From positions 1-64,000 of the forward strand of contig JALIBN010000003.1 in NCBI GenBank assembly GCA_030576275.1: a stretch of DNA of 64,000 nucleotides, given 5' to 3'. Made by a program: the position numbers and the translations under genes. Source of the stretch: Pseudomonadota bacterium. Its GTDB lineage: Bacteria; Pseudomonadota; Gammaproteobacteria; Nitrosococcales; Methylophagaceae. The first letter of the stretch is position 1; every line of letters begins with the position of its first letter. Below the pieces are notes generated by a model. The model was not told where the DNA came from. It was given only the letters and a program-made list of their open reading frames with translations, and made no database searches. Shown piece after piece: positions 1 to 64,000 of the stretch.

Positions 1-1
1 C

Positions 2-547
2 TACGACACCACGCAAGGTGCTAGCTTTGAGACCTATGCAGGCATTCGAATTCGTGGCGCAATGTTAGATGAGATTCGTCGAAATGACTGGGCCCCTCGT
101 TCGGTTCATCGCAAGGCCCGTGAAATTGCTGCTGTTATGCAAAATTTAGAACAACAACATGGTCGCCATGCCAGTGATAACGAAATTGCCAAGGCTTTAG
201 GACTCAACATCGAAGAATATCACCAGCAATTACATGATGCTGCTGGACATCAAGTATTTAGTCTCGATGAGTTTTCTGACAATGATGAAACACATGCGCA
301 ACCCATAACCACTGTACTATCAGGCCCCATCGATACATTACAATCAGAAGAATTTCAATCAGCATTGACTGAAGCAATAAAAACACTGCCCGAACGTGAA
401 TGTTTATTGATGGGCTTATATTATAGTGAAGAGTTAAATTTGAAAGAAATTGGTGAGGTATTAGGTGTAAGTGAATCACGTGTAAGCCAGATCCACAGCC
501 AAACGGTCATTCGACTTCGCTCTAAATTAAGTGATTGGTTAAATTAA
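2..547 (+). CDS. fliA: RNA polymerase sigma factor FliA (sigma-28), 5' truncated by window edge
   Basis: The frame is open from base 2, 20 codons before the ATG listed in the ORF track, and reads through the sigma-28 region 2 signature ([19 protein letters not shown]), so the gene starts outside the window. Region 3 follows, then a region 4 helix-turn-helix ([19 protein letters not shown]) near the C-terminus. FliA directs core RNA polymerase to late flagellar and chemotaxis promoters. Its stop is only 17 bases before the cheY start, the usual fliA-cheY junction of polar-flagellated gammaproteobacteria, so it probably heads or precedes the chemotaxis operon. Identity is secure from region 2 and 4 motifs plus context. 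Confidence 0.95.
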
Positions 548-564
548 AAACTGGAGGTAGCCCC

Positions 565-954
565 TTGGATAAAAACATGAAAATCCTTATCGTAGATGAC
601 TTTTCAACGATGCGACGAATTATAAAAAATTTACTACGTGAATTGGGTTTTAATAACACCGTAGAAGCGGATGATGGTTTAACAGCCTTACCCATTTTAC
701 AAGCGGGTGGCATTGATTTTTTAGTAACCGATTGGAATATGCCCGGCATGCAAGGCATTGACCTTCTGAAAGCAGTTCGTGCCGATGCCAAATTGGCATC
801 ACTTCCGGTTTTAATGGTAACTGCTGAAACTAAACGTGAACAAATCATGGTTGCTGCACAAGCAGGTGTTAATGGGTATGTCGTCAAGCCATTTACTGCT
901 GGGACATTAAAGGACAAAATTGATAAGATATTTGAACGTCTCGATGCAAAATAA
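565..954 (+). CDS. cheY: Chemotaxis response regulator CheY (TTG start)
   Basis: This is a single receiver domain of about 129 residues: the acidic pair in ILIVDD, the phospho-acceptor Asp in [10 protein letters not shown], the Thr in MVTAE and the Lys in VVKPF are all present. Phospho-CheY binds the flagellar switch to change rotation. The track start at 535 lies inside fliA. I prefer TTG at 565 because a GGAGG Shine-Dalgarno sits 7 bases upstream and the product then begins [12 protein letters not shown], like CheY of related bacteria. The ATG at 577 would be too far from the GGAGG. It is immediately followed by cheZ. Confidence 0.93.
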
Positions 955-970
955 ATCATAAGGCGACACC

Positions 971-1705
971 ATGGAATCTAGCACGAAAACAGCACAGCTT
1001 AAAGCTGCTCACGCCTTAGTTAGCGCTTTAGAAGCAGATAATGAGGAACTGATTCAACAACAAATATCCCTCCTCTCTCAAGCCCAAGAAAGTGAACTGT
1101 TCCATGAAGTAGGCAAGTTGACGAGGGAACTACACGAATCACTCAACAGTTTTAATCTAGATTCACGCTTAGTTGATTTAACTGAAAACGCAATGCCTAA
1201 TACACGTGAACGCTTAAATTACGTAATTACTACCACTGAAGACGCAGCACACAAAACTTTAGGCTATATCGACGAAACACTCCCCCTTGCTAGTAGTCTG
1301 AAAGAAACCGCTGAAAAAATTGATGAGAGTTGGCACCGTTTTCGCATGAGAGAAATGAATGCAACTGAGTTTCGGGAGTTAAGTAAAGACATCGAAGCTT
1401 ATTTGCCACTAGTGAAACAACATTCAGACCAGATTCATATTAATTTAACTGACATGATGATGGCGCAAGGTTTTCAAGATTTGACCGGACAAGTTATCCG
1501 CCAAGTGATCACTTTGGTAGAAGAAGTAGAAAACAATTTGGTGCGGTTAGTGAAAGTTTCTGGCAAGCATCTCGAACATAAAAAAGAAGACAAGATTGTT
1601 GATCCTATCAAGGCTGAGGGACCGCAAATTAATGCGGAAAACAATCCAAATGTAGTCAATAATCAAGATGAGGTCGATGATTTGTTATCAAGTCTAGGCT
1701 TCTAA
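971..1705 (+). CDS. cheZ: CheY-P phosphatase CheZ
   Basis: The 244-residue, mostly helical protein carries the CheZ catalytic signature: MAQGFQDLTGQVIRQV holds the conserved Asp and Gln that dephosphorylate CheY-P. The extreme C-terminus (DEVDDLLSSLGF) matches the amphipathic CheY-binding peptide of CheZ, and a low-complexity linker rich in Asn and Lys joins the two parts. It acts in the cytoplasm, at or near the receptor array, to terminate the signal. It lies 16 bases after cheY and 12 before cheA, so it is co-transcribed. Length is slightly above the E. coli protein. Confidence 0.93.
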   Translation: MESSTKTAQLKAAHALVSALEADNEELIQQQISLLSQAQESELFHEVGKLTRELHESLNSFNLDSRLVDLTENAMPNTRERLNYVITTTEDAAHKTLGYIDETLPLASSLKETAEKIDESWHRFRMREMNATEFRELSKDIEAYLPLVKQHSDQIHINLTDMMMAQGFQDLTGQVIRQVITLVEEVENNLVRLVKVSGKHLEHKKEDKIVDPIKAEGPQINAENNPNVVNNQDEVDDLLSSLGF

Positions 1706-1717
1706 AGGATAAGCAAG

Positions 1718-3676
1718 ATGGCATTAGACCGTGAAGATGAGATCCTCCAAGATTTTTTAGTTGAAGCAGATGAGATTTTAGAAGGCCTAAATGAACAACT
1801 GGTTGCACTAGAAACACAACCACAAAATAGTGATCTATTAAATTCTATTTTCCGTGGTTTTCACACGATCAAAGGTGGCGCAGGATTTTTAAGTCTAGAT
1901 GCCATGGTTGCCCTATGCCACGAGGGTGAAGACGTATTTAACATCCTACGCCAAGGCGATCGCGTTGTCGATGCTGAAATGATGGATACCTTCCTCAAAG
2001 TACTCGACATTCTTCATGTTATGTTCGAAGAAACTAAATCAGGTGAATACCCTAGCCCTGCAGATCCCGCTATCTTAAATCATCTTGCCACATACCTGGC
2101 TCCAGCGGCCGCTGTGGCAAAAGTAGTCATTGCAGAACCAGAACCTGTGGTAGCTGTGGCGACGACTAATGATGCCGATGATAATGACGACATTACAGAT
2201 GAAGAATTTGAAGCTTTATTAAATCAATTACATGGTGATTCAGCCCCTGGTGCAGTAGCTCCTAGCCCTACGCCAACACATGTTGTAGCTAAGAGTGATG
2301 ACGATATTACTGAAGAAGAATTCGAAGCTTTACTCGATGAATTACAAGGTAAAAAGAAGGCAACAGTACCTCCGACGCAACAACCTATAATAGAACCAAC
2401 GCCAGAACATTTAATAGAAAAAAATACGCCACCCCAGCCACTTGCAACCACAGCTATTGCCAATGTTGATGTAGCGGCAAAACCTGCCGCTACAGCTAAA
2501 CAAGGGGAAACTAGTGTCCGTGTTGATACCGCTCGTTTAGATGACATTATGAATATGGTGGGTGAATTAGTTCTTGTACGTAATCGCATAAGTACCTTGG
2601 AAGCAACCTTCGACAATGAAGAAATGGCAAAAGCGGTTAATAATCTTGCCGTCGTTACCGCCGATTTACAAAATGCCGTAATGAAAACACGTATGCAACC
2701 GATCAAAAAGGTGTTTGGTCGTTTTCCACGAGTTGTCCGTGATTTAGCAAGAAGTTTGAAAAAAGACATTAACCTAGAGCTTCGTGGTGAAGAAACTGAT
2801 TTAGACAAAAACTTAGTTGAGGCACTCGCCGATCCCTTAGTGCATTTGGTCAGGAACGCAGTTGACCATGGTGTGGAAATGCCCGATGTACGCGAAAAAG
2901 CAGGAAAATCACGTCAGGGTTTAATCGTACTTGGTGCGGCACAAGAAGGTGATCATATCTTGCTCACTATTTCTGATGATGGCGCGGGTATGGATGCAAA
3001 CGTTTTGCGTCAAAAAGCTGTAGAAAAAGGCATGATGGATGAAGAAACTGCCTCACGCCTAACTGATTCTGAATGTTATGCACTCATTTTTGCGCCCGGC
3101 TTTTCGATGAAAGCAGAGATCTCAGATATCTCTGGTCGAGGCGTGGGAATGGACGTCGTCAAAACTAGCATTTCTAAACTTAATGGTGTGATTGACATCA
3201 AATCTGAAGTCGGTGTTGGTACGACCTTATCGATTAAAGTTCCATTAACACTCGCCATAATGCCGACCTTAATGGTCATGTTAGGCGACCAGATTTTTGC
3301 TTTCCCATTAGTCAGTGTTAATGAAATATTCCATTTAGACTTAACTAAGACCCATGTGGTTGATGGTCAAAAAACCATTATGGTTCGTAAAAAAACATTG
3401 CCCTTATTCTATTTAAGAAAATGGCTTACAAGCTCATTTAATCCCTCCGGTAAATCTGAAATAGAGCATGTAGTTATTGTCAACGTAGGGACACAACGTG
3501 TAGGCTTTGTGGTGGATCAATTAATTGGTCAAGAAGAGGTAGTAATAAAACCATTAGGTGCGTTACTACAAGGGACAAAAGGACTTGCAGGTGCAACGAT
3601 CACAGGTGATGGGCGTATCGCTCTTATTCTTGATTTCCCTGAATTAATGAATACCTATGCCAATCGAGGCTATTAA
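1718..3676 (+). CDS. cheA: Chemotaxis histidine kinase CheA
   Basis: Domain order is: HPt domain (about 1-105) with phospho-acceptor His near residue 49 (FHTIKGGAGFL); a long linker (about 106-265); dimerisation domain; HATPase with N-box (HLVRNAVDHGVE), G1 (SDDGAGMD) and G2 (GRGVGMDVV); and a C-terminal CheW-like domain. It autophosphorylates and passes phosphate to CheY and CheB. The linker contains two copies of an acidic motif (DDITDEEFEALLNQL and DDITEEEFEALLDEL). I see no clear P2 domain; this linker position resembles the region of polar CheA proteins proposed to contact ParP. Length of 652 residues is ordinary for the family. Confidence 0.95.
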   Translation: MALDREDEILQDFLVEADEILEGLNEQLVALETQPQNSDLLNSIFRGFHTIKGGAGFLSLDAMVALCHEGEDVFNILRQGDRVVDAEMMDTFLKVLDILHVMFEETKSGEYPSPADPAILNHLATYLAPAAAVAKVVIAEPEPVVAVATTNDADDNDDITDEEFEALLNQLHGDSAPGAVAPSPTPTHVVAKSDDDITEEEFEALLDELQGKKKATVPPTQQPIIEPTPEHLIEKNTPPQPLATTAIANVDVAAKPAATAKQGETSVRVDTARLDDIMNMVGELVLVRNRISTLEATFDNEEMAKAVNNLAVVTADLQNAVMKTRMQPIKKVFGRFPRVVRDLARSLKKDINLELRGEETDLDKNLVEALADPLVHLVRNAVDHGVEMPDVREKAGKSRQGLIVLGAAQEGDHILLTISDDGAGMDANVLRQKAVEKGMMDEETASRLTDSECYALIFAPGFSMKAEISDISGRGVGMDVVKTSISKLNGVIDIKSEVGVGTTLSIKVPLTLAIMPTLMVMLGDQIFAFPLVSVNEIFHLDLTKTHVVDGQKTIMVRKKTLPLFYLRKWLTSSFNPSGKSEIEHVVIVNVGTQRVGFVVDQLIGQEEVVIKPLGALLQGTKGLAGATITGDGRIALILDFPELMNTYANRGY

Positions 3677-3685
3677 GAGGATGCT

Positions 3686-4753
3686 ATGCCGCCAGTTCGC
3701 GTACTGATTGTTGATGATTCAGGTTTCTTTCGCAGACGGCTATCTGAAATAATTGCCCGTGATCCTCGTTTTGAGGTCGTGGGTATGGCTAGTAATGGCC
3801 TAGAAGCCGTTGCTCAAGTCACCCTTTTGAAACCAGATGTCATTAGCATGGATATTGAGATGCCAGTGATGGATGGCATTAGCGCTGTTCGCAAAATAAT
3901 GGCTCAACAACCTACTCCCATACTCATGCTATCCACATGGACAACGGAAGGTGCAAAATCAACGCTTGAAGCATTAGATGCTGGGGCTGTTGATTATCTG
4001 CCTAAGCGTTTTCAGGATATTTCCGACAATTCAAACATTGCACATCAGCAACTATGTCAACGGCTACACGACTTAGCTACAAACTCGCATACAAAAAACT
4101 TACCAGTAGCTAAAGTTTCATCAATTTCGCTCAATGTTCGCCAGCACCAACCCTATTCAATAACCGCTAATAACTCTTCTAATGGACTGGTTCGCTTAGT
4201 TGCAATTGGCACATCAACAGGTGGGCCCGTTGCCTTACAAGTAATATTATGCCAATTACCGTCTGATTTTCCGCATCCAATTTTGTTGATACAACATATG
4301 CCTGCCGCATTCACACCTTCGTTTGCACAACGGCTCAATGTACAATGCAAGATTACTGTTAAACAGGCAATAGACGGTGAAAAACTATTGCCAGGTACAG
4401 CTTATCTCGCACCAGGCGGCATGCAAATGTTTATCAAAGGCACAAAGAGAAATTCTAGCATCGAAATTCGGGCCGCTAAATCAGATCAAACTTATAAACC
4501 TTCTATCGATATAACCTTGGAATCACTTATACCGATTTGTCCTGCTGAAACGCTTGTTATCATATTGACTGGAATGGGCGCTGATGGACGTGAAGCGTGT
4601 AAAAAACTACGACCATTAGGGGCGACAATATGGGCTCAAGATCAACAAAGTAGTACGATATATGGCATGCCTATGGCAATTGCTAAAGCGGGTTTGGCTG
4701 ATAAAATACTCAGTCTGAATGATATCGGTCAGCATTTAGCGGAATTAAAATAG
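3686..4753 (+). CDS. cheB: Chemotaxis protein-glutamate methylesterase CheB
   Basis: An N-terminal receiver domain (VLIVDDSGFFRRRL, phospho-acceptor Asp in SMDIEMPVMDG) is followed by a linker and a methylesterase domain from about residue 165. The catalytic Ser is in IGTSTGGPVAL, the His in IQHMPAAFTPSFA and the Asp in GMGADGREA. CheB removes methyl groups from receptors (and deamidates Gln), giving adaptation; phosphorylation by CheA activates it. It sits between cheA and the stator gene motC, nine bases after cheA. A partner CheR gene is not in this window. Confidence 0.95.
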   Translation: MPPVRVLIVDDSGFFRRRLSEIIARDPRFEVVGMASNGLEAVAQVTLLKPDVISMDIEMPVMDGISAVRKIMAQQPTPILMLSTWTTEGAKSTLEALDAGAVDYLPKRFQDISDNSNIAHQQLCQRLHDLATNSHTKNLPVAKVSSISLNVRQHQPYSITANNSSNGLVRLVAIGTSTGGPVALQVILCQLPSDFPHPILLIQHMPAAFTPSFAQRLNVQCKITVKQAIDGEKLLPGTAYLAPGGMQMFIKGTKRNSSIEIRAAKSDQTYKPSIDITLESLIPICPAETLVIILTGMGADGREACKKLRPLGATIWAQDQQSSTIYGMPMAIAKAGLADKILSLNDIGQHLAELK

Positions 4754-4754
4754 T

Positions 4755-5495
4755 ATGGATATACTAAGTGTTCTTGGACTTTTAGTAGGTTTTGGCGCCA
4801 TTCTCGGTGGGCAATACCTCGAGGGCGGTCATATAGATAGCATCATGAATGCTGTTGCCCTGTTAATTGTTTTAGGTGGGACACTGGGGGCTGTAATGTT
4901 ACAAACCCCATTGAATACCTTCATTCGCGCACTAAAAATGCTACGTTGGATTTTTTTTCCACTAAAATATTCGCCTGAGGAAGAACTCAATAAAATACTT
5001 GAATGGAATCATATCGCACGAAAAGAAGGCCTTTTCAAGTTGGAATCAGCAGCTGAATTTGAAGACAACCTCTTTACGCAAAAAGGTTTGCAACTGATTG
5101 CTGATGGGGGCACAGCCGAAATGATACGTGATGTTTTAGAAAATGATTTAGACATACAAGAACATAATGATCTGCAAGCCGCAAAAGTCTTTGAAGCTAT
5201 GGGTGGTTACTCACCTACGATTGGTATTATAGGAGCGGTTTTGGGCTTAATTCATGTCATGGGTAATCTTGCCGATCCTTCTTCATTAGGCGCGGGCATT
5301 GCCGTCGCATTCATTGCCACTATTTATGGTGTAGCACTAGCTAATCTATTATTTCTTCCTATTGCTGGCAAACTCAAAACACTGGTTCAACGCCGTAGTA
5401 GTTTGCAGATGATGATGATTGAAGGTTTGATATGCGTGGCTGATGGCGATAATCCACGTAATATTGAATCTCGTTTACAAGCCTACCTTAGTTAA
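4755..5495 (+). CDS. motC: Flagellar motor stator protein MotC (MotA family)
   Basis: This 246-residue protein has the MotA/PomA layout: two N-terminal membrane segments (near 1-20 and 30-50), a large cytoplasmic loop carrying charged residues for contact with FliG, and two C-terminal segments (GGYSPTIGIIGAVLGLIHVM and AVAFIATIYGVALANLLFL). With its MotB-like partner it forms the ion-conducting stator. Its place directly after cheB with a single-base gap matches motC of Pseudomonas-type polar systems, where a second stator set (MotAB) lies elsewhere in the genome. Ion specificity cannot be told from sequence alone. Confidence 0.9.
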   Translation: MDILSVLGLLVGFGAILGGQYLEGGHIDSIMNAVALLIVLGGTLGAVMLQTPLNTFIRALKMLRWIFFPLKYSPEEELNKILEWNHIARKEGLFKLESAAEFEDNLFTQKGLQLIADGGTAEMIRDVLENDLDIQEHNDLQAAKVFEAMGGYSPTIGIIGAVLGLIHVMGNLADPSSLGAGIAVAFIATIYGVALANLLFLPIAGKLKTLVQRRSSLQMMMIEGLICVADGDNPRNIESRLQAYLS

Positions 5496-5504
5496 TTACT
5501 GGCG

Positions 5505-6434
5505 ATGGCAAGCAAAAAAAGAGTTGAAGAACACGTAAACCATGAACGTTGGTTAGTCTCTTATGCTGATTTTATAACCTTATTATTTGCATTTTTTGTT
5601 GTTATGTATTCAATTTCTTCGGTCAATGAAGGTAAATATCGAGTGCTATCCGACACCTTAGAGGCCGTATTTAAAGATCCGGCAAGAAGTAAAGACCCTA
5701 TTCAAGTAGGTGACTTACTCCGAGGAGAAGGCAAGCAAACCGCCGAACCAAAAGCAATAGAAAATCCAATCAACGTCTTAGAATTAGCGCCAATTGAAAT
5801 GCCCATAGCAATGCCTCCCGATATATTGCCGCCTGAACAAATAGATAGTCATACTCCACCACCAGTAGATGACGAGATCATTCGTAATATCAAAGACATT
5901 TCAATACAATTAAATAAAGCCTTAGCCGATCTCATTGCTAATGATGATGTCATTATCAAACAAGGTGATGATTGGCTAGAATTAGAAATGAAATCCAATG
6001 TCTTGTTTTACAGTGGTGAGGCTCGCTTAGAAACTACAGCAGTGCCGATCATTGGTAAAGTGGCCACCATATTGAGCACATCAGCCAATCCAATACAGGT
6101 CGAAGGTTTCACCGATAACAATCCTATAAATACATCCAAGTTTCCGTCAAATTGGGAATTGTCAGCAGCACGTGCTGCAAGTGTGGTGCATTTATTAGAT
6201 CGTTATGGACTTGATCCCAGCCGCATGTCGGCTATAGGTTACGGTGAATTCCAACCTATTGCTGACAATTCTACAGAAGAAGGCCGTCAAAAAAATCGTC
6301 GTGTTGTATTAGTCGTTCTTGGTAGTAAAGATAGTCGCCGAGATATAAATGTCTTCACGCCAAATACCTTAAAAGAAGCCATAGTACCAACCTTACCCAT
6401 TCCGATACAACCTATGAGTACAAATACACCATGA
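5505..6434 (+). CDS. motD: Flagellar motor protein MotD (MotB family, OmpA-like domain)
   Basis: A single N-terminal membrane segment (residues about 16-40) includes YADFITLLFAFFVVM, with the Asp that carries the translocated ion in MotB proteins. A Pro-rich linker follows, then a C-terminal OmpA/MotB peptidoglycan-binding domain (VEGFTDNNPI, NWELSAARAASVV, NRRVVLVVLG). It anchors the MotC stator ring to the cell wall. The MotB extension beyond residue 275 is short and Pro/Thr-rich. It starts nine bases after motC and overlaps the ParA-like gene by four bases (ATGA), indicating translational coupling. Confidence 0.92.
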   Translation: MASKKRVEEHVNHERWLVSYADFITLLFAFFVVMYSISSVNEGKYRVLSDTLEAVFKDPARSKDPIQVGDLLRGEGKQTAEPKAIENPINVLELAPIEMPIAMPPDILPPEQIDSHTPPPVDDEIIRNIKDISIQLNKALADLIANDDVIIKQGDDWLELEMKSNVLFYSGEARLETTAVPIIGKVATILSTSANPIQVEGFTDNNPINTSKFPSNWELSAARAASVVHLLDRYGLDPSRMSAIGYGEFQPIADNSTEEGRQKNRRVVLVVLGSKDSRRDINVFTPNTLKEAIVPTLPIPIQPMSTNTP

Positions 6435-7228
6435 CAATTTGGGCTGTTGCCAACCAAAAAGGTGGTGTGGGAAAAACGACTACTGTTGTTAGCTTAGCGA
6501 GCTTATTAGCTACTCAAGGTAACCCCACTCTTATTCTTGATATGGATCCACATGGTTCACTGACCACGTATTTTGGCCATGATCCTGATACCATAAAAGC
6601 CAGTATTTATACCGTTTTCCAGAAAATTGATCATAGTCCTAATTCGGCTATTTTTAATGCACTCAAGAAAACAGATTACGATAATCTCTACATACTGCCT
6701 GCTTCTACGGCTATGGCAACCTTAGATCGCCAACTAGGCGCGCAAGGTGGCAAGGGACTCATCATCAAAAAAACCTTGAAACACCTTGGTGAGCGCTTTC
6801 CCAATATCATCATTGATTGTCCTCCCATGCTGGGTATTTTAATGATCAATGCTCTCGCGGCTTGCGATCAACTTTTAATCCCTGTCCAAACTGAATTTCT
6901 TGCACTTAAAGGTTTGGAGCATATGTTACATACTCTGGGAATGATTAATCATTCTCGCAAACAAGGACTCCCTTTTTTGATTATTCCCACACTGTTTGAT
7001 CAAAATATCCGTTCATCGGTTGAAAGCCTGAGAATGTTACATGACAAATATAACAGCGGTGTTTGGGATGATGTTATTCCAGTGGATAATCAATTCCGAG
7101 ATGTCAGTAAATTAGGGCTCCCACTGCCCATTACTAATCAGTATGCACCAGGGGCTCTAGCCTATTCCGCACTATTACAACATCTACAACGCACTGCCAA
7201 TGATCTGAACAAGCTTCCTCATGTCTGA
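6431..7228 (+). CDS. ParA-family ATPase that positions the chemotaxis array (ParC type)
   Basis: The protein begins with a deviant Walker A box (QKGGVGKTTT) and has the Walker A' (LILDMDPHGSL) and Walker B-like (IIIDCPPML) motifs of ParA/Soj ATPases; length 265. In Vibrio and Pseudomonas the orthologue at this exact operon position (called ParC, not the topoisomerase) places chemotaxis clusters and, with ParP, favours their inheritance at the flagellated pole. There is no ParB-like gene beside it, which argues against a role in chromosome partition. It overlaps motD by 4 bases and the next gene by 8. Confidence 0.88.
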   Translation: MTIWAVANQKGGVGKTTTVVSLASLLATQGNPTLILDMDPHGSLTTYFGHDPDTIKASIYTVFQKIDHSPNSAIFNALKKTDYDNLYILPASTAMATLDRQLGAQGGKGLIIKKTLKHLGERFPNIIIDCPPMLGILMINALAACDQLLIPVQTEFLALKGLEHMLHTLGMINHSRKQGLPFLIIPTLFDQNIRSSVESLRMLHDKYNSGVWDDVIPVDNQFRDVSKLGLPLPITNQYAPGALAYSALLQHLQRTANDLNKLPHV

Positions 7229-7808
7229 ATCAAAACAAATTGCCGACCATGAAGATGCCCTCGATCTCTATTTCAACGAGATGCTAGTCGATTCCACTGC
7301 CGATATAGTGACCGGGGAAACCACAGTTCGACTAGACAAAGCTAAACTGACTTCTGAATATGATCTAACTAAACCTTTTCAAGCACTTTTATTTGATATA
7401 AATGGGTTACAACTGGCCATTCGTACCGAAGATATTAAAGCAATATTTCCATGGCCTGAAACATTATTAGAACAAAGCCACGGGTCGTCTAATAACGAAG
7501 CAATTATCGGCTCTTATAATCTAGCGGCCAATCAAATAAAGATTATTAATACTGCTAATATTGTTCTCCCTATTCAACACCGACGTAATATAGCGATACC
7601 TAGCTTTATGATTGTGGTTGGCGAAGGCAACTGGGCCTTAAGCTGCCATAAAATAAATTCGGTCATCATCCTAGCACCTGAAGATATACGATGGCGTAAA
7701 AATAAGGGGACTCGACCATGGTTAGCAGGTACCTCAATTGAAAAAAGCTGTAGTATCGTTAATCTTATTGGGTTGGTAAATTTGCTAACTCCTAAAAATT
7801 TGGCATGA
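7221..7808 (+). CDS. CheW-like domain protein, probable ParP homologue
   Basis: This 195-residue protein has a short acidic N-terminal stretch followed by a divergent CheW-like domain (about 50-190; FQALLFDINGLQLAIRTEDI, and GLVNLL near the end). Position between the ParA-like ATPase and cheW is that of ParP in Vibrio and of the CheW-like gene in Pseudomonas. ParP links the ATPase to CheA and stabilises polar arrays. The CheW-like domain is divergent, which suits a scaffolding role rather than receptor coupling. The ParP assignment rests mainly on synteny and domain type. Confidence 0.75.
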   Translation: MSESKQIADHEDALDLYFNEMLVDSTADIVTGETTVRLDKAKLTSEYDLTKPFQALLFDINGLQLAIRTEDIKAIFPWPETLLEQSHGSSNNEAIIGSYNLAANQIKIINTANIVLPIQHRRNIAIPSFMIVVGEGNWALSCHKINSVIILAPEDIRWRKNKGTRPWLAGTSIEKSCSIVNLIGLVNLLTPKNLA

Positions 7809-7904
7809 ACAATGCTTTTAATTTATCAGTTCATCGGCTGCCGGTAATTTGTCAGCCACTACTTTTACAGGCAGTGAAGTCACGATGTTTAAGGTTGGAA
7901 AATA

Positions 7905-8384
7905 ATGAGTCAAAAAGACAGTGAAGTAAACGATCCTATTTTGCAGTGGGTGACCTACCAGCTGGAAGATGAAACTTATGGCATTAATGTAATGCAGGTA
8001 CAAGAAGTACTGCGTATTACAGAAATCACACCTGTACCGGGAGCACCCAGTTATGTTTTAGGCATTATTAATTTACGCGGTAACGTAGTGACTGTTATTA
8101 ATACTCGCAGTCGATTCGGTTTAATGCCTAAAGAGAGTAATGATGATCAATCTAGAATTATTATCGTCGAAGTAAATGGCAATGTTATCGGTATGCTAGT
8201 TGATAGCGTCGCCGAAGTAGTTTACTTGCATCAATCGGAAATTGATTCTGTACCCATGGTCAATAATGACGACAGTTCACGCTTTATCCAAGGCGTATGT
8301 AGCAGAGAAGAACAGTTATTAATTTTAGTAGATGCCAATAAATTTTTAACTGAAGAAGAAGTCTCAGATTTCTCTGGGTTTTAG
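7905..8384 (+). CDS. cheW: Chemotaxis coupling protein CheW
   Basis: This canonical CheW of 159 residues shows WVTYQLEDETYGINVMQVQE at the start of the domain, then VPGAPSYVLGIINLRGNVV, and LVDSVAEVV with a later RFIQGV segment. It couples methyl-accepting receptors to CheA in the signalling array. A 96-base gap separates it from the ParP-like gene, the largest gap inside the operon, leaving room for an internal promoter, although none is obvious. An AAGG Shine-Dalgarno precedes the ATG. It is the second CheW-fold gene in a row, but only this one looks like a standard coupling protein. Confidence 0.95.
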   Translation: MSQKDSEVNDPILQWVTYQLEDETYGINVMQVQEVLRITEITPVPGAPSYVLGIINLRGNVVTVINTRSRFGLMPKESNDDQSRIIIVEVNGNVIGMLVDSVAEVVYLHQSEIDSVPMVNNDDSSRFIQGVCSREEQLLILVDANKFLTEEEVSDFSGF

Positions 8385-8395
8385 CACAATACGTA

Positions 8396-8581
8396 ATGGC
8401 TGACACGATTACACCCACTCAGCCACTGGCACCGACTTTACCAGTGACCGTACCACCAGAAGATAAACGTCGCGAGAAACAAAAAAAAACGCCAAATGAG
8501 AATGAGAGTGAGCAAGAACAAACAGACAGTAAAAACAACACAGAAAAGCCACGTAAAGGCCTATTTGATGAATATGTATAA
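8396..8581 (+). CDS. Small charged hypothetical protein after cheW
   Basis: This is a 61-residue open frame 11 bases after cheW and 18 before the DUF2802 gene, in the same direction, so it is probably translated as part of the operon. The product is low-complexity and probably disordered: Pro-rich at the start (PTQPLAPTLPVTVPPE), then Lys/Glu/Asn-rich, ending in a short hydrophobic tail GLFDEYV. No catalytic motif or membrane segment is present. I do not recognise a family. The operon position and intact frame are the main support; the tail could be a docking peptide, but that is a guess. Confidence 0.6.
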   Translation: MADTITPTQPLAPTLPVTVPPEDKRREKQKKTPNENESEQEQTDSKNNTEKPRKGLFDEYV

Positions 8582-8599
8582 CATTAAGGAGACAGAAAA

Positions 8600-8977
8600 A
8601 TGACTACACTTATTATTGTCATGGCAATCACTATCATCACACTGCTGGTCACTAATGCCTGCTACCGCTTATATAAACTAAACCAACAACAAACTGCAAA
8701 AATTGCCAGTTTACAAAATCAACTAGCGGTATTATGTGCTGGCGCCGTAGGTACAGATCAACGTATCATTCGGTTTGAACAAACCCTTCACCAAATAAAA
8801 GAACAACAACATACACTCGATCTTGGTATAAATAATCAGCAGGGTTATGACCATGCCATTCGTTTGGCCCGAAAAGGTGCTAGCATTAATCAACTGATTG
8901 ATAACTGTAATCTAAGTGATGAAGAAGCCCATCTCATTAGCCGTCTTCATAGTAGTGATCATCAGTCAATGCATTAA
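8600..8977 (+). CDS. DUF2802 family membrane-anchored protein
   Basis: This 125-residue protein has an N-terminal membrane segment (LIIVMAITIITLLVTNACY), a coiled-coil-like middle rich in Gln and Leu, and a conserved C-terminal part (YDHAIRLARKGASINQLIDN followed by LSDEEAHLISRLH) that resembles the DUF2802 family found after cheW in Pseudomonas-type clusters. Function is unknown; the C-terminal part looks like a small helix-turn-helix-type fold. An AAGGAG ribosome site precedes the start. It is the last gene of the chemotaxis operon and converges on the FlhB-like gene. Confidence 0.8.
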   Translation: MTTLIIVMAITIITLLVTNACYRLYKLNQQQTAKIASLQNQLAVLCAGAVGTDQRIIRFEQTLHQIKEQQHTLDLGINNQQGYDHAIRLARKGASINQLIDNCNLSDEEAHLISRLHSSDHQSMH

Positions 8978-9010
8978 AATTGATTGTCTTCTGTGAGATA
9001 GGGCTATGCC

Positions 9011-9292
9011 TTACTTTCTCTGTTTAATAACGGGTACTTTTCCTGAAATAATATAGGCATAAGCAATAACTTCAGCGACAACCCGATACAATAAGGGTGG
9101 AATTTCTTCACCTAGTTCTAATTCACTCAGCAATGCTGCCAACATCATATCTTCTTGTAACGGTACTCCGTGTTCTTTGGCGATACGAATAATTTCTTCT
9201 GCAATATCCCCCTCTCCTGATGCGGTGACTATAGGTGCATTTTCGCCATCATATTGCAGTGCAATAGCCTTTAATGGCTTATTTAAGCTCAT
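9011..9292 (-). CDS. Stand-alone FlhB C-terminal domain-like protein (FlhB2/FlhX type)
   Basis: The 93-residue product corresponds only to the cytoplasmic export-switch domain of FlhB/YscU: AIALQYDGENAPIVTASGEG, IAKEHGVPLQED and ELGEEIPPLLYRVVAEVIAY align with that domain in order. The membrane part and the NPTH autocleavage motif are absent. Such short FlhB paralogues occur in many flagellated proteobacteria and can partly replace the cleaved FlhB fragment. It overlaps the FliK-like gene by four bases, and FliK is the known trigger of the FlhB switch, so the pairing makes functional sense. Confidence 0.88.
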   Translation of the reverse strand: MSLNKPLKAIALQYDGENAPIVTASGEGDIAEEIIRIAKEHGVPLQEDMMLAALLSELELGEEIPPLLYRVVAEVIAYAYIISGKVPVIKQRK

Positions 9293-10905
9293 ACTGAAAT
9301 ATCCACGAATGAAGTTGCTTCTGCCTGATCTTGATTCTTTGCAAAGTTGTGCTTTACTTCATCACAGGTACAACTTATATGGCTAATCGACACATTTAGT
9401 TTTGCCAGCGTTGCATTTAACAATGGTATATTTTCTTCTAATAATTGTGCACTTTCAGCTCTTTCAGCTCTAATCACAACTTTGACATCTTGGCCATGCA
9501 AAGTAACATTGGCTTGTACTGCTCCTAAATTTTGAGTATCGAGGCAAAGTTTAACCTGCCAACTTTCATCATCATGTTCTGCCTGTTTTTTTTGCTGATC
9601 GATCTGCACCTGAAGGAAATCAACATTGTGCTTATCTTTAATAGGCAAATCAAATAACCAGCTGGCAGCCACATTACTTGCTTCAGGTTCTTTAAGCATG
9701 GATAGTTGATTGAATTGTAATTTTTTATGAACACTATCGACTTCTTTAAATAATGCCATCAACTCGGATAACTGCAAAGGTGCTTGCCGGCTAGCAGTCA
9801 CCATAGCTTGTTGCTGTTGAGAAAGTGATTTAGTCAATAATTGTATTAATGCCGTGGCTTGTTCTTGATTTGTGATAGCTGATAATACCGTTTGAGCCAC
9901 ACTATTTGGTGCAGGATTTTTCCCATACAATAAAACATTTAGTAACTGAGCAGGCGATTTACCCTGACTCAACAATGCCGATAGTACTTGTGCCGGCAGT
10001 TTATTGATAGGCTTGCCGTCTGACTGATTTTGTACCTGTGTAATAACCGCTTCTAAACTATTTAAGACTCTTGTGATATTTATCTTAAAATCCTGATTAA
10101 TTGCATTAGGCATTTTAAGTAACTTATTTTCTGTAAACACACCTGACGAAGATAATGCTTGTTTCAAGGCGTTCGTTTCCGTAACCGCAGATTTGTCTAA
10201 AGTATGTGCCACTAGTTGTTCAACGGCGGCTTGCACTGGAGTAGGTAATTGCTGTTTATTGACCGCAGTAAGCACTTTAGCTAAACGAGCCGGAGAAAGT
10301 GCTTGCGGTAGCATTCGTCGTAAGCTTTCAATAATAAGTTGTTCGCGTGATAGTGGTTGTTCTGGTCGTAATTGAATAGATAATGGCTTGATATTAACAA
10401 TATCCATCGTCAATTTATCACCGAGTTTGTAGGATTTTGAAAGTTGTGTGATATCGACATCAAACTGTTGAACTGCTGGCTTTATTTGTGACGAACTATT
10501 TGGCATAGCAGCTTGTACGAGTAGTCGGTTCTCAGCCAAAATCTTCACGACTTGTACCGCGATTTGTTGGCCCGCTTTTAAGTTTAATATTTCCGGTAAA
10601 CTTTTAGCCAAATTATCAAGTGCCATAGAGGCTTTTAGGCCCGGTGTTAAGGGAATGATTTTTAAGGCCAGTTTTCCTTGCTCAAGTACCACTTCAAGTT
10701 GTAACTTTTGGCCCGCCTGCAGATCAACCGGCGTGCGAATAGTCACTGAACTATCGGCTACTTTAATGGTGATAACTTCGCCAGCTACTGCTGGTTTAAC
10801 AACGGTTGATTCCAATCGCTGTCCGATCGCAATATCTGCTAATAATTTCTTAGGGATATCTTGAGTTAAACCGACAGAGCTTTGTACTGCTTGCTGAATA
10901 AACAC
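9289..10905 (-). CDS. Flagellar hook-length control protein FliK-like
   Basis: This long protein (538 residues) is rich in Gln, Ala, Leu and Ser with few aromatic residues in its middle, and has a C-terminal globular part (about 415-520) resembling the FliK hook-length domain (DDESWQVKLCLDTQNLGAVQ, then VTLHGQDVKVVIRAE). The N-terminal 170 residues contain two beta-rich segments. It probably measures hook or rod length and signals the FlhB switch. The start is a GTG without a convincing Shine-Dalgarno, so a start further in is possible. It lies back to back with the pentapeptide gene and is coupled to the FlhB-like gene. Confidence 0.75.
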   Translation of the reverse strand: MFIQQAVQSSVGLTQDIPKKLLADIAIGQRLESTVVKPAVAGEVITIKVADSSVTIRTPVDLQAGQKLQLEVVLEQGKLALKIIPLTPGLKASMALDNLAKSLPEILNLKAGQQIAVQVVKILAENRLLVQAAMPNSSSQIKPAVQQFDVDITQLSKSYKLGDKLTMDIVNIKPLSIQLRPEQPLSREQLIIESLRRMLPQALSPARLAKVLTAVNKQQLPTPVQAAVEQLVAHTLDKSAVTETNALKQALSSSGVFTENKLLKMPNAINQDFKINITRVLNSLEAVITQVQNQSDGKPINKLPAQVLSALLSQGKSPAQLLNVLLYGKNPAPNSVAQTVLSAITNQEQATALIQLLTKSLSQQQQAMVTASRQAPLQLSELMALFKEVDSVHKKLQFNQLSMLKEPEASNVAASWLFDLPIKDKHNVDFLQVQIDQQKKQAEHDDESWQVKLCLDTQNLGAVQANVTLHGQDVKVVIRAERAESAQLLEENIPLLNATLAKLNVSISHISCTCDEVKHNFAKNQDQAEATSFVDISV

Positions 10906-10962
10906 AATAACAACAGCCCACTTTTATTGAACACAATGCTAGTATAGCAAGATGACGAACCT

Positions 10963-11874
10963 ATGAATCAACACATCATGAAGCATCAAACAACATTATG
11001 GTATACACGAAGACATGGTCGCTCTGTCCGTGGACCTTTTGCTGAATCAGTGATCATTAATCATCTACTAATAGGACGTCTTAATGCCAATGATGAAGTC
11101 AGTTCAGATCAAATAAATTGGCAACTTATTTACGATAAATCTCACTTGCAGTCGAAGCATAATTTTTTAACCGAAGAGCAAGCTAAAAAATACCTCGATG
11201 AACGTGATGGTTTTGACCGCAGATACCCGCCCGAGGATGAAGATTCACTTATACCGGAACTTCGCCACAATACCCGTCGTACGGATGAAGATGACAGCGA
11301 CATTCAACGTCGAAGAATACGTAGCCTTATCATGCAAAAATTTCGGCAAGCAAAACAACCTGTTTTTTGGCCTCTTGTGATCACCTTTTCCATCATGACG
11401 GTGATTTTTGTTTTGACAATTATTTATGCTAAACCACTTCCTTCGCCACTAGGAAATTGTGATGATCCTGCTACTACAAACGTGAACTGGGCTAATTGCA
11501 TCAAGCCTCAATCAAATCTTCACGACAAAATACTCAGTAACGCACAATTGAGAAATAGTCAGTTAGTGGGTTCAAATATGATGAATACCACGCTCAGTAA
11601 TGCCGATATGGCTTATGCTGATTTACGCTTTACCAACCTAAGTTACAGTCAATTGCAAAATAGTCTATTACTGGGTGCTAATCTGAAAAATGCTGATTTG
11701 AGTTATGCCGATTTAAGTAATGCCAATTTATCGTATGCTGATCTTACTGGCGCCAATCTTGGTGGAAGCAAATTAGACAATACACGTTTTGATCATGCAA
11801 TTTGGATTGACGGCCTGATATGCGCACCGCAATCTATAGGACAATGTATTAATGCTGGGCGTGCAAAGCCCTAA
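10963..11874 (+). CDS. Membrane protein with GYF-like N-terminus and C-terminal pentapeptide repeats
   Basis: The N-terminal 60 residues (LWYTRRHGRSVRGPF and a following hydrophobic helix) look like a GYF_2-type protein-interaction module. A charged linker follows, with basic residues before one membrane segment (PVFWPLVITFSIMTVIFVLT, near 145). The C-terminal part, after a Cys-flanked stretch, has at least eight pentapeptide units of the A(D/N)Lxx type (ANLKNADLSYADLSNANLSY), forming a right-handed beta-helix. The topology suggests that the beta-helix is periplasmic. Function is unknown. It overlaps the end of the opposing DUF2238 gene by 26 bases. Confidence 0.75.
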   Translation: MNQHIMKHQTTLWYTRRHGRSVRGPFAESVIINHLLIGRLNANDEVSSDQINWQLIYDKSHLQSKHNFLTEEQAKKYLDERDGFDRRYPPEDEDSLIPELRHNTRRTDEDDSDIQRRRIRSLIMQKFRQAKQPVFWPLVITFSIMTVIFVLTIIYAKPLPSPLGNCDDPATTNVNWANCIKPQSNLHDKILSNAQLRNSQLVGSNMMNTTLSNADMAYADLRFTNLSYSQLQNSLLLGANLKNADLSYADLSNANLSYADLTGANLGGSKLDNTRFDHAIWIDGLICAPQSIGQCINAGRAKP

Positions 11875-12472
11875 GCTGACGATCATGGGTTCGACTTAAC
11901 ACTAACTGGGCAACAACACTGCCACAGAGAGCTAAAAACATATCCCATTGTGCATCCCAATTATCACCCTGAGTACCTAGAAAAGCTTCTGCGGCTTGCT
12001 CGTTAATAATCGCCGTCCACCACTCGATTAATTCATAACTAGCGCTAATTGCTAAGCTAATGGCACATGCTATTGCAAAGAGCCACTTACCTCGCTGTAA
12101 TGGTGATGTTCTTAAGAGTAATTCACGGCCGACAATCGCAGGTACCACCCCCTGCATAAAATGACCTAATCGGTCATAGTGATTGCGCGCCAAATCAAAT
12201 TCAATTTGAATCCAATCAAATAATGGGTTTTCCGCGTAGCTATAATAACCACCAATAATTAGAATCAAACCAAATATGGCTAATAATCTATAACTTAATA
12301 CGGTCAAAGGAAAGCGAAAAAAAGTACGCCATAACACTAGTAAACCAATCATCACCGGAAAGGTTTCTAATGTCCATGTCAAACGATCGGCAACGGGATC
12401 TATACCTGAAAATAACAAACTGACAAACAAAAAATAAAACCAGAATTGGGGTTCTCTAAATTGCGGAGTCAT
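11849..12472 (-). CDS. DUF2238 (YjdF-like) inner-membrane protein
   Basis: The 207-residue protein is strongly hydrophobic with about five or six predicted membrane segments. Family-like features are DRLGHFMQGVVPAIVGRELL, SYELIEWWTA and GTQGDNWDAQWDMFLALCG, which hold conserved polar residues (His, Glu, Asp) inside or between helices. DUF2238/YjdF proteins are widespread inner-membrane proteins of unknown function. It ends tail to tail with the pentapeptide gene, overlapping it, and lies six bases after apaG on the same strand, so it may be the last gene of a pgl-glk-apaG operon. Confidence 0.85.
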   Translation of the reverse strand: MTPQFREPQFWFYFLFVSLLFSGIDPVADRLTWTLETFPVMIGLLVLWRTFFRFPLTVLSYRLLAIFGLILIIGGYYSYAENPLFDWIQIEFDLARNHYDRLGHFMQGVVPAIVGRELLLRTSPLQRGKWLFAIACAISLAISASYELIEWWTAIINEQAAEAFLGTQGDNWDAQWDMFLALCGSVVAQLVLSRTHDRQLRALHAQH

Positions 12473-12477
12473 ATTAT

Positions 12478-12873
12478 TTAATGCAAAGTCTGTGGTGCTG
12501 CTAAAGTAAATGGGGGAATATCGACTTCAAAACGTTCTCCAGTATCATTAACCATTTTATAATGACCTTGCATCATCCCAACTGGCGTGTCCAACATGGC
12601 AGCGCTGGTATAGGTGAATTCTTCTTCTGGTGCGAGATAAGGATGAAGCCCCACGACACCATCTCCCTCCACTTCTTGCTCAATGCCATCACCACCGGTT
12701 ATTTTCCAGTAACGAGATATCAAACGTGCAGAATTAGATCCGGCATTTTTAATCGTAACCTTATAAGCAAATAAATAGCGTGCTTTTTCTGGATCTGATT
12801 CCTGAACCAGATAAGTAGCTTCGACATTTATCGCGATATTATTGTTCATTGTTTTTGTATTCTCATGCGTCAT
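12478..12873 (-). CDS. apaG: ApaG family protein
   Basis: The sequence matches ApaG over its whole length: YLFAYKVTIKNAGSNSARL, SRYWKITGGDG, EVEGDGVVG and PVGMMQGHYKMV mark the single fibronectin-like beta-sandwich. ApaG was linked to cobalt and magnesium efflux in Salmonella, but its molecular role is unsettled. The ATG at 12873 overlaps the glk stop by one base and has no Shine-Dalgarno. The second ATG, at 12849 (MNNNIAIN), has a GAG upstream and gives the usual family length of about 123 residues, so it may be the true start. Confidence 0.93.
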   Translation of the reverse strand: MTHENTKTMNNNIAINVEATYLVQESDPEKARYLFAYKVTIKNAGSNSARLISRYWKITGGDGIEQEVEGDGVVGLHPYLAPEEEFTYTSAAMLDTPVGMMQGHYKMVNDTGERFEVDIPPFTLAAPQTLH

Positions 12874-13859
12874 TATACAATTATTTTGCGTGCCAGTAAC
12901 CGCGCACCAAGTAGGCCTACTTTAGGCTGAATAATTAAATGAACAGGGATAATTTCCATTAATCGTTGCATACGACCTTTGTCGACAAAAGCATTAATAA
13001 ATTGCCCTTGTTTAAATCGTTCAATATTTTTTGCCGCGATGCCACCAGCAAGATATAAACCGCCACGTGGCGTGACAGTCAGCGCCAAATTACCCGCTTG
13101 AGCACCATAGATCTGAATAAATAAATCTAATGATTCTGATGCCAAGGAATCTTTTCGGTCATTGGCAAACTGACTGATCGCGGCGGCGGGATCTCCGGCC
13201 ATCATAGCTTGGCGAAGTAGAGGATTTTCATTTTTCTGTTGATAAGCGCGCAAAAACTCATAAATAGTGACTAACCCCATGCCCGACAAAACACGTTCAT
13301 AAGAAACATGACCAAAACGTTCAATGAGATGTTCGAGTAACAAAATCTGCTTGTTATCTGTCGGTGCGAAATCTGTGTGACCGCCTTCAGTCGACACAAT
13401 CTGCCAGCCATTAGCAACGGGGAATAACAGCGCTTGCCCTAATCCTGTTCCAGCGCCGATTACAGCCCGAGGCATCGTCCCATCGAATTGACCACGCTGT
13501 AGGGTAACTATTTCATCTTCAGCAAGACAGGCAATGCCATGAGCAACCGCTTCAAAATCATTACACAAATGTACATGTTCAATATTAAAGCTTTTAGCTA
13601 TATCATCGGCATTCAATTGCCAAGGCAAATTAGTAACATTGGCATCACGACCAGATACCGGGCCCGCCACAGCAAAACAGGCCCGTTCCACAACATAATC
13701 TTTAATCTGAGTTTGACCTAAAAACGCAGCCAAAATAAAATCAAAACTTTCAAACTGCTGGCTGACGTATTCTCGTTCCAACAATACGTCATCGTTTTCC
13801 ATCGTTAACTGCAATAACGTTTTAGTGCCACCGATATCTGCTGCCAGCACAGTTTTCAT
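12873..13859 (-). CDS. glk: Glucokinase
   Basis: This is a bacterial Glk-type sugar kinase of 328 residues. The N-terminal phosphate loop ADIGGTKT, the inner glucose-binding region FEAVAHGIA, the adenosine loop VIGAGTGLGQALLFP and the conserved STEGGHTDFAP segment are present. It phosphorylates glucose to glucose 6-phosphate in the cytoplasm. It lies three bases after pgl on the same strand, and the two would feed the oxidative pentose-phosphate or Entner-Doudoroff route; zwf and edd are not next to them. The length is typical of proteobacterial Glk. Confidence 0.95.
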   Translation of the reverse strand: MKTVLAADIGGTKTLLQLTMENDDVLLEREYVSQQFESFDFILAAFLGQTQIKDYVVERACFAVAGPVSGRDANVTNLPWQLNADDIAKSFNIEHVHLCNDFEAVAHGIACLAEDEIVTLQRGQFDGTMPRAVIGAGTGLGQALLFPVANGWQIVSTEGGHTDFAPTDNKQILLLEHLIERFGHVSYERVLSGMGLVTIYEFLRAYQQKNENPLLRQAMMAGDPAAAISQFANDRKDSLASESLDLFIQIYGAQAGNLALTVTPRGGLYLAGGIAAKNIERFKQGQFINAFVDKGRMQRLMEIIPVHLIIQPKVGLLGARLLARKIIV

Positions 13860-13862
13860 AAC

Positions 13863-14576
13863 TTATTGTTGACCTGCTGCCGCTTTATCCATGAACCAAT
13901 AATACTCGCCTTGCGGCGCTAAGCGTTGAACAGGAAGACCTTGTACGGCATCTGTTGTTATATCGCGAACAATCTCAGCTTTTGCCTCACCCGCAATAAA
14001 CACAATCACTTGCCTAGCAGCATTAATAGTTGGATAAGTGATCGTTACTCGCCATGACTCAAATTTTTCAACATATAAACTTGTTGTTTTCGTCGTAGCA
14101 TCTAATGCTGCGGTATCAGGAAACAAAGAAGCAATATGTCCATCAGGACCTAAACCCAGTAATACTAGATCTAAAGGTTGTTCTTGCAATATTTTTTTCA
14201 TTATTCGGCAATAGCGAATAGCTACTTCAGGTGCCACACCTTCTTCGGTCGGCATACGATGGACGTTTTCTTGTGGAATCGGCACATGATCAATCATGGC
14301 TTCGCGTACCATTTTAAAATTACTCTCATCATGACTGGGTAATACACAGCGCTCATCACCAAAAAACAAATGGACACGAGTCCAATCTATTTGTTCAACG
14401 TAGGGAGAAGTTGCTAATTTTTGATACAAACCTTTTGGAGTCGAACCACCAGCAAGTGCAACATAAAATACACCTCGTTTAGCAATCGCTGATCTTGCAG
14501 CACTAACAAACTGTTCTGCAGCTGCCTCAATAAGACTAGCCGCGTCGGCCAATATTTTTTGTTCCGCTTTCATCAT
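13863..14576 (-). CDS. pgl: 6-phosphogluconolactonase
   Basis: The 237-residue protein has the family signatures ALAGGSTPKGLYQKLA and LFFGDERCVLPSHDESNFKM, and GLGPDGHIASLFPD, as expected for the glucosamine-6-phosphate isomerase/6-phosphogluconolactonase fold. It hydrolyses 6-phosphogluconolactone to 6-phosphogluconate. It is the promoter-proximal gene of the pgl-glk-apaG set. The 270 bases upstream, before the broken glutamate-synthase-like gene, are AT-rich and without an open frame, and they probably contain its promoter. The shorter length and the SNF motif favour pgl over nagB. Confidence 0.95.
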   Translation of the reverse strand: MMKAEQKILADAASLIEAAAEQFVSAARSAIAKRGVFYVALAGGSTPKGLYQKLATSPYVEQIDWTRVHLFFGDERCVLPSHDESNFKMVREAMIDHVPIPQENVHRMPTEEGVAPEVAIRYCRIMKKILQEQPLDLVLLGLGPDGHIASLFPDTAALDATTKTTSLYVEKFESWRVTITYPTINAARQVIVFIAGEAKAEIVRDITTDAVQGLPVQRLAPQGEYYWFMDKAAAGQQ

Positions 14577-14850
14577 TACCCTCTATTTCTTACCAAACCG
14601 TTCATAATGCTGATATTTTTAATTATTCATATCGCTAACTCAAGCCAATCTAGGCATTAGAGAGGCTGGATGATAAACCTTCGTGACTCAAAATTACTAA
14701 TCCTATTTTCAAAAAAAACCGTGGAGCAATCCATCACCCTATAAAAAACGGGTCAAATAATGCCATCTAAAATGCTAGAAAGTGTAACTATTCTGTAACA
14801 ATTGAGTCTCATTTAATCGTTAAAAATAAGCACAATAAAATCAACCACAA

Positions 14851-16390
14851 CTAATCGCGATGCGCATACTCAGTCATCGTCTCAGGTTCAGGATAAAGTT
14901 CATCCATGCCTTTGGTATTTCCATCTCCCATGACAATACGAGCATGACTGCGGGTTAAGGCTCGCGGGTTTTTAACACCACAGGAATGGGCAATAATCCC
15001 CACTTCCTGGACCATATTTCCAACATAGCTGGCAACACGTATGGCTTTAGTTTGTGGATGCAAACCTCGTTGTAACTTCGGATTATGAGTAGTAATTCCA
15101 GTAGGACAGGTGTTCTTATTACACTGTAAAGCTTGAAAGCACCCTAAAGAAAACATAAAACCACGCGCGGTGGTAATAAAGTCAGCACCGAGACACAATA
15201 CCCAAGCAACGGCAGCAGGTGTAATCAACTTGCCTGCCGAAATAACAATAATCCTATCTCGCAAGCCATACTGTTTAAGTTTGTCGACCACCAACGGTAA
15301 GCTTTCGCGAATTGACATCCCTAAAGAATCGATGAGTGCCATCGGTGCCGAGCCAGTTCCGCCTTCTGCACCATCAAGGGTAATAAAATCTGGCGCGGAA
15401 TCTAAGCCACGTTTGCGAATGACACTAAACAACTGATCCGGCTGAATCGGTGCACCAACAACCATTTTAAAACCTGTCGATTTTCCGGTAACTTTGCGGA
15501 TATGATTAACCATATCTACTAGGTCATCAAAACTAGTAATGTCTACATGTCGATTGGAACTACGTGCATCTTTGCCAACTTGAGCTCCCCTAATCATAGC
15601 AATTTCTGCTGTAACTTTTTCACCAGGAAGAATACCGCCTTTACCAGGTTTGGCACCTTGACTCATCTTAATTTCAAACATTTTTACTTGCGGATGTGCC
15701 TCTATCTCAGTTAATTTAGTATCATCCAACTTACCATCGATATCACGTACACCATTTTTAGAGGTTCCAATCTAAAATATAATATCCGCATCACCTTCAA
15801 GATGATAAGGAAATAAGCCTCCCTCGCCGGTATTCATCCAACCACCCTGCGGCTTTCGCCCCAGCGGACAAACCCAATACCGCAGGCTTTGATATAGCCC
15901 CATAACTCATTCCCAAAATATTAATAAGCGAATCTGTCGTGTATGGCTCTAGACAATCAGCACCAATAGTCACAGGCGTAGGCGGCACAGCGTCTTGCCA
16001 CAAGGTTGGAAAAGCACAATTCACAAACAACAACATCCCCCGCCCATTAATATTATCAGTGGAGCCAAAAGTCACAGTACTATCAACATTTTTTGATGCC
16101 CGATACACCCATGATCGCTGCGCCCGATTAAAGGGTAATTCTTCACGATCCATGGCAAAGAAATACTGGCGAAAAAACTCGCCGACGTGCTCAAAGAAAT
16201 AACGAAAACGGCCAATAATAGGATAATTTCGACGAATCGTTTGCTGGGTCTGGCTAACGTCAATGATATATATAACAATAAGCCACAACACACCAAACCC
16301 TACAAGTAATATAAATAGAGCGGCTAACAACTCCATCGTCGTCGTCAAAAAACTAACTAGCCCTACCAGCAAACTATTCATGCTTTGCAT
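14851..16390 (-). pseudogene. FMN-binding glutamate synthase-like protein, broken by frameshift and nonsense codon
   Basis: Two ORFs are parts of one gene related to the GltB FMN/3Fe-4S domain. The upstream part has an N-terminal membrane helix and reaches LSAGAKAAG; the downstream part carries MFEIKMSQGAKPGKGGILPG, TLDGAEGGTGSAP and the Cys-rich CFQALQCNKNTCPTG. Between them, removing one extra G near 15842-15844 restores AGCWMNTGEGGLFPYHLEGD, and a TAG at 15772-15774 stands where this family has Gln (IIF*IGTSKNG). With one indel and one nonsense codon within about 75 bases, no full-length product of roughly 510 residues can be made. Intact members are thought to be glutamate synthase-like oxidoreductases. 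Confidence 0.88.
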
Positions 16391-16583
16391 TCCCTATTGA
16401 GTTATGAGGGATAATTCATGACTAACAATATAACAAGTACCTCAACAACTACTATAGTTTATTGATAAAGCTGAGTCCCGTTTATGAAATTCTGGGATTA
16501 TGCTCACCCATTCTAATCTTTATACATCTATTTCTATGCAGTGCTACAAAGGCATGTTGTTTTATAAAGAAGTTGAAGGCAAT

Positions 16584-16621
16584 AAAAAGCCCCAGTGACC
16601 TAAAAGACATTGGGGCTTTTT
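16584..16621. terminator. Bidirectional rho-independent terminator-like hairpin
   Basis: The arms AAAAAGCCCCA and TGGGGCTTTTT are perfect 11-base complements around a 16-base loop, giving a GC-rich stem flanked by A and T runs in both directions. It lies in the 340-base gap between the broken glutamate-synthase-like gene and tRNA-Ser; the rest of that gap holds only the tRNA terminator and no convincing gene. Confidence 0.8.
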
Positions 16622-16691
16622 ATTCATGGATAGCTAGATCTGAAATAAACATATTTGATATGTTTTATTGCCAGCTTTCATTAGTTTTAAA

Positions 16692-16725
16692 ACAACCAAG
16701 TCTCTTGAAAAAGAGGCTTGGTTGT
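16692..16725 (-). terminator. Terminator downstream of tRNA-Ser
   Basis: The inverted repeat ACAACCAAG(T)CTCTT / AAGAGGCTTGGTTGT forms a stem of about 14 pairs six bases after the tRNA 3' end. On the minus strand it is followed by TTTTAAAAC, giving a short U tract. It fits as the tRNA-Ser terminator. Confidence 0.8.
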
Positions 16726-16731
16726 AATATT

Positions 16732-16821
16732 TGGCGGAGAGCGAGGGATTCGAACCCTCGATAGGGATAAACCTATACACGCTTTCCAGGCGTGCGCCTT
16801 CAGCCACTCGGCCAGCTCTCC
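16732..16821 (-). tRNA. tRNA-Ser (anticodon GGA), CCA encoded
   Basis: On the minus strand the acceptor arm GGAGAGC pairs with GCTCTCC; discriminator G and an encoded CCA follow. The D-arm begins TGGCCGAGTGGC, the anticodon stem-loop reads CGCCTGGAAAGCG with GGA, a long variable arm (TATAGGTTTATCCCTATC) marks the serine class, and the T-loop is GGTTCGAATCC. It decodes UCC and UCU codons. The length is 90 bases. Confidence 0.97.
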
Positions 16822-16877
16822 ATAACGGTGAAAAAGGTTACATTAGATTGGCCATTCTGACAAACATCATTACATGG

Positions 16878-18044
16878 CTACTTTTGTAGTTTAACGTATT
16901 TTGGATCTTCGACTGTTTCAGTAACTTCAACTGCTTCGGTAACTTCAACTGCTTTTGGAGCTTTAGTTACTTTTCGAGCTTTAGCTACTTTTCTAGCCTT
17001 AGCTACTTCTGGAACTTTAGGTATTTCGATAACTTCAATTGCTTCTGAAGCTTTAGCCGTTTCGGTGACTTCAACTGTTTCTGGAACTTTAGCTGTTTCT
17101 GGAACTTTAGCTGTTTCGGTAACTTCAATTGCTACTGGAGCTTTAGACGTTTCGGTGACTTCAACTGTTTCTGGAACTTTAGCTGTTTCGGTAACGTCAA
17201 TTGCTACTCGAGCTTTAGTCGTTTCAGTGACATTAATTTCTGAGGGAGCTTCAACTGCTTTTGGAGCTCTATTAGCCTCTGGACGGACCCTAGGTTGTCT
17301 ATCCCCTTGACGAGCGTAATAACCTAAGCCTTTTAAAACGATATCAGGATAGTGGGCAATAAAGGAGGGCAGTAACGGCATCACAAGAACGGCATCACCA
17401 CCCGTAATAATGAAACGTATACGATTATTAAATTGTTCATTCAAATCGTCAACTATGCGTTCCAAGCTTGCGGTGACCATATACAAGGTACCCGCTTGGA
17501 TTGCACTTTGAGTGTTAACGGCAAGTGTTTTAAATTCGCTCTCTTCCACCACATCATTAATGTTACTGGTATTGCTTGTCAGCGCTTCGCGCATCAACGT
17601 TATGCCAGGTAAAATCATTCCACCTTGGTGCGCACCATATTTAGTAACAACATCAATTGTTATAGCGGTACCACAATCTATAATACATGTGGCCTGTCTG
17701 GCATGTTGTCTGGCGGCGATTAAAGCTAACCAGCGGTCAACGCCTAGCTTATCGGCTTGCTGATAGGCATTAGTCACACCGAAACGCTTTTGTTCACTTG
17801 AAATAAACTTAGGCGTGAGTTGCCACTTTTTTTCTGACCAATCAGTGAGGTGTTCAGCGACTTTGTCACCACCAACATTAGAAACAAAAATCGCATCAAT
17901 ATCGGCGAGTTCTTTCCATTCATTAGTAAATGACGTTTTAATGCCGGTTTTTTTGCGATCAAAGCTATGGGACTCTGTGAATCGACCCGAATCTAGCGTC
18001 GTCCATTTAATACGGGAATTACCAATATCAATTAATAATTTCAT
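16878..18044 (-). CDS. coaX: Type III pantothenate kinase with long repetitive C-terminal tail
   Basis: Residues 1 to about 250 are a complete CoaX: phosphate motif LLIDIGNSRIKW, pantothenate motif KLGVDRWLALIAAR, ATP motif CIIDCGTAITID with QGGMILPGI, and ITGGDAV. It makes 4'-phosphopantothenate, the first step of coenzyme A synthesis. The family normally ends near 250-260 residues. Here the frame runs on for about 135 residues of Thr/Glu/Val/Lys/Ala, built from about 12-residue units (VTETAKVPETVE) and a basic KARKVAKARKVTKAPK segment. It overlaps birA by four bases (ATGA), the usual birA-coaX coupling. Confidence 0.93.
   Translation of the reverse strand: MKLLIDIGNSRIKWTTLDSGRFTESHSFDRKKTGIKTSFTNEWKELADIDAIFVSNVGGDKVAEHLTDWSEKKWQLTPKFISSEQKRFGVTNAYQQADKLGVDRWLALIAARQHARQATCIIDCGTAITIDVVTKYGAHQGGMILPGITLMREALTSNTSNINDVVEESEFKTLAVNTQSAIQAGTLYMVTASLERIVDDLNEQFNNRIRFIITGGDAVLVMPLLPSFIAHYPDIVLKGLGYYARQGDRQPRVRPEANRAPKAVEAPSEINVTETTKARVAIDVTETAKVPETVEVTETSKAPVAIEVTETAKVPETAKVPETVEVTETAKASEAIEVIEIPKVPEVAKARKVAKARKVTKAPKAVEVTEAVEVTETVEDPKYVKLQK
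16908..17231 (-). repeat. Tandem degenerate 36-bp repeats encoding the CoaX tail
   Basis: In frame with coaX, units with the pattern V-T-E-T-x-K-x-P-x-x-x-E recur: VTETTKARVAID, VTETAKVPETVE, VTETSKAPVAIE, VTETAKVPETAKVPETVE and VTETAKASEAIE, then shorter VTEAVE and VTETVE. The DNA repeats are close enough to show recent duplication, and one unit contains an internal six-residue doubling. All length changes are multiples of three, so the frame is kept. Confidence 0.9.
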
Positions 18045-18844
18045 GAGGCAAACCTAATGCTGACGTGACTGTTGGACAATGTGTGCAATGTATTTTCATG
18101 CTCATAACGTAGCTCACCTCGCTCATTAATGCCTCGAGCAATGACGTTGAGGGAATCTTTATCGCTGATTAAGGTAACGGGATGATTAGCTAGTGCATCA
18201 TACTGCGGCCACTGCGGTATAAAGTCGATTAAGCCACGGTGTTGAAAGTGTTCTAATGTTGTGATCATATTTTGAATTATTTTTCCTGCCAGTCCATTTC
18301 TACAGGGTATCTCAGTACAAAGCTGTTTAAGACTGGTGGTAGGTTGATGAATTTTATTTTGCGTGGCAGTTGGAAGCTTAAAGTTAAGGCCAATGCCAAC
18401 GACGGTATTTTGATTTTTTCCGAAACGTGATTCTACTAGAATTCCGGCCAACTTTTGTCTTTTATATAAAATATCATTCGGCCATTTCAACTGTAAGTCT
18501 TTGATTCCTTCAGTTTTGAGGGTTTCAATCAAACTTATTCCCACAGCAATACTAAGCCCTTCACTCACAGTTTCTGCGGGAAATGGCCAGAAAATCGATA
18601 GATACAAGTTACCAACTGAAGGCGAGTGCCAAAGGTCACCTCTCCTTCCTCGACCCGCAGTTTGAGTTTCACTAAGACATATTGCCGGAGAAATTTGCCC
18701 CTCACTAAAGCGCTGCCAAAGCACGTCATTTGTTGAGGGGACAGACTGATGAATTAAAATATCGCCCACTTTTACGCGAGTATTTGGCTCGATAGCCGCC
18801 TCGATAGCGGTCAATGATAAGGGCTGAAAATCGTGTGTCGTCAA
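18041..18844 (-). CDS. birA: Biotin-[acetyl-CoA-carboxylase] ligase, monofunctional form
   Basis: The catalytic core of biotin protein ligase is complete: SVPSTNDVLW, the biotinyl-adenylate loop TAGRGRRGDLWHSP, LKWPNDILYKRQKLAGILVE and GIGLNFKLP, plus a small C-terminal SH3-like part. The N-terminal winged-helix repressor domain of E. coli BirA is missing; the frame begins only about 25 residues before the core, so it should attach biotin to AccB without repressing biotin genes. Coupled to coaX by a four-base overlap. It starts after a 550-base stretch that holds a probable gene relic. Confidence 0.93.
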   Translation of the reverse strand: MTTHDFQPLSLTAIEAAIEPNTRVKVGDILIHQSVPSTNDVLWQRFSEGQISPAICLSETQTAGRGRRGDLWHSPSVGNLYLSIFWPFPAETVSEGLSIAVGISLIETLKTEGIKDLQLKWPNDILYKRQKLAGILVESRFGKNQNTVVGIGLNFKLPTATQNKIHQPTTSLKQLCTEIPCRNGLAGKIIQNMITTLEHFQHRGLIDFIPQWPQYDALANHPVTLISDKDSLNVIARGINERGELRYEHENTLHTLSNSHVSIRFAS

Positions 18845-18919
18845 AATATAATTGGTTGTTGTGAAGTTATCCGCTTAGTTTACCAATTACACATGAATCA
18901 TGTGTGAATAATACGGATA

Positions 18920-19359
18920 TTATTTTGACAACAGCCCATGTTTAGCCAGTGTTAAAGAAGTGGTTTCCATCACAAACAAGGCTAAAACCTTAAAGACTAT
19001 CGCCACAGGGGCAATTCGACTAAAGACAACCAGTAAAATGGTGACCATGTTGTGATCAGTTTGTAAGGATGCCTTACATCCCTCCTAAAAGCATAATTAC
19101 TATAGAAACAGCATAAACAACAATTGGTACCTTTTCCATGCAAGTTTCCAATGTGCCTGTAGAAATAGGACATCATCCATGTTGCTTACTCTATAGGCAG
19201 CCCAAAAGATAATTACCGCCCAATCTATTAATGCTAAGCTAAGCTAAGCAATATAATGATATAGCCACTACTTAAATGCGACGACTGATAACAACAAATG
19301 AAATATAGCCAGATTCATCATCATCATTTCATGAGCGTATCCTGCCCGATGTTTTTCAT
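18920..19359 (-). pseudogene. Decayed multi-span membrane protein relic
   Basis: This 550-base gap has no ORF above 60 codons, yet the minus strand reads as hydrophobic protein in pieces: MMMNLAIFHLLLSVVAF, YIIILLSLA, LALIDWAVIIFWAAYRVSN continuing into DDVLFLQAHWKLAWKRYQ, VSIVIMLLGGM, and finally MVTILLVVFSRIAPVAIVF to a stop at 18920. The pieces follow one another with frame changes and a few stops between them, as expected for a disrupted membrane protein of roughly 140 residues. The last piece alone is an intact 42-codon frame. I do not recognise the family, and chance hydrophobicity in AT-rich DNA is a real alternative. Confidence 0.4.
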
Positions 19360-19395
19360 CCTTCATTATTTTAACTAATAGAATATTAGAATTTA

Positions 19396-20163
19396 ATGAT
19401 AAACCTTATTGATAGCCATTGCCACCTTGATTTTCAATTGTTTGATATCGACCGTGCTGACATTTTGGCCCATTGCCAGCAATTAGGAGTGAACCATATT
19501 GTGATACCTGGTGTTACCGCTGATAAGTGGGAACGATTACTTAAAATCTGTGACCAGTCTGAGTTATTGCATCCGGCATTAGGGTTACATCCATTATTTA
19601 TGGAGCACCATACAGCTGAACATCTAGTGGACTTAAAAAAATTGATTGCCGCTGTTGAGCCCATAGCCATCGGTGAAATTGGTTTAGATTTTTATTTACC
19701 TAGTCATGATAAACAAGCACAAATTGATTTATTCACGGCACAACTGAAACTCGCCCAATCAGCCCAATTACCTGTATTACTGCATGTTCGTAAAGCACAT
19801 GATCAAACCATAAACTTACTTAAAAGTCATCGTGTGGTTGGAGGGATAGTTCATGCTTTTAATGGTAGCCTGCAACAAGCAGAACAATATACTAAGCTAG
19901 GATTTTTATTGGGAGTCGGTGGCGTCATTACCCATGCCAAGGCAACACGTTTGAGAACAATATTCAGCCAGCTTCCTATAGCCAGCATAGTATTAGAAAC
20001 CGACGCACCTGATATGCCACTGGCAGAGATGCAAGATCAAAAAAATACGCCAGAAAATATTCCCATAATACTCGCGTCGCTGGCAAACATTCGTTCTGAA
20101 AGCGAACAAGATCTTGCTAAAATAACCACTGACAACGCTAAACGAATTTTAAATATAAAATGA
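19396..20163 (+). CDS. TatD family metal-dependent hydrolase
   Basis: This TIM-barrel metallohydrolase of 255 residues has metal ligands in DSHCHLDF, EIGLDFY, LHVRKAHD, VHAFNG and ETDAPDMP. TatD-family proteins act as metal-dependent nucleases; this sequence is nearer the YjjV branch than the classic TatD, judged by overall pattern. It overlaps the YgjP-like gene by four bases (ATGA), so the two are translationally coupled. Precise substrate (DNA end processing or another role) cannot be inferred. Confidence 0.92.
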   Translation: MINLIDSHCHLDFQLFDIDRADILAHCQQLGVNHIVIPGVTADKWERLLKICDQSELLHPALGLHPLFMEHHTAEHLVDLKKLIAAVEPIAIGEIGLDFYLPSHDKQAQIDLFTAQLKLAQSAQLPVLLHVRKAHDQTINLLKSHRVVGGIVHAFNGSLQQAEQYTKLGFLLGVGGVITHAKATRLRTIFSQLPIASIVLETDAPDMPLAEMQDQKNTPENIPIILASLANIRSESEQDLAKITTDNAKRILNIK

Positions 20164-20663
20164 CACACTTAAAATACTTATCTGCCTACCCTGAGACGGT
20201 ACAAGATCAAGTTCGAGCCTTAATAAGCAACAACACACTCGGTGACTTATTGTTAAAAAAATATCCTGAAGTCCATGATATTAAAACAAATAAAGCCCTC
20301 TATTCGTATGTGATTGACTTAAAGAATCAATTTATTCGTCAATCTAGTCCGCTGAGTAAAGTAGTTTATGATGATAAACTTGATGTGTTGCATCAAGCAT
20401 TAGGTCTACATACCTTCGTTTCCAGAGTTCAAGGCAATAAATTAAAAGCCAAAAATGAGATGCGTATTGGCTCAGTATTTAAAACGGCACCCAGTGCGTT
20501 TTTAAATATGATCGTGGTACATGAATTAGCCCATTTAAAAGAGAAAGATCACAACAAAGCATTCTATAAATTATGTACTTACATGGAACCGAACTATCAT
20601 CAGTTGGAATTTGATATGCGTCTTTATCTGACTTACTTAGATCGTGTTGGGAAATTGTATTAA
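20160..20663 (+). CDS. YgjP-like zinc metallopeptidase-domain protein
   Basis: The C-terminal half contains VHELAHLKEKDHNKAFYKL, an HExxH-type zinc motif (HELAH) with a downstream His in the arrangement of the YgjP/SprT-like family. The N-terminal half is helical and unassigned. Length is 167 residues. The function of YgjP proteins is not established. The gene begins inside the end of tatD, and a short hairpin of seven base pairs (GAGACAG/CTGTCTC, 20677-20702) follows before the methyltransferase gene. Confidence 0.8.
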   Translation: MTHLKYLSAYPETVQDQVRALISNNTLGDLLLKKYPEVHDIKTNKALYSYVIDLKNQFIRQSSPLSKVVYDDKLDVLHQALGLHTFVSRVQGNKLKAKNEMRIGSVFKTAPSAFLNMIVVHELAHLKEKDHNKAFYKLCTYMEPNYHQLEFDMRLYLTYLDRVGKLY

Positions 20664-20714
20664 TAACATTAAAAAAGAGACAGTTACAGCACTCGCTGTC
20701 TCACTAGGGAATAA

Positions 20715-21233
20715 ATGAAACAATCTCAAGTAATCCTCGGTTTAGTCAACCCTAAAAGCCCCGATAATGTCGGTTCGGTATTACGTGCAGCCGCTAATTA
20801 TCGTGTCGACAAGGTTTTTTATACGGGTGATCGTTACCCGCGAGCCATTGAGCGTAAAGCAAGATCTGTCGATATGAGCCGTAAAATCAGCAAAGACGTG
20901 CTTATATCTCGAGCGGAATGCCTCATCGAGGTCGTCAGCAAAGATATGAAAATTGTCTGTGTCGAATTTGCCGTCAATGCCATACCTTTACCTGAGTATC
21001 AACACCCAGAAAATGCACTTTATATTTTTGGTCCTGAAGATGGCTCTATTGACCAAGATATTATCGACCAAGCCGACGCCGTTGTTTATGTGCCGACGGT
21101 GGGGTGTATGAACTTATCCGCCTCAGTGAACGTACTGCTTTATGATCGATTGGTGAAAGCGGCTAATTATCATGCCAACAATGAACTCATCCGAAAAAAT
21201 AGAGATACCAATAATCGCTTAAAAGTAGTTTAA
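20715..21233 (+). CDS. TrmH/SpoU family RNA methyltransferase
   Basis: The 172-residue protein has all three SpoU knot motifs: NPKSPDNVGSVLRAA (motif 1), YIFGPEDGSIDQDII (motif 2) and VYVPTVGCMNLSASVNVLLY (motif 3). These enzymes transfer a methyl group from AdoMet to the 2'-OH of RNA. It has no N-terminal substrate-binding extension, so the target (tRNA or rRNA) is unclear; small stand-alone members such as TrmL have similar size. The AGGGA ribosome site is in the loop-proximal end of the preceding hairpin region. Confidence 0.88.
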   Translation: MKQSQVILGLVNPKSPDNVGSVLRAAANYRVDKVFYTGDRYPRAIERKARSVDMSRKISKDVLISRAECLIEVVSKDMKIVCVEFAVNAIPLPEYQHPENALYIFGPEDGSIDQDIIDQADAVVYVPTVGCMNLSASVNVLLYDRLVKAANYHANNELIRKNRDTNNRLKVV

Positions 21234-21459
21234 TTTTAGCTTAGCACTACTTCTGTCTAGTTAACGCGTTGTTCCATGTCTTGCTGTGACTAGGTTGTTA
21301 GAACTGCCAGTGGACTAGTCATTACTGTAGTAACGTCATCATTATAGATTTATTGTAAATAGACAAAATCACGCTTTAAACATCAATATTCTATTAAATC
21401 GCACTATAAATTAGTCAACTATGACAAAATGGCACTGATGATTTTTTGTTTTGGGATTT

Positions 21460-22374
21460 ATGATGCCGCACACTGATATCACTGCTATTTTGCAGTCAAT
21501 TAACACCATTATCCTGGGTAAACATCAGGTCACCAAGCTTGCATTAACCTGTTTACTAGCAAAGGGGCATTTACTGATCGAAGATGTTCCTGGCGTAGCT
21601 AAAACAACGCTAGCCCATACGATTGCCAATACCTTAGGTTTAAAATTTCAGCGCATCCAATTTACCAGCGATATGTTACCGGCAGATATTTTGGGCGTAT
21701 CGATTTTTGATCGTCAAACGAATACCTTTAACTTTCATCAAGGCCCTATATTTACTCAATTAGTGCTTGCAGATGAAGTTAATCGAGCGACGCCACGTAC
21801 CCAAAGTGCATTACTGGAAGCCATGGAAGAACGTCAAGTGAGTATTGAAGGTCAAACTTATCGATTGCCTGCTCCTTTTTTTGTCATTGCCACCCAGAAT
21901 CCATCTACTCAAATTGGCACCTTTCCCCTGCCTGAATCTCAACTTGACCGCTTTTTAATGCGACTTAAAATTGGCTATCCTGATGCTGAAGCAGAACGCG
22001 CCCTTTTATTGGGCCAAGATCGCCGTCAACTATTAGAACAACTGCAGGCAGTGATTAGTAGCGATACTTTAATCGAGTTACAAAAAGCCGCGAGCAACAT
22101 TCATATTGCGCCTGCTTTGGTCGATTATGTGCAGAAACTATTAGCCCACACCCGTGAATCGGGTATTTTCCATTTTGGCTTATCACCTCGAGCTGGCCTC
22201 GCTTTATTACATGCCGCACAATCATGGGCACTAATTTCAGGGCGACAACAAGTCCTGCCCGAAGATGTACAAGCAGTGTTCCCTAGCGTAGTCAACCATC
22301 GATTAAATGTTCGCGATGAACATTCACAAAGTAACGCTATAGAAGAACTACTTTCCGAAGTAGCCATCCCTTAG
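21460..22374 (+). CDS. MoxR-family AAA+ ATPase
   Basis: Walker A EDVPGVAKTTLAHTIA, Walker B LVLADEVNRATPRTQSALLE, sensor 1 IATQNPSTQIGTFPLPESQLD and the sensor 2 region FGLSPRAGLALL identify a MoxR ATPase of about 304 residues. It is thought to act as a chaperone for maturation of partner complexes. I place the start at ATG 21460, three codons after the track's TTG. It is followed by DUF58 and TgpA-type genes, the standard MoxR-DUF58-transglutaminase trio, whose role in proteobacteria is poorly known. Confidence 0.92.
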   Translation: MMPHTDITAILQSINTIILGKHQVTKLALTCLLAKGHLLIEDVPGVAKTTLAHTIANTLGLKFQRIQFTSDMLPADILGVSIFDRQTNTFNFHQGPIFTQLVLADEVNRATPRTQSALLEAMEERQVSIEGQTYRLPAPFFVIATQNPSTQIGTFPLPESQLDRFLMRLKIGYPDAEAERALLLGQDRRQLLEQLQAVISSDTLIELQKAASNIHIAPALVDYVQKLLAHTRESGIFHFGLSPRAGLALLHAAQSWALISGRQQVLPEDVQAVFPSVVNHRLNVRDEHSQSNAIEELLSEVAIP

Positions 22375-22380
22375 TTATTA

Positions 22381-23349
22381 ATGATGCCCCATACTCTTAG
22401 CCAGCTTTATCATCGTTTTAATCAACTGCGTGGTCGACGAATATTTATCGTGCCGACTCGTTTTGGGTTTGCCTATGCCGGCTTTCTAATCTTAATCTTG
22501 CTAGGTGCGATAAATTACAGTAGTAGTCTAGGGCATGTTTTGTGCTTTTTGCTGGGAAGTTTAGGTTTAGTCGCCATGTTACATACCTACCGAAACCTAG
22601 CTAAAATTGAACTTCACCATGCCTTTTCCGAACATGTATTTTGTGGGGAAAAAATTCATTTCACCGTGTTATTTGATAATCAATCTCACCATGATAGCTA
22701 TCAATTAAACGTCGCCAGCAAACAAGTGCTGACACCAACATTTAATCCTTTTCGTCTATTCAAAGGCTATAGACATCATTACCTAATACCTATGCTAAAA
22801 GCACAGCTGACGACCACTGTGTCGATAACCTTAGCCAGTGAACGGCGTGGTCGTCAGCCTTTAGGTCGTATTCGCATTGCCAGTCAGTTTCCGCTTGGCT
22901 TATACACTACGTGGAGCTATTTTAATACCAGTGCTTACGCCTTAGTTTACCCCAAACCTCTTGGAGGTTTACCTTTACCATCGGCTAATGATAATGGTCA
23001 ACAGTCTAATCATCACAAACAAACGGGCGTCGATGACTTTTCTGGTTTCGATATCTATCGCTCAGGTGATCCTATTCATGCAATCGCATGGAAAGCCATG
23101 GCGCGTGATGATGTCATGAGAACTAAACAATTCACCAGCTATCAGGGTGGAAACGTGATGTTGTCATGGCAAGATGTCGCCCAACTTCGTGATACTGAAG
23201 CACGTTTATCACAACTCTGCCGCTGGATTTTACACGCTGAAGCGGCAGGCATGAATTACGGTTTAAGCTTAGCTACTACCGCCATCAATTATGGTCAAGG
23301 AGAACAGCATCGCCATCGATGTTTAAGTGCCTTAGCCCTTTATGAATAG
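22381..23349 (+). CDS. DUF58 domain protein
   Basis: Two N-terminal membrane segments (about residues 25-65, including FGFAYAGFLILILLGAINY) are followed by a beta-rich region and the DUF58 core motif VDDFSGFDIYRSGDPIHAIA with the following WKAMARDD. The family is usually paired with MoxR and may carry a von Willebrand-like fold. It sits six bases after the MoxR gene and overlaps the TgpA gene by eight bases, so the three are one operon. The 322-residue length is typical. Confidence 0.9.
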   Translation: MMPHTLSQLYHRFNQLRGRRIFIVPTRFGFAYAGFLILILLGAINYSSSLGHVLCFLLGSLGLVAMLHTYRNLAKIELHHAFSEHVFCGEKIHFTVLFDNQSHHDSYQLNVASKQVLTPTFNPFRLFKGYRHHYLIPMLKAQLTTTVSITLASERRGRQPLGRIRIASQFPLGLYTTWSYFNTSAYALVYPKPLGGLPLPSANDNGQQSNHHKQTGVDDFSGFDIYRSGDPIHAIAWKAMARDDVMRTKQFTSYQGGNVMLSWQDVAQLRDTEARLSQLCRWILHAEAAGMNYGLSLATTAINYGQGEQHRHRCLSALALYE

Positions 23350-25318
23350 CACTGTACCTACTAAGAACGCTCTATTATGGCTAATGTTAGGCTTAAGTCT
23401 TGCCGCTTTGCCTCATTTTAGTTATCAACCAATGTGGGTCTTCGTCATTTTTGCCAGTATGCTCGGTTGGCGTTGCATGGCGATCTGGCATGCCTGGCAT
23501 TTGCCTTCAAAACAACATCGCCGGATGCAATGGCTACATCATAGTATTGCTGTCCTCGCCACAGTATTATTACTGACTAGCTATGGCAACCTAATTGGCC
23601 GTGATGCTGGAGTCGCACTGCTCACTGTAATGTTAGGACTCAAAGTAGTTGAGATACGATCGTCACGAGATTACTATCTCAGTTGCTTTTTAGGTTATTT
23701 TTTAGTTGTCACCAACTTCTTTTATTCACAAAGCATCCCTAACGCCACGTTGATGTTTATCGTTGTCACTATTCTGACAACCTGTCTCATCAGCTTAAAT
23801 GATGCCAAACAAGCACTTAACAGTCGCTCACAATTTAAGTTAGCAAGCCAAATGTTATTGCAAGCCATCCCTCTGATGTTATTGCTCTTTGTGCTTTTCC
23901 CACGTATTTCCGGCCCATTATGGGGCTTACCTACTGATGCTCATAGTGCCACAACGGGCATTGATAACAACATGACACTGGGTAAAATAAGTCAGCTTAT
24001 TCAGTCTAATGAAATTGCTTTTAGGGTTAAATTTAATGGTCAACAACCGGCCCAATCAGAATTATATTGGCGTGGCCCTGTTTTATGGCACAGCGATGGC
24101 GTGACATGGACAGAACTAGATAATGAAACAAAATCGGCAACCCTGCCAAACATTCTGAACCTAGGTACTACGTATAACTATACTGCAACATTAGAAGCGC
24201 ATAATGCACGTTGGCTATTTGCACTTGATTTCCCCAACGCCTTACCCTTAGGCATCAAGGCTCATTTTACTCAAGATGGTCAATTACTCAGCGATGACCC
24301 ACTCCGCCAACGTCAACAATATGAGCTGAGTGCCCACACGCAATATCGCTTTAATGAGGACAATAATAGTTATCTTGCTGACGCCTTACAACTACCCAAT
24401 AATCAACACCCACGGACACAGCAACTGGCTCAAAAATGGTTGCAACAAACACAACTGCCACTTGAGTTGGTGCAATTGGCATTAACACATTTTAATCAGC
24501 AGGACTTTTATTACACCCTGTCGCCGCCCCAATTATCTGGCGATACTATTGATACTTTTTTATTCGAAAGTCGCCGTGGATTTTGTGAACATTATGCGGC
24601 CAGTTTTACTATTTTAATGCGTGCTGCCGGCGTGCCAACAAGGATTGTAACTGGGTATCAAGGTGGAGAAATCAATCCAGTCGATGATTTTTTAGTTATT
24701 CGCCAGCGTGATGCCCATGCTTGGACTGAAGTGTGGGTAAAGGGTCAGGGCTGGATTCGAATTGACCCAACGGCGGCCGTTGCTAAACACAGAATAGACC
24801 AAGGTATGAATACCATTATGCCGCTCAATATGCGATCACCGCTGATGCTATCAAATAGCCGTCAACTCGCAGAACTCTGGCAAACACTGCGCAATAATTG
24901 GGATGCGCTGGATAATTCATGGAACCAATGGATTTTAGCCTATGGTCCTGAACTACAGAAAGAATTTTTGTCCAAACTGGGTATGCCCAGTCCTAATTGG
25001 CAACAAATGGTAATTTGGCTAAGTGTTTCGCTCAGTATCATCTTACTACTTATTAGCTCACTTATTTTCTACCAACGTAAACGGCTTGCTCCAGTAATAT
25101 TTCTATATCAAAAATTCTGCAACAAATTTGCTGTTAATCGTAAGGCTAGTGAAGGCCCTATCGATTTTGCTGATAGAGTAAAACAGCTTTACCCTAATAA
25201 TTCAGCTGAAATAGATCGTATAAATAAGCTCTATATTAATTTGCATTATGGCAATAAATCAGTCTCAATAGATGATTTAAAACAAGCCATAAAGACGTTT
25301 AAGCCTCCTCGAATATGA
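23342..25318 (+). CDS. TgpA-type membrane transglutaminase-like protein (DUF3488, DUF4129)
   Basis: The 658-residue protein starts with about five or six membrane segments (DUF3488), then a periplasmic transglutaminase-like core whose Cys-His-Asp triad is visible in RRGFCEHYAASF, RDAHAWTEVW and WIRIDPTAAV. A last membrane segment near residue 560 leads to a cytoplasmic DUF4129-like tail. The layout equals TgpA of Pseudomonas aeruginosa, a periplasmic-facing protein reported to matter for growth there. It overlaps both neighbours by a few bases. The substrate is unknown. Confidence 0.92.
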   Translation: MNSTVPTKNALLWLMLGLSLAALPHFSYQPMWVFVIFASMLGWRCMAIWHAWHLPSKQHRRMQWLHHSIAVLATVLLLTSYGNLIGRDAGVALLTVMLGLKVVEIRSSRDYYLSCFLGYFLVVTNFFYSQSIPNATLMFIVVTILTTCLISLNDAKQALNSRSQFKLASQMLLQAIPLMLLLFVLFPRISGPLWGLPTDAHSATTGIDNNMTLGKISQLIQSNEIAFRVKFNGQQPAQSELYWRGPVLWHSDGVTWTELDNETKSATLPNILNLGTTYNYTATLEAHNARWLFALDFPNALPLGIKAHFTQDGQLLSDDPLRQRQQYELSAHTQYRFNEDNNSYLADALQLPNNQHPRTQQLAQKWLQQTQLPLELVQLALTHFNQQDFYYTLSPPQLSGDTIDTFLFESRRGFCEHYAASFTILMRAAGVPTRIVTGYQGGEINPVDDFLVIRQRDAHAWTEVWVKGQGWIRIDPTAAVAKHRIDQGMNTIMPLNMRSPLMLSNSRQLAELWQTLRNNWDALDNSWNQWILAYGPELQKEFLSKLGMPSPNWQQMVIWLSVSLSIILLLISSLIFYQRKRLAPVIFLYQKFCNKFAVNRKASEGPIDFADRVKQLYPNNSAEIDRINKLYINLHYGNKSVSIDDLKQAIKTFKPPRI

Positions 25319-25659
25319 ATAACAATGACCTTCAAAAATTCAAACAGTTGCTCGAAACTCAGCGCGGTGAGTTAATGAATTCTCAACAAATGGCGCAGAG
25401 TTCAACTGGAACGGTTGAACTTGATCAGGCGAGTGTGGGTCGTGTTTCAAGGATGGATGCTATGCAATCACAAGCAATGGCCATTGAAACATCGCGACTA
25501 CGACAGCAACAACTCAGAAAGGTATCAACGGCACTAGCTCTAATAGCATCGGGGGATTATGGTTATTGCAGCGTCTGTGATGAAGACATCAACCTTAAAC
25601 GCTTGGCAATTGATCCTGCATCAACGATGTGTGTACCCTGCGCTTCAAAACAAGAATAG
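25315..25659 (+). CDS. DksA/TraR family C4 zinc-finger protein
   Basis: This short (114 residues) DksA-type protein has an N-terminal coiled-coil and a C-terminal zinc finger with four cysteines (CSVCDEDINL and MCVPCASK). The acidic coiled-coil tip Asp residues of true DksA are not obviously conserved, so direct RNA polymerase control of the DksA sort is uncertain. It overlaps the TgpA stop by four bases (ATGA). A weak hairpin (TTCCCGA/TCGGGAA) follows in the 73 bases before tcdA and may end the operon. Confidence 0.85.
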   Translation: MNNNDLQKFKQLLETQRGELMNSQQMAQSSTGTVELDQASVGRVSRMDAMQSQAMAIETSRLRQQQLRKVSTALALIASGDYGYCSVCDEDINLKRLAIDPASTMCVPCASKQE

Positions 25660-25732
25660 TAAACCGTCCTTCCCGAATTCATTTATCGGGAATCTTATAG
25701 TGAAGTCAGCCTAGTTTAGGTTAAAATAAGCC

Positions 25733-26470
25733 ATGACAAATACTAATCCTCTTTTCGAACGTACCCATATTTTAATCGGTGATGCCGGCATCGAACGCCT
25801 ACAACAAAGCCATGTCTTTCTGGCAGGCATGGGTGGCGTTGGCTCTTTCACTGCCGAAGCATTAGCACGAATGGGCGTCGGTCAAATTACAATCGTTGAT
25901 CACGATGTGGTATCGGCATCAAATATTAATCGCCAATTGGTTGCATTAAACTCCACTGTCGGCGAACTTAAAGTCGAGGTCATGGCAAAACGGATTTATG
26001 ATATAAATCCAGCGTGTAAAGTGAATATTATTACCGAATTTTTATCGCCGACTACTATCCCAGATGTTATTACATTGGAATATGATGTCATCATTGACGC
26101 CATCGATAGCATGAGTAGCAAAACTCAATTAATGGCCACAGCATGGCGCAAAAACTTACCCATTTTTGCCAGCATGGGCGCGGGAGGAAAACTCGATCCA
26201 ACGCTAATCCGCACAGGTGACATCATGGATACATCAATGTGCAAACTTGCAAAACAATTGCGAGGTCACCTACGACGAAATGGTGTAGGTCGTGGCATTC
26301 AAACAGTGTATTCCATCGAGTCACCACAACCCGCATTACCACCAGAAGCCGTGGCACATGGCCGACCACGAGCAGTCAATGGCACCATGAGTTATATGCC
26401 TTCCATCTTTGGCTTAACCCTCGCAGGTATGGTGAGTAATCATATTATTGGTAATGCACGGCGTGTCTGA
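25733..26470 (+). CDS. tcdA: tRNA threonylcarbamoyladenosine dehydratase
   Basis: This E1-like ThiF-fold enzyme of 245 residues has nucleotide motif FLAGMGGVGSFTAEALARMG, ITIVDHDVVSASNINRQL, and DAIDSMSSKTQL. The later region SMGAGGKLDPTLIRTGDI, and a C-terminal membrane-associating segment, are those of TcdA (formerly YgdL). It cyclises t6A37 of tRNA to ct6A. Its final codons overlap the start of the HExxH gene, a linkage I do not know from elsewhere. Confidence 0.93.
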   Translation: MTNTNPLFERTHILIGDAGIERLQQSHVFLAGMGGVGSFTAEALARMGVGQITIVDHDVVSASNINRQLVALNSTVGELKVEVMAKRIYDINPACKVNIITEFLSPTTIPDVITLEYDVIIDAIDSMSSKTQLMATAWRKNLPIFASMGAGGKLDPTLIRTGDIMDTSMCKLAKQLRGHLRRNGVGRGIQTVYSIESPQPALPPEAVAHGRPRAVNGTMSYMPSIFGLTLAGMVSNHIIGNARRV

Positions 26471-26987
26471 TCAGATTTCAGCTCCTGCCGCTGATTCTGT
26501 TAACGTTTTAAATTGTAACCAATATCGTCAGCAACAACTCACCGAGTTACTTAAACCTTATGGCATTGAAATTGAACTCGTTGAAGAGCATGAAGCTATT
26601 CAAGGCAGTTTTTTTGGTGAACGAGAAGCAGGCTTAATTGGTAATAAACTTTACCTTCGTCACGATACGCCAATACATTCAGCCTTACATGAAGCTGGTC
26701 ACTACATTTGCATGGATCCTGCAAGACGAGAGAAACTCGATACCAATGCTGAAGGTGATTATGATGAAGAAAATGGCGTGTGTTTTTTGCAAATACTGCT
26801 GGCTGAGCACTTAACCGATGTCGGCAGAGAACGCATGATGATCGACATGGATAGCTGGGGTTATACCTTCAGATTAGGCTCAGCTAAAGCATGGTTTGAA
26901 CACGATGCAGAAGATGCCCAACAATGGCTAATCGAACACCAAATAATTACTGCTAATCAAAAGCCCACTTGGCAATTTAGACAATAA
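26454..26987 (+). CDS. Hypothetical protein with HEAGHY zinc-type motif
   Basis: The centre of this roughly 177-residue protein holds SALHEAGHYICMDPARR, an HExxH-type motif, followed by an acidic stretch and ENGVCFLQILLAEHL, with a possible third ligand Glu. It looks like a small zincin-type metalloprotein, but I do not recognise a named family. The track start at 26448 is TTG; the ATG at 26454, 17 bases inside tcdA, is more likely. Composition resembles neighbouring genes. No signal peptide or membrane segment is seen, so it should be cytoplasmic. Confidence 0.7.
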   Translation: MHGVSDQISAPAADSVNVLNCNQYRQQQLTELLKPYGIEIELVEEHEAIQGSFFGEREAGLIGNKLYLRHDTPIHSALHEAGHYICMDPARREKLDTNAEGDYDEENGVCFLQILLAEHLTDVGRERMMIDMDSWGYTFRLGSAKAWFEHDAEDAQQWLIEHQIITANQKPTWQFRQ

Positions 26988-27333
26988 TAACACCTTGAAA
27001 ATATCAGTCATTTTCATAATCAGTGCTTAATCCGACCGACTATTGATAACGTTTTTTATCTAAATAAAAGTCATCTTTACATGCTTTATTCATAATATAG
27101 GTAATAACGACTTGCCCCCAGCGAGGCATAAAACGACAGTCTGTTGTACATAACCGCAATAGTGAATATTCATATAATGCTATATGAATCAGCATATTTT
27201 AAAAGTTGCTTAATCATTTTCAGAAGCATAGAGTCGAGATATCTATATGCATGACAAGGGATTTATATCGTCGTTAATAACAAAGTTAATCATCCAAAAA
27301 AATAAGCAACATTCATTCAATCTTTAAGGAATT
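26988..27333. other. 346-base AT-rich gap without a gene
   Basis: No open frame of credible coding character is seen on either strand. The only structure noted is an inverted repeat TTCATATA-atgc-TATATGAA at 27169-27188, too AT-rich to be a terminator and possibly a protein-binding site. The promoter of the following gene presumably lies near 27250-27320. Confidence 0.5.
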
Positions 27334-27810
27334 ATGATGCGTAAACGAATTATCAATCCCGTTGAACAAGACAATTTTCATCCCGAACGTGACTGGCTAG
27401 ATATTGAAAATATCGCAATAGTAGAGGTGACCTCGGAAGATACCGATTATCCAGTTGAATCGGCACTTCTGTCTGCTAAAGTTTCGGGATGGCGGGCATC
27501 GGACTCAGGAAAACAGACCATTCGTTTGATCTTTGATCATCCTCAACAGCTTGAGTGGATTAAGCTAGGGTTTGAAGAGTTGGCAGTGGAACGTACCCAA
27601 GAATATCTTTTACGTTGGTCGTCTGATAAGGGCGAGTCATACCAAGAAATCGTTCGACAACAATGGAACTTCAGCCCTGAAGGTTCTACAAGTCAAATTG
27701 AGGAATATCACCTACAGCTTTCTTCTGTGACCACGCTTGAACTGATCATTACGCCTGATATCGGTGAAAGAAATCGTGTGGCATCTTTAAAACAATTACG
27801 GCTGGCATAA
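27334..27810 (+). CDS. Conserved hypothetical protein, probable discoidin-like beta-sandwich
   Basis: The 158-residue product has no signal peptide and shows alternating hydrophobic strands: RDWLDIENIAIVEVTSED, SGWRASDSGKQTIRLIFD, EYLLRWSSDKG and VTTLELIITPDIG. The pattern (a WR.(S)D loop, a terminal ASLKQLRLA strand) resembles galactose-binding/discoidin-type proteins that are annotated as carbohydrate-binding in some genomes. A TAAGGA ribosome site lies three bases before the first ATG and six before the second (27337), so the second may be used. No partner gene is adjacent; the role is unknown. Confidence 0.7.
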   Translation: MMRKRIINPVEQDNFHPERDWLDIENIAIVEVTSEDTDYPVESALLSAKVSGWRASDSGKQTIRLIFDHPQQLEWIKLGFEELAVERTQEYLLRWSSDKGESYQEIVRQQWNFSPEGSTSQIEEYHLQLSSVTTLELIITPDIGERNRVASLKQLRLA

Positions 27811-28006
27811 CAGATAATTTATATTTTTTTCCGTGAGCATGATTATAACGAGTGGTTATCGCCTGTAATTTTTGTAATTCAAACACTCGCCATCTAGCCA
27901 ATATTATTATAATATCAAACTTATAATGTGTAATTTTTTATACACTTATCGTTATGAACCCTAGTTTATTTGATATTAAAATTAATCATCTTAAAGGAAA
28001 AACGTT

Positions 28007-28405
28007 ATGAGTTTTGTAAGTGAATTTAAAAGCTTTGCTATGAAAGGTAACGTCGTTGATATGGCGGTTGGTATTATCATCGGCGTTGCATTTGGTAAAA
28101 TAGTGGCTTCCTTAGTTAGAGATGTCATCATGCCGCCAATCGGTGTCTTAGTAGGTGGTGTTGATTTTTCAGAGCTCGCATATATTATTCAAGAGGCACA
28201 AGGTGAAGCCGTTGCTGTTGCAATAAACTACGGTTTATTCATTCAATCAATCGTTGATTTTCTTATTGTGGCTTTTGCGATTTTCATGGCTATTAAGGTA
28301 ATGAACTCGCTTAAAAAGAAAGAAGAAGCTGCTCCGGCGGCACCAGCTAAACCATCAACTGAAGTGGTTTTGCTAACAGAAATAAGAGATCTACTTAAAC
28401 GCTAA
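28007..28405 (+). CDS. mscL: Large-conductance mechanosensitive channel
   Basis: This is a complete MscL of 132 residues: the N-terminal amphipathic helix ([11 protein letters not shown]), TM1 gate [20 protein letters not shown], a periplasmic loop, TM2 [20 protein letters not shown], and a C-terminal bundle ending [14 protein letters not shown]. It opens under membrane tension to release solutes during hypo-osmotic shock. An AAAGGA ribosome site precedes the ATG. The Ala/Pro-rich linker before the terminal helix is usual. It is monocistronic, followed by a decayed DUF4332 gene. Confidence 0.97.
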
Positions 28406-28434
28406 ACTACTTAATATTTAGTAAGAAAAAGCTC

Positions 28435-28837
28435 ATGATAAACTATCTGAAATTGGAGGTGTAGGCGAAGCGTACTCGCAAAATTGACAGATGCGTGTAC
28501 TACATATCAATTGAGAACTTATTAGAAAGTTGCTGTGAAAAAAAGGCCGTAAAGAATTAGCTGAAAAAACAGGCATCAGTGAAAATCTTGTGCTAAATTG
28601 GGTTAGCCGTGCAGACCTAGCAAGAATTAAGGGGGTAAGCACCCAATATGCAGATGTTCTTAAATGTGCTTGCCTCGATACTGTGCCTGAGTTGGCTCAA
28701 CGGAATGCCGAAAATCTAAACGCTAAGATGCTTGAAGTAAATGAAGAAAAAACCTTGTTCGTCAGGTGCCATCGACATCTCAAGTAGAAGCTTGGATAAC
28801 ACAAGCAAAACTGTCACCTCGTGTGATTAATCATTAA
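28435..28837 (+). pseudogene. DUF4332 helix-hairpin-helix protein, broken by multiple frameshifts
   Basis: Pieces of an approximately 134-residue DUF4332 protein are read across frames: KLSEIGGVGEAYSQ, KLTDAC, ISIENLLESC, then the long intact piece GRKELAEKTGISENLVLNWV through LDTVPELAQRNAENLNAKML, then VRQVPSTSQVEAWITQAKLS to a stop at 28837. Joining them needs about five single-base shifts, two of them in poly-A runs (near 28535 and 28747). The ORF track shows only the central part. DUF4332 proteins contain helix-hairpin-helix DNA-binding units of unknown role. Confidence 0.85.
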
Positions 28838-28969
28838 ACTATATTGAATCGGCTTAAATCATGAACTCTCGCTTCTATTTATAGGGGCGAGAGCTCTTTA
28901 AGTTGATTTTTCGATAAAGACTTACAGCCTTTAATTCATCAAGACAGTGTGTTCCATTGCTAGCTAAGC

Positions 28970-29614
28970 TTATTTTTCAGGTAAGTTTGTAATCTGTTGC
29001 TCTAACCACGCTTGTAAAGCTACCGCCACTAATTGACTAGCCTGATTAATGGCAATGGTCGCATGCTTGGCATTGTTTTGATCCGCGGTCACTTCTTTTG
29101 TAAATTGCGTTGTGGATAAAAGTGTTTTGTCATTCTGATTAATCAAATAAAATATAATAGATACGACGCCTGTTGAACTGGCATCATTAGCGTGAATATG
29201 ATGACTAAAATCGACTAATGTCGCTTCTAGTAATAGGTTGGCATCTGCTCTTGAACCGACAGGAATAACAGCAGAAATGTGCTGACTTTGAGCAAGAGAT
29301 TGTTGTAGATAGTTAGCTATTAATTTACTCGGGTTATCACTCCAGCGACTATAGGCATAACTATTAAAACCATAGTCAGAATCTCTGTAAATAATGGCTG
29401 TATTTAATAAACCTTGTGGACTACGTATCGGCGATAAAGCAAGTATCACCGCCTTAGAACCTTTTAGTTCCGAAGGTGTTGTAGTCAGATCCATCTGTTG
29501 CGAAAGTGTATAGACATCAATTTCTGGACTTGGCGTTGGTGAAATCACACTACACCCTGACAGCCAAACTGAAGTGAGAATTACCCATAAAAGAAACGGT
29601 TTATTTTTCACCAT
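28970..29614 (-). CDS. ABC-type transport auxiliary lipoprotein (PqiC-like)
   Basis: A signal peptide with lipobox (VWLSGCS, Cys near 21) is followed by a mixed alpha-beta domain typical of the ABC-type transport auxiliary lipoprotein family (DVYTLSQQMD, VILALSPIRSPQGLLNTAII, YSRWSDNPSKLIANYLQ). It should be an outer-membrane lipoprotein partner of the MCE protein, as PqiC is for PqiB. It overlaps the mlaD-like gene by 14 bases and is the last gene of a four-gene operon. Length of 214 residues is normal. Confidence 0.88.
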   Translation of the reverse strand: MVKNKPFLLWVILTSVWLSGCSVISPTPSPEIDVYTLSQQMDLTTTPSELKGSKAVILALSPIRSPQGLLNTAIIYRDSDYGFNSYAYSRWSDNPSKLIANYLQQSLAQSQHISAVIPVGSRADANLLLEATLVDFSHHIHANDASSTGVVSIIFYLINQNDKTLLSTTQFTKEVTADQNNAKHATIAINQASQLVAVALQAWLEQQITNLPEK

Positions 29615-30596
29615 GAACTCCCTCGCCCGGTCCTAATTTTGTTTTGTTACTTTTCAGAAATAAATCACTCGGACTAGTTTCAACTTTTCTGGCAGTACGT
29701 TGTAAATCAACGACTAAAATTTCCATCTCGGAAAGAAGTTGCTGAAATGAAGTTAAACTTTGTGAAACTTCTTCGGTTATTGCTTGGCCTGAATCGGCAT
29801 AATTGTGTTGAAAACTATCTGACATATTTTTTACACTTTGCGATGCCGAGTCAATTTCTGACAGGGTATTACTGAAATCTTCCTGCATCACCCGAACATT
29901 GCCAGCTAAGCTAGCTGAGATAGTTACTACAGCTTCTGCCGCTTTACTGATTTTTTTAAAAGCATCATCAATACTTTTTTCAGCAACAACGCCCTGTTCA
30001 ATCAAGCTGGCAATATCCGGTTGAAATTGATGAAAATCACTCAAAATCAACTTCGTCTCCGCCAAAATATCATCGACATTATTTAGATTATCGTCACTGA
30101 GTAGCAGATCAATTTTTTGTAAAACGGTTGCCGAGTTGGCCGCTAAGTCATTTAAGGTTTTCTCAATATTTGAGAACGTCGATGCTGACTCGGCTATCTC
30201 GGGAATATCACCCACCTGTTTAGGCGCCAGTAATGGCGAATCCCTTCCACCGCCCATCAATTCGATAAAGGCTAGTCCTGTTACCCCGTAGAATCTAAGC
30301 GATGCTTTAGTATCAACTTTGACAGGTATGCCTTGACGGATTTGTAATAATAATATTACTTGCTCTGAGTTAGTAGGGTTAATATCAACTTCCGTCACTC
30401 TGCCCACATCAACCCCCAGATATTTTACGGAGGCATCTGCGCTCAGACCTGATACCGATTCGGTCATATAGACATGGTAATAGTCATATTGTTGATTACC
30501 AGTACTTTTACTCAACCAATAGAGAAATATTAGCGAGCCTGCCAGTAATATCGCGACAAATAGACCTACAATGGTATAGTTAAGTTTACTTTCCAT
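29601..30596 (-). CDS. MlaD/MCE domain substrate-binding protein
   Basis: A single N-terminal membrane anchor (YTIVGLFVAILLAGSLIFLY) is followed by an MCE domain (residues about 38-115; SVSGLSADASVKYLGVDVGR, VTGLAFIELMGG) and a long helical C-terminal region to 331. MCE proteins form periplasmic rings or tubes carrying lipids between membranes. The long helical tail is more like proteins of Mce/Pqi-type systems than short E. coli MlaD. It overlaps the ATPase gene by 11 bases. Confidence 0.9.
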   Translation of the reverse strand: MESKLNYTIVGLFVAILLAGSLIFLYWLSKSTGNQQYDYYHVYMTESVSGLSADASVKYLGVDVGRVTEVDINPTNSEQVILLLQIRQGIPVKVDTKASLRFYGVTGLAFIELMGGGRDSPLLAPKQVGDIPEIAESASTFSNIEKTLNDLAANSATVLQKIDLLLSDDNLNNVDDILAETKLILSDFHQFQPDIASLIEQGVVAEKSIDDAFKKISKAAEAVVTISASLAGNVRVMQEDFSNTLSEIDSASQSVKNMSDSFQHNYADSGQAITEEVSQSLTSFQQLLSEMEILVVDLQRTARKVETSPSDLFLKSNKTKLGPGEGVHGEK

Positions 30597-31353
30597 TTTG
30601 CATACGAGTTAGCCCTCGTTTCCCTCTAAAAAATGCCTTTATGTCAGGGTGATCTGAACGATTAACATCATCAAGCGTACCTTCGACTATCACTATCTTT
30701 TCACCTAAAACAGCTAGGCGATCCACTGTAGTCCAAATTGAATCTAAATCATGCGTCACCATGACTATCGTTAATTCGAGCATATCACGCAAACGTAGGA
30801 TCAGTTGATCAAAAGCTGCCGCACCAACGGGGTCAAGACCTGAAGTAGGCTCATCTAGAAATAACAATTTAGGATCCATAGCCAATGCCCTAGCTAATGA
30901 TGCTCGCTTAATCATGCCGCCACTTAATTCGGCTGGATACAATGATCCAACATGAGGTGGTAACCCAACCATACTGATTTTCATACTAACTATATCACTA
31001 ACCAAATAAGCAGGAATATCTGTATATTCTTTTAAACTGATAGCGACATTTTCGGCGACGGTTAACGATGAAAATAAGGCCCCATTTTGAAATAACACGC
31101 CCCACTGTCGTCTTAAGTAATCTTTGTCCTTGTTACTACTCGTTAATATATTCTGTCCAAGAATAGTAATTTCTCCGGCCTTAGGCTCTAACAACATGAT
31201 CATTTCTTTCAATAAGGTTGTTTTACCTGAACCACTGCCGCCTAATAAACCATAAATTTCACCTTGTTGAACATGCAAACTGACACCATCATGGACACGA
31301 TTGAGGCCAAACTGGGTGACAACATTTTTCACGGTAATGATGGGACTGATCAA
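30586..31353 (-). CDS. MlaF-like ABC transporter ATP-binding protein
   Basis: The 255-residue ABC ATPase has Walker A GLLGGSGSGKTTLLKEM, Q-loop LFQNGALFSSLTV, signature LSGGMIKRASLARALA and Walker B LLFLDEPTSGLDP followed by the H-loop IVMVTHD. The SGGM signature variant and the sequence after the Q-loop are those of MlaF-type lipid transporters. It energises the MlaE-like permease encoded upstream and overlaps it by four bases. Confidence 0.92.
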   Translation of the reverse strand: MISPIITVKNVVTQFGLNRVHDGVSLHVQQGEIYGLLGGSGSGKTTLLKEMIMLLEPKAGEITILGQNILTSSNKDKDYLRRQWGVLFQNGALFSSLTVAENVAISLKEYTDIPAYLVSDIVSMKISMVGLPPHVGSLYPAELSGGMIKRASLARALAMDPKLLFLDEPTSGLDPVGAAAFDQLILRLRDMLELTIVMVTHDLDSIWTTVDRLAVLGEKIVIVEGTLDDVNRSDHPDIKAFFRGKRGLTRMQNGK

Positions 31354-32504
31354 ATGCCCATTTCCGTTAAAATAACCGAGAATATTGCATCACAAGCAAT
31401 AACTAGGAAAATGGCATTAACGACACTTATGGTAGTGTATCGTCCAATACTTTCAGTATTCTTTTCAACTTGAAAGCCTCGAAAACAACTGATTATGCCA
31501 ATTAAGAATGCAAAAAAAGGTGCTTTGATAAGGCCAATCCAAACATGTTTTACCGCCAGTACATTTTGCAGGCGATGAAAGAATTCTGAAAATGATAATT
31601 GTAAATGTACTTCAGAAATAATCATGCCAGCAAAAATACCTACAATGTCAGCAAGAAAGACTAATAATGGTAAGGCAATCATCAAAGCCAAAATACGAGG
31701 TATCACTAAAAAATGATGTGGATTAAAGCCCATAGTCCGCATCGCATCGATTTCTTCAGTGATTTTCATCACGCCCAATTGTGCGGTATAAGCTGAACCT
31801 GTTCGACCTGCCACAACAATTGCAGTAATCAAAGGCGCTAATTCTCTGGTAAGAGAAATACCAATCATTTCAACAATGAAAATATTGGCACCGAATTTTT
31901 CTAACTGAACAGCACCTTGATAAGTAATGACTACGCCAATCAAAAAACTGGTTAATATAATAATCGGTATGGCACGAACACCCGATTCTTCAATATTTTT
32001 GATGATTGCACCATAGCGGATACTCGAAGGATGCCAGAGTGACTTTATAAAAACAGTAGTAGTTTCACCAAAAAACGAAAAAAATAACATAAGCTCGTGG
32101 AAAAACTCACTCGTTAATTTTCCTAATTTGTAGAGTGGATCGAATAAACGGGGACGTTCTTTTTTTGTATCGACAGCCAGTTTTTTATCGATGTGCTCAC
32201 GTAATAACTGACTGAGCCTTAAATTATTTGCTGTAGCACCAATGATGGTAACGTTACATTTATTCGCAATTAATAGATCATGATAGTGTAAAAACAGCAT
32301 CATTCCTGCTGAATCTATTTCGCCAATATTAGCGATATCCCATTGAACAGTTTGGTTATTATAATGATCTAAAAGGCTAAGTAATTTACTGGCTAGATCA
32401 TGAAGGCTAGCAACAGTCCAATCACCCGTACTGGTCAATGTGATGCTACCTTCAGCATCCTGACTGGCGTTTATATCAGCATTAGGCGTTAGCAATGACG
32501 GCAT
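31350..32504 (-). CDS. MlaE-like permease with fused N-terminal STAS domain
   Basis: Residues 1 to about 110 form a STAS domain (TSTGDWTVASLHDLASKL, DIANIGEIDSAGMMLFLHYH), in place of a separate MlaB protein. The rest is the MlaE permease with about five or six membrane segments and the family core LIGVVITYQGAVQLEKFGAN, ELAPLITAIVVAGRTGSAY and MRTMGFNPHHFLVIPRILAL. An AGGAAG ribosome site lies eight bases before the ATG. It is the first gene of the lipid-transport operon; lipid direction cannot be told. Confidence 0.92.
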   Translation of the reverse strand: MPSLLTPNADINASQDAEGSITLTSTGDWTVASLHDLASKLLSLLDHYNNQTVQWDIANIGEIDSAGMMLFLHYHDLLIANKCNVTIIGATANNLRLSQLLREHIDKKLAVDTKKERPRLFDPLYKLGKLTSEFFHELMLFFSFFGETTTVFIKSLWHPSSIRYGAIIKNIEESGVRAIPIIILTSFLIGVVITYQGAVQLEKFGANIFIVEMIGISLTRELAPLITAIVVAGRTGSAYTAQLGVMKITEEIDAMRTMGFNPHHFLVIPRILALMIALPLLVFLADIVGIFAGMIISEVHLQLSFSEFFHRLQNVLAVKHVWIGLIKAPFFAFLIGIISCFRGFQVEKNTESIGRYTTISVVNAIFLVIACDAIFSVILTEMGI

Positions 32505-32679
32505 TGATTCAACTTCCTATATTTCGCTAAAACGTAAGCAAAAAGCTGCAAATTCACATGGGATAAATGTCAACCGGAAGTGAATATAACTACACTCTCA
32601 TGAACAAAAAAACCTTAATAGCTTAGAGTACACCAGATTTTCCCGATATGCTCTGCTGTCAATATCACTAACTAATCTG

Positions 32680-32716
32680 TGACCCTTAAAATGTAAAAAA
32701 CAATTTTTAAGGGTCA
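32680..32716 (-). terminator. Inverted repeat, probable terminator of the formate dehydrogenase operon
   Basis: TGACCCTTAAAA and TTTTAAGGGTCA are perfect 12-base arms around a 13-base A-rich loop, 38 bases beyond the alpha-subunit stop. There is no long U tract after the stem, so termination strength is uncertain. The rest of the 250-base gap up to the MlaE-like gene holds no open frame. Confidence 0.6.
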
Positions 32717-32754
32717 GCATTAACTAGTAACTTTATAGATTAAGGTGCAATTTT

Positions 32755-35526
32755 CTAATGGAGTTTATTATTGGCTTGACCACCACCATAGGAATGGAAT
32801 TCTAATGGTTTACCACCTGGCGTGACTTTAACGGCACAATATTTGAATTCAGGAATCTTAGCATCAGGATCTAGGGCCGCATTAGATAATTTATTAACGG
32901 CTGCCTCGTAAAAACAGAATGCCATAAATACCGCACCAGTAGGCACTGATTCATCAGATCGAGCAATCATTGAAATTTCACCACGTCGTGTTGATAACGT
33001 AATCATTTCACCTGGACTCACACCCATTTCATCTAAGCTGATCGGGTTAATGGTTGCTACAGCTTCAGGCTCCAATGCATCTAACACGTTTGAGCGCCGA
33101 GTCATAGAACCTGTATGCCAATGCTCTAACATCCGTCCAGTAATTAAAACAAACGGATATTCTGCATCAGGGCGTTCTGCAGGCGGTACAATATCTGCCG
33201 GCACAAATTTACCCAAACCATTTTTACTTTCAAAGGTCTCCGTGAAAATGACTGCTTCACCAGGGTCTCCTTCCTTAAGGCATGGATAAACAATGGAGCC
33301 TTCCGTTTCAAGACGGGCCCAAGTCATTCCAGCCATTGTGGGTACAGCTTTACGCACCTCTTCAAACACTTCGCCAGAATCTTTGTAGTTCCAATCTAGG
33401 CCTAAGCGTTTAGCCATTTCTTGGATGATCCATAGATCTTGTTTGGCCTCTCCAGGTGGATCAATCGCTTTACGACCTAATTGTACTAATCTGTCGGTAT
33501 TAGTAAATGTTCCTGTTTTCTCAGAAAATGAAGAAGCTGGCAATATCACGTCAGCTAAATAAGCCGTTTCCGTCAAGAAAATATCTTGCACCACTAAATG
33601 TTCGAGCTCAGCTAATGAACGACGAGCATGATTGGCATCAGGATCTGACATTGCAGGATTTTCACCTTGGACATATAGGCCGGTTAAATCTCCAGCATGG
33701 ATAGCATGCATAATTTCGACAACCGTCAACCCTGGACGGTTATCTAATTCACACCCCCAGAGTTTTTCAAAATAAGCATGTGCTTTTTCATCATTAACAG
33801 GCTGATAATCTGGGAATACCATTGGTATCAAGCCCATATCAGATGCTCCTTGCACATTATTTTGGCCACGTAATGGGTGCAAACCTGTACCTGGACGGCC
33901 AATCTGTCCCGTCATTAATGCCAATGAAATCAAACAACGTGCGTTATCAGTTCCATGAACATGCTGAGAAACCCCCATACCCCAAAAGATCATCGATCCT
34001 TTAGATAGCGCATATAATCGTGCAGCTTGTCTTAACTGTTCAGCAGGAATACCGCAAATAGGCGACATCAATTCAGGCGTATAAGATTTCAAGTGCACCT
34101 TCATGGCCTCAAAACCTTCAGTACGCTCGGCAATAAACTCAGGTGCAGTAAGACCTTCTTCAATAATCGTATGCATCATCGCATTTAACATCGGAACGTC
34201 GCTACCCGGTTTAAACGCTAGATGGTTAGTTGCTAGACGTGACAATTCTGTTGAACGTGGATCCATCAAAATCAACTTAGTACCTTTACGCATGGCATTT
34301 TTCATCCATGTCGCGCCGACAGGATGATTAACCGTTGGATTGGCACCAATAATAACGATGACTTCAGCTTTATCAACATCAGATACTGGGTTTGAAACAG
34401 ACCCCGAGCCCAAACATTCTAGCAAGGCAACAACTGACGATGCGTGACAAAGTCGAGTACAGTGATCCACATTATTTGTTTTGAAGCCTGTTCTAACCAA
34501 TTTCTGGAATAAATAAGCTTCTTCATTACTGCCCTTAGCACTACCAAAACCTGCTAATGCATTAGGGCCTTGCTGATCGCGAATAGTATTAAAACCACCG
34601 GCAGCAAATTCAAGGGCTTCATCCCAAGTAGCTTCACGGAATATTTTATCAACATCGTTCGGATCCATAGAGAAATCAGCTGATTTCGGTGCACCTTCTC
34701 GGCGAATTAATGGTTTAGTTAAACGATGTGGATGATGAACATAGTCAAAACCATAACGACCTTTCACACATAAACGACCTTTATTAGCAGGGCCATCACG
34801 TCCTTCCACATAAATAATCTTTTCGTCTTTAATGTTGTAGGTCAACTGGCAACCGACACCACAATATGGACAAACTGAATCAACTTTACGATCGGGAACG
34901 GCCATACCTACATCATTGGCAGGCATCAATGCACCGGTAGGACACGCCTCAACACATTCACCACAACCGACACAGGTACTTTCACCCATTGGGTCATCAA
35001 GATCGAATACAATTTGAGTATGAGTACCGCGCATTGCTAGACCGATTACATCATGGTTTTGCTCATCACGACATGCTCGTACACATCGAGTACACTGAAT
35101 ACAGGCATCCATATTCACGGCGATACCAGGATGCGAAATGTCTGATTTAGGTTGATTCCTTGCATCAAATCGAGGTAAACCAATTTCTAATTTGCCAGCC
35201 CAGTAGTCTAATTCTGAGTTTAGGGTATGAGGCTTTTCTGACACGTCAGACTTTAGCAACTCCAACACCATTTTTTGGGATTTTAATGCACGTTCACTAT
35301 TAGATTGAACATTCATGCCTTCAGATGGCTGGCGACAACAAGATGGTGCTAGTACACGCTCCCCATCGACCTCCACCATACAGGCGCGGCAGTTACCGTC
35401 AGAACCTTGTCGTTCTGAGTAACATAAATGTGGAATTTCAATACCCTGTTGTTTTGCAACATCAAGTAATGTTTGGCCCTGCTCGGCAATAACCGCTGTA
35501 CCATTCAATGTGAAATTAATAGACAT
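32755..35526 (-). CDS. NAD-linked formate dehydrogenase, molybdenum catalytic alpha subunit
   Basis: The true start is ATG 35526 (MSINFTLNGT); the track adds 29 residues from the beta gene. Domains: N-terminal ferredoxin [2Fe-2S] (CYSERQGSDGNCRACMVEV), NuoG-like and two [4Fe-4S] sites (CIQCTRCVRAC, CVGCGECVEACP), the molybdopterin core opening CPYCGVGCQLTY, and a C-terminal MopB-binding domain. The metal ligand is Cys (HCTRLCHASSV), not selenocysteine. With the fused NuoEF-like beta subunit it oxidises formate to CO2 and reduces NAD+, like the Fdh1 type of methylotrophs. Start and beta stop overlap (TAATG). Confidence 0.93.
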   Translation of the reverse strand: MSINFTLNGTAVIAEQGQTLLDVAKQQGIEIPHLCYSERQGSDGNCRACMVEVDGERVLAPSCCRQPSEGMNVQSNSERALKSQKMVLELLKSDVSEKPHTLNSELDYWAGKLEIGLPRFDARNQPKSDISHPGIAVNMDACIQCTRCVRACRDEQNHDVIGLAMRGTHTQIVFDLDDPMGESTCVGCGECVEACPTGALMPANDVGMAVPDRKVDSVCPYCGVGCQLTYNIKDEKIIYVEGRDGPANKGRLCVKGRYGFDYVHHPHRLTKPLIRREGAPKSADFSMDPNDVDKIFREATWDEALEFAAGGFNTIRDQQGPNALAGFGSAKGSNEEAYLFQKLVRTGFKTNNVDHCTRLCHASSVVALLECLGSGSVSNPVSDVDKAEVIVIIGANPTVNHPVGATWMKNAMRKGTKLILMDPRSTELSRLATNHLAFKPGSDVPMLNAMMHTIIEEGLTAPEFIAERTEGFEAMKVHLKSYTPELMSPICGIPAEQLRQAARLYALSKGSMIFWGMGVSQHVHGTDNARCLISLALMTGQIGRPGTGLHPLRGQNNVQGASDMGLIPMVFPDYQPVNDEKAHAYFEKLWGCELDNRPGLTVVEIMHAIHAGDLTGLYVQGENPAMSDPDANHARRSLAELEHLVVQDIFLTETAYLADVILPASSFSEKTGTFTNTDRLVQLGRKAIDPPGEAKQDLWIIQEMAKRLGLDWNYKDSGEVFEEVRKAVPTMAGMTWARLETEGSIVYPCLKEGDPGEAVIFTETFESKNGLGKFVPADIVPPAERPDAEYPFVLITGRMLEHWHTGSMTRRSNVLDALEPEAVATINPISLDEMGVSPGEMITLSTRRGEISMIARSDESVPTGAVFMAFCFYEAAVNKLSNAALDPDAKIPEFKYCAVKVTPGGKPLEFHSYGGGQANNKLH

Positions 35527-37238
35527 TATTTCACTCCCCTTGTTTCTAGCTCTTCGGCGAAGTACTTGACTACACTGCGAACGGGGTTGGGAGCTGCTTG
35601 TCCCAAACCACAAATAGACGCATCAATCATTACTTCAGAAAGTTCTTCTAATAGCGTTGTATCCCAGGTTTCTTGTTTCATTAAGGTAACCGCTTTAGCA
35701 GTACCAACGCGACATGGCGTGCATTGACCACACGACTCGTCTTCAAAGAACTTCATCGCATTAACGGCTAAGTTACGTGCTTTATCCTGATTTGAAAACA
35801 CGATGATAGCAGCCGAACCAATAAAACAGCCATGAGGTTGTAATGTATCAAAATCTAACGGTACATCACCTAATGATGCAGGCAAAATCCCACCTGATGC
35901 CCCACCAGGGAAATAGCCATAAAACTCGTGACCTTGTTGCATACCATCACAATATTCTGCAATCAGTTCACGCATGGTAATACCTGCAGGCGCTAAATGA
36001 ACACCAGGATTATTAACGCGACCACTGACAGAAAATGAACGTAAACCAACACGATCATGACGACCATGATCAGTTAGACAAGACGGGCCTTTTTCCAATA
36101 TATCGCGCACCCAGTAAAGTGTTTCCATATTATGCTCTAAGGTCGGACGACCAAACAAGCCAACTTGGGCCACAAAAGGTGGACGAAGCCTTGGCATGCC
36201 TCGCTTACCTTCTATAGACTCAATCATTGCTGATTCTTCACCACAGATATACGCACCTGCACCACGACGAAGATGGATCATCGGCAGATTGTTGACTGGA
36301 GGGTTGGCAATTAATTTGGATATTTCTTTTTCTAATAATTGGCGAATAGCGGCATATTCATCACGCAGATAAATATAAACTTCATTAATACCTGTCGCCC
36401 AAGCGGCAATCAACATTCCTTCTAAAAAACAATGTGGATCACGTTCTAGATAATATTTATCCTTGAATGTGCCAGGTTCACCTTCATCAATATTAACTGC
36501 CATCAATTTAGGTTCAGGCTGTTCACGCACAATTCGCCACTTACGGCCAGCAGGGAAACCTGCACCCCCCAAACCTCGCAGGCCAGAATCACTCATGGCA
36601 TCCAGCACTTTATCTACGTTATAGGTTTCATTAATGCATAGTTGATAAGTTCTGTAACCACCTTGATCAATATATTTTTCATAATCGATGGCTTCAAGTT
36701 TTTCAGGCTCGATCGCATTGTTATTTACGGCGTCAGTAACAGTAGCTACATCAGCATGTTCAATAGGGTTCATACCCACGACAGCAACTGGGGCTTTATC
36801 ACAACGGCCAATACAAGGAACGCGTTGTACACGTACACCATCAGCTAAGCCACTTTCTAATGAATTGATTAAGCCTTCTGCTCCCATCATTTCACAAGTA
36901 AGTGATTCACACACACGAACGGTTAATGCTGGAGGTGGAGTACCATCTTCTTTAATGACGTCAAAATGATGATAGAAAGTAGCTACCTCGTAAACTTCAG
37001 CTTTCGATAATTTCATTTCTCGAGCTAAGGCAACTAAATGTTTAGCTGAAATATGTTGGTATTTATCCTGAATTTTATGGAGATGTTCGATTAATAAATC
37101 TTTTTGGCGTGACTCATCACGTAACAAAGCCTGCACATCAGCCATCGCTTCAGGGTCAACTTGTCGACCTTTACCTACAGATCTCGGCAATTTCAGCTTA
37201 CGCCCATCCTTCAGAGCACTGATTTGTTGCTTACTCAT
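35526..37238 (-). CDS. NAD-linked formate dehydrogenase beta subunit (NuoE-NuoF fusion)
   Basis: Residues 1 to about 165 are NuoE-like with [2Fe-2S] cysteines (CESLTC and CIGRCDKAP). The remainder is NuoF-like: NADH/FMN site GLRGLGGAGFPAGRKW, RRGAGAYICGEESAMIESIE and the [4Fe-4S] motif ESCGQCTPCRVGTAK. It passes electrons from the molybdenum subunit to NAD+ in the cytoplasm. A GAGAGG ribosome site lies seven bases before the ATG. The gene is upstream of the alpha gene and coupled to it; a separate gamma (NuoE) gene is not needed. Confidence 0.93.
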   Translation of the reverse strand: MSKQQISALKDGRKLKLPRSVGKGRQVDPEAMADVQALLRDESRQKDLLIEHLHKIQDKYQHISAKHLVALAREMKLSKAEVYEVATFYHHFDVIKEDGTPPPALTVRVCESLTCEMMGAEGLINSLESGLADGVRVQRVPCIGRCDKAPVAVVGMNPIEHADVATVTDAVNNNAIEPEKLEAIDYEKYIDQGGYRTYQLCINETYNVDKVLDAMSDSGLRGLGGAGFPAGRKWRIVREQPEPKLMAVNIDEGEPGTFKDKYYLERDPHCFLEGMLIAAWATGINEVYIYLRDEYAAIRQLLEKEISKLIANPPVNNLPMIHLRRGAGAYICGEESAMIESIEGKRGMPRLRPPFVAQVGLFGRPTLEHNMETLYWVRDILEKGPSCLTDHGRHDRVGLRSFSVSGRVNNPGVHLAPAGITMRELIAEYCDGMQQGHEFYGYFPGGASGGILPASLGDVPLDFDTLQPHGCFIGSAAIIVFSNQDKARNLAVNAMKFFEDESCGQCTPCRVGTAKAVTLMKQETWDTTLLEELSEVMIDASICGLGQAAPNPVRSVVKYFAEELETRGVK

Positions 37239-37381
37239 TTATACGCCTCTCACACTTCAATTAATGTTCCCATTATGGGGTTTTTTATTATAATTAACCA
37301 TGAAAGTACCATGCTCAGGCTTTATTGTGAAGTAAGAATTTCTACTTAAGGAGGTTTATTTTTAAATTGTACTCTAGACAC

Positions 37382-37420
37382 AAAAACGCCATTAATTACA
37401 TGGCATTTAATGGCGTTTTT
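37382..37420 (-). terminator. Rho-independent terminator after the DUF465 gene
   Basis: Perfect 14-base arms AAAAACGCCATTAA / TTAATGGCGTTTTT with an 11-base loop, followed on the plus strand by GTATTTTTT and on the minus strand by TTTTTG. It lies 39 bases beyond the DUF465 stop and could act in both directions, isolating the formate dehydrogenase operon. Confidence 0.85.
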
Positions 37421-37458
37421 GTATTTTTTATCGTTTCATTTTAATGTATGGAGTGCAT

Positions 37459-37704
37459 TTATTCAGCGCTGGTTTTAATTATCTGATAGAGCTCATCTTT
37501 TAATTGTAAACGTTCTTTACCTAATCTATTTACATATTCATCACTAGTCGGTTCTTCGCCACTTTCAATTCGAAAAATCTGCTTATCAATCGCTTCATAA
37601 CGATCCATCAGATGATGAAAGTAGTTATTACTCGCTTTTAGACTATGGATTTGATCTTTATATTCTGGAAACTCTTTCACTAGTGGGTGATGTGTTAATG
37701 GCAT
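37459..37704 (-). CDS. YdcH-like DUF465 protein
   Basis: This 81-residue helical hairpin protein is of the DUF465 (YdcH) type: PLTHHPLVKEFPEYKDQIHS, FHHLMDRYEAIDKQI, IESGEEPTSDEY and LGKERLQLKDELYQIIK match the family in order. Function is unknown; small DUF465 proteins occur widely in proteobacteria. It stands alone between two terminators or gaps. An FNR/Anr-like palindrome lies about 74 bases upstream of its start. Confidence 0.88.
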   Translation of the reverse strand: MPLTHHPLVKEFPEYKDQIHSLKASNNYFHHLMDRYEAIDKQIFRIESGEEPTSDEYVNRLGKERLQLKDELYQIIKTSAE

Positions 37705-37777
37705 CTTTCATTCCTTAATTTCAAAAAGTAAAGCATATCACTGAATAAATTAACCATTTTCGCGATCCATTAGTATC

Positions 37778-37791
37778 TTGATCTAGATCAT
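37778..37791. promoter_or_regulatory. FNR/Anr-like box upstream of the DUF465 gene
   Basis: TTGATCTAGATCAT matches the FNR/Anr consensus TTGAT-N4-ATCAA at nine of ten positions. It is in the 323-base gap (37705-38027) between DUF465 and ppsA, closer to the DUF465 start (minus strand). The rest of the gap has no open frame. One match in AT-rich DNA could be chance. Confidence 0.4.
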
Positions 37792-38027
37792 TACATTTAT
37801 ATAATCAGCTTTTGAGGGTTGCTGTTCTTTCTGCACTTATTTTAAACATATCATGATGTTGTTAAACCTAATCTGTATCAACTTAGTCAGTTTAAGTTTT
37901 TCCAATGTAGCTTAAATACTGGCAATACCAAGGAGAATAAGTAGTGAGCCAATAACACTATAAAATCATAATGCTATTGGTTACCTTATATACGATACAT
38001 ACCAGCGTAACACTTAATAGTCTAAAT

Positions 38028-40379
38028 TTAGTTTGCTAAATCTTGCCATGTAGAAACAACTGTATCAGGATTCAATGAAATACTTGTAATTCCTCTCGCT
38101 AATAACCATTTCGCCAAGTCAGGATGATCTGATGGGCCTTGGCCACAAATACCAACATATTTACCCGCATTTTTACAGGCTGTAATCGCCATATCCAACA
38201 TAGCTAAAACGGCAGGATCGCGTTCATCAAATGAACTCGCAACCAGTGATGAGTCACGATCTAATCCTAAAGTCAGCTGAGTCATGTCATTTGATCCAAT
38301 CGAGAAACCATCAAAATATTCTAAGAACGCAGATGCCAATACTGCATTAGAAGGTAACTCGCACATCATAATGATACGGAGTCCATTCTTACCACGCTCA
38401 AGACCATTTTCTTTCATGATCTCAATAACAGCGGCCGCTTCTGCCGTTGTCCGTACGAACGGAATCATTAGTTCAACATTGGTAAAGCCCATGTCATCAC
38501 GAACCCGTTTCATTGCTTTACATTCAAGTTCAAAACATTCTCTAAAATCATCTGAGATGTAACGAGCAGCGCCCCTAAAACCAATCATTGGATTTTCTTC
38601 ATGAGGTTCAAAATCAGCGCCACCGATTAGATTGGCATATTCATTTGATTTAAAGTCAGATAGACGAACAATTACTTTTTTAGGACTAAAAGAAGCGGCA
38701 ATTGTTGACACACCTTCCACGATTCGGCTGACATAAAACTCTACGGGATCACCATAAGCAGTGGTTCTTTCATAAATAACTTTTTTTACATCATCAGCCA
38801 TTTTATCCGCATTGATTAACGCTTTAGGATGAATACCAACCATGTTATTAATGATGAACTCTAAACGAGCTAAACCAACACCATCATTGGGTAACTGAGC
38901 AAATGAAAATGCGCGATCTGGATTACCAACATTCATCATGATTTTCACAGGAATTTCTGGCATTTTATTCAGTTGACGTATGTTATAGTCAAAGTCTAAT
39001 AAGCCTTCGTAGATATGACCTTCATCGCCTTCTGAACATGAAACGGTGACTTCAGAGCCATCAACGACTAACTCTGTAGCATCGCCACAACCCACAACTG
39101 CTGGCACACCAAGTTCGCGTGCAATAATTGCAGCATGACAAGTACGGCCACCACGGTTAGTGATAATAGCTGACGCTTTTTTCATGATTGGTTCCCAATC
39201 AGGATCGGTCATATCCGTGAGCAAAACATCGCCCTCTTCAAATTGATCCATTTGATCGAGGCTATTAAATAATCTAACACGACCTTTACCAATTTTTTTA
39301 CCTATAGAACGCCCAACAGCTAATATTTTGCTACGTTCTTTTAGAGTATATTCTTCAATGACATTTTCTTGTTGGCTTTGCACAGTCTCAGGGCGTGCTT
39401 GAACGATGTAGATTCGGTTATCAATACCATCTTTTGCCCACTCAACATCCATAGGTCGCTTGTAATGTTCTTCAATGGTGACAACCATTTTTGCCAACGA
39501 TTCAACTTCATCATCAGTCAAACAAAATAACACTCTTTGTTCTGGGTCAACATCAACCGTTTTGACTGGATTCGCTTCGCCAGAATAAATCATCTGGATT
39601 GCTTTCTGCCCTAACGTACGTCGTAATACAGATGGACGATCTGCAGTCAAAGTTTGTTTATGCACATAGAATTCATCTGGATTAACAGCACCTTGAACCA
39701 CCATTTCACCAAGACCATAACTACCAGTGATAAATACAACATCTCGGAAACCACTTTCGGTATCAAGACTAAACGCGACACCTGCGCTGGCAATATCAGA
39801 GCGCACCATTTTTTGGATGCCAGCAGATAATGCGACTTCATTATGATCAAAACCTTGATGTTCACGATACGAAATTGCTCGATCATTGAATAAAGAGGCA
39901 AATACTTCGCGAATCGATTGTTTGATATTGGCCAAGCCAGAGACATTCAAAAATGTTTCTTGTTGTCCAGCAAAAGAAGCATCAGGTAAATCTTCGGCTG
40001 TTGCAGATGAACGTACCGCCCAGGTTGCCTCGTGACCATATTCTTTTTCTAATTGACCGTAAGCTTCGTCGATTGCTTTTTCCATTTTGGCAGGGAATGG
40101 CACCTCGTTAATCCAGCGACGAATATCACTACCTGTAGCTTGCAATGCAGCGATATCTGTAATATCTAACTGATGTAAACGTTCAGCAATTCTATCTTTC
40201 AATCCGTCTTGAACCAGAAACTCTCGATATGCGTCAGCAGTCGTTGCAAAACCACCAGGAACTGACACACCTAACGGCGCCAGATTCTGTAGCATTTCAC
40301 CTAAAGAAGCATTTTTGCCACCAACTCTGGAGACATCATCCATGCTCAATTGGTCTAACTCAACTACATACTCAATCAT
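38028..40379 (-). CDS. ppsA: Phosphoenolpyruvate synthase
   Basis: The 783-residue protein has the PEP-synthase layout: N-terminal ATP-grasp domain ([32 protein letters not shown]), the central phosphohistidine domain with [20 protein letters not shown], and the C-terminal TIM barrel with [15 protein letters not shown] and [19 protein letters not shown]. It converts pyruvate and ATP to PEP, AMP and phosphate, allowing growth on pyruvate-yielding substrates. The regulator ppsR is immediately upstream on the same strand. Confidence 0.97.
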
Positions 40380-40429
40380 TATTTAAGTCCTCGTTCATCA
40401 ATTTATTAATATATTTAATTCTAAACTAG

Positions 40430-41293
40430 TTAGTCATCATTTTCTGTTAGCCCAAACCGCATTGCCTGAACCACATCACTAGCAATTTCTTCAATAGATG
40501 TATCGGTAGTTTCAAATACCGGAATTTTAGCATGCTCAAACATGGCTTCTGAAATTTTAATTTCGCGTTCACAAACTTTAAGTGAGGAGTATTCACTATT
40601 AGGTCGACGAGCTCTACGTATTTTACTTAAAGGTACAACTTTTATCGTCAGCGCCACAAGTTTATGTTTATGTTTAAGTAAGAAATCAGGCAACACATTT
40701 TTGTCTAAGTCCTCTTCAGTCAATGGATAATTACTCACTTTGAGTGAAAAGTTCATAGCCAAATATAGGCTGGTAGGTGTTTTACCACTTCGTGACACAC
40801 CCACTAAAATCACATCAGCTTCGTCATATTGATCATAACGTACACCATCATCATGCGATAAGGAATAATCAATAGCATCAAGCCGTTTCTGATAACTTAG
40901 ATTGCCAGAAATGCCACTATTTGCTTGAAATTTTCCTGGGACATGTGAGGAGGCTTCACCAAAAGTTTGCTCTAATGGTTCTAAAAAGGCATTAAATAGA
41001 TTAATGATACAAGCATCGGTACTTTTAAGTATACGTTGTCCATTTTCATCAACCAATGTGCTAAAAACAATGGGTTGCTTTCCTGACGTTCTATATGCGC
41101 TCTTAATCTTATTGCTAGCAATAGTCGCCTTTTCCCTAGTATCGATAAAAGATAAGGTTAAAATTTGATAACGTTGATTAGGAAATTGAGCTAATAAAGT
41201 TTTGCCGTAATGTGCAGCACTGAGGCCTGTACGGTCAGATACAAAAAATATAGTACGTAATATTTCGTCTTCATTCAAATCTGAATTAGTCAC
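40430..41293 (-). CDS. ppsR: PEP synthase regulatory kinase/pyrophosphorylase
   Basis: A DUF299 bifunctional regulator of 287 residues: N-terminal FFVSDRTGLSAAHYGKTLLA, P-loop GVSRSGKTPTSLYLA and the C-terminal LCEREI-like segment (KVCEREIKISEAMFEHAKIP). It switches PEP synthase off with ADP by threonine phosphorylation and on with phosphate. The gene is 50 bases upstream of ppsA on the same strand, so the two are probably co-transcribed, unlike the divergent arrangement seen in enterics. Confidence 0.95.
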   Translation of the reverse strand: MTNSDLNEDEILRTIFFVSDRTGLSAAHYGKTLLAQFPNQRYQILTLSFIDTREKATIASNKIKSAYRTSGKQPIVFSTLVDENGQRILKSTDACIINLFNAFLEPLEQTFGEASSHVPGKFQANSGISGNLSYQKRLDAIDYSLSHDDGVRYDQYDEADVILVGVSRSGKTPTSLYLAMNFSLKVSNYPLTEEDLDKNVLPDFLLKHKHKLVALTIKVVPLSKIRRARRPNSEYSSLKVCEREIKISEAMFEHAKIPVFETTDTSIEEIASDVVQAMRFGLTENDD

Positions 41294-41315
41294 TTCTGCA
41301 CCTACTTTACTTAGT

Positions 41316-41345
41316 GAGGTAGCTCATTATTTAATGAGCTACCTC
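41316..41345. terminator. Long perfect hairpin between the CoA-ligase operon and ppsR
   Basis: GAGGTAGCTCATTA and TAATGAGCTACCTC are perfect 14-base arms separated by only two bases, 57 bases beyond the CoA-ligase stop. A U tract is missing on both strands, so it may be a weak terminator, an RNA-processing site, or a protein-binding palindrome. Confidence 0.6.
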
Positions 41346-41401
41346 CGACTGAATATGATAAATAAAGGTAGCATCATATCCAATCTGAGATAATGATGCT
41401 A

Positions 41402-43039
41402 TCAGGATATTCCAGATCGTACGGTTGCGATATCGGGACTGACTTCTCGCCTTAATATTTTGCCATTTTTTGTTCTTGGAAAATCCTTAGTTAAATAGAC
41501 AACTTTTGGCGCTTTATAAACTGCAAGGTGCCTCTTACCAAAGGCCAATAACTCATCGGGTGTGACATTCATTCCGTCTTGAAGTACCACATATGCAACG
41601 ACTAAGTTTTTATCTTTTTCGATCTCTTCGCCTATTGCGGCACAATCTGCAATTGCTGGGTGAGATTTAAAGACACGCTCAATTTCATAGGGTGACACGC
41701 GGAATCCAAAACTTTTAATAATGTCGTCTTTTCTACCTAAAAACCAAATATAACCATCTTCATCGTACCTTGCAAAATCACCGGTAAGAAACCATCCGTC
41801 ATGTTTTAACTTTGCTGTTTCTTCAGGCATATTCCAATATTCAATAAACAAACCTGGGTCAGTATCAGGGACACAAATCATACCTTCTTGGCCAACTTCA
41901 ACTGATAGCAAGGAGTCTGGATCTAATAATTGAATATCGTGGCCAGGCTGAGGAAAGCCTGCTGATCCGGGACGAATAGGACGTGATTTTGTTTCACAAA
42001 GATAATATGAAAACTCCGACATACCAACAGCTTCATAAATACTGATATCAAAACGCTCTTGCCACAATTGTAAAACTTCATCGGATAGATGTTCACCAGC
42101 ACTCATACAATGCCTTAAGCTAGACACATCATTTTTTCTGTAAGCTGTTTTTTGAATAATTTGTCGGTAAATAGTGGGCACACCCACAAATATTGTTGCT
42201 TTATGTTTAGCGATTAAACGTGGCCAAGTATTAGCATCATTTTTACCCTCATGAACAATGACTGTTTTACCTAAATATAAGGGATCCATTAATCCAGAAC
42301 CTAATACGTAGGTCCAGTTAAACTTGCCAGAATGCATGATGCGGTCTTGGCTATCTTCAGCAAAATCGAACCAATACTGTGAGGCTGGAGTTCGCCCAAT
42401 CAATGCTCGGTGGGCATGTAAAACCCCTTTCGGATAACCTGTTGTACCCGAGGTATAGACTAAATATGCAGGATCATCAGCCTGTGTATTAGTGGCGGGT
42501 TGCCAGTCGGTTATTGATGCTAGACACTTGCTAAAATCTTTCACTATGACGTCATCATCAGCCTCGACTACATCGCCTGGACCTGATAACAAAACCAGTT
42601 TTAAATCAGGACAATGAGAAATATTCGGCAATAATTTTACCCACATTTCCTTGTCTATAACTAACACCTTAGCTTGTGAATCTTTAGCTAAGTAAAGTAC
42701 CTCTTCTACTGTTAATAAAGTAGAAGTTGGAACCGAAATAGCACCTAATTTCATTGCACCAAGAAAGGCAATTGGGTAGTCTAAACAATTAGGTAAACGT
42801 ATTAAAACGCGTTCACCAAATACAACATCAAGGTCACGTAACAATTGTGCAAATTGACTGGTTCGCTTTGATAATTCAGAAAAACTAATTTGATCTGTAC
42901 CTAACAGATCATCTTCAACAATCATTGCAGTTGTGTTTTCGATTTTTGTTCCAATATGGCGATCAGAACAGGCGACGCCGATATTAAAGTGACTTGGTAC
43001 GTCCCAAACCCAAGGGGTAAACGGTATTAAATTACTCAT
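41402..43039 (-). CDS. AMP-forming acyl-CoA synthetase (acid-CoA ligase)
   Basis: The ANL-superfamily adenylating enzyme (545 residues) has P-loop LVYTSGTTGYPKGVLHAHRA, EAVGMSEFSYYL, the hinge GWFLTGDFARYDEDGYIWFL-(GRKDD) and the catalytic Lys in PRTKNGKILRRE. Overall pattern is nearest to benzoate/2-aminobenzoate-CoA ligase-like enzymes rather than acetyl-CoA synthetase, but substrate cannot be read from sequence. As last gene of the GntR-malic enzyme-lyase operon, overlapping the lyase by four bases, it probably activates the acid that the cluster degrades. Confidence 0.88.
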   Translation of the reverse strand: MSNLIPFTPWVWDVPSHFNIGVACSDRHIGTKIENTTAMIVEDDLLGTDQISFSELSKRTSQFAQLLRDLDVVFGERVLIRLPNCLDYPIAFLGAMKLGAISVPTSTLLTVEEVLYLAKDSQAKVLVIDKEMWVKLLPNISHCPDLKLVLLSGPGDVVEADDDVIVKDFSKCLASITDWQPATNTQADDPAYLVYTSGTTGYPKGVLHAHRALIGRTPASQYWFDFAEDSQDRIMHSGKFNWTYVLGSGLMDPLYLGKTVIVHEGKNDANTWPRLIAKHKATIFVGVPTIYRQIIQKTAYRKNDVSSLRHCMSAGEHLSDEVLQLWQERFDISIYEAVGMSEFSYYLCETKSRPIRPGSAGFPQPGHDIQLLDPDSLLSVEVGQEGMICVPDTDPGLFIEYWNMPEETAKLKHDGWFLTGDFARYDEDGYIWFLGRKDDIIKSFGFRVSPYEIERVFKSHPAIADCAAIGEEIEKDKNLVVAYVVLQDGMNVTPDELLAFGKRHLAVYKAPKVVYLTKDFPRTKNGKILRREVSPDIATVRSGIS

Positions 43040-44193
43040 AATATTGCTCCATATGGCCAGTTCTCACGAACTACTTGGGCCGGCATTAACTGCATAACCT
43101 CCATAGCAAAACTTCGATCGTCATCATTTAAAGATTGTAAAGCATTGGCACGAAGTAACGTTTGTAATGCCTTACCGAACATGGGCGGGTCAAGCATTTC
43201 ACCGTCAAACTTTATCGCCCCACCCAATAGGGCATCTGCATCAATGGCAGCTTTCAGAATACTAATCTTTTGAGCAATTTCTGTTGGTGACGGTGTATAG
43301 GCAACTTTACATAAATGTATATGGCTAGGATGAATAACTTGCTTGCCGGTGAGTCCCATTGCGGTCTCTTCACAGGCATGCTTATAAACAACACGTGACT
43401 CCTCTTCTCCATGAAGATCTAACCATCGTCTAACATCATTGGGTTCTATAAATTTTTCTGGCATGCTTGATGAACCTATTAAGGTTTCAACACCGCCGAT
43501 AACTCCCTTACCAGCAATTCGCGCTTCAAACATGATTTGGTATAAGAAGTATTTAAGCTCTTCTGTCCAATGTTCAGGGGTAATGTGAATACCCATAGCT
43601 TTAGAAAAGTCGTGGATCCCAAATACAACATGTTTAACGGTGGAATATTGCATCAAGTCAGGGGCGATTTTGAGCGATTTAGGGTGCTCAATAATCGGTT
43701 GAATGGTTATTTTATTGTTCATACCGACAAGCAAATTTGAGAGATCTCTTACCTCTGCCGCACCATAAGCTTCACCCGCTTTCGATAACATTACAACATC
43801 AATACAGTCAGCCATATCACTAACCAATTGCATATCAAGTTCATATTCACGAGTACGAAATGGATTAACTCTTATTGCAATCGTCACTTTTTTATTATAT
43901 TGACGAAGTTCAGCTAATTCTTGACGCAATAAAGTTCGACTCATTTCTTTTTGACGACAACCATCTTCTAAATCAAAAATTAAAGTATGAGCTTGTGTCT
44001 CATAGGCATGTCTTTTCAGACGTAAAGCTGCGGCCTCTATGTCTTCATATATACCTTGTTGAGGTGAATATTTGACCGGAGGATAATAGAGCTGAATCCC
44101 AGGCCAATGGTCGCCTAATACACTTGAGTTAAACACTCGGCAAAAATCGACATCGGCATATGGTTCAGCGTAGGAATTGTTTCTATTTTCCAT
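43036..44193 (-). CDS. HpcH/HpaI-family CoA-ester lyase-like protein (CitE-related, long form)
   Basis: I place the start at ATG 44193 (MENRN), which has AGAGGG seven bases upstream; the track's earlier start lacks this. The TIM barrel has the metal and substrate motifs FDLEDGCRQKEMSR, IIEHPKSLKI and VFGIHDFSKAMG, with KQVIHPSHI late in the barrel. It carries about 50 extra N-terminal residues and a long C-terminal part, making it about 385 residues, against about 290-320 for CitE and malyl-CoA lyase. A reaction on a CoA ester (cleavage or hydrolysis) is likely; substrate unknown. Confidence 0.75.
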   Translation of the reverse strand: MENRNNSYAEPYADVDFCRVFNSSVLGDHWPGIQLYYPPVKYSPQQGIYEDIEAAALRLKRHAYETQAHTLIFDLEDGCRQKEMSRTLLRQELAELRQYNKKVTIAIRVNPFRTREYELDMQLVSDMADCIDVVMLSKAGEAYGAAEVRDLSNLLVGMNNKITIQPIIEHPKSLKIAPDLMQYSTVKHVVFGIHDFSKAMGIHITPEHWTEELKYFLYQIMFEARIAGKGVIGGVETLIGSSSMPEKFIEPNDVRRWLDLHGEEESRVVYKHACEETAMGLTGKQVIHPSHIHLCKVAYTPSPTEIAQKISILKAAIDADALLGGAIKFDGEMLDPPMFGKALQTLLRANALQSLNDDDRSFAMEVMQLMPAQVVRENWPYGAIL

Positions 44194-44282
44194 ATTTTTA
44201 CCCTCTTTATCTCTATGTTGGTCATAGCTATTTTTCAATCTGCAGAACCTGAATAATTACGAAACCTTGTTACTACAGTTGT

Positions 44283-45497
44283 CTAGTCGTCACGCGCGGC
44301 TTGTTCAACAGCGCTCGATACTCTGTTCAATAATCTTGGATCAAAAGGTTTAGGAATAATGTATGATTTCCCAAAACTCAATTCATCAAGATTGTAAGCG
44401 GCCAAAACATCTTCAGGGATAGGCTCACGCGCCAACTTAGCTAAAGCATGAACCGCCGCAATTTGCATTTTTTGAGTAATTTGAGTTGCCTGCGCATCCA
44501 AAGCACCACGAAATAGATAAGGAAAACATAATGCATTATTCACTTGGTTTGGAAAGTCAGAACGTCCTGTTGCCATAATTAAATCGTCACGAATAGCATG
44601 TGCAAGCTCTGGGAGTATTTCTGGATCTGGATTTGCCAAAGCGAAAACTACAGGATTTGTAGCCATAGACTTTAATAATTCAGCATCTAAGGTATTAGCA
44701 GCAGAAACCCCAATAAATACATCAGCACCTATCATCGCATCGGCAAGCGTTCGCTTCGGGGTATCTCTTACTAGGTCTTCCACCTCTTGATGAATATCAG
44801 TTCGTTCATCATGTATTACACCTTTGCGATTAACCATAGTGATATTGGTTGCCCCCATGGCACGTAACATTCTTGCCGTTGCCACACCCGCGGCACCAGC
44901 GCCAAGAAAGACGATCTCTACGACTGTAAGATCTTTATTTTGTAATTCAAGTGCATTTAGCAAGGCCGCACAAATAATTACTGCGGTGCCATGTTGATCA
45001 TCGTGAAATACAGGAATATTTAATCGTTCACGCAGTTCGCGTTCTATTCTAAAGCAATGAGGCGCAGCAATATCTTCTAGGTTTATTCCGCCAAATGTCG
45101 GTGAAATATTAACCACGGTTTCAATAAAGCTTTCAATTGAAGGTGCGGTCACTTCAATATCAAATACATCAATATTGGCAAACTGTTTAAATAATACTGC
45201 TTTACCTTCCATCACCGGTTTGCTAGCCAATGACCCCACATTACCTAAACCTAACACGGCCGTTCCATCGGTTATAACAGCCACTAAATTACCTTTATTG
45301 GTATATTTATACGCATTACGAGGATCAGCTTCGATCTCTTTAACTGGCACAGCGACACCTGGTGTATATGCAAGAGAAAGGTCATCCGCGGTAACACAAG
45401 GTTTTGTGGATTCAACCGACAATTTTCCAGGTCGGGGAAACTGATGATAATTGAGTGCCCTTGTTTTCAAATCTTGATACTGTTCTGGACTATTCAC
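44283..45497 (-). CDS. Malic enzyme (short, without phosphotransacetylase domain)
   Basis: This 404-residue protein is a complete malic-enzyme core: YTPGVAVPVKEI, TDGTAVLGLGNVGSLASKPV, metal and substrate motif NLEDIAAPHCF, FHDDQHGTA and nucleotide-binding VFLGAGAAGVATARML. It decarboxylates malate to pyruvate with NAD or NADP. The C-terminal Pta-like domain of MaeB is absent. It lies three bases after the GntR gene, so it shares its regulation; in this context it would drain C4 acids made by the cluster to pyruvate. Confidence 0.93.
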   Translation of the reverse strand: MNSPEQYQDLKTRALNYHQFPRPGKLSVESTKPCVTADDLSLAYTPGVAVPVKEIEADPRNAYKYTNKGNLVAVITDGTAVLGLGNVGSLASKPVMEGKAVLFKQFANIDVFDIEVTAPSIESFIETVVNISPTFGGINLEDIAAPHCFRIERELRERLNIPVFHDDQHGTAVIICAALLNALELQNKDLTVVEIVFLGAGAAGVATARMLRAMGATNITMVNRKGVIHDERTDIHQEVEDLVRDTPKRTLADAMIGADVFIGVSAANTLDAELLKSMATNPVVFALANPDPEILPELAHAIRDDLIMATGRSDFPNQVNNALCFPYLFRGALDAQATQITQKMQIAAVHALAKLAREPIPEDVLAAYNLDELSFGKSYIIPKPFDPRLLNRVSSAVEQAARDD

Positions 45498-45500
45498 AAT

Positions 45501-46235
45501 TTACTCCAAAGAATTCATATAATGTTGTTCATCAGTAACACACAAGCCTAAACGCCATTCCATTGGTTTATCTCCATAGGTATAAGCAACTCGTTCGATA
45601 CTAAGCAAAGGAAATCCAGGCTCTATATTAAGAAGCTCTGCTTGTTGTTTTGTGGCCATAACTGCGGATAATTTTTCTTCTGCCCTTACCATTGGTACGC
45701 CATACAAAGTTTCATACATACTATAAAGTGAACCGTTATTCTCTTTGATTTTGGTCGCATTCAGTCCCTTGAATGATTTGGCTTGGACGATGATGTAGTC
45801 AAGAATGACTGGCCGTTGCGAAAAGGTAAGTAATCGTTTGATCTCAATAATAGCTGTGCCAATTTTCAAACCAGTTAACTTTGCAATTTCTGCATTTACT
45901 TTTATACGGTTACATTCAAGTAATTCGTTTTCGAGTAGTTCTTTACTGCCATCGGCAGACGTTAATCTTAAAAAACGTAACTTGCTGTTTTGTTCTTTAT
46001 GGGTTGATACAAAGGTACCTTTGCCTTGGCGACGTACAACAATATTTTCTTTCGCCAACGCGTCAATCGCTTTTCTCACCGTACCTTGACTAACCCCATA
46101 GCGTGCGGCTAAGTCCATTTCACTAGGAATACTTTCTCCAGGTTTCCACTCACCAGCAATAAGACTATCGGTCAGCACAGACTTAATTTGTTCATAAAGA
46201 GGTCTAAACACCAACGTGCTATTCATGTTGCTCAT
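45501..46235 (-). CDS. GntR-family (HutC/UTRA subfamily) transcriptional regulator
   Basis: The N-terminal winged helix (IPSEMDLAARYGVSQGTVRK, RRQGKGTFV) and C-terminal UTRA ligand domain (GTAIIEIKRLLTFSQRPVIL, SLYSMYETLYGVPMVRAEEK) define the HutC type. I prefer ATG 46235 (MSNMNST), which has AAGGAAAG just upstream, over the track's 46268. It is first in the leftward operon with malic enzyme, lyase and CoA ligase, and lies next to palindromic sites upstream of both arms of the cluster, so it probably controls both and itself. Confidence 0.9.
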   Translation of the reverse strand: MSNMNSTLVFRPLYEQIKSVLTDSLIAGEWKPGESIPSEMDLAARYGVSQGTVRKAIDALAKENIVVRRQGKGTFVSTHKEQNSKLRFLRLTSADGSKELLENELLECNRIKVNAEIAKLTGLKIGTAIIEIKRLLTFSQRPVILDYIIVQAKSFKGLNATKIKENNGSLYSMYETLYGVPMVRAEEKLSAVMATKQQAELLNIEPGFPLLSIERVAYTYGDKPMEWRLGLCVTDEQHYMNSLE

Positions 46236-46285
46236 ACTCTTTCCTTGGTTTTTTACTTTAGTAACCATCTTATCTCATCACCACA

Positions 46286-46299
46286 GTCTTATATAAGAC
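46286..46299. promoter_or_regulatory. Palindromic operator O1, upstream of the GntR gene
   Basis: GTCTTATATAAGAC is a perfect 14-base palindrome, 50 bases before the preferred GntR start and next to a TATAGT on the minus strand that could be its -10 element. A near-identical copy lies at 46438. Symmetry and spacing fit autoregulation by the HutC-type protein. Confidence 0.7.
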
Positions 46300-46437
46300 A
46301 CTATAAAAACACATCTTCAAAAGAAACACTAAAACACCTGGTATATGGTGATAGCTTCTAAATATCACTTATCTCTCTCTACAAAATGACTTCAATAGTA
46401 ATTTATACCAGTTCAATTGACATGTCTAGTGTTTTAT

Positions 46438-46451
46438 ATCTTATATAAGAC
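46438..46451. promoter_or_regulatory. Palindromic operator O2, upstream of the rightward operon
   Basis: ATCTTATATAAGAC differs from the O1 palindrome at one of 14 bases and sits 12 bases before the -35 box of the rightward promoter. The extended symmetry (TATCTTATATAAGACATA) is similar. The two copies, about 150 bases apart, mark both arms of the divergent cluster. Confidence 0.7.
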
Positions 46452-46463
46452 ATAAGATAAAGA

Positions 46464-46493
46464 TTGACACAATAAATCAGACTGGCATAGAAT
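46464..46493 (+). promoter_or_regulatory. Sigma-70 promoter of the lyase-hydratase-prpBCD operon
   Basis: TTGACA (46464-46469) and TAGAAT (46488-46493) are separated by 18 bases. The start codon of the first gene is 50 bases beyond, with AGAAAGG as ribosome site. O2 lies just upstream, so binding there could block or aid polymerase access. Confidence 0.7.
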
Positions 46494-46543
46494 GAATTCA
46501 TCAATCAATTGCCTAATAGATCATCGTTATAGAAAGGTGCCTT

Positions 46544-47425
46544 ATGAACGACTATTTTCGACCACGCCGCTCCATGCTTTATATACCTGGCTGCAATCAA
46601 CACTATCTTGAAAAAGCGCTGACTATGAATGTTGATTCAGTTATTTTAGATTTAGGAGCCCCAATCTTGCTCTCTGCAAAGGAGACTTCTCGTAAAAATG
46701 TGGTTGAAGCACTAAAAAAAGGAGGGCTAGCTCCTCGCGAGGTAGTGGTAAGAGTCAACGACCTTGATTCAAAATGGGGATATGACGATGTAAATGCCAT
46801 AGCAAATCTTAGTGCCGATGCCATTCTATTTTCAAATATCGAAAATCACGACGATGTAATGAAAGCACTCAAAGCATTGGATGATGCCGGTAATTCTGAT
46901 ATCCCGATTATGGTAATGATCGAGAGCCCACTGGCTGTACTTCACGCCGAAGAAATTGCAAAATCTTCCGATCGTATTGCTTGTATGATTATGGCGACAT
47001 CGGACCTTATTTCAGATTTGCATGCACGTCCGACCTATGAACGTACTGCAATCTTAGCTAGCTTATCACTTGTTGTGCTTGCTGCTCGTGCTTATGGTAG
47101 AGCTGTTGTTGATGGCATTCACAGTGATCTTAAAGATATGCAAGCGTTTGAATACGCGTGTCGTATTGGTCGAGACATGGGCTTTGATGGAAAGTCACTC
47201 GTTCATCCCTTCCAATTACCTTATGCAAATGAAGCATACACACCAAAACCAGCAGAAGTTGAATCTGCTAAAGAAATTATTGCGGCATTGAGCGCAGCAA
47301 ACGCAGCAGGAAGAGGCACGGTGTTAGTGAACGGACGATTGGTAGAGCATCACCATGTTACGGCAGCAAAACGCTTCTTAGAACTCAGTGAGATGATTAA
47401 TAAAATGGGTATCGATAATGACTAA
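46544..47425 (+). CDS. CitE/HpcH-family protein with altered acidic motif
   Basis: The 293-residue TIM-barrel protein begins RPRRSMLYIPGCNQHYLEKA as in CitE/citramalyl-CoA lyases, and retains IMVMIESPLAVLHAEEI and GKSLVHPFQLPYANEAYTP. The usual DLEDAV motif, however, reads DSVILDLGAPILLSAKETSR, so the adjacent Glu-Asp pair is missing, and the loop holding the second metal Asp is MATSDLISDL in place of GTNDL. Catalytic ability or substrate may therefore differ. It is first in the rightward operon and overlaps the hydratase by eight bases. Confidence 0.75.
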   Translation: MNDYFRPRRSMLYIPGCNQHYLEKALTMNVDSVILDLGAPILLSAKETSRKNVVEALKKGGLAPREVVVRVNDLDSKWGYDDVNAIANLSADAILFSNIENHDDVMKALKALDDAGNSDIPIMVMIESPLAVLHAEEIAKSSDRIACMIMATSDLISDLHARPTYERTAILASLSLVVLAARAYGRAVVDGIHSDLKDMQAFEYACRIGRDMGFDGKSLVHPFQLPYANEAYTPKPAEVESAKEIIAALSAANAAGRGTVLVNGRLVEHHHVTAAKRFLELSEMINKMGIDND

Positions 47426-48512
47426 ATTAACTACTAACCACAACCGATATTTCGAAGATTTCGAACTCGGCGAAACAATATTACATGCAACTCCTCGCAC
47501 CATTACTGAAGGAGATGCATCGCTCTATATTGGCTTAACGGGTTCTAGGCATATTCTTCATTGTGCACAGCCTGTTGCTCATTCACTTGGTTACGAAGAC
47601 AAAACCATTGATGACCTGTTGGCCTTTCATATTGCCTTTGGCAAAACGGTACCTGACATATCGGTGAATGCAGTCGCCAATCTTGGTTATGCTGAAATCA
47701 CATTCGATCATCCAATTTATGCTGGCGATACGCTTACAACAAGCTCAACCGTTATTGGCGTTAAAGAAAACTCCACTAAACGTAATGGTATAGTCTATGT
47801 CCGATCAACTGCGTTAAATCAAAATCATAAACAAGTCTTATCTTGGGTACGTTGGGTAATGATACATAAACGCGATTTTGATGCGCCAGCACCTAAAACG
47901 GTTATTCCAGAATTATCACAATTTGTAACGGCTGAAAATTTGCCTGTATTTAGTCATTTAGATGCCAAATATTTTGATATCACAACCACAGGTTCAGCCA
48001 AGTTGTGGGACGACTATGTAGCAGGTGAACGTATTAATCATCCTGCAGGTATGACAGTTGATGATAGCGACCACACACTGGCCACTAAACTTTACCAGAA
48101 CAATGCCAAACTTCATTTCGATGACTTAATGATGAAATCGACCAGCTTTGGTCGAAGATTGATGTATGGCGGACATGTTATTTCAATTTGTCGTGCACTC
48201 AGTTACGAAGGTCTTGAAAATGCGATCTCAATTGCCGCTATCAATTCCGGTACACACAGCAATCCAAGTTTTGGTGGCGACACCTTCTATTGTTGGACTG
48301 AAGTCCTAGAAAAGTGGACATTACCAAAACGTAACGATATAGGTGCATTGCGCCTACGTATGGTTGGCATAAAAAATCAAACTGCTGACAGTCTAGCGAG
48401 CACCAAAATCATTGTAGATAACAAAAAACAATGTCATCCCAATGTAGTGCTCGACCTTGACTACACGGTACTGATACCTCGCAGATCAAATCAAGATAAG
48501 GAATTACTATGA
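47418..48512 (+). CDS. MaoC-type double hot-dog hydratase, resembling mesaconyl-CoA hydratase
   Basis: The 364-residue protein has two hot-dog domains (about 1-165 and 190-350). The opening RYFEDFELGETILHATPRTI and FGKTVPDISVNAVANLGYAE, then SWVRWVMIHKRD, resemble mesaconyl-C1-CoA hydratase/beta-methylmalyl-CoA dehydratase (Mcd/Mch) of Rhodobacter and Chloroflexus from memory of that family. Such enzymes interconvert mesaconyl-CoA and beta-methylmalyl-CoA. The gene overlaps both neighbours (8 and 4 bases), which are lyase-family proteins, as expected for this chemistry. Subfamily assignment is moderate; a different branched enoyl-CoA is possible. Confidence 0.7.
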   Translation: MTKLTTNHNRYFEDFELGETILHATPRTITEGDASLYIGLTGSRHILHCAQPVAHSLGYEDKTIDDLLAFHIAFGKTVPDISVNAVANLGYAEITFDHPIYAGDTLTTSSTVIGVKENSTKRNGIVYVRSTALNQNHKQVLSWVRWVMIHKRDFDAPAPKTVIPELSQFVTAENLPVFSHLDAKYFDITTTGSAKLWDDYVAGERINHPAGMTVDDSDHTLATKLYQNNAKLHFDDLMMKSTSFGRRLMYGGHVISICRALSYEGLENAISIAAINSGTHSNPSFGGDTFYCWTEVLEKWTLPKRNDIGALRLRMVGIKNQTADSLASTKIIVDNKKQCHPNVVLDLDYTVLIPRRSNQDKELL

Positions 48513-49513
48513 CAAATTTAACTCATCCTAGCGATGCACTATTTGATGGCGAACGCTCATTTCCGATAATTCCTAGTTGTGAACACTTTGCGGGAAGCGA
48601 AAAACTGATCCTGAAGGCACTTTCATTACAAGATTCACTGGGTCCTATTTTCGATATCACCTGTGATTGTGAAGATGGTGCTGCCGCAGGCACGGAACGT
48701 GAACATGCCGCAATGATTGTACGGATCCTGACCTCAGAAGCCAATAAGCACAAAATGGCAGGAACCCGGATCCATGACTTTAGTCACAGTGCTTGGAGAC
48801 AAGATGTCGATATATTGGTCGGTGGCGCCGGTAATATACTCAGCTATATCACCATACCTAAAGCGACTAAAGTAGCACAAGTTTCCGAAATGATTGGCTA
48901 TATTCAATATGTTGCTAAACAAAATGGCATCACTAGAACAATCCCAATACATGTCCTTATAGAAACACATGGTGCCTTACATGATGCCTATGAGATCGCG
49001 GGATTACCTTGGATGCAGGTACTAGACTTTGGTTTAATGGATTTCGTTAGTGCACATAATGGAGCTATTCCAGCGAGTGCCATGCGAAGTCCAGGACAAT
49101 TTGAACATAAGTTATTAGCAAGAGCTAAAGCCGAAGTGGTCTCTGCGGCTCTTGCCAATGGCGTAGTGCCAGCACATAACGTAACCTTGGACTTAAAAAA
49201 TACCGAGGTTACTTATGCAGATGCCGCACAGGCTCGCAATGACTTTGGGTTTTTAAGAATGTGGAGCATTTACCCAACCCAAATTTCTGCAATTGTCGAT
49301 GCTATGAAACCGAATTACAGCGAAGTGATTGATGCTTGTAATATCCTATTGGCCGCACAACAAGCGGATTGGGGACCACTACAATATGAAGGTGAGCTCC
49401 ATGACCGAGCAACCTATCGTTATTTCTGGCAATTATTACAACAAGCTCAGAAAACAGGTATTGAATTACCAGAACAAGCTCAAAAAGCTTTTTTCTCTGG
49501 GGATCAATCATGA
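48509..49513 (+). CDS. HpcH/HpaI-family aldolase/CoA-ester lyase (third paralogue)
   Basis: This TIM-barrel lyase of 334 residues has the motif [30 protein letters not shown] with the metal-binding Glu, [20 protein letters not shown] with the Asp, and [16 protein letters not shown] near the end. Its motifs differ from those of the two other paralogues in the cluster, so it is not a recent duplicate. It is translationally coupled to both the hydratase and prpB by four-base overlaps. Beta-methylmalyl-CoA or malyl-CoA cleavage would fit the neighbours; this is inference. Confidence 0.75.
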
Positions 49514-50397
49514 GCAAGATACTATCTGCTGGAGCAAAATTTAGACTAGCTGTATTAGATGAACAACCTTTGCAAGTCATGGGCGCGATCAATGCCTATC
49601 ATGCTCGCCTTGCCACTCAGGTTGGTTACAAAGCCTTATATATTTCTGGCGGTGGTGTCGCCGCTGGTTCATTAGGCATACCTGACCTAGGAATCACCAC
49701 ACTTGATGATGTGTTAACGGATGTGCAGCGGATAACTAATGTTACCGATCTGCCCGTATTAGTTGATATTGACACTGGATTTGGCGGTGCTTTTAATATT
49801 GCCCGAACTATCAAATCAATGATTAAAGCAGGTGCCGCAGCCGTTCATATCGAAGACCAAGTTCAAGAAAAACGTTGTGGCCACAGACCGAATAAAGCCA
49901 TCGTCAGCCAATCTGAAATGGTGGATCGCATTAAAGCCGCCGTAGATGCTAGAACCGATGATGATTTTGTCATTATGGCTCGAACTGATGCACTTGCAGT
50001 AGAAGGTTTACAGTCAGCAATTGATCGCGCCAGTGCTTGTGTAGAAGCTGGTGCTGACATGATATTTCCTGAAGCAATAACTGATTTAGCTATGTATCGT
50101 CAGTTTGCACAGGCAGTTAAGGTTCCCGTGCTTGCCAATATCACTGAATTTGGCACTACTCCGCTCTTTACGGTTGAACAATTAGCGCAATATGAGGTGG
50201 GCTTAGTGCTATATCCCTTAACGGCTTTCCGGGCGATGAATCAGGCCGCGTTAAAAGTTTATCAATCCGTTCGTGAACATGGCACACAACAACATGTCAT
50301 CGAACTGATGCAATCGCGTAACGAGCTCTATGACTATCTCGATTACCACAGCTATGAACAAAAATTAGATCAATTATTTTCTGCTGAAAAAAAGTAA
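49510..50397 (+). CDS. prpB: 2-methylisocitrate lyase
   Basis: The 295-residue protein aligns end to end with Prp[36 protein letters not shown], the catalytic Cys loop [41 protein letters not shown] and [12 protein letters not shown]. It cleaves 2-methylisocitrate to pyruvate and succinate, the last step of the methylcitrate cycle. It overlaps the upstream lyase-family gene by four bases (ATGA), so it belongs to the same transcript as the hydratase and lyases. Confidence 0.97.
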
Positions 50398-50445
50398 CGG
50401 GGCAAGGACGTATTGCCTAATTGATTTGCAAGAGAGGATAAGACA

Positions 50446-51585
50446 ATGACTGAAGTTAAAAAGAAAAAAGGCGTGACCCTCGCCGGTATTGCTGCCGGCA
50501 CAACAGCGGTTTGTACCGTTGGTCATAGCGGTAATGACTTACATTACCGTGGTTATGACATATTAGAACTAGCATCCAAAGCCACGTTTGAAGAAGTAGC
50601 TCATTTACTAATTTATGGTGAGCTTCCTACTCAGGATCAATTGACTAATTATCATAAAAAATTAAAACAGCTTCGTAGTCTGCCTGTTGCTCTAAAAACC
50701 ATCCTCGAAAATTTACCATCAAATGCACATCCTATGGATGTAATGCGCACAGCCTGTTCAGCACTGGGTACGATTGAACTAGAGGATCAAAGCCATTCAA
50801 TTGAAGGTGCTCAACATATTGCAGATCGTTTGATTGCTTGTTTTGGTTCTGTTTTATTGTATTGGTATCACTTTAGTCAAAATGGCAAACGCATTGAATT
50901 AGAAACTGATGATGATTCAATCGCAGCCCATTTCTTACATCTACTTCATGGTGAGGCACCTTCAGCGTTACATATTGAGGCGATGAATGAATCACTAGTG
51001 TTATATGCCGAACATGAATTCAACGCTTCTACATTTTCAGCGCGTGTCATCGCCGGCACCTTATCTGATATTTACTCTGCCATCACCGGCGCAATCGGTG
51101 CTTTAAGTGGACCAAAACATGGTGGTGCAAATGAAGCTGCCATGGAAATAATTCAACGCTACGCATCACCAGATGATGCAGAAAAAGACATTATGCAGCG
51201 CATCGCCAACAAAGAAATAATTATTGGTTTTGGTCATCCTGTTTATACTATTTCTGATCCTCGTAATGTTGCTATTAAAGAGGTTTCTCGCCGCTTATGT
51301 GAAGCGGGTGGCAATATTAACTTATTCAATATTTCAGAAAGAATTGAACAAGTTATGTGGCGCGAGAAAAAGATGTTTCCTAATCTTGATTGGTACAGCG
51401 CTTCCAGTTACCACATGATGGGAATACCGACTAGTTTCTTCACGCCAATCTTTGTTATTTCGCGCATTACTGGATGGGCGGCTCACATCATTGAACAGCG
51501 TATTGATAATAAGATTATTAGGCCTAATGCAGATTATATAGGCCCTGAAGAAAGACCATTTATTCATTTAAAAGCACGTTCTTAA
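50446..51585 (+). CDS. prpC: 2-methylcitrate synthase
   Basis: This is a type II citrate-synthase-fold protein of 379 residues with [17 protein letters not shown] near the start, [14 protein letters not shown], the catalytic residues in [14 protein letters not shown] (His) and [14 protein letters not shown] (His), and the C-terminal [14 protein letters not shown]. The opening and the short length agree with PrpC rather than GltA. It condenses propionyl-CoA with oxaloacetate. A GAGAGGA ribosome site precedes the start. Clear placement between prpB and prpD. Confidence 0.97.
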
Positions 51586-51622
51586 GCTTTATTAGTCACT
51601 CATTTAGTTACAAGGATTCACT

Positions 51623-53083
51623 ATGTCATCCCATATTCCTAAGGTTTCTCATGCGCCTGATCAAGTACTCGTAGACATTGCAGATTATGTTCACGATTAC
51701 TTAATTACCAGCCCTGAAGCTTTAGATACTGCTCGCTATTGTTTGATGGATACACTTGGTTGCGGTCTAGAAGCACTCTCTTATCCTGCCTGTACAAAGT
51801 TACTGGGACCCGTTGTTACTGGTACTATTGTTCCTAACGGCAGTAAAGTACCTGGCACATCATTTCAGCTTGATCCAATTCTTGCAGCTTTTAATATTGG
51901 CGCAATGGTTCGTTGGCTAGATTTTAATGATACTTGGCTAGCTGCTGAATGGGGCCATCCATCAGATAATCTAGGCGGAATTCTTGCTGTCAGTGATTGG
52001 ATTTCTCGTACTCGCGAACAAGCCGGTAAAAAACCAATTTCAATGCGCGAAGTACTTGTTGCCATGATTAAAGCGCATGAAATTCAAGGCGTTTTAGCAT
52101 TAGAAAATAGCTTTAATCGTGTTGGCTTAGATCATGTTGTGTTGGTGAAAGTTGCCTCAACAGCCGTCGTAACGGGCCTACTTGGTGGTACTAAAGAAGA
52201 TATCATCAATGCAGTATCAAATGCTTGGATAGATGGACAAAGTTTGCGTACTTATCGCCATAGCCCAAATACTGGTTCTCGTAAATCATGGGCTGCCGGT
52301 GATGCTACAAGTCGTGCGGTACGCATTGCATTAATGACCATGAAAGGTGAGATGGGCTACCCATCAGCACTGACTGCAAAAACATGGGGATTTTATGACG
52401 TGCTATTTAAGGGCCAGCCGTTTAAATTTCAACGTGACTACGGGAGTTATGTAATGGAAAATGTACTTTTTAAAATTTCGTTTCCGGCCGAATTTCATGC
52501 TCAAACGGCTGTTGAAAGTGCAATTTTGCTTCACAATGAAATTGGTTCGCGTATCCAGACATTAGATGATATTGCTCTAATCGACAAAATAGAAATTACG
52601 ACTCATGAATCTGCTCTGCGAATTATCGATAAACAAGGACCATTAACAAATCCTGCTGATCGAGATCACTGTATCCAATACATGGCTGCCATCGGGCTTT
52701 TAAAAGGACAACTTACTGCCGCGGATTATGAAGATGATATTGCTGCCGATCCTAGGATTGATGCATTAAGAGATAAAATACACTGCGTTGAAAATGAATC
52801 ATATACTGCAGATTATTTAAACCCTGATAAACGATCGATTGCCAATGCATTACAAGTCATTTTTACTGATGGAACGAGTTCTGAAAACATTGCTGTTGAA
52901 TATCCAATTGGTCACAGACGTCGCCGTAAAGAAGGTATTCCTGAACTCGTTAAAAAATTCAAAATCAATTTAGCACGTCGTTTTCCAGCGAAGCAACAAC
53001 AACAAATTTTGGATGTATGTATGAATGAAGCACAGCTGTGTGCAATGCCTGCTCATGAGTTTGTAGATCAATTTGTGATTTAG
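51623..53083 (+). CDS. prpD: 2-methylcitrate dehydratase
   Basis: The 486-residue MmgE/PrpD-family protein matches PrpD closely: [77 protein letters not shown] and [20 protein letters not shown]. It dehydrates 2-methylcitrate toward 2-methylaconitate. There is no acnD-prpF pair, so the PrpD type of cycle, finished by aconitase, is used. It is the last gene of the operon, followed by a strong terminator. Confidence 0.97.
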
Positions 53084-53107
53084 TTATAACGCTTATTTAA
53101 GTTATAA

Positions 53108-53140
53108 AAAAAGCCCGTATTATTATGATACGGGCTTTTT
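53108..53140. terminator. Bidirectional terminator between prpD and the formate dehydrogenase operon
   Basis: Perfect 13-base arms AAAAAGCCCGTAT / ATACGGGCTTTTT with a seven-base loop, flanked by A and T runs on both sides, lie between the convergent prpD and cytochrome b genes. Confidence 0.92.
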
Positions 53141-53166
53141 ATTGATTGTTTGAAAATTAATGTTAA

Positions 53167-54180
53167 TTAATGCGAGTCAGATTCTTTTTTTATAACTGAT
53201 TTAGCCCACAAGTCATGATGTTGTTCAGCCCAAGCTGTATCCACATGCCCTGTCACCATGCCTTCCAAGGCACCTTCTGTACCGATAGTACCTATATAGA
53301 TATGACCAAATGCAAAGGCAATTAAAATGAGCGCTGTAACAACATGGATTAGATGTGAAACTTGAATAATTTCACGCTCTTGATCAAAATTAGGGAAGTC
53401 TAACACTAAGCCAGTTAAGCATAGTGCCACACCCATCGTAGCGAGTGCCCAATACCACATTTTTTCACCACCATTAAGTTTTTCAGCTGAAGGATGTTTA
53501 TCGCCAATCATTCCTCCAAAAGCTTTAAACCACTCCATATCAACTTTATTAAGAAGATTACTCTTAAACCAAGTGACAATCATCGACAATAAAGCAACCA
53601 TAAAGGCTGGGCCAAGAATATTGTGTGTCCATTTTGCTATCTCAGCATAGGCAGAAAAGCCATTATGCCCAAAGATAGGAATCAATACCAAACGACCATA
53701 AAAAAGGCTTAGACCTGTAATGCCAAGGATAACAAACAACCCAGCAGTCAGCCAATGCATACGACGCTCATTTAATGTCCAGCGTTCGATAGTTTGGCCT
53801 GTTCGAGGATGAGTCATTTTAATATTGCCATGCCACATATAAAATACAGCTAATACAGCCAATGTAAAACCGATTAGCCAACTACCATAAGTGGCAATCG
53901 GGCCATTGCGTAATTGTCGCCAAACTTGACCTGAGCCTTGAATTAATTCGTTCGCTTCAAGACCTGTTACCGCTGAATAGCCTTCAGTATTATTGCGGAC
54001 TAAACGCCAATAATCAGATCGTGGATTAGTCTGTTGCTCTCGTACTTGTTCTTCTGCAGCGGTAACAAAACCAGTAGATATATAACCTGTCATCGGTAAT
54101 AGGAATATAGCCATCAACATGACAAGACCAGTCCAAGCCATCATTTTCTTTCGTCTGCTTAATGTGCTTGTTGTCGACAT
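53167..54180 (-). CDS. Formate dehydrogenase gamma subunit, cytochrome b556
   Basis: The 337-residue integral membrane protein has about five membrane segments. After a periplasmic-type N-terminal region, the core includes RRMHWLTAGLFVILGITGLS, KWTHNILGPAFMVALLSMIV and VSHLIHVVTALILIAFAFGH with His residues placed to ligate two hemes b. It anchors the enzyme and hands electrons to quinone. It is the distal structural gene of the fdh operon, separated from the next-upstream small lipoprotein gene by one base (TGATATG). Confidence 0.93.
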   Translation of the reverse strand: MSTTSTLSRRKKMMAWTGLVMLMAIFLLPMTGYISTGFVTAAEEQVREQQTNPRSDYWRLVRNNTEGYSAVTGLEANELIQGSGQVWRQLRNGPIATYGSWLIGFTLAVLAVFYMWHGNIKMTHPRTGQTIERWTLNERRMHWLTAGLFVILGITGLSLFYGRLVLIPIFGHNGFSAYAEIAKWTHNILGPAFMVALLSMIVTWFKSNLLNKVDMEWFKAFGGMIGDKHPSAEKLNGGEKMWYWALATMGVALCLTGLVLDFPNFDQEREIIQVSHLIHVVTALILIAFAFGHIYIGTIGTEGALEGMVTGHVDTAWAEQHHDLWAKSVIKKESDSH

Positions 54181-54181
54181 A

Positions 54182-54361
54182 TCAGCGATCCGTTTGAACC
54201 TGAGATAAACGCTTTTGCAATATTGCTTGGCGTTCTTCGTTAGTTTGCGTATGAGTATCTACTTTACCTTTGTAAACTCCAGGTTGATGCAAAGTCACAT
54301 CAGTGTCTTCATAACAAGCCGTTAAACCCAGTAATGTGATAAGCAGTAGACAATATTTCAT
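54182..54361 (-). CDS. Small lipoprotein within the formate dehydrogenase operon (below ORF-track cutoff)
   Basis: A 59-codon frame exactly fills the space between the beta and gamma subunit genes, starting one base before the beta stop codon is reached by the next frame and ending one base before the gamma ATG. The product starts MKYCLLLITLLGLTACYED, a lipoprotein signal with lipobox LTAC, followed by a charged segment TQTNEERQAILQKRLSQVQT. Exact fit and signal peptide argue that it is a real gene. Function unknown; a tether or assembly factor for the periplasmic enzyme is a guess. Confidence 0.75.
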   Translation of the reverse strand: MKYCLLLITLLGLTACYEDTDVTLHQPGVYKGKVDTHTQTNEERQAILQKRLSQVQTDR

Positions 54362-54362
54362 C

Positions 54363-54947
54363 TTAATCTTTATAAGCTGTATTCCAGCCCCAAGTATTTG
54401 CTACGCCTTCACGACGTATGACACGGTTACGGAATATATCCGATACCATATCGCCATCACCGGCCAATAATGATTTAGTCGAACACATTTCAGCACATAA
54501 AGGTAACTTGCCTTCTGCCAAACGATTTCGACCATATTTTTCTAACTCTTCATGAGAGTGATCTTCTTCTGGGCCACCTGCACAAAATGTACATTTATCC
54601 ATCTTACCGCGAGCACCAAAAGCACCTTCTTGTGGATATTGTGGAGCACCAAACGGACAAGCATAGAGGCAATAACCACAGCCGATACACAAATCTTTAT
54701 CATGTAAGACTACGCCATCATCAGTGGTATAGAAACAATCAACTGGGCACACAGCCTGACACGGCGCATCAGTACAATGCATACACGCTACTGAAATTGA
54801 CTTTTCTCCTGGCAGACCATCATCCATAGTCACCACGCGACGACGGTTAACACCCCAAGGTACTTCATGCTCATTTTTACAAGCCGTGACACAGGCGTTG
54901 CATTCAATGCAGCGTTCCTCATCACACAAAAATTTCATACGAGCCAT
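54363..54947 (-). CDS. Formate dehydrogenase beta subunit, four-cluster ferredoxin
   Basis: The 194-residue protein has cysteine motifs for four [4Fe-4S] clusters: CDEERCIECNACVTACKNEH, CMHCTDAPCQAVCPVDCF, CIGCGYCLYACPFG and CTFCAGGPEEDH with MCSTKS. It relays electrons from the molybdenum subunit to the cytochrome b. No membrane helix is present at the C-terminus, unlike FdnH of E. coli, so it depends on the gamma subunit for anchoring. It sits 13 bases after the alpha gene. Confidence 0.95.
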   Translation of the reverse strand: MARMKFLCDEERCIECNACVTACKNEHEVPWGVNRRRVVTMDDGLPGEKSISVACMHCTDAPCQAVCPVDCFYTTDDGVVLHDKDLCIGCGYCLYACPFGAPQYPQEGAFGARGKMDKCTFCAGGPEEDHSHEELEKYGRNRLAEGKLPLCAEMCSTKSLLAGDGDMVSDIFRNRVIRREGVANTWGWNTAYKD

Positions 54948-54960
54948 TTACATAAACCCC

Positions 54961-57831
54961 TTATACGGCACGAAGACGACAAAGAGACACTTTGGTCTCT
55001 TGCATTTGAGTTACCGAGTCATAGCCATAGGTAAACACGGTGTTACAAGACTCACCCAGAACAAATGGTACCGTTCCTGCAGGATATTTGTCCGTTAAAT
55101 CTTTACCTTGGTAATGACCACCAAAGTGGAATGGCATAAACACAACACCACGTTCAACGCGAGGCGTAACAAATGCCATTACTTTGATTGAGCCACCTTC
55201 TGGCCCATCAACCCAAATTTGCTCACCATGTGTCACGCCAACATCGTTCGCATCACCGGGATTAATTTCAACAAACATATCTTGTTGTAATTCAGCAAGC
55301 CATGGATTTGAACGTGTCTCCTCACCACCACCTTCATATTCGACCAATCGTCCACTGGTCATAATAAGTGGGTAATCTTTGCTAAAATCTTGCGCTTGTA
55401 TCGAGCCATATCGCGTCGGTAAACGATAAAAACTACGACGATCTTCATACGTTGGATATTTTTCAACTAAATCTCGGCGGTTAGTATACAAGGCTTCACG
55501 ATGAATTGGCACCGGATCAGGAAACTCCCAAACAATAGCACGAGCTTTAGCATTACCAAATGGGGCACAACCATGTTTTATTGCTACACGTTGAATACCG
55601 CCTGATAAATCTGTTTTCCAGTTTTTACCTTCTGCGGCCTCTTTTTCTTGTGCTGTCAGATCATTCCACCAGCCCAATTTTTTCAGCATATCAGCTGTAA
55701 ATTCAGGATAACCATCTTCAATTTCAGAACCTAAAGTGAATGAGCCTTCTGCAAGCAGATTATCACCATCACGCTCCACACCAAAACGAGCACGGAAAGG
55801 TAAACCACCTTCTGCAACTGATTTGCTGGTGTCATACAATAATGGCGTACCCGGATGCTTCATTTCTGGAGTACCCCAACAAGGCCAAGGCAAACCATAA
55901 TACTCACCATCACAGGGTCCACCTTCAGCCTTCAAGGTCGTTTTATTGAAGGTATGTAGATTTTCAGACTGCAGTTTCATTCGTTCTGGGGTTTGACCTG
56001 TATAACCAATAGTCCACATTCCCCGGTTAAATTCACGCGTAATATCTTCAATTAATGGTTCTTCTCCATTCACTTTAATGTGTTTGAACAATTGTTCTGC
56101 GAAACCTAATTTGACCGCAAATTTATGCATAATCACATGATCAGGTTTTGATTCAAATAAAGGTTCAATAATCTTATGTCGCCACTGCATAGAGCGATTA
56201 GATGAACTTAATGAACCAGAGGTTTCAAATTGCGTTGAAGCAGGCAATAAATAAAGCCCATCTTGGCGATCACTCATGACAGCTGAAACTGAAGGATACG
56301 GGTCAACAACGACCATTAAGTCGAGTTTTTCCATCGCGGTTTTCATTTCTGGTCCACGCGTCTGACTATTTGGCGCATGTCCCCACAACACCATTGCCCG
56401 TAAATTATCGTTTTGGGCAATATTCTCTTTATCTTCTAACACACCATCAATCCAGCGAGAGACAGGGATACCTTTGGTAAACATGGTACTGACGGCTTTA
56501 CCCTCTTCTTCTTCGTAACTTGATTGATCAAAGCGATTTTGAATCCACTCATAGTCAAGATCCCATACTTTCGCCCAATGTTTCCAAGCACCTTCTGACA
56601 AACCGTAATAACCAGGTAAAGTGTGTGACAGAACACCTAAATCGGTTGCACCTTGTACATTGTCATGGCCACGAAAGATATTCGTTCCACCACCTGGGAC
56701 CCCCATATTACCCAGCACTAACTGGAATATGCAGTAAGCACGCGTATTATTGTTACCCGTGGTGTGTTGCGTTCCACCCATGCACCAAATAAACGTGCCA
56801 GGTCGATGATCAGCCATCGTTTTAGCGGCCTTTAAAACATCTGCTTCTTTAGCGCCGGTTACCCGCTCTACTTCATCAGGTGCCCATTTGGCGACTTCTT
56901 CACGAATGTCATCAAGGCCATAAACACGTTGGTTGATAAATTCTTTGTCTTCCCAACCATTTTTAAAGACGTGCCATAACATACCCCAGACAAACGCTAC
57001 GTCTGTACCTGGTCGAATACTAATAAATTGATCGGCATGCGCTGCTGTACGAGTAAAACGTGGATCAACCACAATAATCGGCGCGCCTTTTTCTTTAGCA
57101 CGGAAAATATGTTGGAGAGACACTGGGTGCGCTTCAGCAGGGTTAGCACCAATGATAAATATCGCTTTAGAATTATGAATATCATTGTATGAATTAGTCA
57201 TGGCACCATAGCCCCATGTATTCGCAACGCCGGCTACCGTTGTTGAGTGACAGATTCGCGCTTGGTGATCGACGTTATTAGTACCCCATAATGAAGCAAA
57301 CTTACGGAATAGATAAGCCTGTTCGTTACTGTGTTTGGCAGAGCCTAGCCAGTAAACAGAGTCGGGGCCTGATTGTTCACGAATCGACAACATTTTATCG
57401 CCGATCTCATTGATGGCTTGTTCCCATGAAATACGTTGCCATTTACCAGCCACTTTTTTCATTGGGTATTTTAGTCGTTTGTCGCCGTGACCATGTTCAC
57501 GTAAAGATGCGCCCTTAGCGCAATGTGAACCTAAGTTAAATGGATGTTCAAAGCTTGGTTCTTGACCAATCCAAACACCATTTTGCACTTCTGCCACTAC
57601 ACCACAACCCACACTACAATGACTACACACACTGCGTACTTTAGTTATTCCGCCTTCGTCATAAGCATAACGTTTACCTTCTAATGCTTCGGCTTTTTGA
57701 ATCATTGCTGGCGGCAGAAGGCTCAAAAAAGCGGCGCCACCTGCGGCGATACCAGAACCTTTCAAAAAGACTCGGCGATTAACGCCGGATGATTGTTCCT
57801 GTGAAGCGGGATTGCGTTTAGTAAGTTTCAT
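54961..57831 (-). CDS. Tat-exported formate dehydrogenase alpha subunit, molybdopterin catalytic
   Basis: This 956-residue enzyme starts with a twin-arginine signal (VNRRVFLKGSG) and hydrophobic stretch, so it is folded with cofactor and exported. The [4Fe-4S] motif VCSHCSVGCGVV opens the molybdopterin core; the metal ligand is Cys (DHQARICHSTTVAG), no selenocysteine. Later parts include GGGTNIFRGHDNVQGATDLG and the C-terminal domain TSGRLVEYEGGGEETRSNPW. It oxidises formate in the periplasm, feeding quinone via beta and gamma subunits. It lies in one operon with its accessory genes. Confidence 0.95.
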   Translation of the reverse strand: MKLTKRNPASQEQSSGVNRRVFLKGSGIAAGGAAFLSLLPPAMIQKAEALEGKRYAYDEGGITKVRSVCSHCSVGCGVVAEVQNGVWIGQEPSFEHPFNLGSHCAKGASLREHGHGDKRLKYPMKKVAGKWQRISWEQAINEIGDKMLSIREQSGPDSVYWLGSAKHSNEQAYLFRKFASLWGTNNVDHQARICHSTTVAGVANTWGYGAMTNSYNDIHNSKAIFIIGANPAEAHPVSLQHIFRAKEKGAPIIVVDPRFTRTAAHADQFISIRPGTDVAFVWGMLWHVFKNGWEDKEFINQRVYGLDDIREEVAKWAPDEVERVTGAKEADVLKAAKTMADHRPGTFIWCMGGTQHTTGNNNTRAYCIFQLVLGNMGVPGGGTNIFRGHDNVQGATDLGVLSHTLPGYYGLSEGAWKHWAKVWDLDYEWIQNRFDQSSYEEEEGKAVSTMFTKGIPVSRWIDGVLEDKENIAQNDNLRAMVLWGHAPNSQTRGPEMKTAMEKLDLMVVVDPYPSVSAVMSDRQDGLYLLPASTQFETSGSLSSSNRSMQWRHKIIEPLFESKPDHVIMHKFAVKLGFAEQLFKHIKVNGEEPLIEDITREFNRGMWTIGYTGQTPERMKLQSENLHTFNKTTLKAEGGPCDGEYYGLPWPCWGTPEMKHPGTPLLYDTSKSVAEGGLPFRARFGVERDGDNLLAEGSFTLGSEIEDGYPEFTADMLKKLGWWNDLTAQEKEAAEGKNWKTDLSGGIQRVAIKHGCAPFGNAKARAIVWEFPDPVPIHREALYTNRRDLVEKYPTYEDRRSFYRLPTRYGSIQAQDFSKDYPLIMTSGRLVEYEGGGEETRSNPWLAELQQDMFVEINPGDANDVGVTHGEQIWVDGPEGGSIKVMAFVTPRVERGVVFMPFHFGGHYQGKDLTDKYPAGTVPFVLGESCNTVFTYGYDSVTQMQETKVSLCRLRAV

Positions 57832-57839
57832 AATATTTC

Positions 57840-58052
57840 TTAGAAGTCAGCAAGGTGATAGTAAGTATCAACATGTTCCGTACGTTGATAACCTTTAGCT
57901 TTGGGAGTATCAATTTTTGTTATCGGTTCTGCACGCGAAATCGGCGCAGCTTGCACTAGCGAAGGAACTATCGCTAATGTCGCGGTACCACTGACTGCCG
58001 TAGTCAGCTTAGTTAAAAATTCACGTCGGGCAAATATAGGGTTCTTATTCAT
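57840..58052 (-). CDS. Formate dehydrogenase region Tat-target protein (FdhX-like)
   Basis: The 70-residue product has a twin-arginine-like signal (NPIFARREFLTKLTTAVSGT), a hydrophobic core, and a C-terminal region KGYQRTEHVDTYYHLADF typical of the small Tat-target proteins that precede formate dehydrogenase alpha genes. It starts upstream of the alpha gene with an eight-base gap. Function is unproven; association with the alpha subunit during export has been suggested for such proteins. Confidence 0.88.
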   Translation of the reverse strand: MNKNPIFARREFLTKLTTAVSGTATLAIVPSLVQAAPISRAEPITKIDTPKAKGYQRTEHVDTYYHLADF

Positions 58053-58159
58053 ATCGTACTCCTGAATCCATACCTAAAATAACCACTAAAATAGGATGGA
58101 TTTATATTCAATAGTAATACGCAGATTGTCTCTCATATTGTGTTCTCGAGCAAGTGAAA

Positions 58160-58729
58160 TCAATGGAAGATGGCTGATTCTAACTTGATAAAGCCCATGC
58201 CAAACTCACCAATTGTTTGATAAAATACTGCCTGTTTAGCTTTGACCATATCAGCAAAAAACTGTTCCATCCACGGATTTAAATGATGCTTAAAAAAATC
58301 CTCCGCAGTTACTATTGGCGTACCTTCAGCCATCAATATCAAACGCATCACATCACACTGTGCGGCCGCGTGATCTTCTGGTTCAGCAGTATTACCTTGT
58401 TTTGCCAAACCTAATTTTGCGAGGTCGGTCCGTATTTCGGCCAACGGTTCTTCCATCAAAAAGCCAGTTTGATAATAGGAACCATAGGGAATAAGCTCGC
58501 CATGTGTCACACCAATAAATAAATTCTGATATTCATCGTAAACGGATGACACATCAACATTTTTTGCGGCGGTAATTAATTGCAACCATAATTTACCCAT
58601 TGGACTTTCCGGTTCAGTTACTTCAATAGCAGTCAAATTATCGAGTAATTCTTGATCCGGCGCGGCAGCTAACAGTGTTGCCAATAAAGCATAAGCTTGA
58701 GCTCGCCAAAGTGTATTTTCATCCGCCAT
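58160..58729 (-). CDS. TorD/DmsD-family molecular chaperone for formate dehydrogenase
   Basis: The 189-residue helical protein has the TorD-type pattern: YALLATLLAAAPDQELLDNL, the conserved YQNLFIGVTHGELIPYGSYY and DHAAAQCDVMRLIL with FFKHHLNPWMEQFFADM. Such chaperones bind the Tat signal or apo-enzyme until molybdenum cofactor is inserted. It is one base past the ferredoxin gene (stop/start overlap ATGG) and 107 bases upstream of the FdhX-like gene, so it belongs to the maturation half of the operon. Confidence 0.9.
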   Translation of the reverse strand: MADENTLWRAQAYALLATLLAAAPDQELLDNLTAIEVTEPESPMGKLWLQLITAAKNVDVSSVYDEYQNLFIGVTHGELIPYGSYYQTGFLMEEPLAEIRTDLAKLGLAKQGNTAEPEDHAAAQCDVMRLILMAEGTPIVTAEDFFKHHLNPWMEQFFADMVKAKQAVFYQTIGEFGMGFIKLESAIFH

Positions 58730-60261
58730 TAGATTGGGCTCCGTTCAGCTTTAAACATTGCCTTCACACGACAATCCTCACACATTTTCAATCGCTCTAG
58801 TGCCGCGCCTTGAAACATCGAGTGACCTTTTAATTTTTCAGTCATCGTATCAATCATCTTTTTGGTAGCAAAAGGTTTATCGCAACTAATGCAGTTAAAT
58901 ATCGGCTCTTCGTGTAATAGTCTGACTTTACGAGCTTGCTCGCGATTAAACAGATATTGCGGGATTAATGTAATGGCATCTTCAGGACAGGCAGTTTCGC
59001 ACAGACCGCATTGCACACAGAGATCTTCAATAAAATTAAGTTGCGGCTTGTCATTACCATCCAATACAGCACCTACAGGACAGACCGAAACACATGAATG
59101 ACATAAGGTACAGGCTTGGGTATCAATTTTTAGCTCACCAAATGCGGCATTATCTGCCAAAGCTAAGATTTCAACTGCTTTAGGAGCTTGTTTATGTAAA
59201 TGATCCAAGGCTAAACTAATCATCCGCCGTTTATCATCGACACCAGCAAAAGTAGCGCGCTTAATCACTGGCATCTGGTTTGCTGATATTAGTTGCGTTT
59301 TTAATGATGGGAAATCATATTTACCACACCAATTAACGACATTCTCTTTATAGCCTATTCCGATTAGCATATCATTCGTTTTGATGATTTCTTGCTGTAA
59401 TTCCAACCAGTCATGGTCAGTGTGACTGCCCGCATCCCAAACTGTTACGCCACCGGCACCTAACGCCAATGCACTCATCCAAAAAGGCATGCCTAAGCCG
59501 CCAATTTCTTCAATCGAAAAAGCAATAATATTGGCAGGTAACTGTTTAGCCATGGCCTCAATCTGAATCTCAGCGTTATTGAGATCATGAATCAAAAGTT
59601 GTGGTAAAGGTGAAGCCGCGTCAGTTTCTATATCAAAATAAGTCTGAAGCATTGTTCTTAAGCGATTCACACTCACATCGAGTGTCGGCAAGGCATAGCT
59701 CATGGCACCAGATGGACATACTGTCGTACAGCTACCACAGCCCTGACATAATGATGGATTCACCGAAACCGTATCGCCAGTGCTTATTATTGCATCAGCT
59801 GGGCAAGCATCAAGACATTGCGAACAGCCGGCTAGTTGACGTCGTGAATGAGCACAAATTGATGGTTTATAGTTGAAATAGCGGGGTTTATCGAAAGTGC
59901 CGATCAGCTCAGGCAGTTGTTGCAAAGCTTCGGCCAATGCTTGGGCATCCTCACGCGGTGCAAAATAACCCAAAGGTAATACTTTAGATTTGACTACCGC
60001 TTGGTCAAATAGATCCAATACTAAATCGACTGTGAAATTTTTTGCATCTACTTCTACAGAAAATTTCCCCAGCCATCCCTCAATCTTCGTTGGTCTTTGA
60101 GGGCTGGTAATTAATTCTAAATTGGTAAGTTCAAGATGAGAGGAAACAGCGGCGATTTGTTGTACTGTTCCCATCACCAACAATCGTCCAGTCGAATTAA
60201 ATTCCACCAGATCGACTGGCATAATATCTATATGACCAGCGCTTTGTACTAAATTATGCAA
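58729..60261 (-). CDS. 4Fe-4S ferredoxin-type protein of the formate dehydrogenase accessory set
   Basis: The 510-residue protein has four [4Fe-4S] sites in two pairs: CSQCLDACPADAI/CQGCGSCTTVCPSGAM near 135-185 and CTLCHSCVSVCPVGAV/CVQCGLCETACPEDAI near 390-435, plus further Cys pairs near the end (CISCDKP and CEDCR). The middle part (about 200-350) looks like the methyl-viologen hydrogenase delta/NuoF-like domain. Genes of this type accompany DUF3305/DUF3306 and TorD genes near formate dehydrogenases; they are probably needed for maturation or electron transfer. Confidence 0.85.
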   Translation of the reverse strand: MHNLVQSAGHIDIMPVDLVEFNSTGRLLVMGTVQQIAAVSSHLELTNLELITSPQRPTKIEGWLGKFSVEVDAKNFTVDLVLDLFDQAVVKSKVLPLGYFAPREDAQALAEALQQLPELIGTFDKPRYFNYKPSICAHSRRQLAGCSQCLDACPADAIISTGDTVSVNPSLCQGCGSCTTVCPSGAMSYALPTLDVSVNRLRTMLQTYFDIETDAASPLPQLLIHDLNNAEIQIEAMAKQLPANIIAFSIEEIGGLGMPFWMSALALGAGGVTVWDAGSHTDHDWLELQQEIIKTNDMLIGIGYKENVVNWCGKYDFPSLKTQLISANQMPVIKRATFAGVDDKRRMISLALDHLHKQAPKAVEILALADNAAFGELKIDTQACTLCHSCVSVCPVGAVLDGNDKPQLNFIEDLCVQCGLCETACPEDAITLIPQYLFNREQARKVRLLHEEPIFNCISCDKPFATKKMIDTMTEKLKGHSMFQGAALERLKMCEDCRVKAMFKAERSPI

Positions 60262-60742
60262 TCTCGTTATCCTCGTTATCGTTTGGTGATTGGCTCACGT
60301 GCTTAGTCTGTTCATCCACTGATGTAGTTTCAGCATCAGCCATGTTATCCAACTCAGGCTTGTCAGGCTGTTTTTCACCAGGTCTTGTTTTTTGTTCAGC
60401 TAATTTGAGCATGTGTTTCATTTGATGGGTGACAATACTGCCTAAGCTAGCAAATGAAGTGAAGTCATCATCATATTCATTCATTCTATCAACCACATTA
60501 AACTCAGGCTGGCGAAACAAACGTGATAATGCTGCTCTTTTGACCTCAGGATCAACATCAGGCTGTTGCCAGATTGGTATCTCCTCTGTTTCATCTACTA
60601 TTTGTTTTTCAGGTGTCGGTGTAGTATCTGGCTGCACTTGTACAGGTAACACTGTCTCTTGCTCTGCAACGGCTGGTTTATCTAATTTCCGCCGTGACCA
60701 GCGTGATAAAACACTTTCATCATTTTCTGGCTTTTGAGTCAT
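60254..60742 (-). CDS. DUF3306 family protein
   Basis: The 162-residue product begins ESVLSRWSRRKLDKPAV, a signature of DUF3306 proteins, and continues with a Glu/Asp-rich disordered part around VKRAALSRLFRQPEFNVVDR. No membrane segment or catalytic motif. It overlaps the ferredoxin-type gene by eight bases and the DUF3305 gene by four bases, as in other formate dehydrogenase accessory clusters. The role is unknown. Confidence 0.85.
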   Translation of the reverse strand: MTQKPENDESVLSRWSRRKLDKPAVAEQETVLPVQVQPDTTPTPEKQIVDETEEIPIWQQPDVDPEVKRAALSRLFRQPEFNVVDRMNEYDDDFTSFASLGSIVTHQMKHMLKLAEQKTRPGEKQPDKPELDNMADAETTSVDEQTKHVSQSPNDNEDNEIA

Positions 60743-61233
60743 TTTTTTTGTTCACCATTATGCCATTGTTTACGACGACGTTTTTTAGGCTCTTCTGGTT
60801 GATAATGCGTTAACACAAATCGTTCTAACCACTGACATAACTCGACTGATAAATTAGCACTTAATACCTGCTCATCGGTTTCCATATATGAGGCTGCTTC
60901 ATCAGAATCTACCGTTGTCAATAAAGGTTTAAAGGGTATGTTTTCCTCGTCACTTTGATTGCACACTATATAGATCTTAGGTTGTTCTGACATTAAATTG
61001 TGGTAATACGAATCACCGTGTAATGGAAATAGCTTTAAGCTTAGATCAGGCCAGATATAGACCTCACCTTGTACTTCAAGTTGTGACAGTTCAGTGGGAG
61101 ATAAACCGGGTATCACACCTGCTAACGACCAAATATCTTCACCCCAAGGATGTTTACTTATTTGTTTCAACATTACGGCAGCAACTGAGCAATGATCTGA
61201 CACTTTTTCCTGCATAACAGTTTCCATACCCAT
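60739..61233 (-). CDS. DUF3305 family protein
   Basis: The 164-residue protein has VSDHCSVAAVMLKQISKHPW near the start, LFPLHGDSYYHNLMSEQP in the middle and a basic tail EPKKRRRKQWHNGEQKK, matching DUF3305. It is the first gene of the formate dehydrogenase accessory group, and its ATG at 61233 directly abuts the parC stop (no spacer). An AAAGG-type ribosome site would lie inside the parC end. Function unknown. Confidence 0.83.
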   Translation of the reverse strand: MGMETVMQEKVSDHCSVAAVMLKQISKHPWGEDIWSLAGVIPGLSPTELSQLEVQGEVYIWPDLSLKLFPLHGDSYYHNLMSEQPKIYIVCNQSDEENIPFKPLLTTVDSDEAASYMETDEQVLSANLSVELCQWLERFVLTHYQPEEPKKRRRKQWHNGEQKK

Positions 61234-63474
61234 TTATTCTGATAATTCGACGTCAGTCACTTTTTGCAAGCCACGAGGTAATTTACTACCACGCTTGCCT
61301 CTTTCGCCGTTGTAATGAGCTAAATCTGCTGGTTTTAGTGTTAGATGTCGTTTGCCTGCATGTATGGTTAGGCTCCGACCATCAGGTATTAAGGTTACAG
61401 AATATAGTGATTCTTGTTGTGCAACGAATCGAGCTTGCGGGATGTTAATTAAACGCACGCCTTTACCTTTATTCATTGTCGGCATTTCGCTGGCTGAAAA
61501 AACTAATAAACGACCATCGCTAGTCGTAACAGCAAGGCGATCAGTTTCGACATTATTCATCCACAATACGGGCAAAACCTCTGCACCGTTGGGCAAATTA
61601 AATAAGGTTTTACCGGCTTTATTTTTAGCTAATAGATTATCCAGGGTTGTGACAAAGCCATAACCTGCAGTATTTGATAACAATATTATGGCATCTAAGT
61701 CGCCCGCTATTACCGCTACAAATCGCGCTTCAGATGGCGTTTGGAATCGTCCACTTAACGGCTCACCTTGGCCTCGTGCTGAAGGTAAGGTATGAGCAAG
61801 TACTGAGTAACTTCGCCCCGTTGAATCTAAAAAGATGATTTGTTGATTACTGCGCGCTTTGACCGAAGACATATAACGATCACCAGTACGAAAATTTAAT
61901 GATGCCGGATCAACATCGTGACCTTTTGCCGCCCGTACCCAACCACTTTCTGATAACACAATAGTTAATGGTTCAGTTGGCATCAATTCACTTTCGCTCA
62001 AAGCTTTTGCCAGCGTCCGTTCTACAATGATAGAGCGACGGTCATCGCCAAACTTCTCCGCATCGGCAGTGAGTTCTTTACGAATTAAGTTTTTCAATTT
62101 GGTCTCTGAACCTAACAATAATTCTAATGCTTTTTGCTCTTTGGTGAGCTCATCGATCTCACCACGGATCTTCATTTCTTCCAGCTTAGCTAAATTGCGT
62201 AATTTCAACTCCAAAATAGCTTCTGCTTGGCGGTCACTAATGCCAAACCGCTCCATCAATACCGGCTTAGGTTCATCTTCGCTTCGAATAATGGCAATCA
62301 CTTCATCAATATTCAGATAGGCAGTGAGTAAACCTTCTAACACGTGCAATCGGGCAATGATTTTATCTAAACGATATTGCAGGCGACGACGTACTGTTTC
62401 GGTACGATAAGTGAGCCATTCCACCAGCAAATCTCGGAGGTTTTTAACTTGTGGTCGGCCATCTAAACCAATCATATTCATATTAACGCGATGGCTACGT
62501 TCAAGATCGGTAGTGGCAAATAAATGTAACATCAGGTCTTCAACATCAACCCGATTCGAGCGAGGCACTATCATTAATCTGACCGGATTTTCATGATCAG
62601 ACTCATCACGTAAATCAGCCACCATCGGTAATTTTTTATTATTCATTTGAGCGGCGATTTGCTCAATGACTTTGGCGCCCGATACCTGATAAGGCAAAGC
62701 ATTAATAATAATATTGCCGTCTTCTTTTACATAACAACCACGTTGTCGAACACTACCACGGCCAGTGATATATATTTTTGATAAGTCTTCGCGGGAAGTA
62801 ATAATCTCGCCACCAGTCGGGTAATCAGGGCCCTGAATGTTTTCCAATAAGTCGTCGAGAGTCGCATTAGGCTTTTTCAATAAGGTCAAACAGGCATTGA
62901 CCACTTCTCGTAGATTATGCGGTGGAATATCCGTCGCCATACCCACGGCGATACCACTGCCACCATTCATCAAAATATTAGGTAAACGTGCTGGCAGTAA
63001 TGTCGGTTCATTCATCGTGCCATCAAAATTAGGTTGCCATTCGACGGTACCTTGACCTAATTCACTTAATAAAGTCTGGGCATATGCAGTTAGTTTTGAT
63101 TCGGTATAACGCATGGCAGCAAACGATTTAGGATCATCCATCGACCCCCAGTTACCCTGTCCATCTACTAATGGATGGCGATAGGAGAATGGCTGAGCCA
63201 TCAATACCATTGCTTCATAACAAGCCGAGTCACCATGCGGATGATATTTACCTAATACATCACCCACGGTACGGGCTGATTTTTTATGCTTTGATGTCGA
63301 ACTTAAACCCAATTCTGACATGGCATAAATAATACGCCGTTGAACAGGTTTCAAGCCATCTCCGACATGCGGCAACGCGCGATCCAAAATGACGTACATG
63401 GAATAATCTAGGTAAGCCTTTTCGGTGAAGTCGCGTACCGGAAGTTGTTCTAAATCATCGATTAATGAAGTCAT
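61234..63474 (-). CDS. parC: DNA topoisomerase IV subunit A
   Basis: The 746-residue protein has the GyrA/ParC layout: [20 protein letters not shown] and [15 protein letters not shown] near the start, active-site Tyr in [14 protein letters not shown], and a C-terminal beta-pinwheel without the GyrA box. Length agrees with ParC (about 750) rather than GyrA (about 870). With ParE it decatenates daughter chromosomes. It starts 22 bases after parE on the same strand, and the DUF3305 gene follows with no gap. Confidence 0.95.
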
Positions 63475-63496
63475 CGTGAGGGTCTCTTTATCATAT

Positions 63497-64000
63497 TCAT
63501 ACGGTCGCCAAATCGCCTTGTTCTTCTAACCAAACTTTTCGATCTGGCGCACGTTTTTTAGCTAATAATTTATCCATCAACTGCATGGTGTCATCACCGT
63601 CTTCAATGGTGAGTCTAATTAATCTTCTAGTATCTGGAGCCATTGTTGTTTCGCGTAGTTGCAAAGGATTCATCTCGCCCAAGCCTTTAAAACGCTGAAT
63701 GCTAACTTTACCTTTGAGTTTTTCTTTTTCGATTTTGTTAAGAATAATTTGCTGTTCTTCATTATCCAAGGCATAAAACACCTGTTTACCAACATCTATT
63801 CGATACAAGGGCGGCATAGCAACACAGATGTGGCCGGCCTCAACTAAAGGTCGGAAATGTTGTACAAATAAGGCACACAAAAGGGTCGCAATATGCGCGC
63901 CATCAGAATCAGCATCCGCTAAGATACACACTTTGCCATAACGTAATCCTGAAAGATCATCAGAACCGGGATCAACACCAATCGCAACAGCAATATCATG
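63497..64000 (-). CDS. parE: DNA topoisomerase IV subunit B, 5' truncated by window edge
   Basis: The frame continues to the window end (upstream codons read [20 protein letters not shown]), so the GTG marked by the ORF track is internal. The Toprim metal motif [18 protein letters not shown] and the C-terminal [20 protein letters not shown] and [11 protein letters not shown] identify ParE. It carries the ATPase and the Toprim domains of topoisomerase IV. Only about 167 C-terminal codons lie here. Confidence 0.95.

Follow-up and report, generated by a model that had tools for sequence, protein, structure and literature searches.

A CitE-like protein from a methylotroph gene block is a probable pseudoenzyme of malyl-CoA thioesterase ancestry

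The window, i.e. the whole stretch of 64,000 nucleotides that was analysed, encodes a degenerate CitE-like protein of the malyl-CoA thioesterase (Mcl2) type, CitE1 (46544..47425, + strand, 293 aa), identified from its open reading frame, the PF03328 profile, alignment, tree and predicted model. CitE1 is probably a pseudoenzyme of Mcl2-type ancestry that has kept its fold and serves as a non-catalytic partner in a mesaconyl-CoA/beta-methylmalyl-CoA module, with the adjacent MaoC hydratase as the likeliest partner. This reading draws on sequence comparison, which shows residue losses, the ancestry of the protein, a conserved gene block, purifying selection and two intact further lyases, CitE2 and CitE3. 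The host is a marine bacterium feeding on methanol and related to Methylophaga, and the loci closest to the block in the window are those of Methylophaga thiooxydans DMS010 and other Methylophaga.

Inspection of the open reading frame and its translation confirmed what a sequence-only reading had reported for 46544-47425, namely the motifs DLGAPI, MIESP and a late HP (here VHP), with DLGAPI (codons GAT TTA GGA GCC CCA ATC) replacing the DLED of the superfamily. In malyl-CoA lyases, the Mg ligands are one Glu and one Asp, the Glu-Asp pair of DLED hydrogen-bonds both Mg waters, an Arg is catalytic, and the acid/base is an Asp from the lid of the neighbouring subunit (PMC3832036). Zarzycki and Kerfeld (2013) described the Glu-Asp pair, Mg ligands, Arg and lid acid as conserved across the CitE-like superfamily and the malate synthases, the sole exception being the malyl-CoA thioesterase group, in which the lid Asp is replaced by Glu (PMC3832036). 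The pair that holds the Mg-bound waters in catalytic members is absent from CitE1, where codons 38-39 (GGA GCC, 46655..46660, + strand) encode Gly38-Ala39, as judged from the codons, the alignment and the published role of the pair (PMC3832036). Neither of the findings that could have undone this observation was obtained: the alignment is gap-free at the motif and there is no acid between D36 and the conserved K46-E47 that could compensate, and DLGAP was not encountered in any enzyme that is intact or characterised. Sequencing error as the source of DLGAPI was rejected because orthologues also carry Gly in place of Glu, loci L034-L040, which are of the Methylophaga type, reading DLGA and L041 reading DLGD.

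The Mg-binding Glu and Asp and the catalytic Arg are all present in CitE1 of the window, but they are not kept across the clade. Arg70 (46751..46753, + strand), the equivalent of the catalytic Arg76 of Rhodobacter sphaeroides malyl-CoA lyase by alignment and PMC3832036, is Gly in L058/G122. The Mg ligand Glu127 of MIESP (46922..46924, + strand; alignment, PMC3832036) is Ala in L048, L049 and L052 and Asp in L090 and L134, and the second Mg ligand Asp154 (47003..47005, + strand; alignment) is Asn in L060, L086, L090 and L134 and Glu in L052. The lid acid, Glu268 (47345..47347, + strand; alignment, PMC3832036), is Gln in L060 and L090; as Glu for Asp is the mark of the malyl-CoA thioesterase group, CitE1 is placed with that group. 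Two further aligned positions differ from intact relatives, Asn98 (46835..46837, + strand), which is Lys in 32/33 of them, and Ala151 (46994..46996, + strand), which is Gly in all 33.

The loss of the Glu of DLED extends to 25/25 CitE1-type proteins compared. All 23 close orthologues (61-89% identity), which come from Methylophaga, Methylophilaceae, Gallionellaceae-like and other beta-proteobacterial metagenome-assembled genomes (MAGs), carry Gly at this position. Both acids are lost only in Methylophaga and one Gallionellaceae-like MAG (DLGS); most beta-proteobacterial orthologues, like L041, retain the Asp (DLGD), which L049 and the remaining Methylophaga no longer have. In the alignment, 33/33 intact-type relatives keep D36, E38, D39, R70, E127, G151, D154 and E268, and E38, K98, G151 and W123 are absent in 14/14 degenerate representatives, the missing Lys, Gly and Trp being near-invariant in the 33 intact relatives. 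Losses of a different kind mark three block lineages further removed from the window: L058/G122 reads DLHRS and has Arg replaced by Gly; L060/G145 and L086/G268 read DLHES, with Asp changed to Asn and a lid Gln; L090/G307 (YELHEA) and L134/G807 (YDLHEA) have Asp in place of Glu, Asn in place of Asp and a lid Gln. Catalytic residue losses are lineage-specific and present in 14/14 degenerate representatives.

CitE1 has nevertheless retained the architecture of its superfamily. The PF03328 profile matches it at 4.8e-40, and structure prediction gave a confident model (mean pLDDT 93.4, pTM 0.90) with the CitE/MCL fold, CLYBL (2.6e-23) and malyl-CoA lyases being among its Foldseek matches; both the family profile and the TIM-barrel fold with a lid place the protein in the CitE-like superfamily (HpcH/HpaI aldolase/citrate lyase). 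The dN/dS of CitE1 against L034 is 0.070, with values of 0.019-0.079 for eight neighbouring genes, and CitE1 is under strong purifying selection. Selection maintains both the gene and its fold although orthologues have lost catalytic residues, and selection together with lineage-specific catalytic loss is what a pseudoenzyme retained for binding would show.

The gene stands in a block that reads, on the minus strand, CoA ligase, CitE3, malic enzyme and GntR, and on the plus strand, CitE1, MaoC, CitE2, PrpB, PrpC and PrpD. The minus-strand genes encode an AMP-forming acyl-CoA ligase (41402..43039), which overlaps CitE3 (43036..44238), an intact CitE-like lyase by alignment (DLEDGC, Arg, Glu, Asp, lid Asp), followed by malic enzyme (44283..45497) and a divergent GntR/UTRA (HutC-like) regulator (45501..46268). 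On the plus strand, MaoC (47418..48512), which matches the beta-methylmalyl-CoA dehydratase 8hgn at 3e-111, starts 8 bases inside the end of CitE1, overlapping its stop; CitE2 (48509..49513) is an intact CitE-like lyase by alignment (DCED, Arg, Glu, Asp, lid Asp), close to PDB 3qqw (match 3.5e-154); and PrpB methylisocitrate lyase (49510..50397), PrpC 2-methylcitrate synthase (50446..51585) and PrpD 2-methylcitrate dehydratase (51623..53083) follow. CitE1, MaoC, CitE2 and PrpB overlap successively by 4-8 bases. A perfect palindrome, TCTTATATAAGA, is confined within the window to two copies in the gap between GntR and CitE1 (46287..46298 and 46439..46450, strand-neutral, the second copy 93 bases 5' of CitE1), and the exact sequence lies upstream of CitE1 in 21/23 gamma- and beta-proteobacterial block loci, so that each copy is a candidate operator and likely the site of GntR. 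Overlapping genes and the common palindrome point to the block being one regulated unit.

CitE2 and CitE3 carry the full catalytic set in every block examined, except that one CitE2, that of L086, is interrupted by a frame break ahead of its motif. The malic enzyme and prpBCD are the variable parts of the conserved block: Gallionellaceae-type loci keep the core without prp, and the G122, G145, G268 and G307 lineages have ligase, CitE3, CitE1, MaoC and CitE2 together in different gene orders, CitE1 and CitE2 not sharing one operon in every block. Succinate dehydrogenase genes lie within the cluster in L046 and L053. In the association sample of 49 genomes, with CitE2 and CitE3 called at E at most 1e-60, CitE2, CitE3 and MaoC were present in 14/14 genomes with degenerate CitE1; among genomes with intact CitE1, CitE2 and CitE3 occurred in 0/26 and MaoC in 11/26. 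Fisher's exact test on this association gave 4e-11, which is not a true probability because the genomes are related, and the genes of the block may co-occur for metabolic reasons alone. Four Methylophaga-family genomes that have no CitE1 carry a relative of CitE2 (53-55%), and in the block-less Methylophaga-family genomes L063 and L064 a CitE2 relative (52-55%; ~8150-9800) adjoins PEP synthase and its regulator. The literature search on this module in Methylophaga, or on a CitE pseudoenzyme, returned nothing relevant except an OM43 transcriptome paper, in which dissolved organic matter raises the expression, in strain NB0046, of prpBCD and of two genes that bear consecutive locus tags and encode a CitE-like protein and a CoA ligase (PMC5120137). 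We assume that these two genes, NB46_00666 and NB46_00665, are the CoA ligase and CitE3 of the block (41402-44238).

Phylogenetic analysis with the active-site columns excluded placed degenerate CitE1 in a 59-row group of CoA ester lyases of putative Mcl2 type (support 100/97). Mcl2 is represented in this group by TM1040_RS03035 of Ruegeria, which we take to be the orthologue of the R. sphaeroides protein, its neighbourhood (sucC-mdh-lyase-MaoC-sdh) presumably matching that of R. sphaeroides Mcl2. Descent of CitE1 from an Mcl2-type protein is indicated by the sequences. An intact relative, L057/G071, nests inside the degenerate clade (98/91, 95/84), yet a single clade is not rejected (AU p 0.158), implying one to three losses; this relative lies directly 5' of prpB-prpC-prpD in a genome without CitE2, CitE3 or MaoC of the block type. 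Among 29 intact-type loci (L104-L132) that a search retrieved from elsewhere in the phylum, MaoC lies within 1.5 kb of the lyase in 16, which suggests that the pairing of Mcl2 with the hydratase is old. The MaoC homologues beside intact Mcl2-type lyases are ~50% alike to that of the window and are homologues of mesaconyl-CoA hydratase. One block, in a Methylophilaceae MAG (L042:131-1009), encodes proteins 71-85% identical to those of Methylophaga, and its CitE1 clusters with the Methylophaga sequences, which suggests that genes passed between methylotrophs of the gamma- and beta-proteobacteria, unless the MAG was wrongly binned.

From these features we infer a loss of activity, a partner role and a substrate. 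CitE1 would lack the active-site framework for metal-dependent acyl-CoA chemistry; it would be co-transcribed and translationally coupled with its neighbours and might play a structural role or sense or hold a CoA ester. Its constant adjacency to MaoC and the 8-bp overlap point to this protein rather than CitE2 as the partner, and as the pairing is also frequent in intact Mcl2-type loci, the hydratase would be the first candidate and CitE2 the second. Judging from the protein families, the CoA ligase would activate a C4/C5 acid, e.g. mesaconate, MaoC would interconvert mesaconyl-CoA and beta-methylmalyl-CoA, CitE2 would cleave beta-methylmalyl-CoA into propionyl-CoA and glyoxylate, and PrpCDB would convert propionyl-CoA and oxaloacetate into pyruvate and succinate through the methylcitrate cycle, with CitE3 acting on a second hydroxyacyl-CoA. 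A bolder version, which we advance tentatively and find somewhat doubtful, is that the conserved clade of CitE-fold pseudoenzymes supplies mesaconyl-CoA hydratase with a regulatory or scaffold subunit that it cannot do without. The hydratase would belong to an undescribed C5-acid module found in methylotrophs and iron oxidisers, and the clade would have given up catalysis one to three times, in each case in the company of two other lyases.

The sequence-only reading had offered changed chemistry, a hydrolase role or a non-catalytic partnership with the third lyase. The partnership has become the best supported of the three, because the catalytic residues that disappear under purifying selection vary from lineage to lineage and CitE2 and CitE3 are intact, although CitE2, the third gene, is less favoured as the partner than MaoC. 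A hydrolase role accords with the ancestry of the protein, the lid Glu being shared with the malyl-CoA thioesterase group (PMC3832036), but residues kept by those relatives are now lost. As CitE1 of the window retains a larger share of the active site than the sister lineages do, the main rival is weak thioesterase activity in Methylophaga: CitE1 could still convert malyl-CoA to malate and CoA, perhaps more slowly, relying on Arg70, both Mg ligands and the lid Glu even though the Glu-Asp pair no longer clamps the waters. Retention of Arg70, Glu127, Asp154 and Glu268 may permit weak Mg binding and some activity, PF01274 malate synthase was not found in G000 or the other Methylophaga block genomes searched, and a malic enzyme lies in the divergent operon. 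We nevertheless regard continued thioesterase activity as unlikely, given that L048, L049 and L052, which are ~68% identical and share the gene order, carry Ala at the position of the Mg ligand Glu127, that other blocks have lost Arg, Asp or the lid acid, and that Lys98, Gly151 and Trp123 are gone too.

Changed chemistry could take the form of a catalysis that needs no metal and acts on one of the module's CoA esters, e.g. a CoA shift from one carboxyl of mesaconate to the other (C1 and C4). Strong purifying selection, the searched Methylophaga block genomes, none of which has a CaiB/BaiF protein that could perform this step, and the existence of residues invariant in the degenerate clade and not in its relatives are compatible with such catalysis; we judge it improbable, as these residues are mostly hydrophobic or scattered, the alignment revealed no new polar residue set common to the clade that would replace the lost ones, the lost polar residues differ by lineage, and the CoA ligase could provide the required isomer. 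Even less probable is a heteromeric lyase in which CitE1 assembles with CitE2 or CitE3 into mixed trimers or hexamers and lends its lid to a neighbour's active site. In malyl-CoA lyase, the lid does close the site of the neighbouring subunit and supply the catalytic acid (PMC3832036), and CitE1 is always found with CitE2 and CitE3, but two block lineages (L060/L086 and L090/L134) have Gln instead of the lid acid, CitE1 is only distantly alike to the two lyases, and it does not form one operon with CitE2 in every block. Finally, progressive loss of catalytic residues could signify a decaying thioesterase remnant without current function. Gene decay was rejected on the dN/dS of 0.07, and with 23/23 close orthologue frames intact and CitE1 identity exceeding MaoC identity in every comparison made, we consider it highly improbable.

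The pseudoenzyme reading bears on the superfamily as a whole: the lost residues are described as conserved in all CitE-like enzymes and malate synthases, and a selected, block-associated clade without them would be a pseudoenzyme branch of the superfamily. Such a clade would also flag a module whose catalytic members are testable. The block provides a genetic and functional context for CitE2-type proteins known only as structures, the putative citrate lyases PDB 3qqw and 3r4i from Ralstonia and Burkholderia, for which the records consulted give no function and which are the closest solved relatives of CitE2, not of CitE1.

Among known systems, CLYBL, CitE and RipC/Ccl share superfamily and fold with CitE1 but keep the Glu-Asp pair. 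Identity as a true CitE, RipC/Ccl or haloarchaeal MCL was rejected because CitE1 scores far under curated cut-offs, including those of the citE and RipC models (187.5 bits against 443.4 for the citE equivalog), and there is no citD or citF among the operon genes; the case is a warning against automatic annotation as citrate lyase or malyl-CoA lyase. With the malyl-CoA lyases (PDB 4l9y, 4l7z, 5ugr), CitE1 has in common the fold (Foldseek TM ~0.84), the C-terminal lid and the equivalent catalytic positions, whereas its identity is ~28%, its catalytic set is incomplete and it has 293 residues as opposed to 339-348. The Mcl2 group of R. sphaeroides and relatives is where its closest intact relatives (38-49% identity) probably cluster. 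CitE1 differs from this group in the absence of the Glu-Asp clamp, Lys98, Gly151 and Trp123, and its sister lineages in the absence of Mg ligands, Arg or lid acid, but it shares with the group the lid Glu in place of Asp and a place near mesaconyl-CoA hydratase, beside which intact members are often found.
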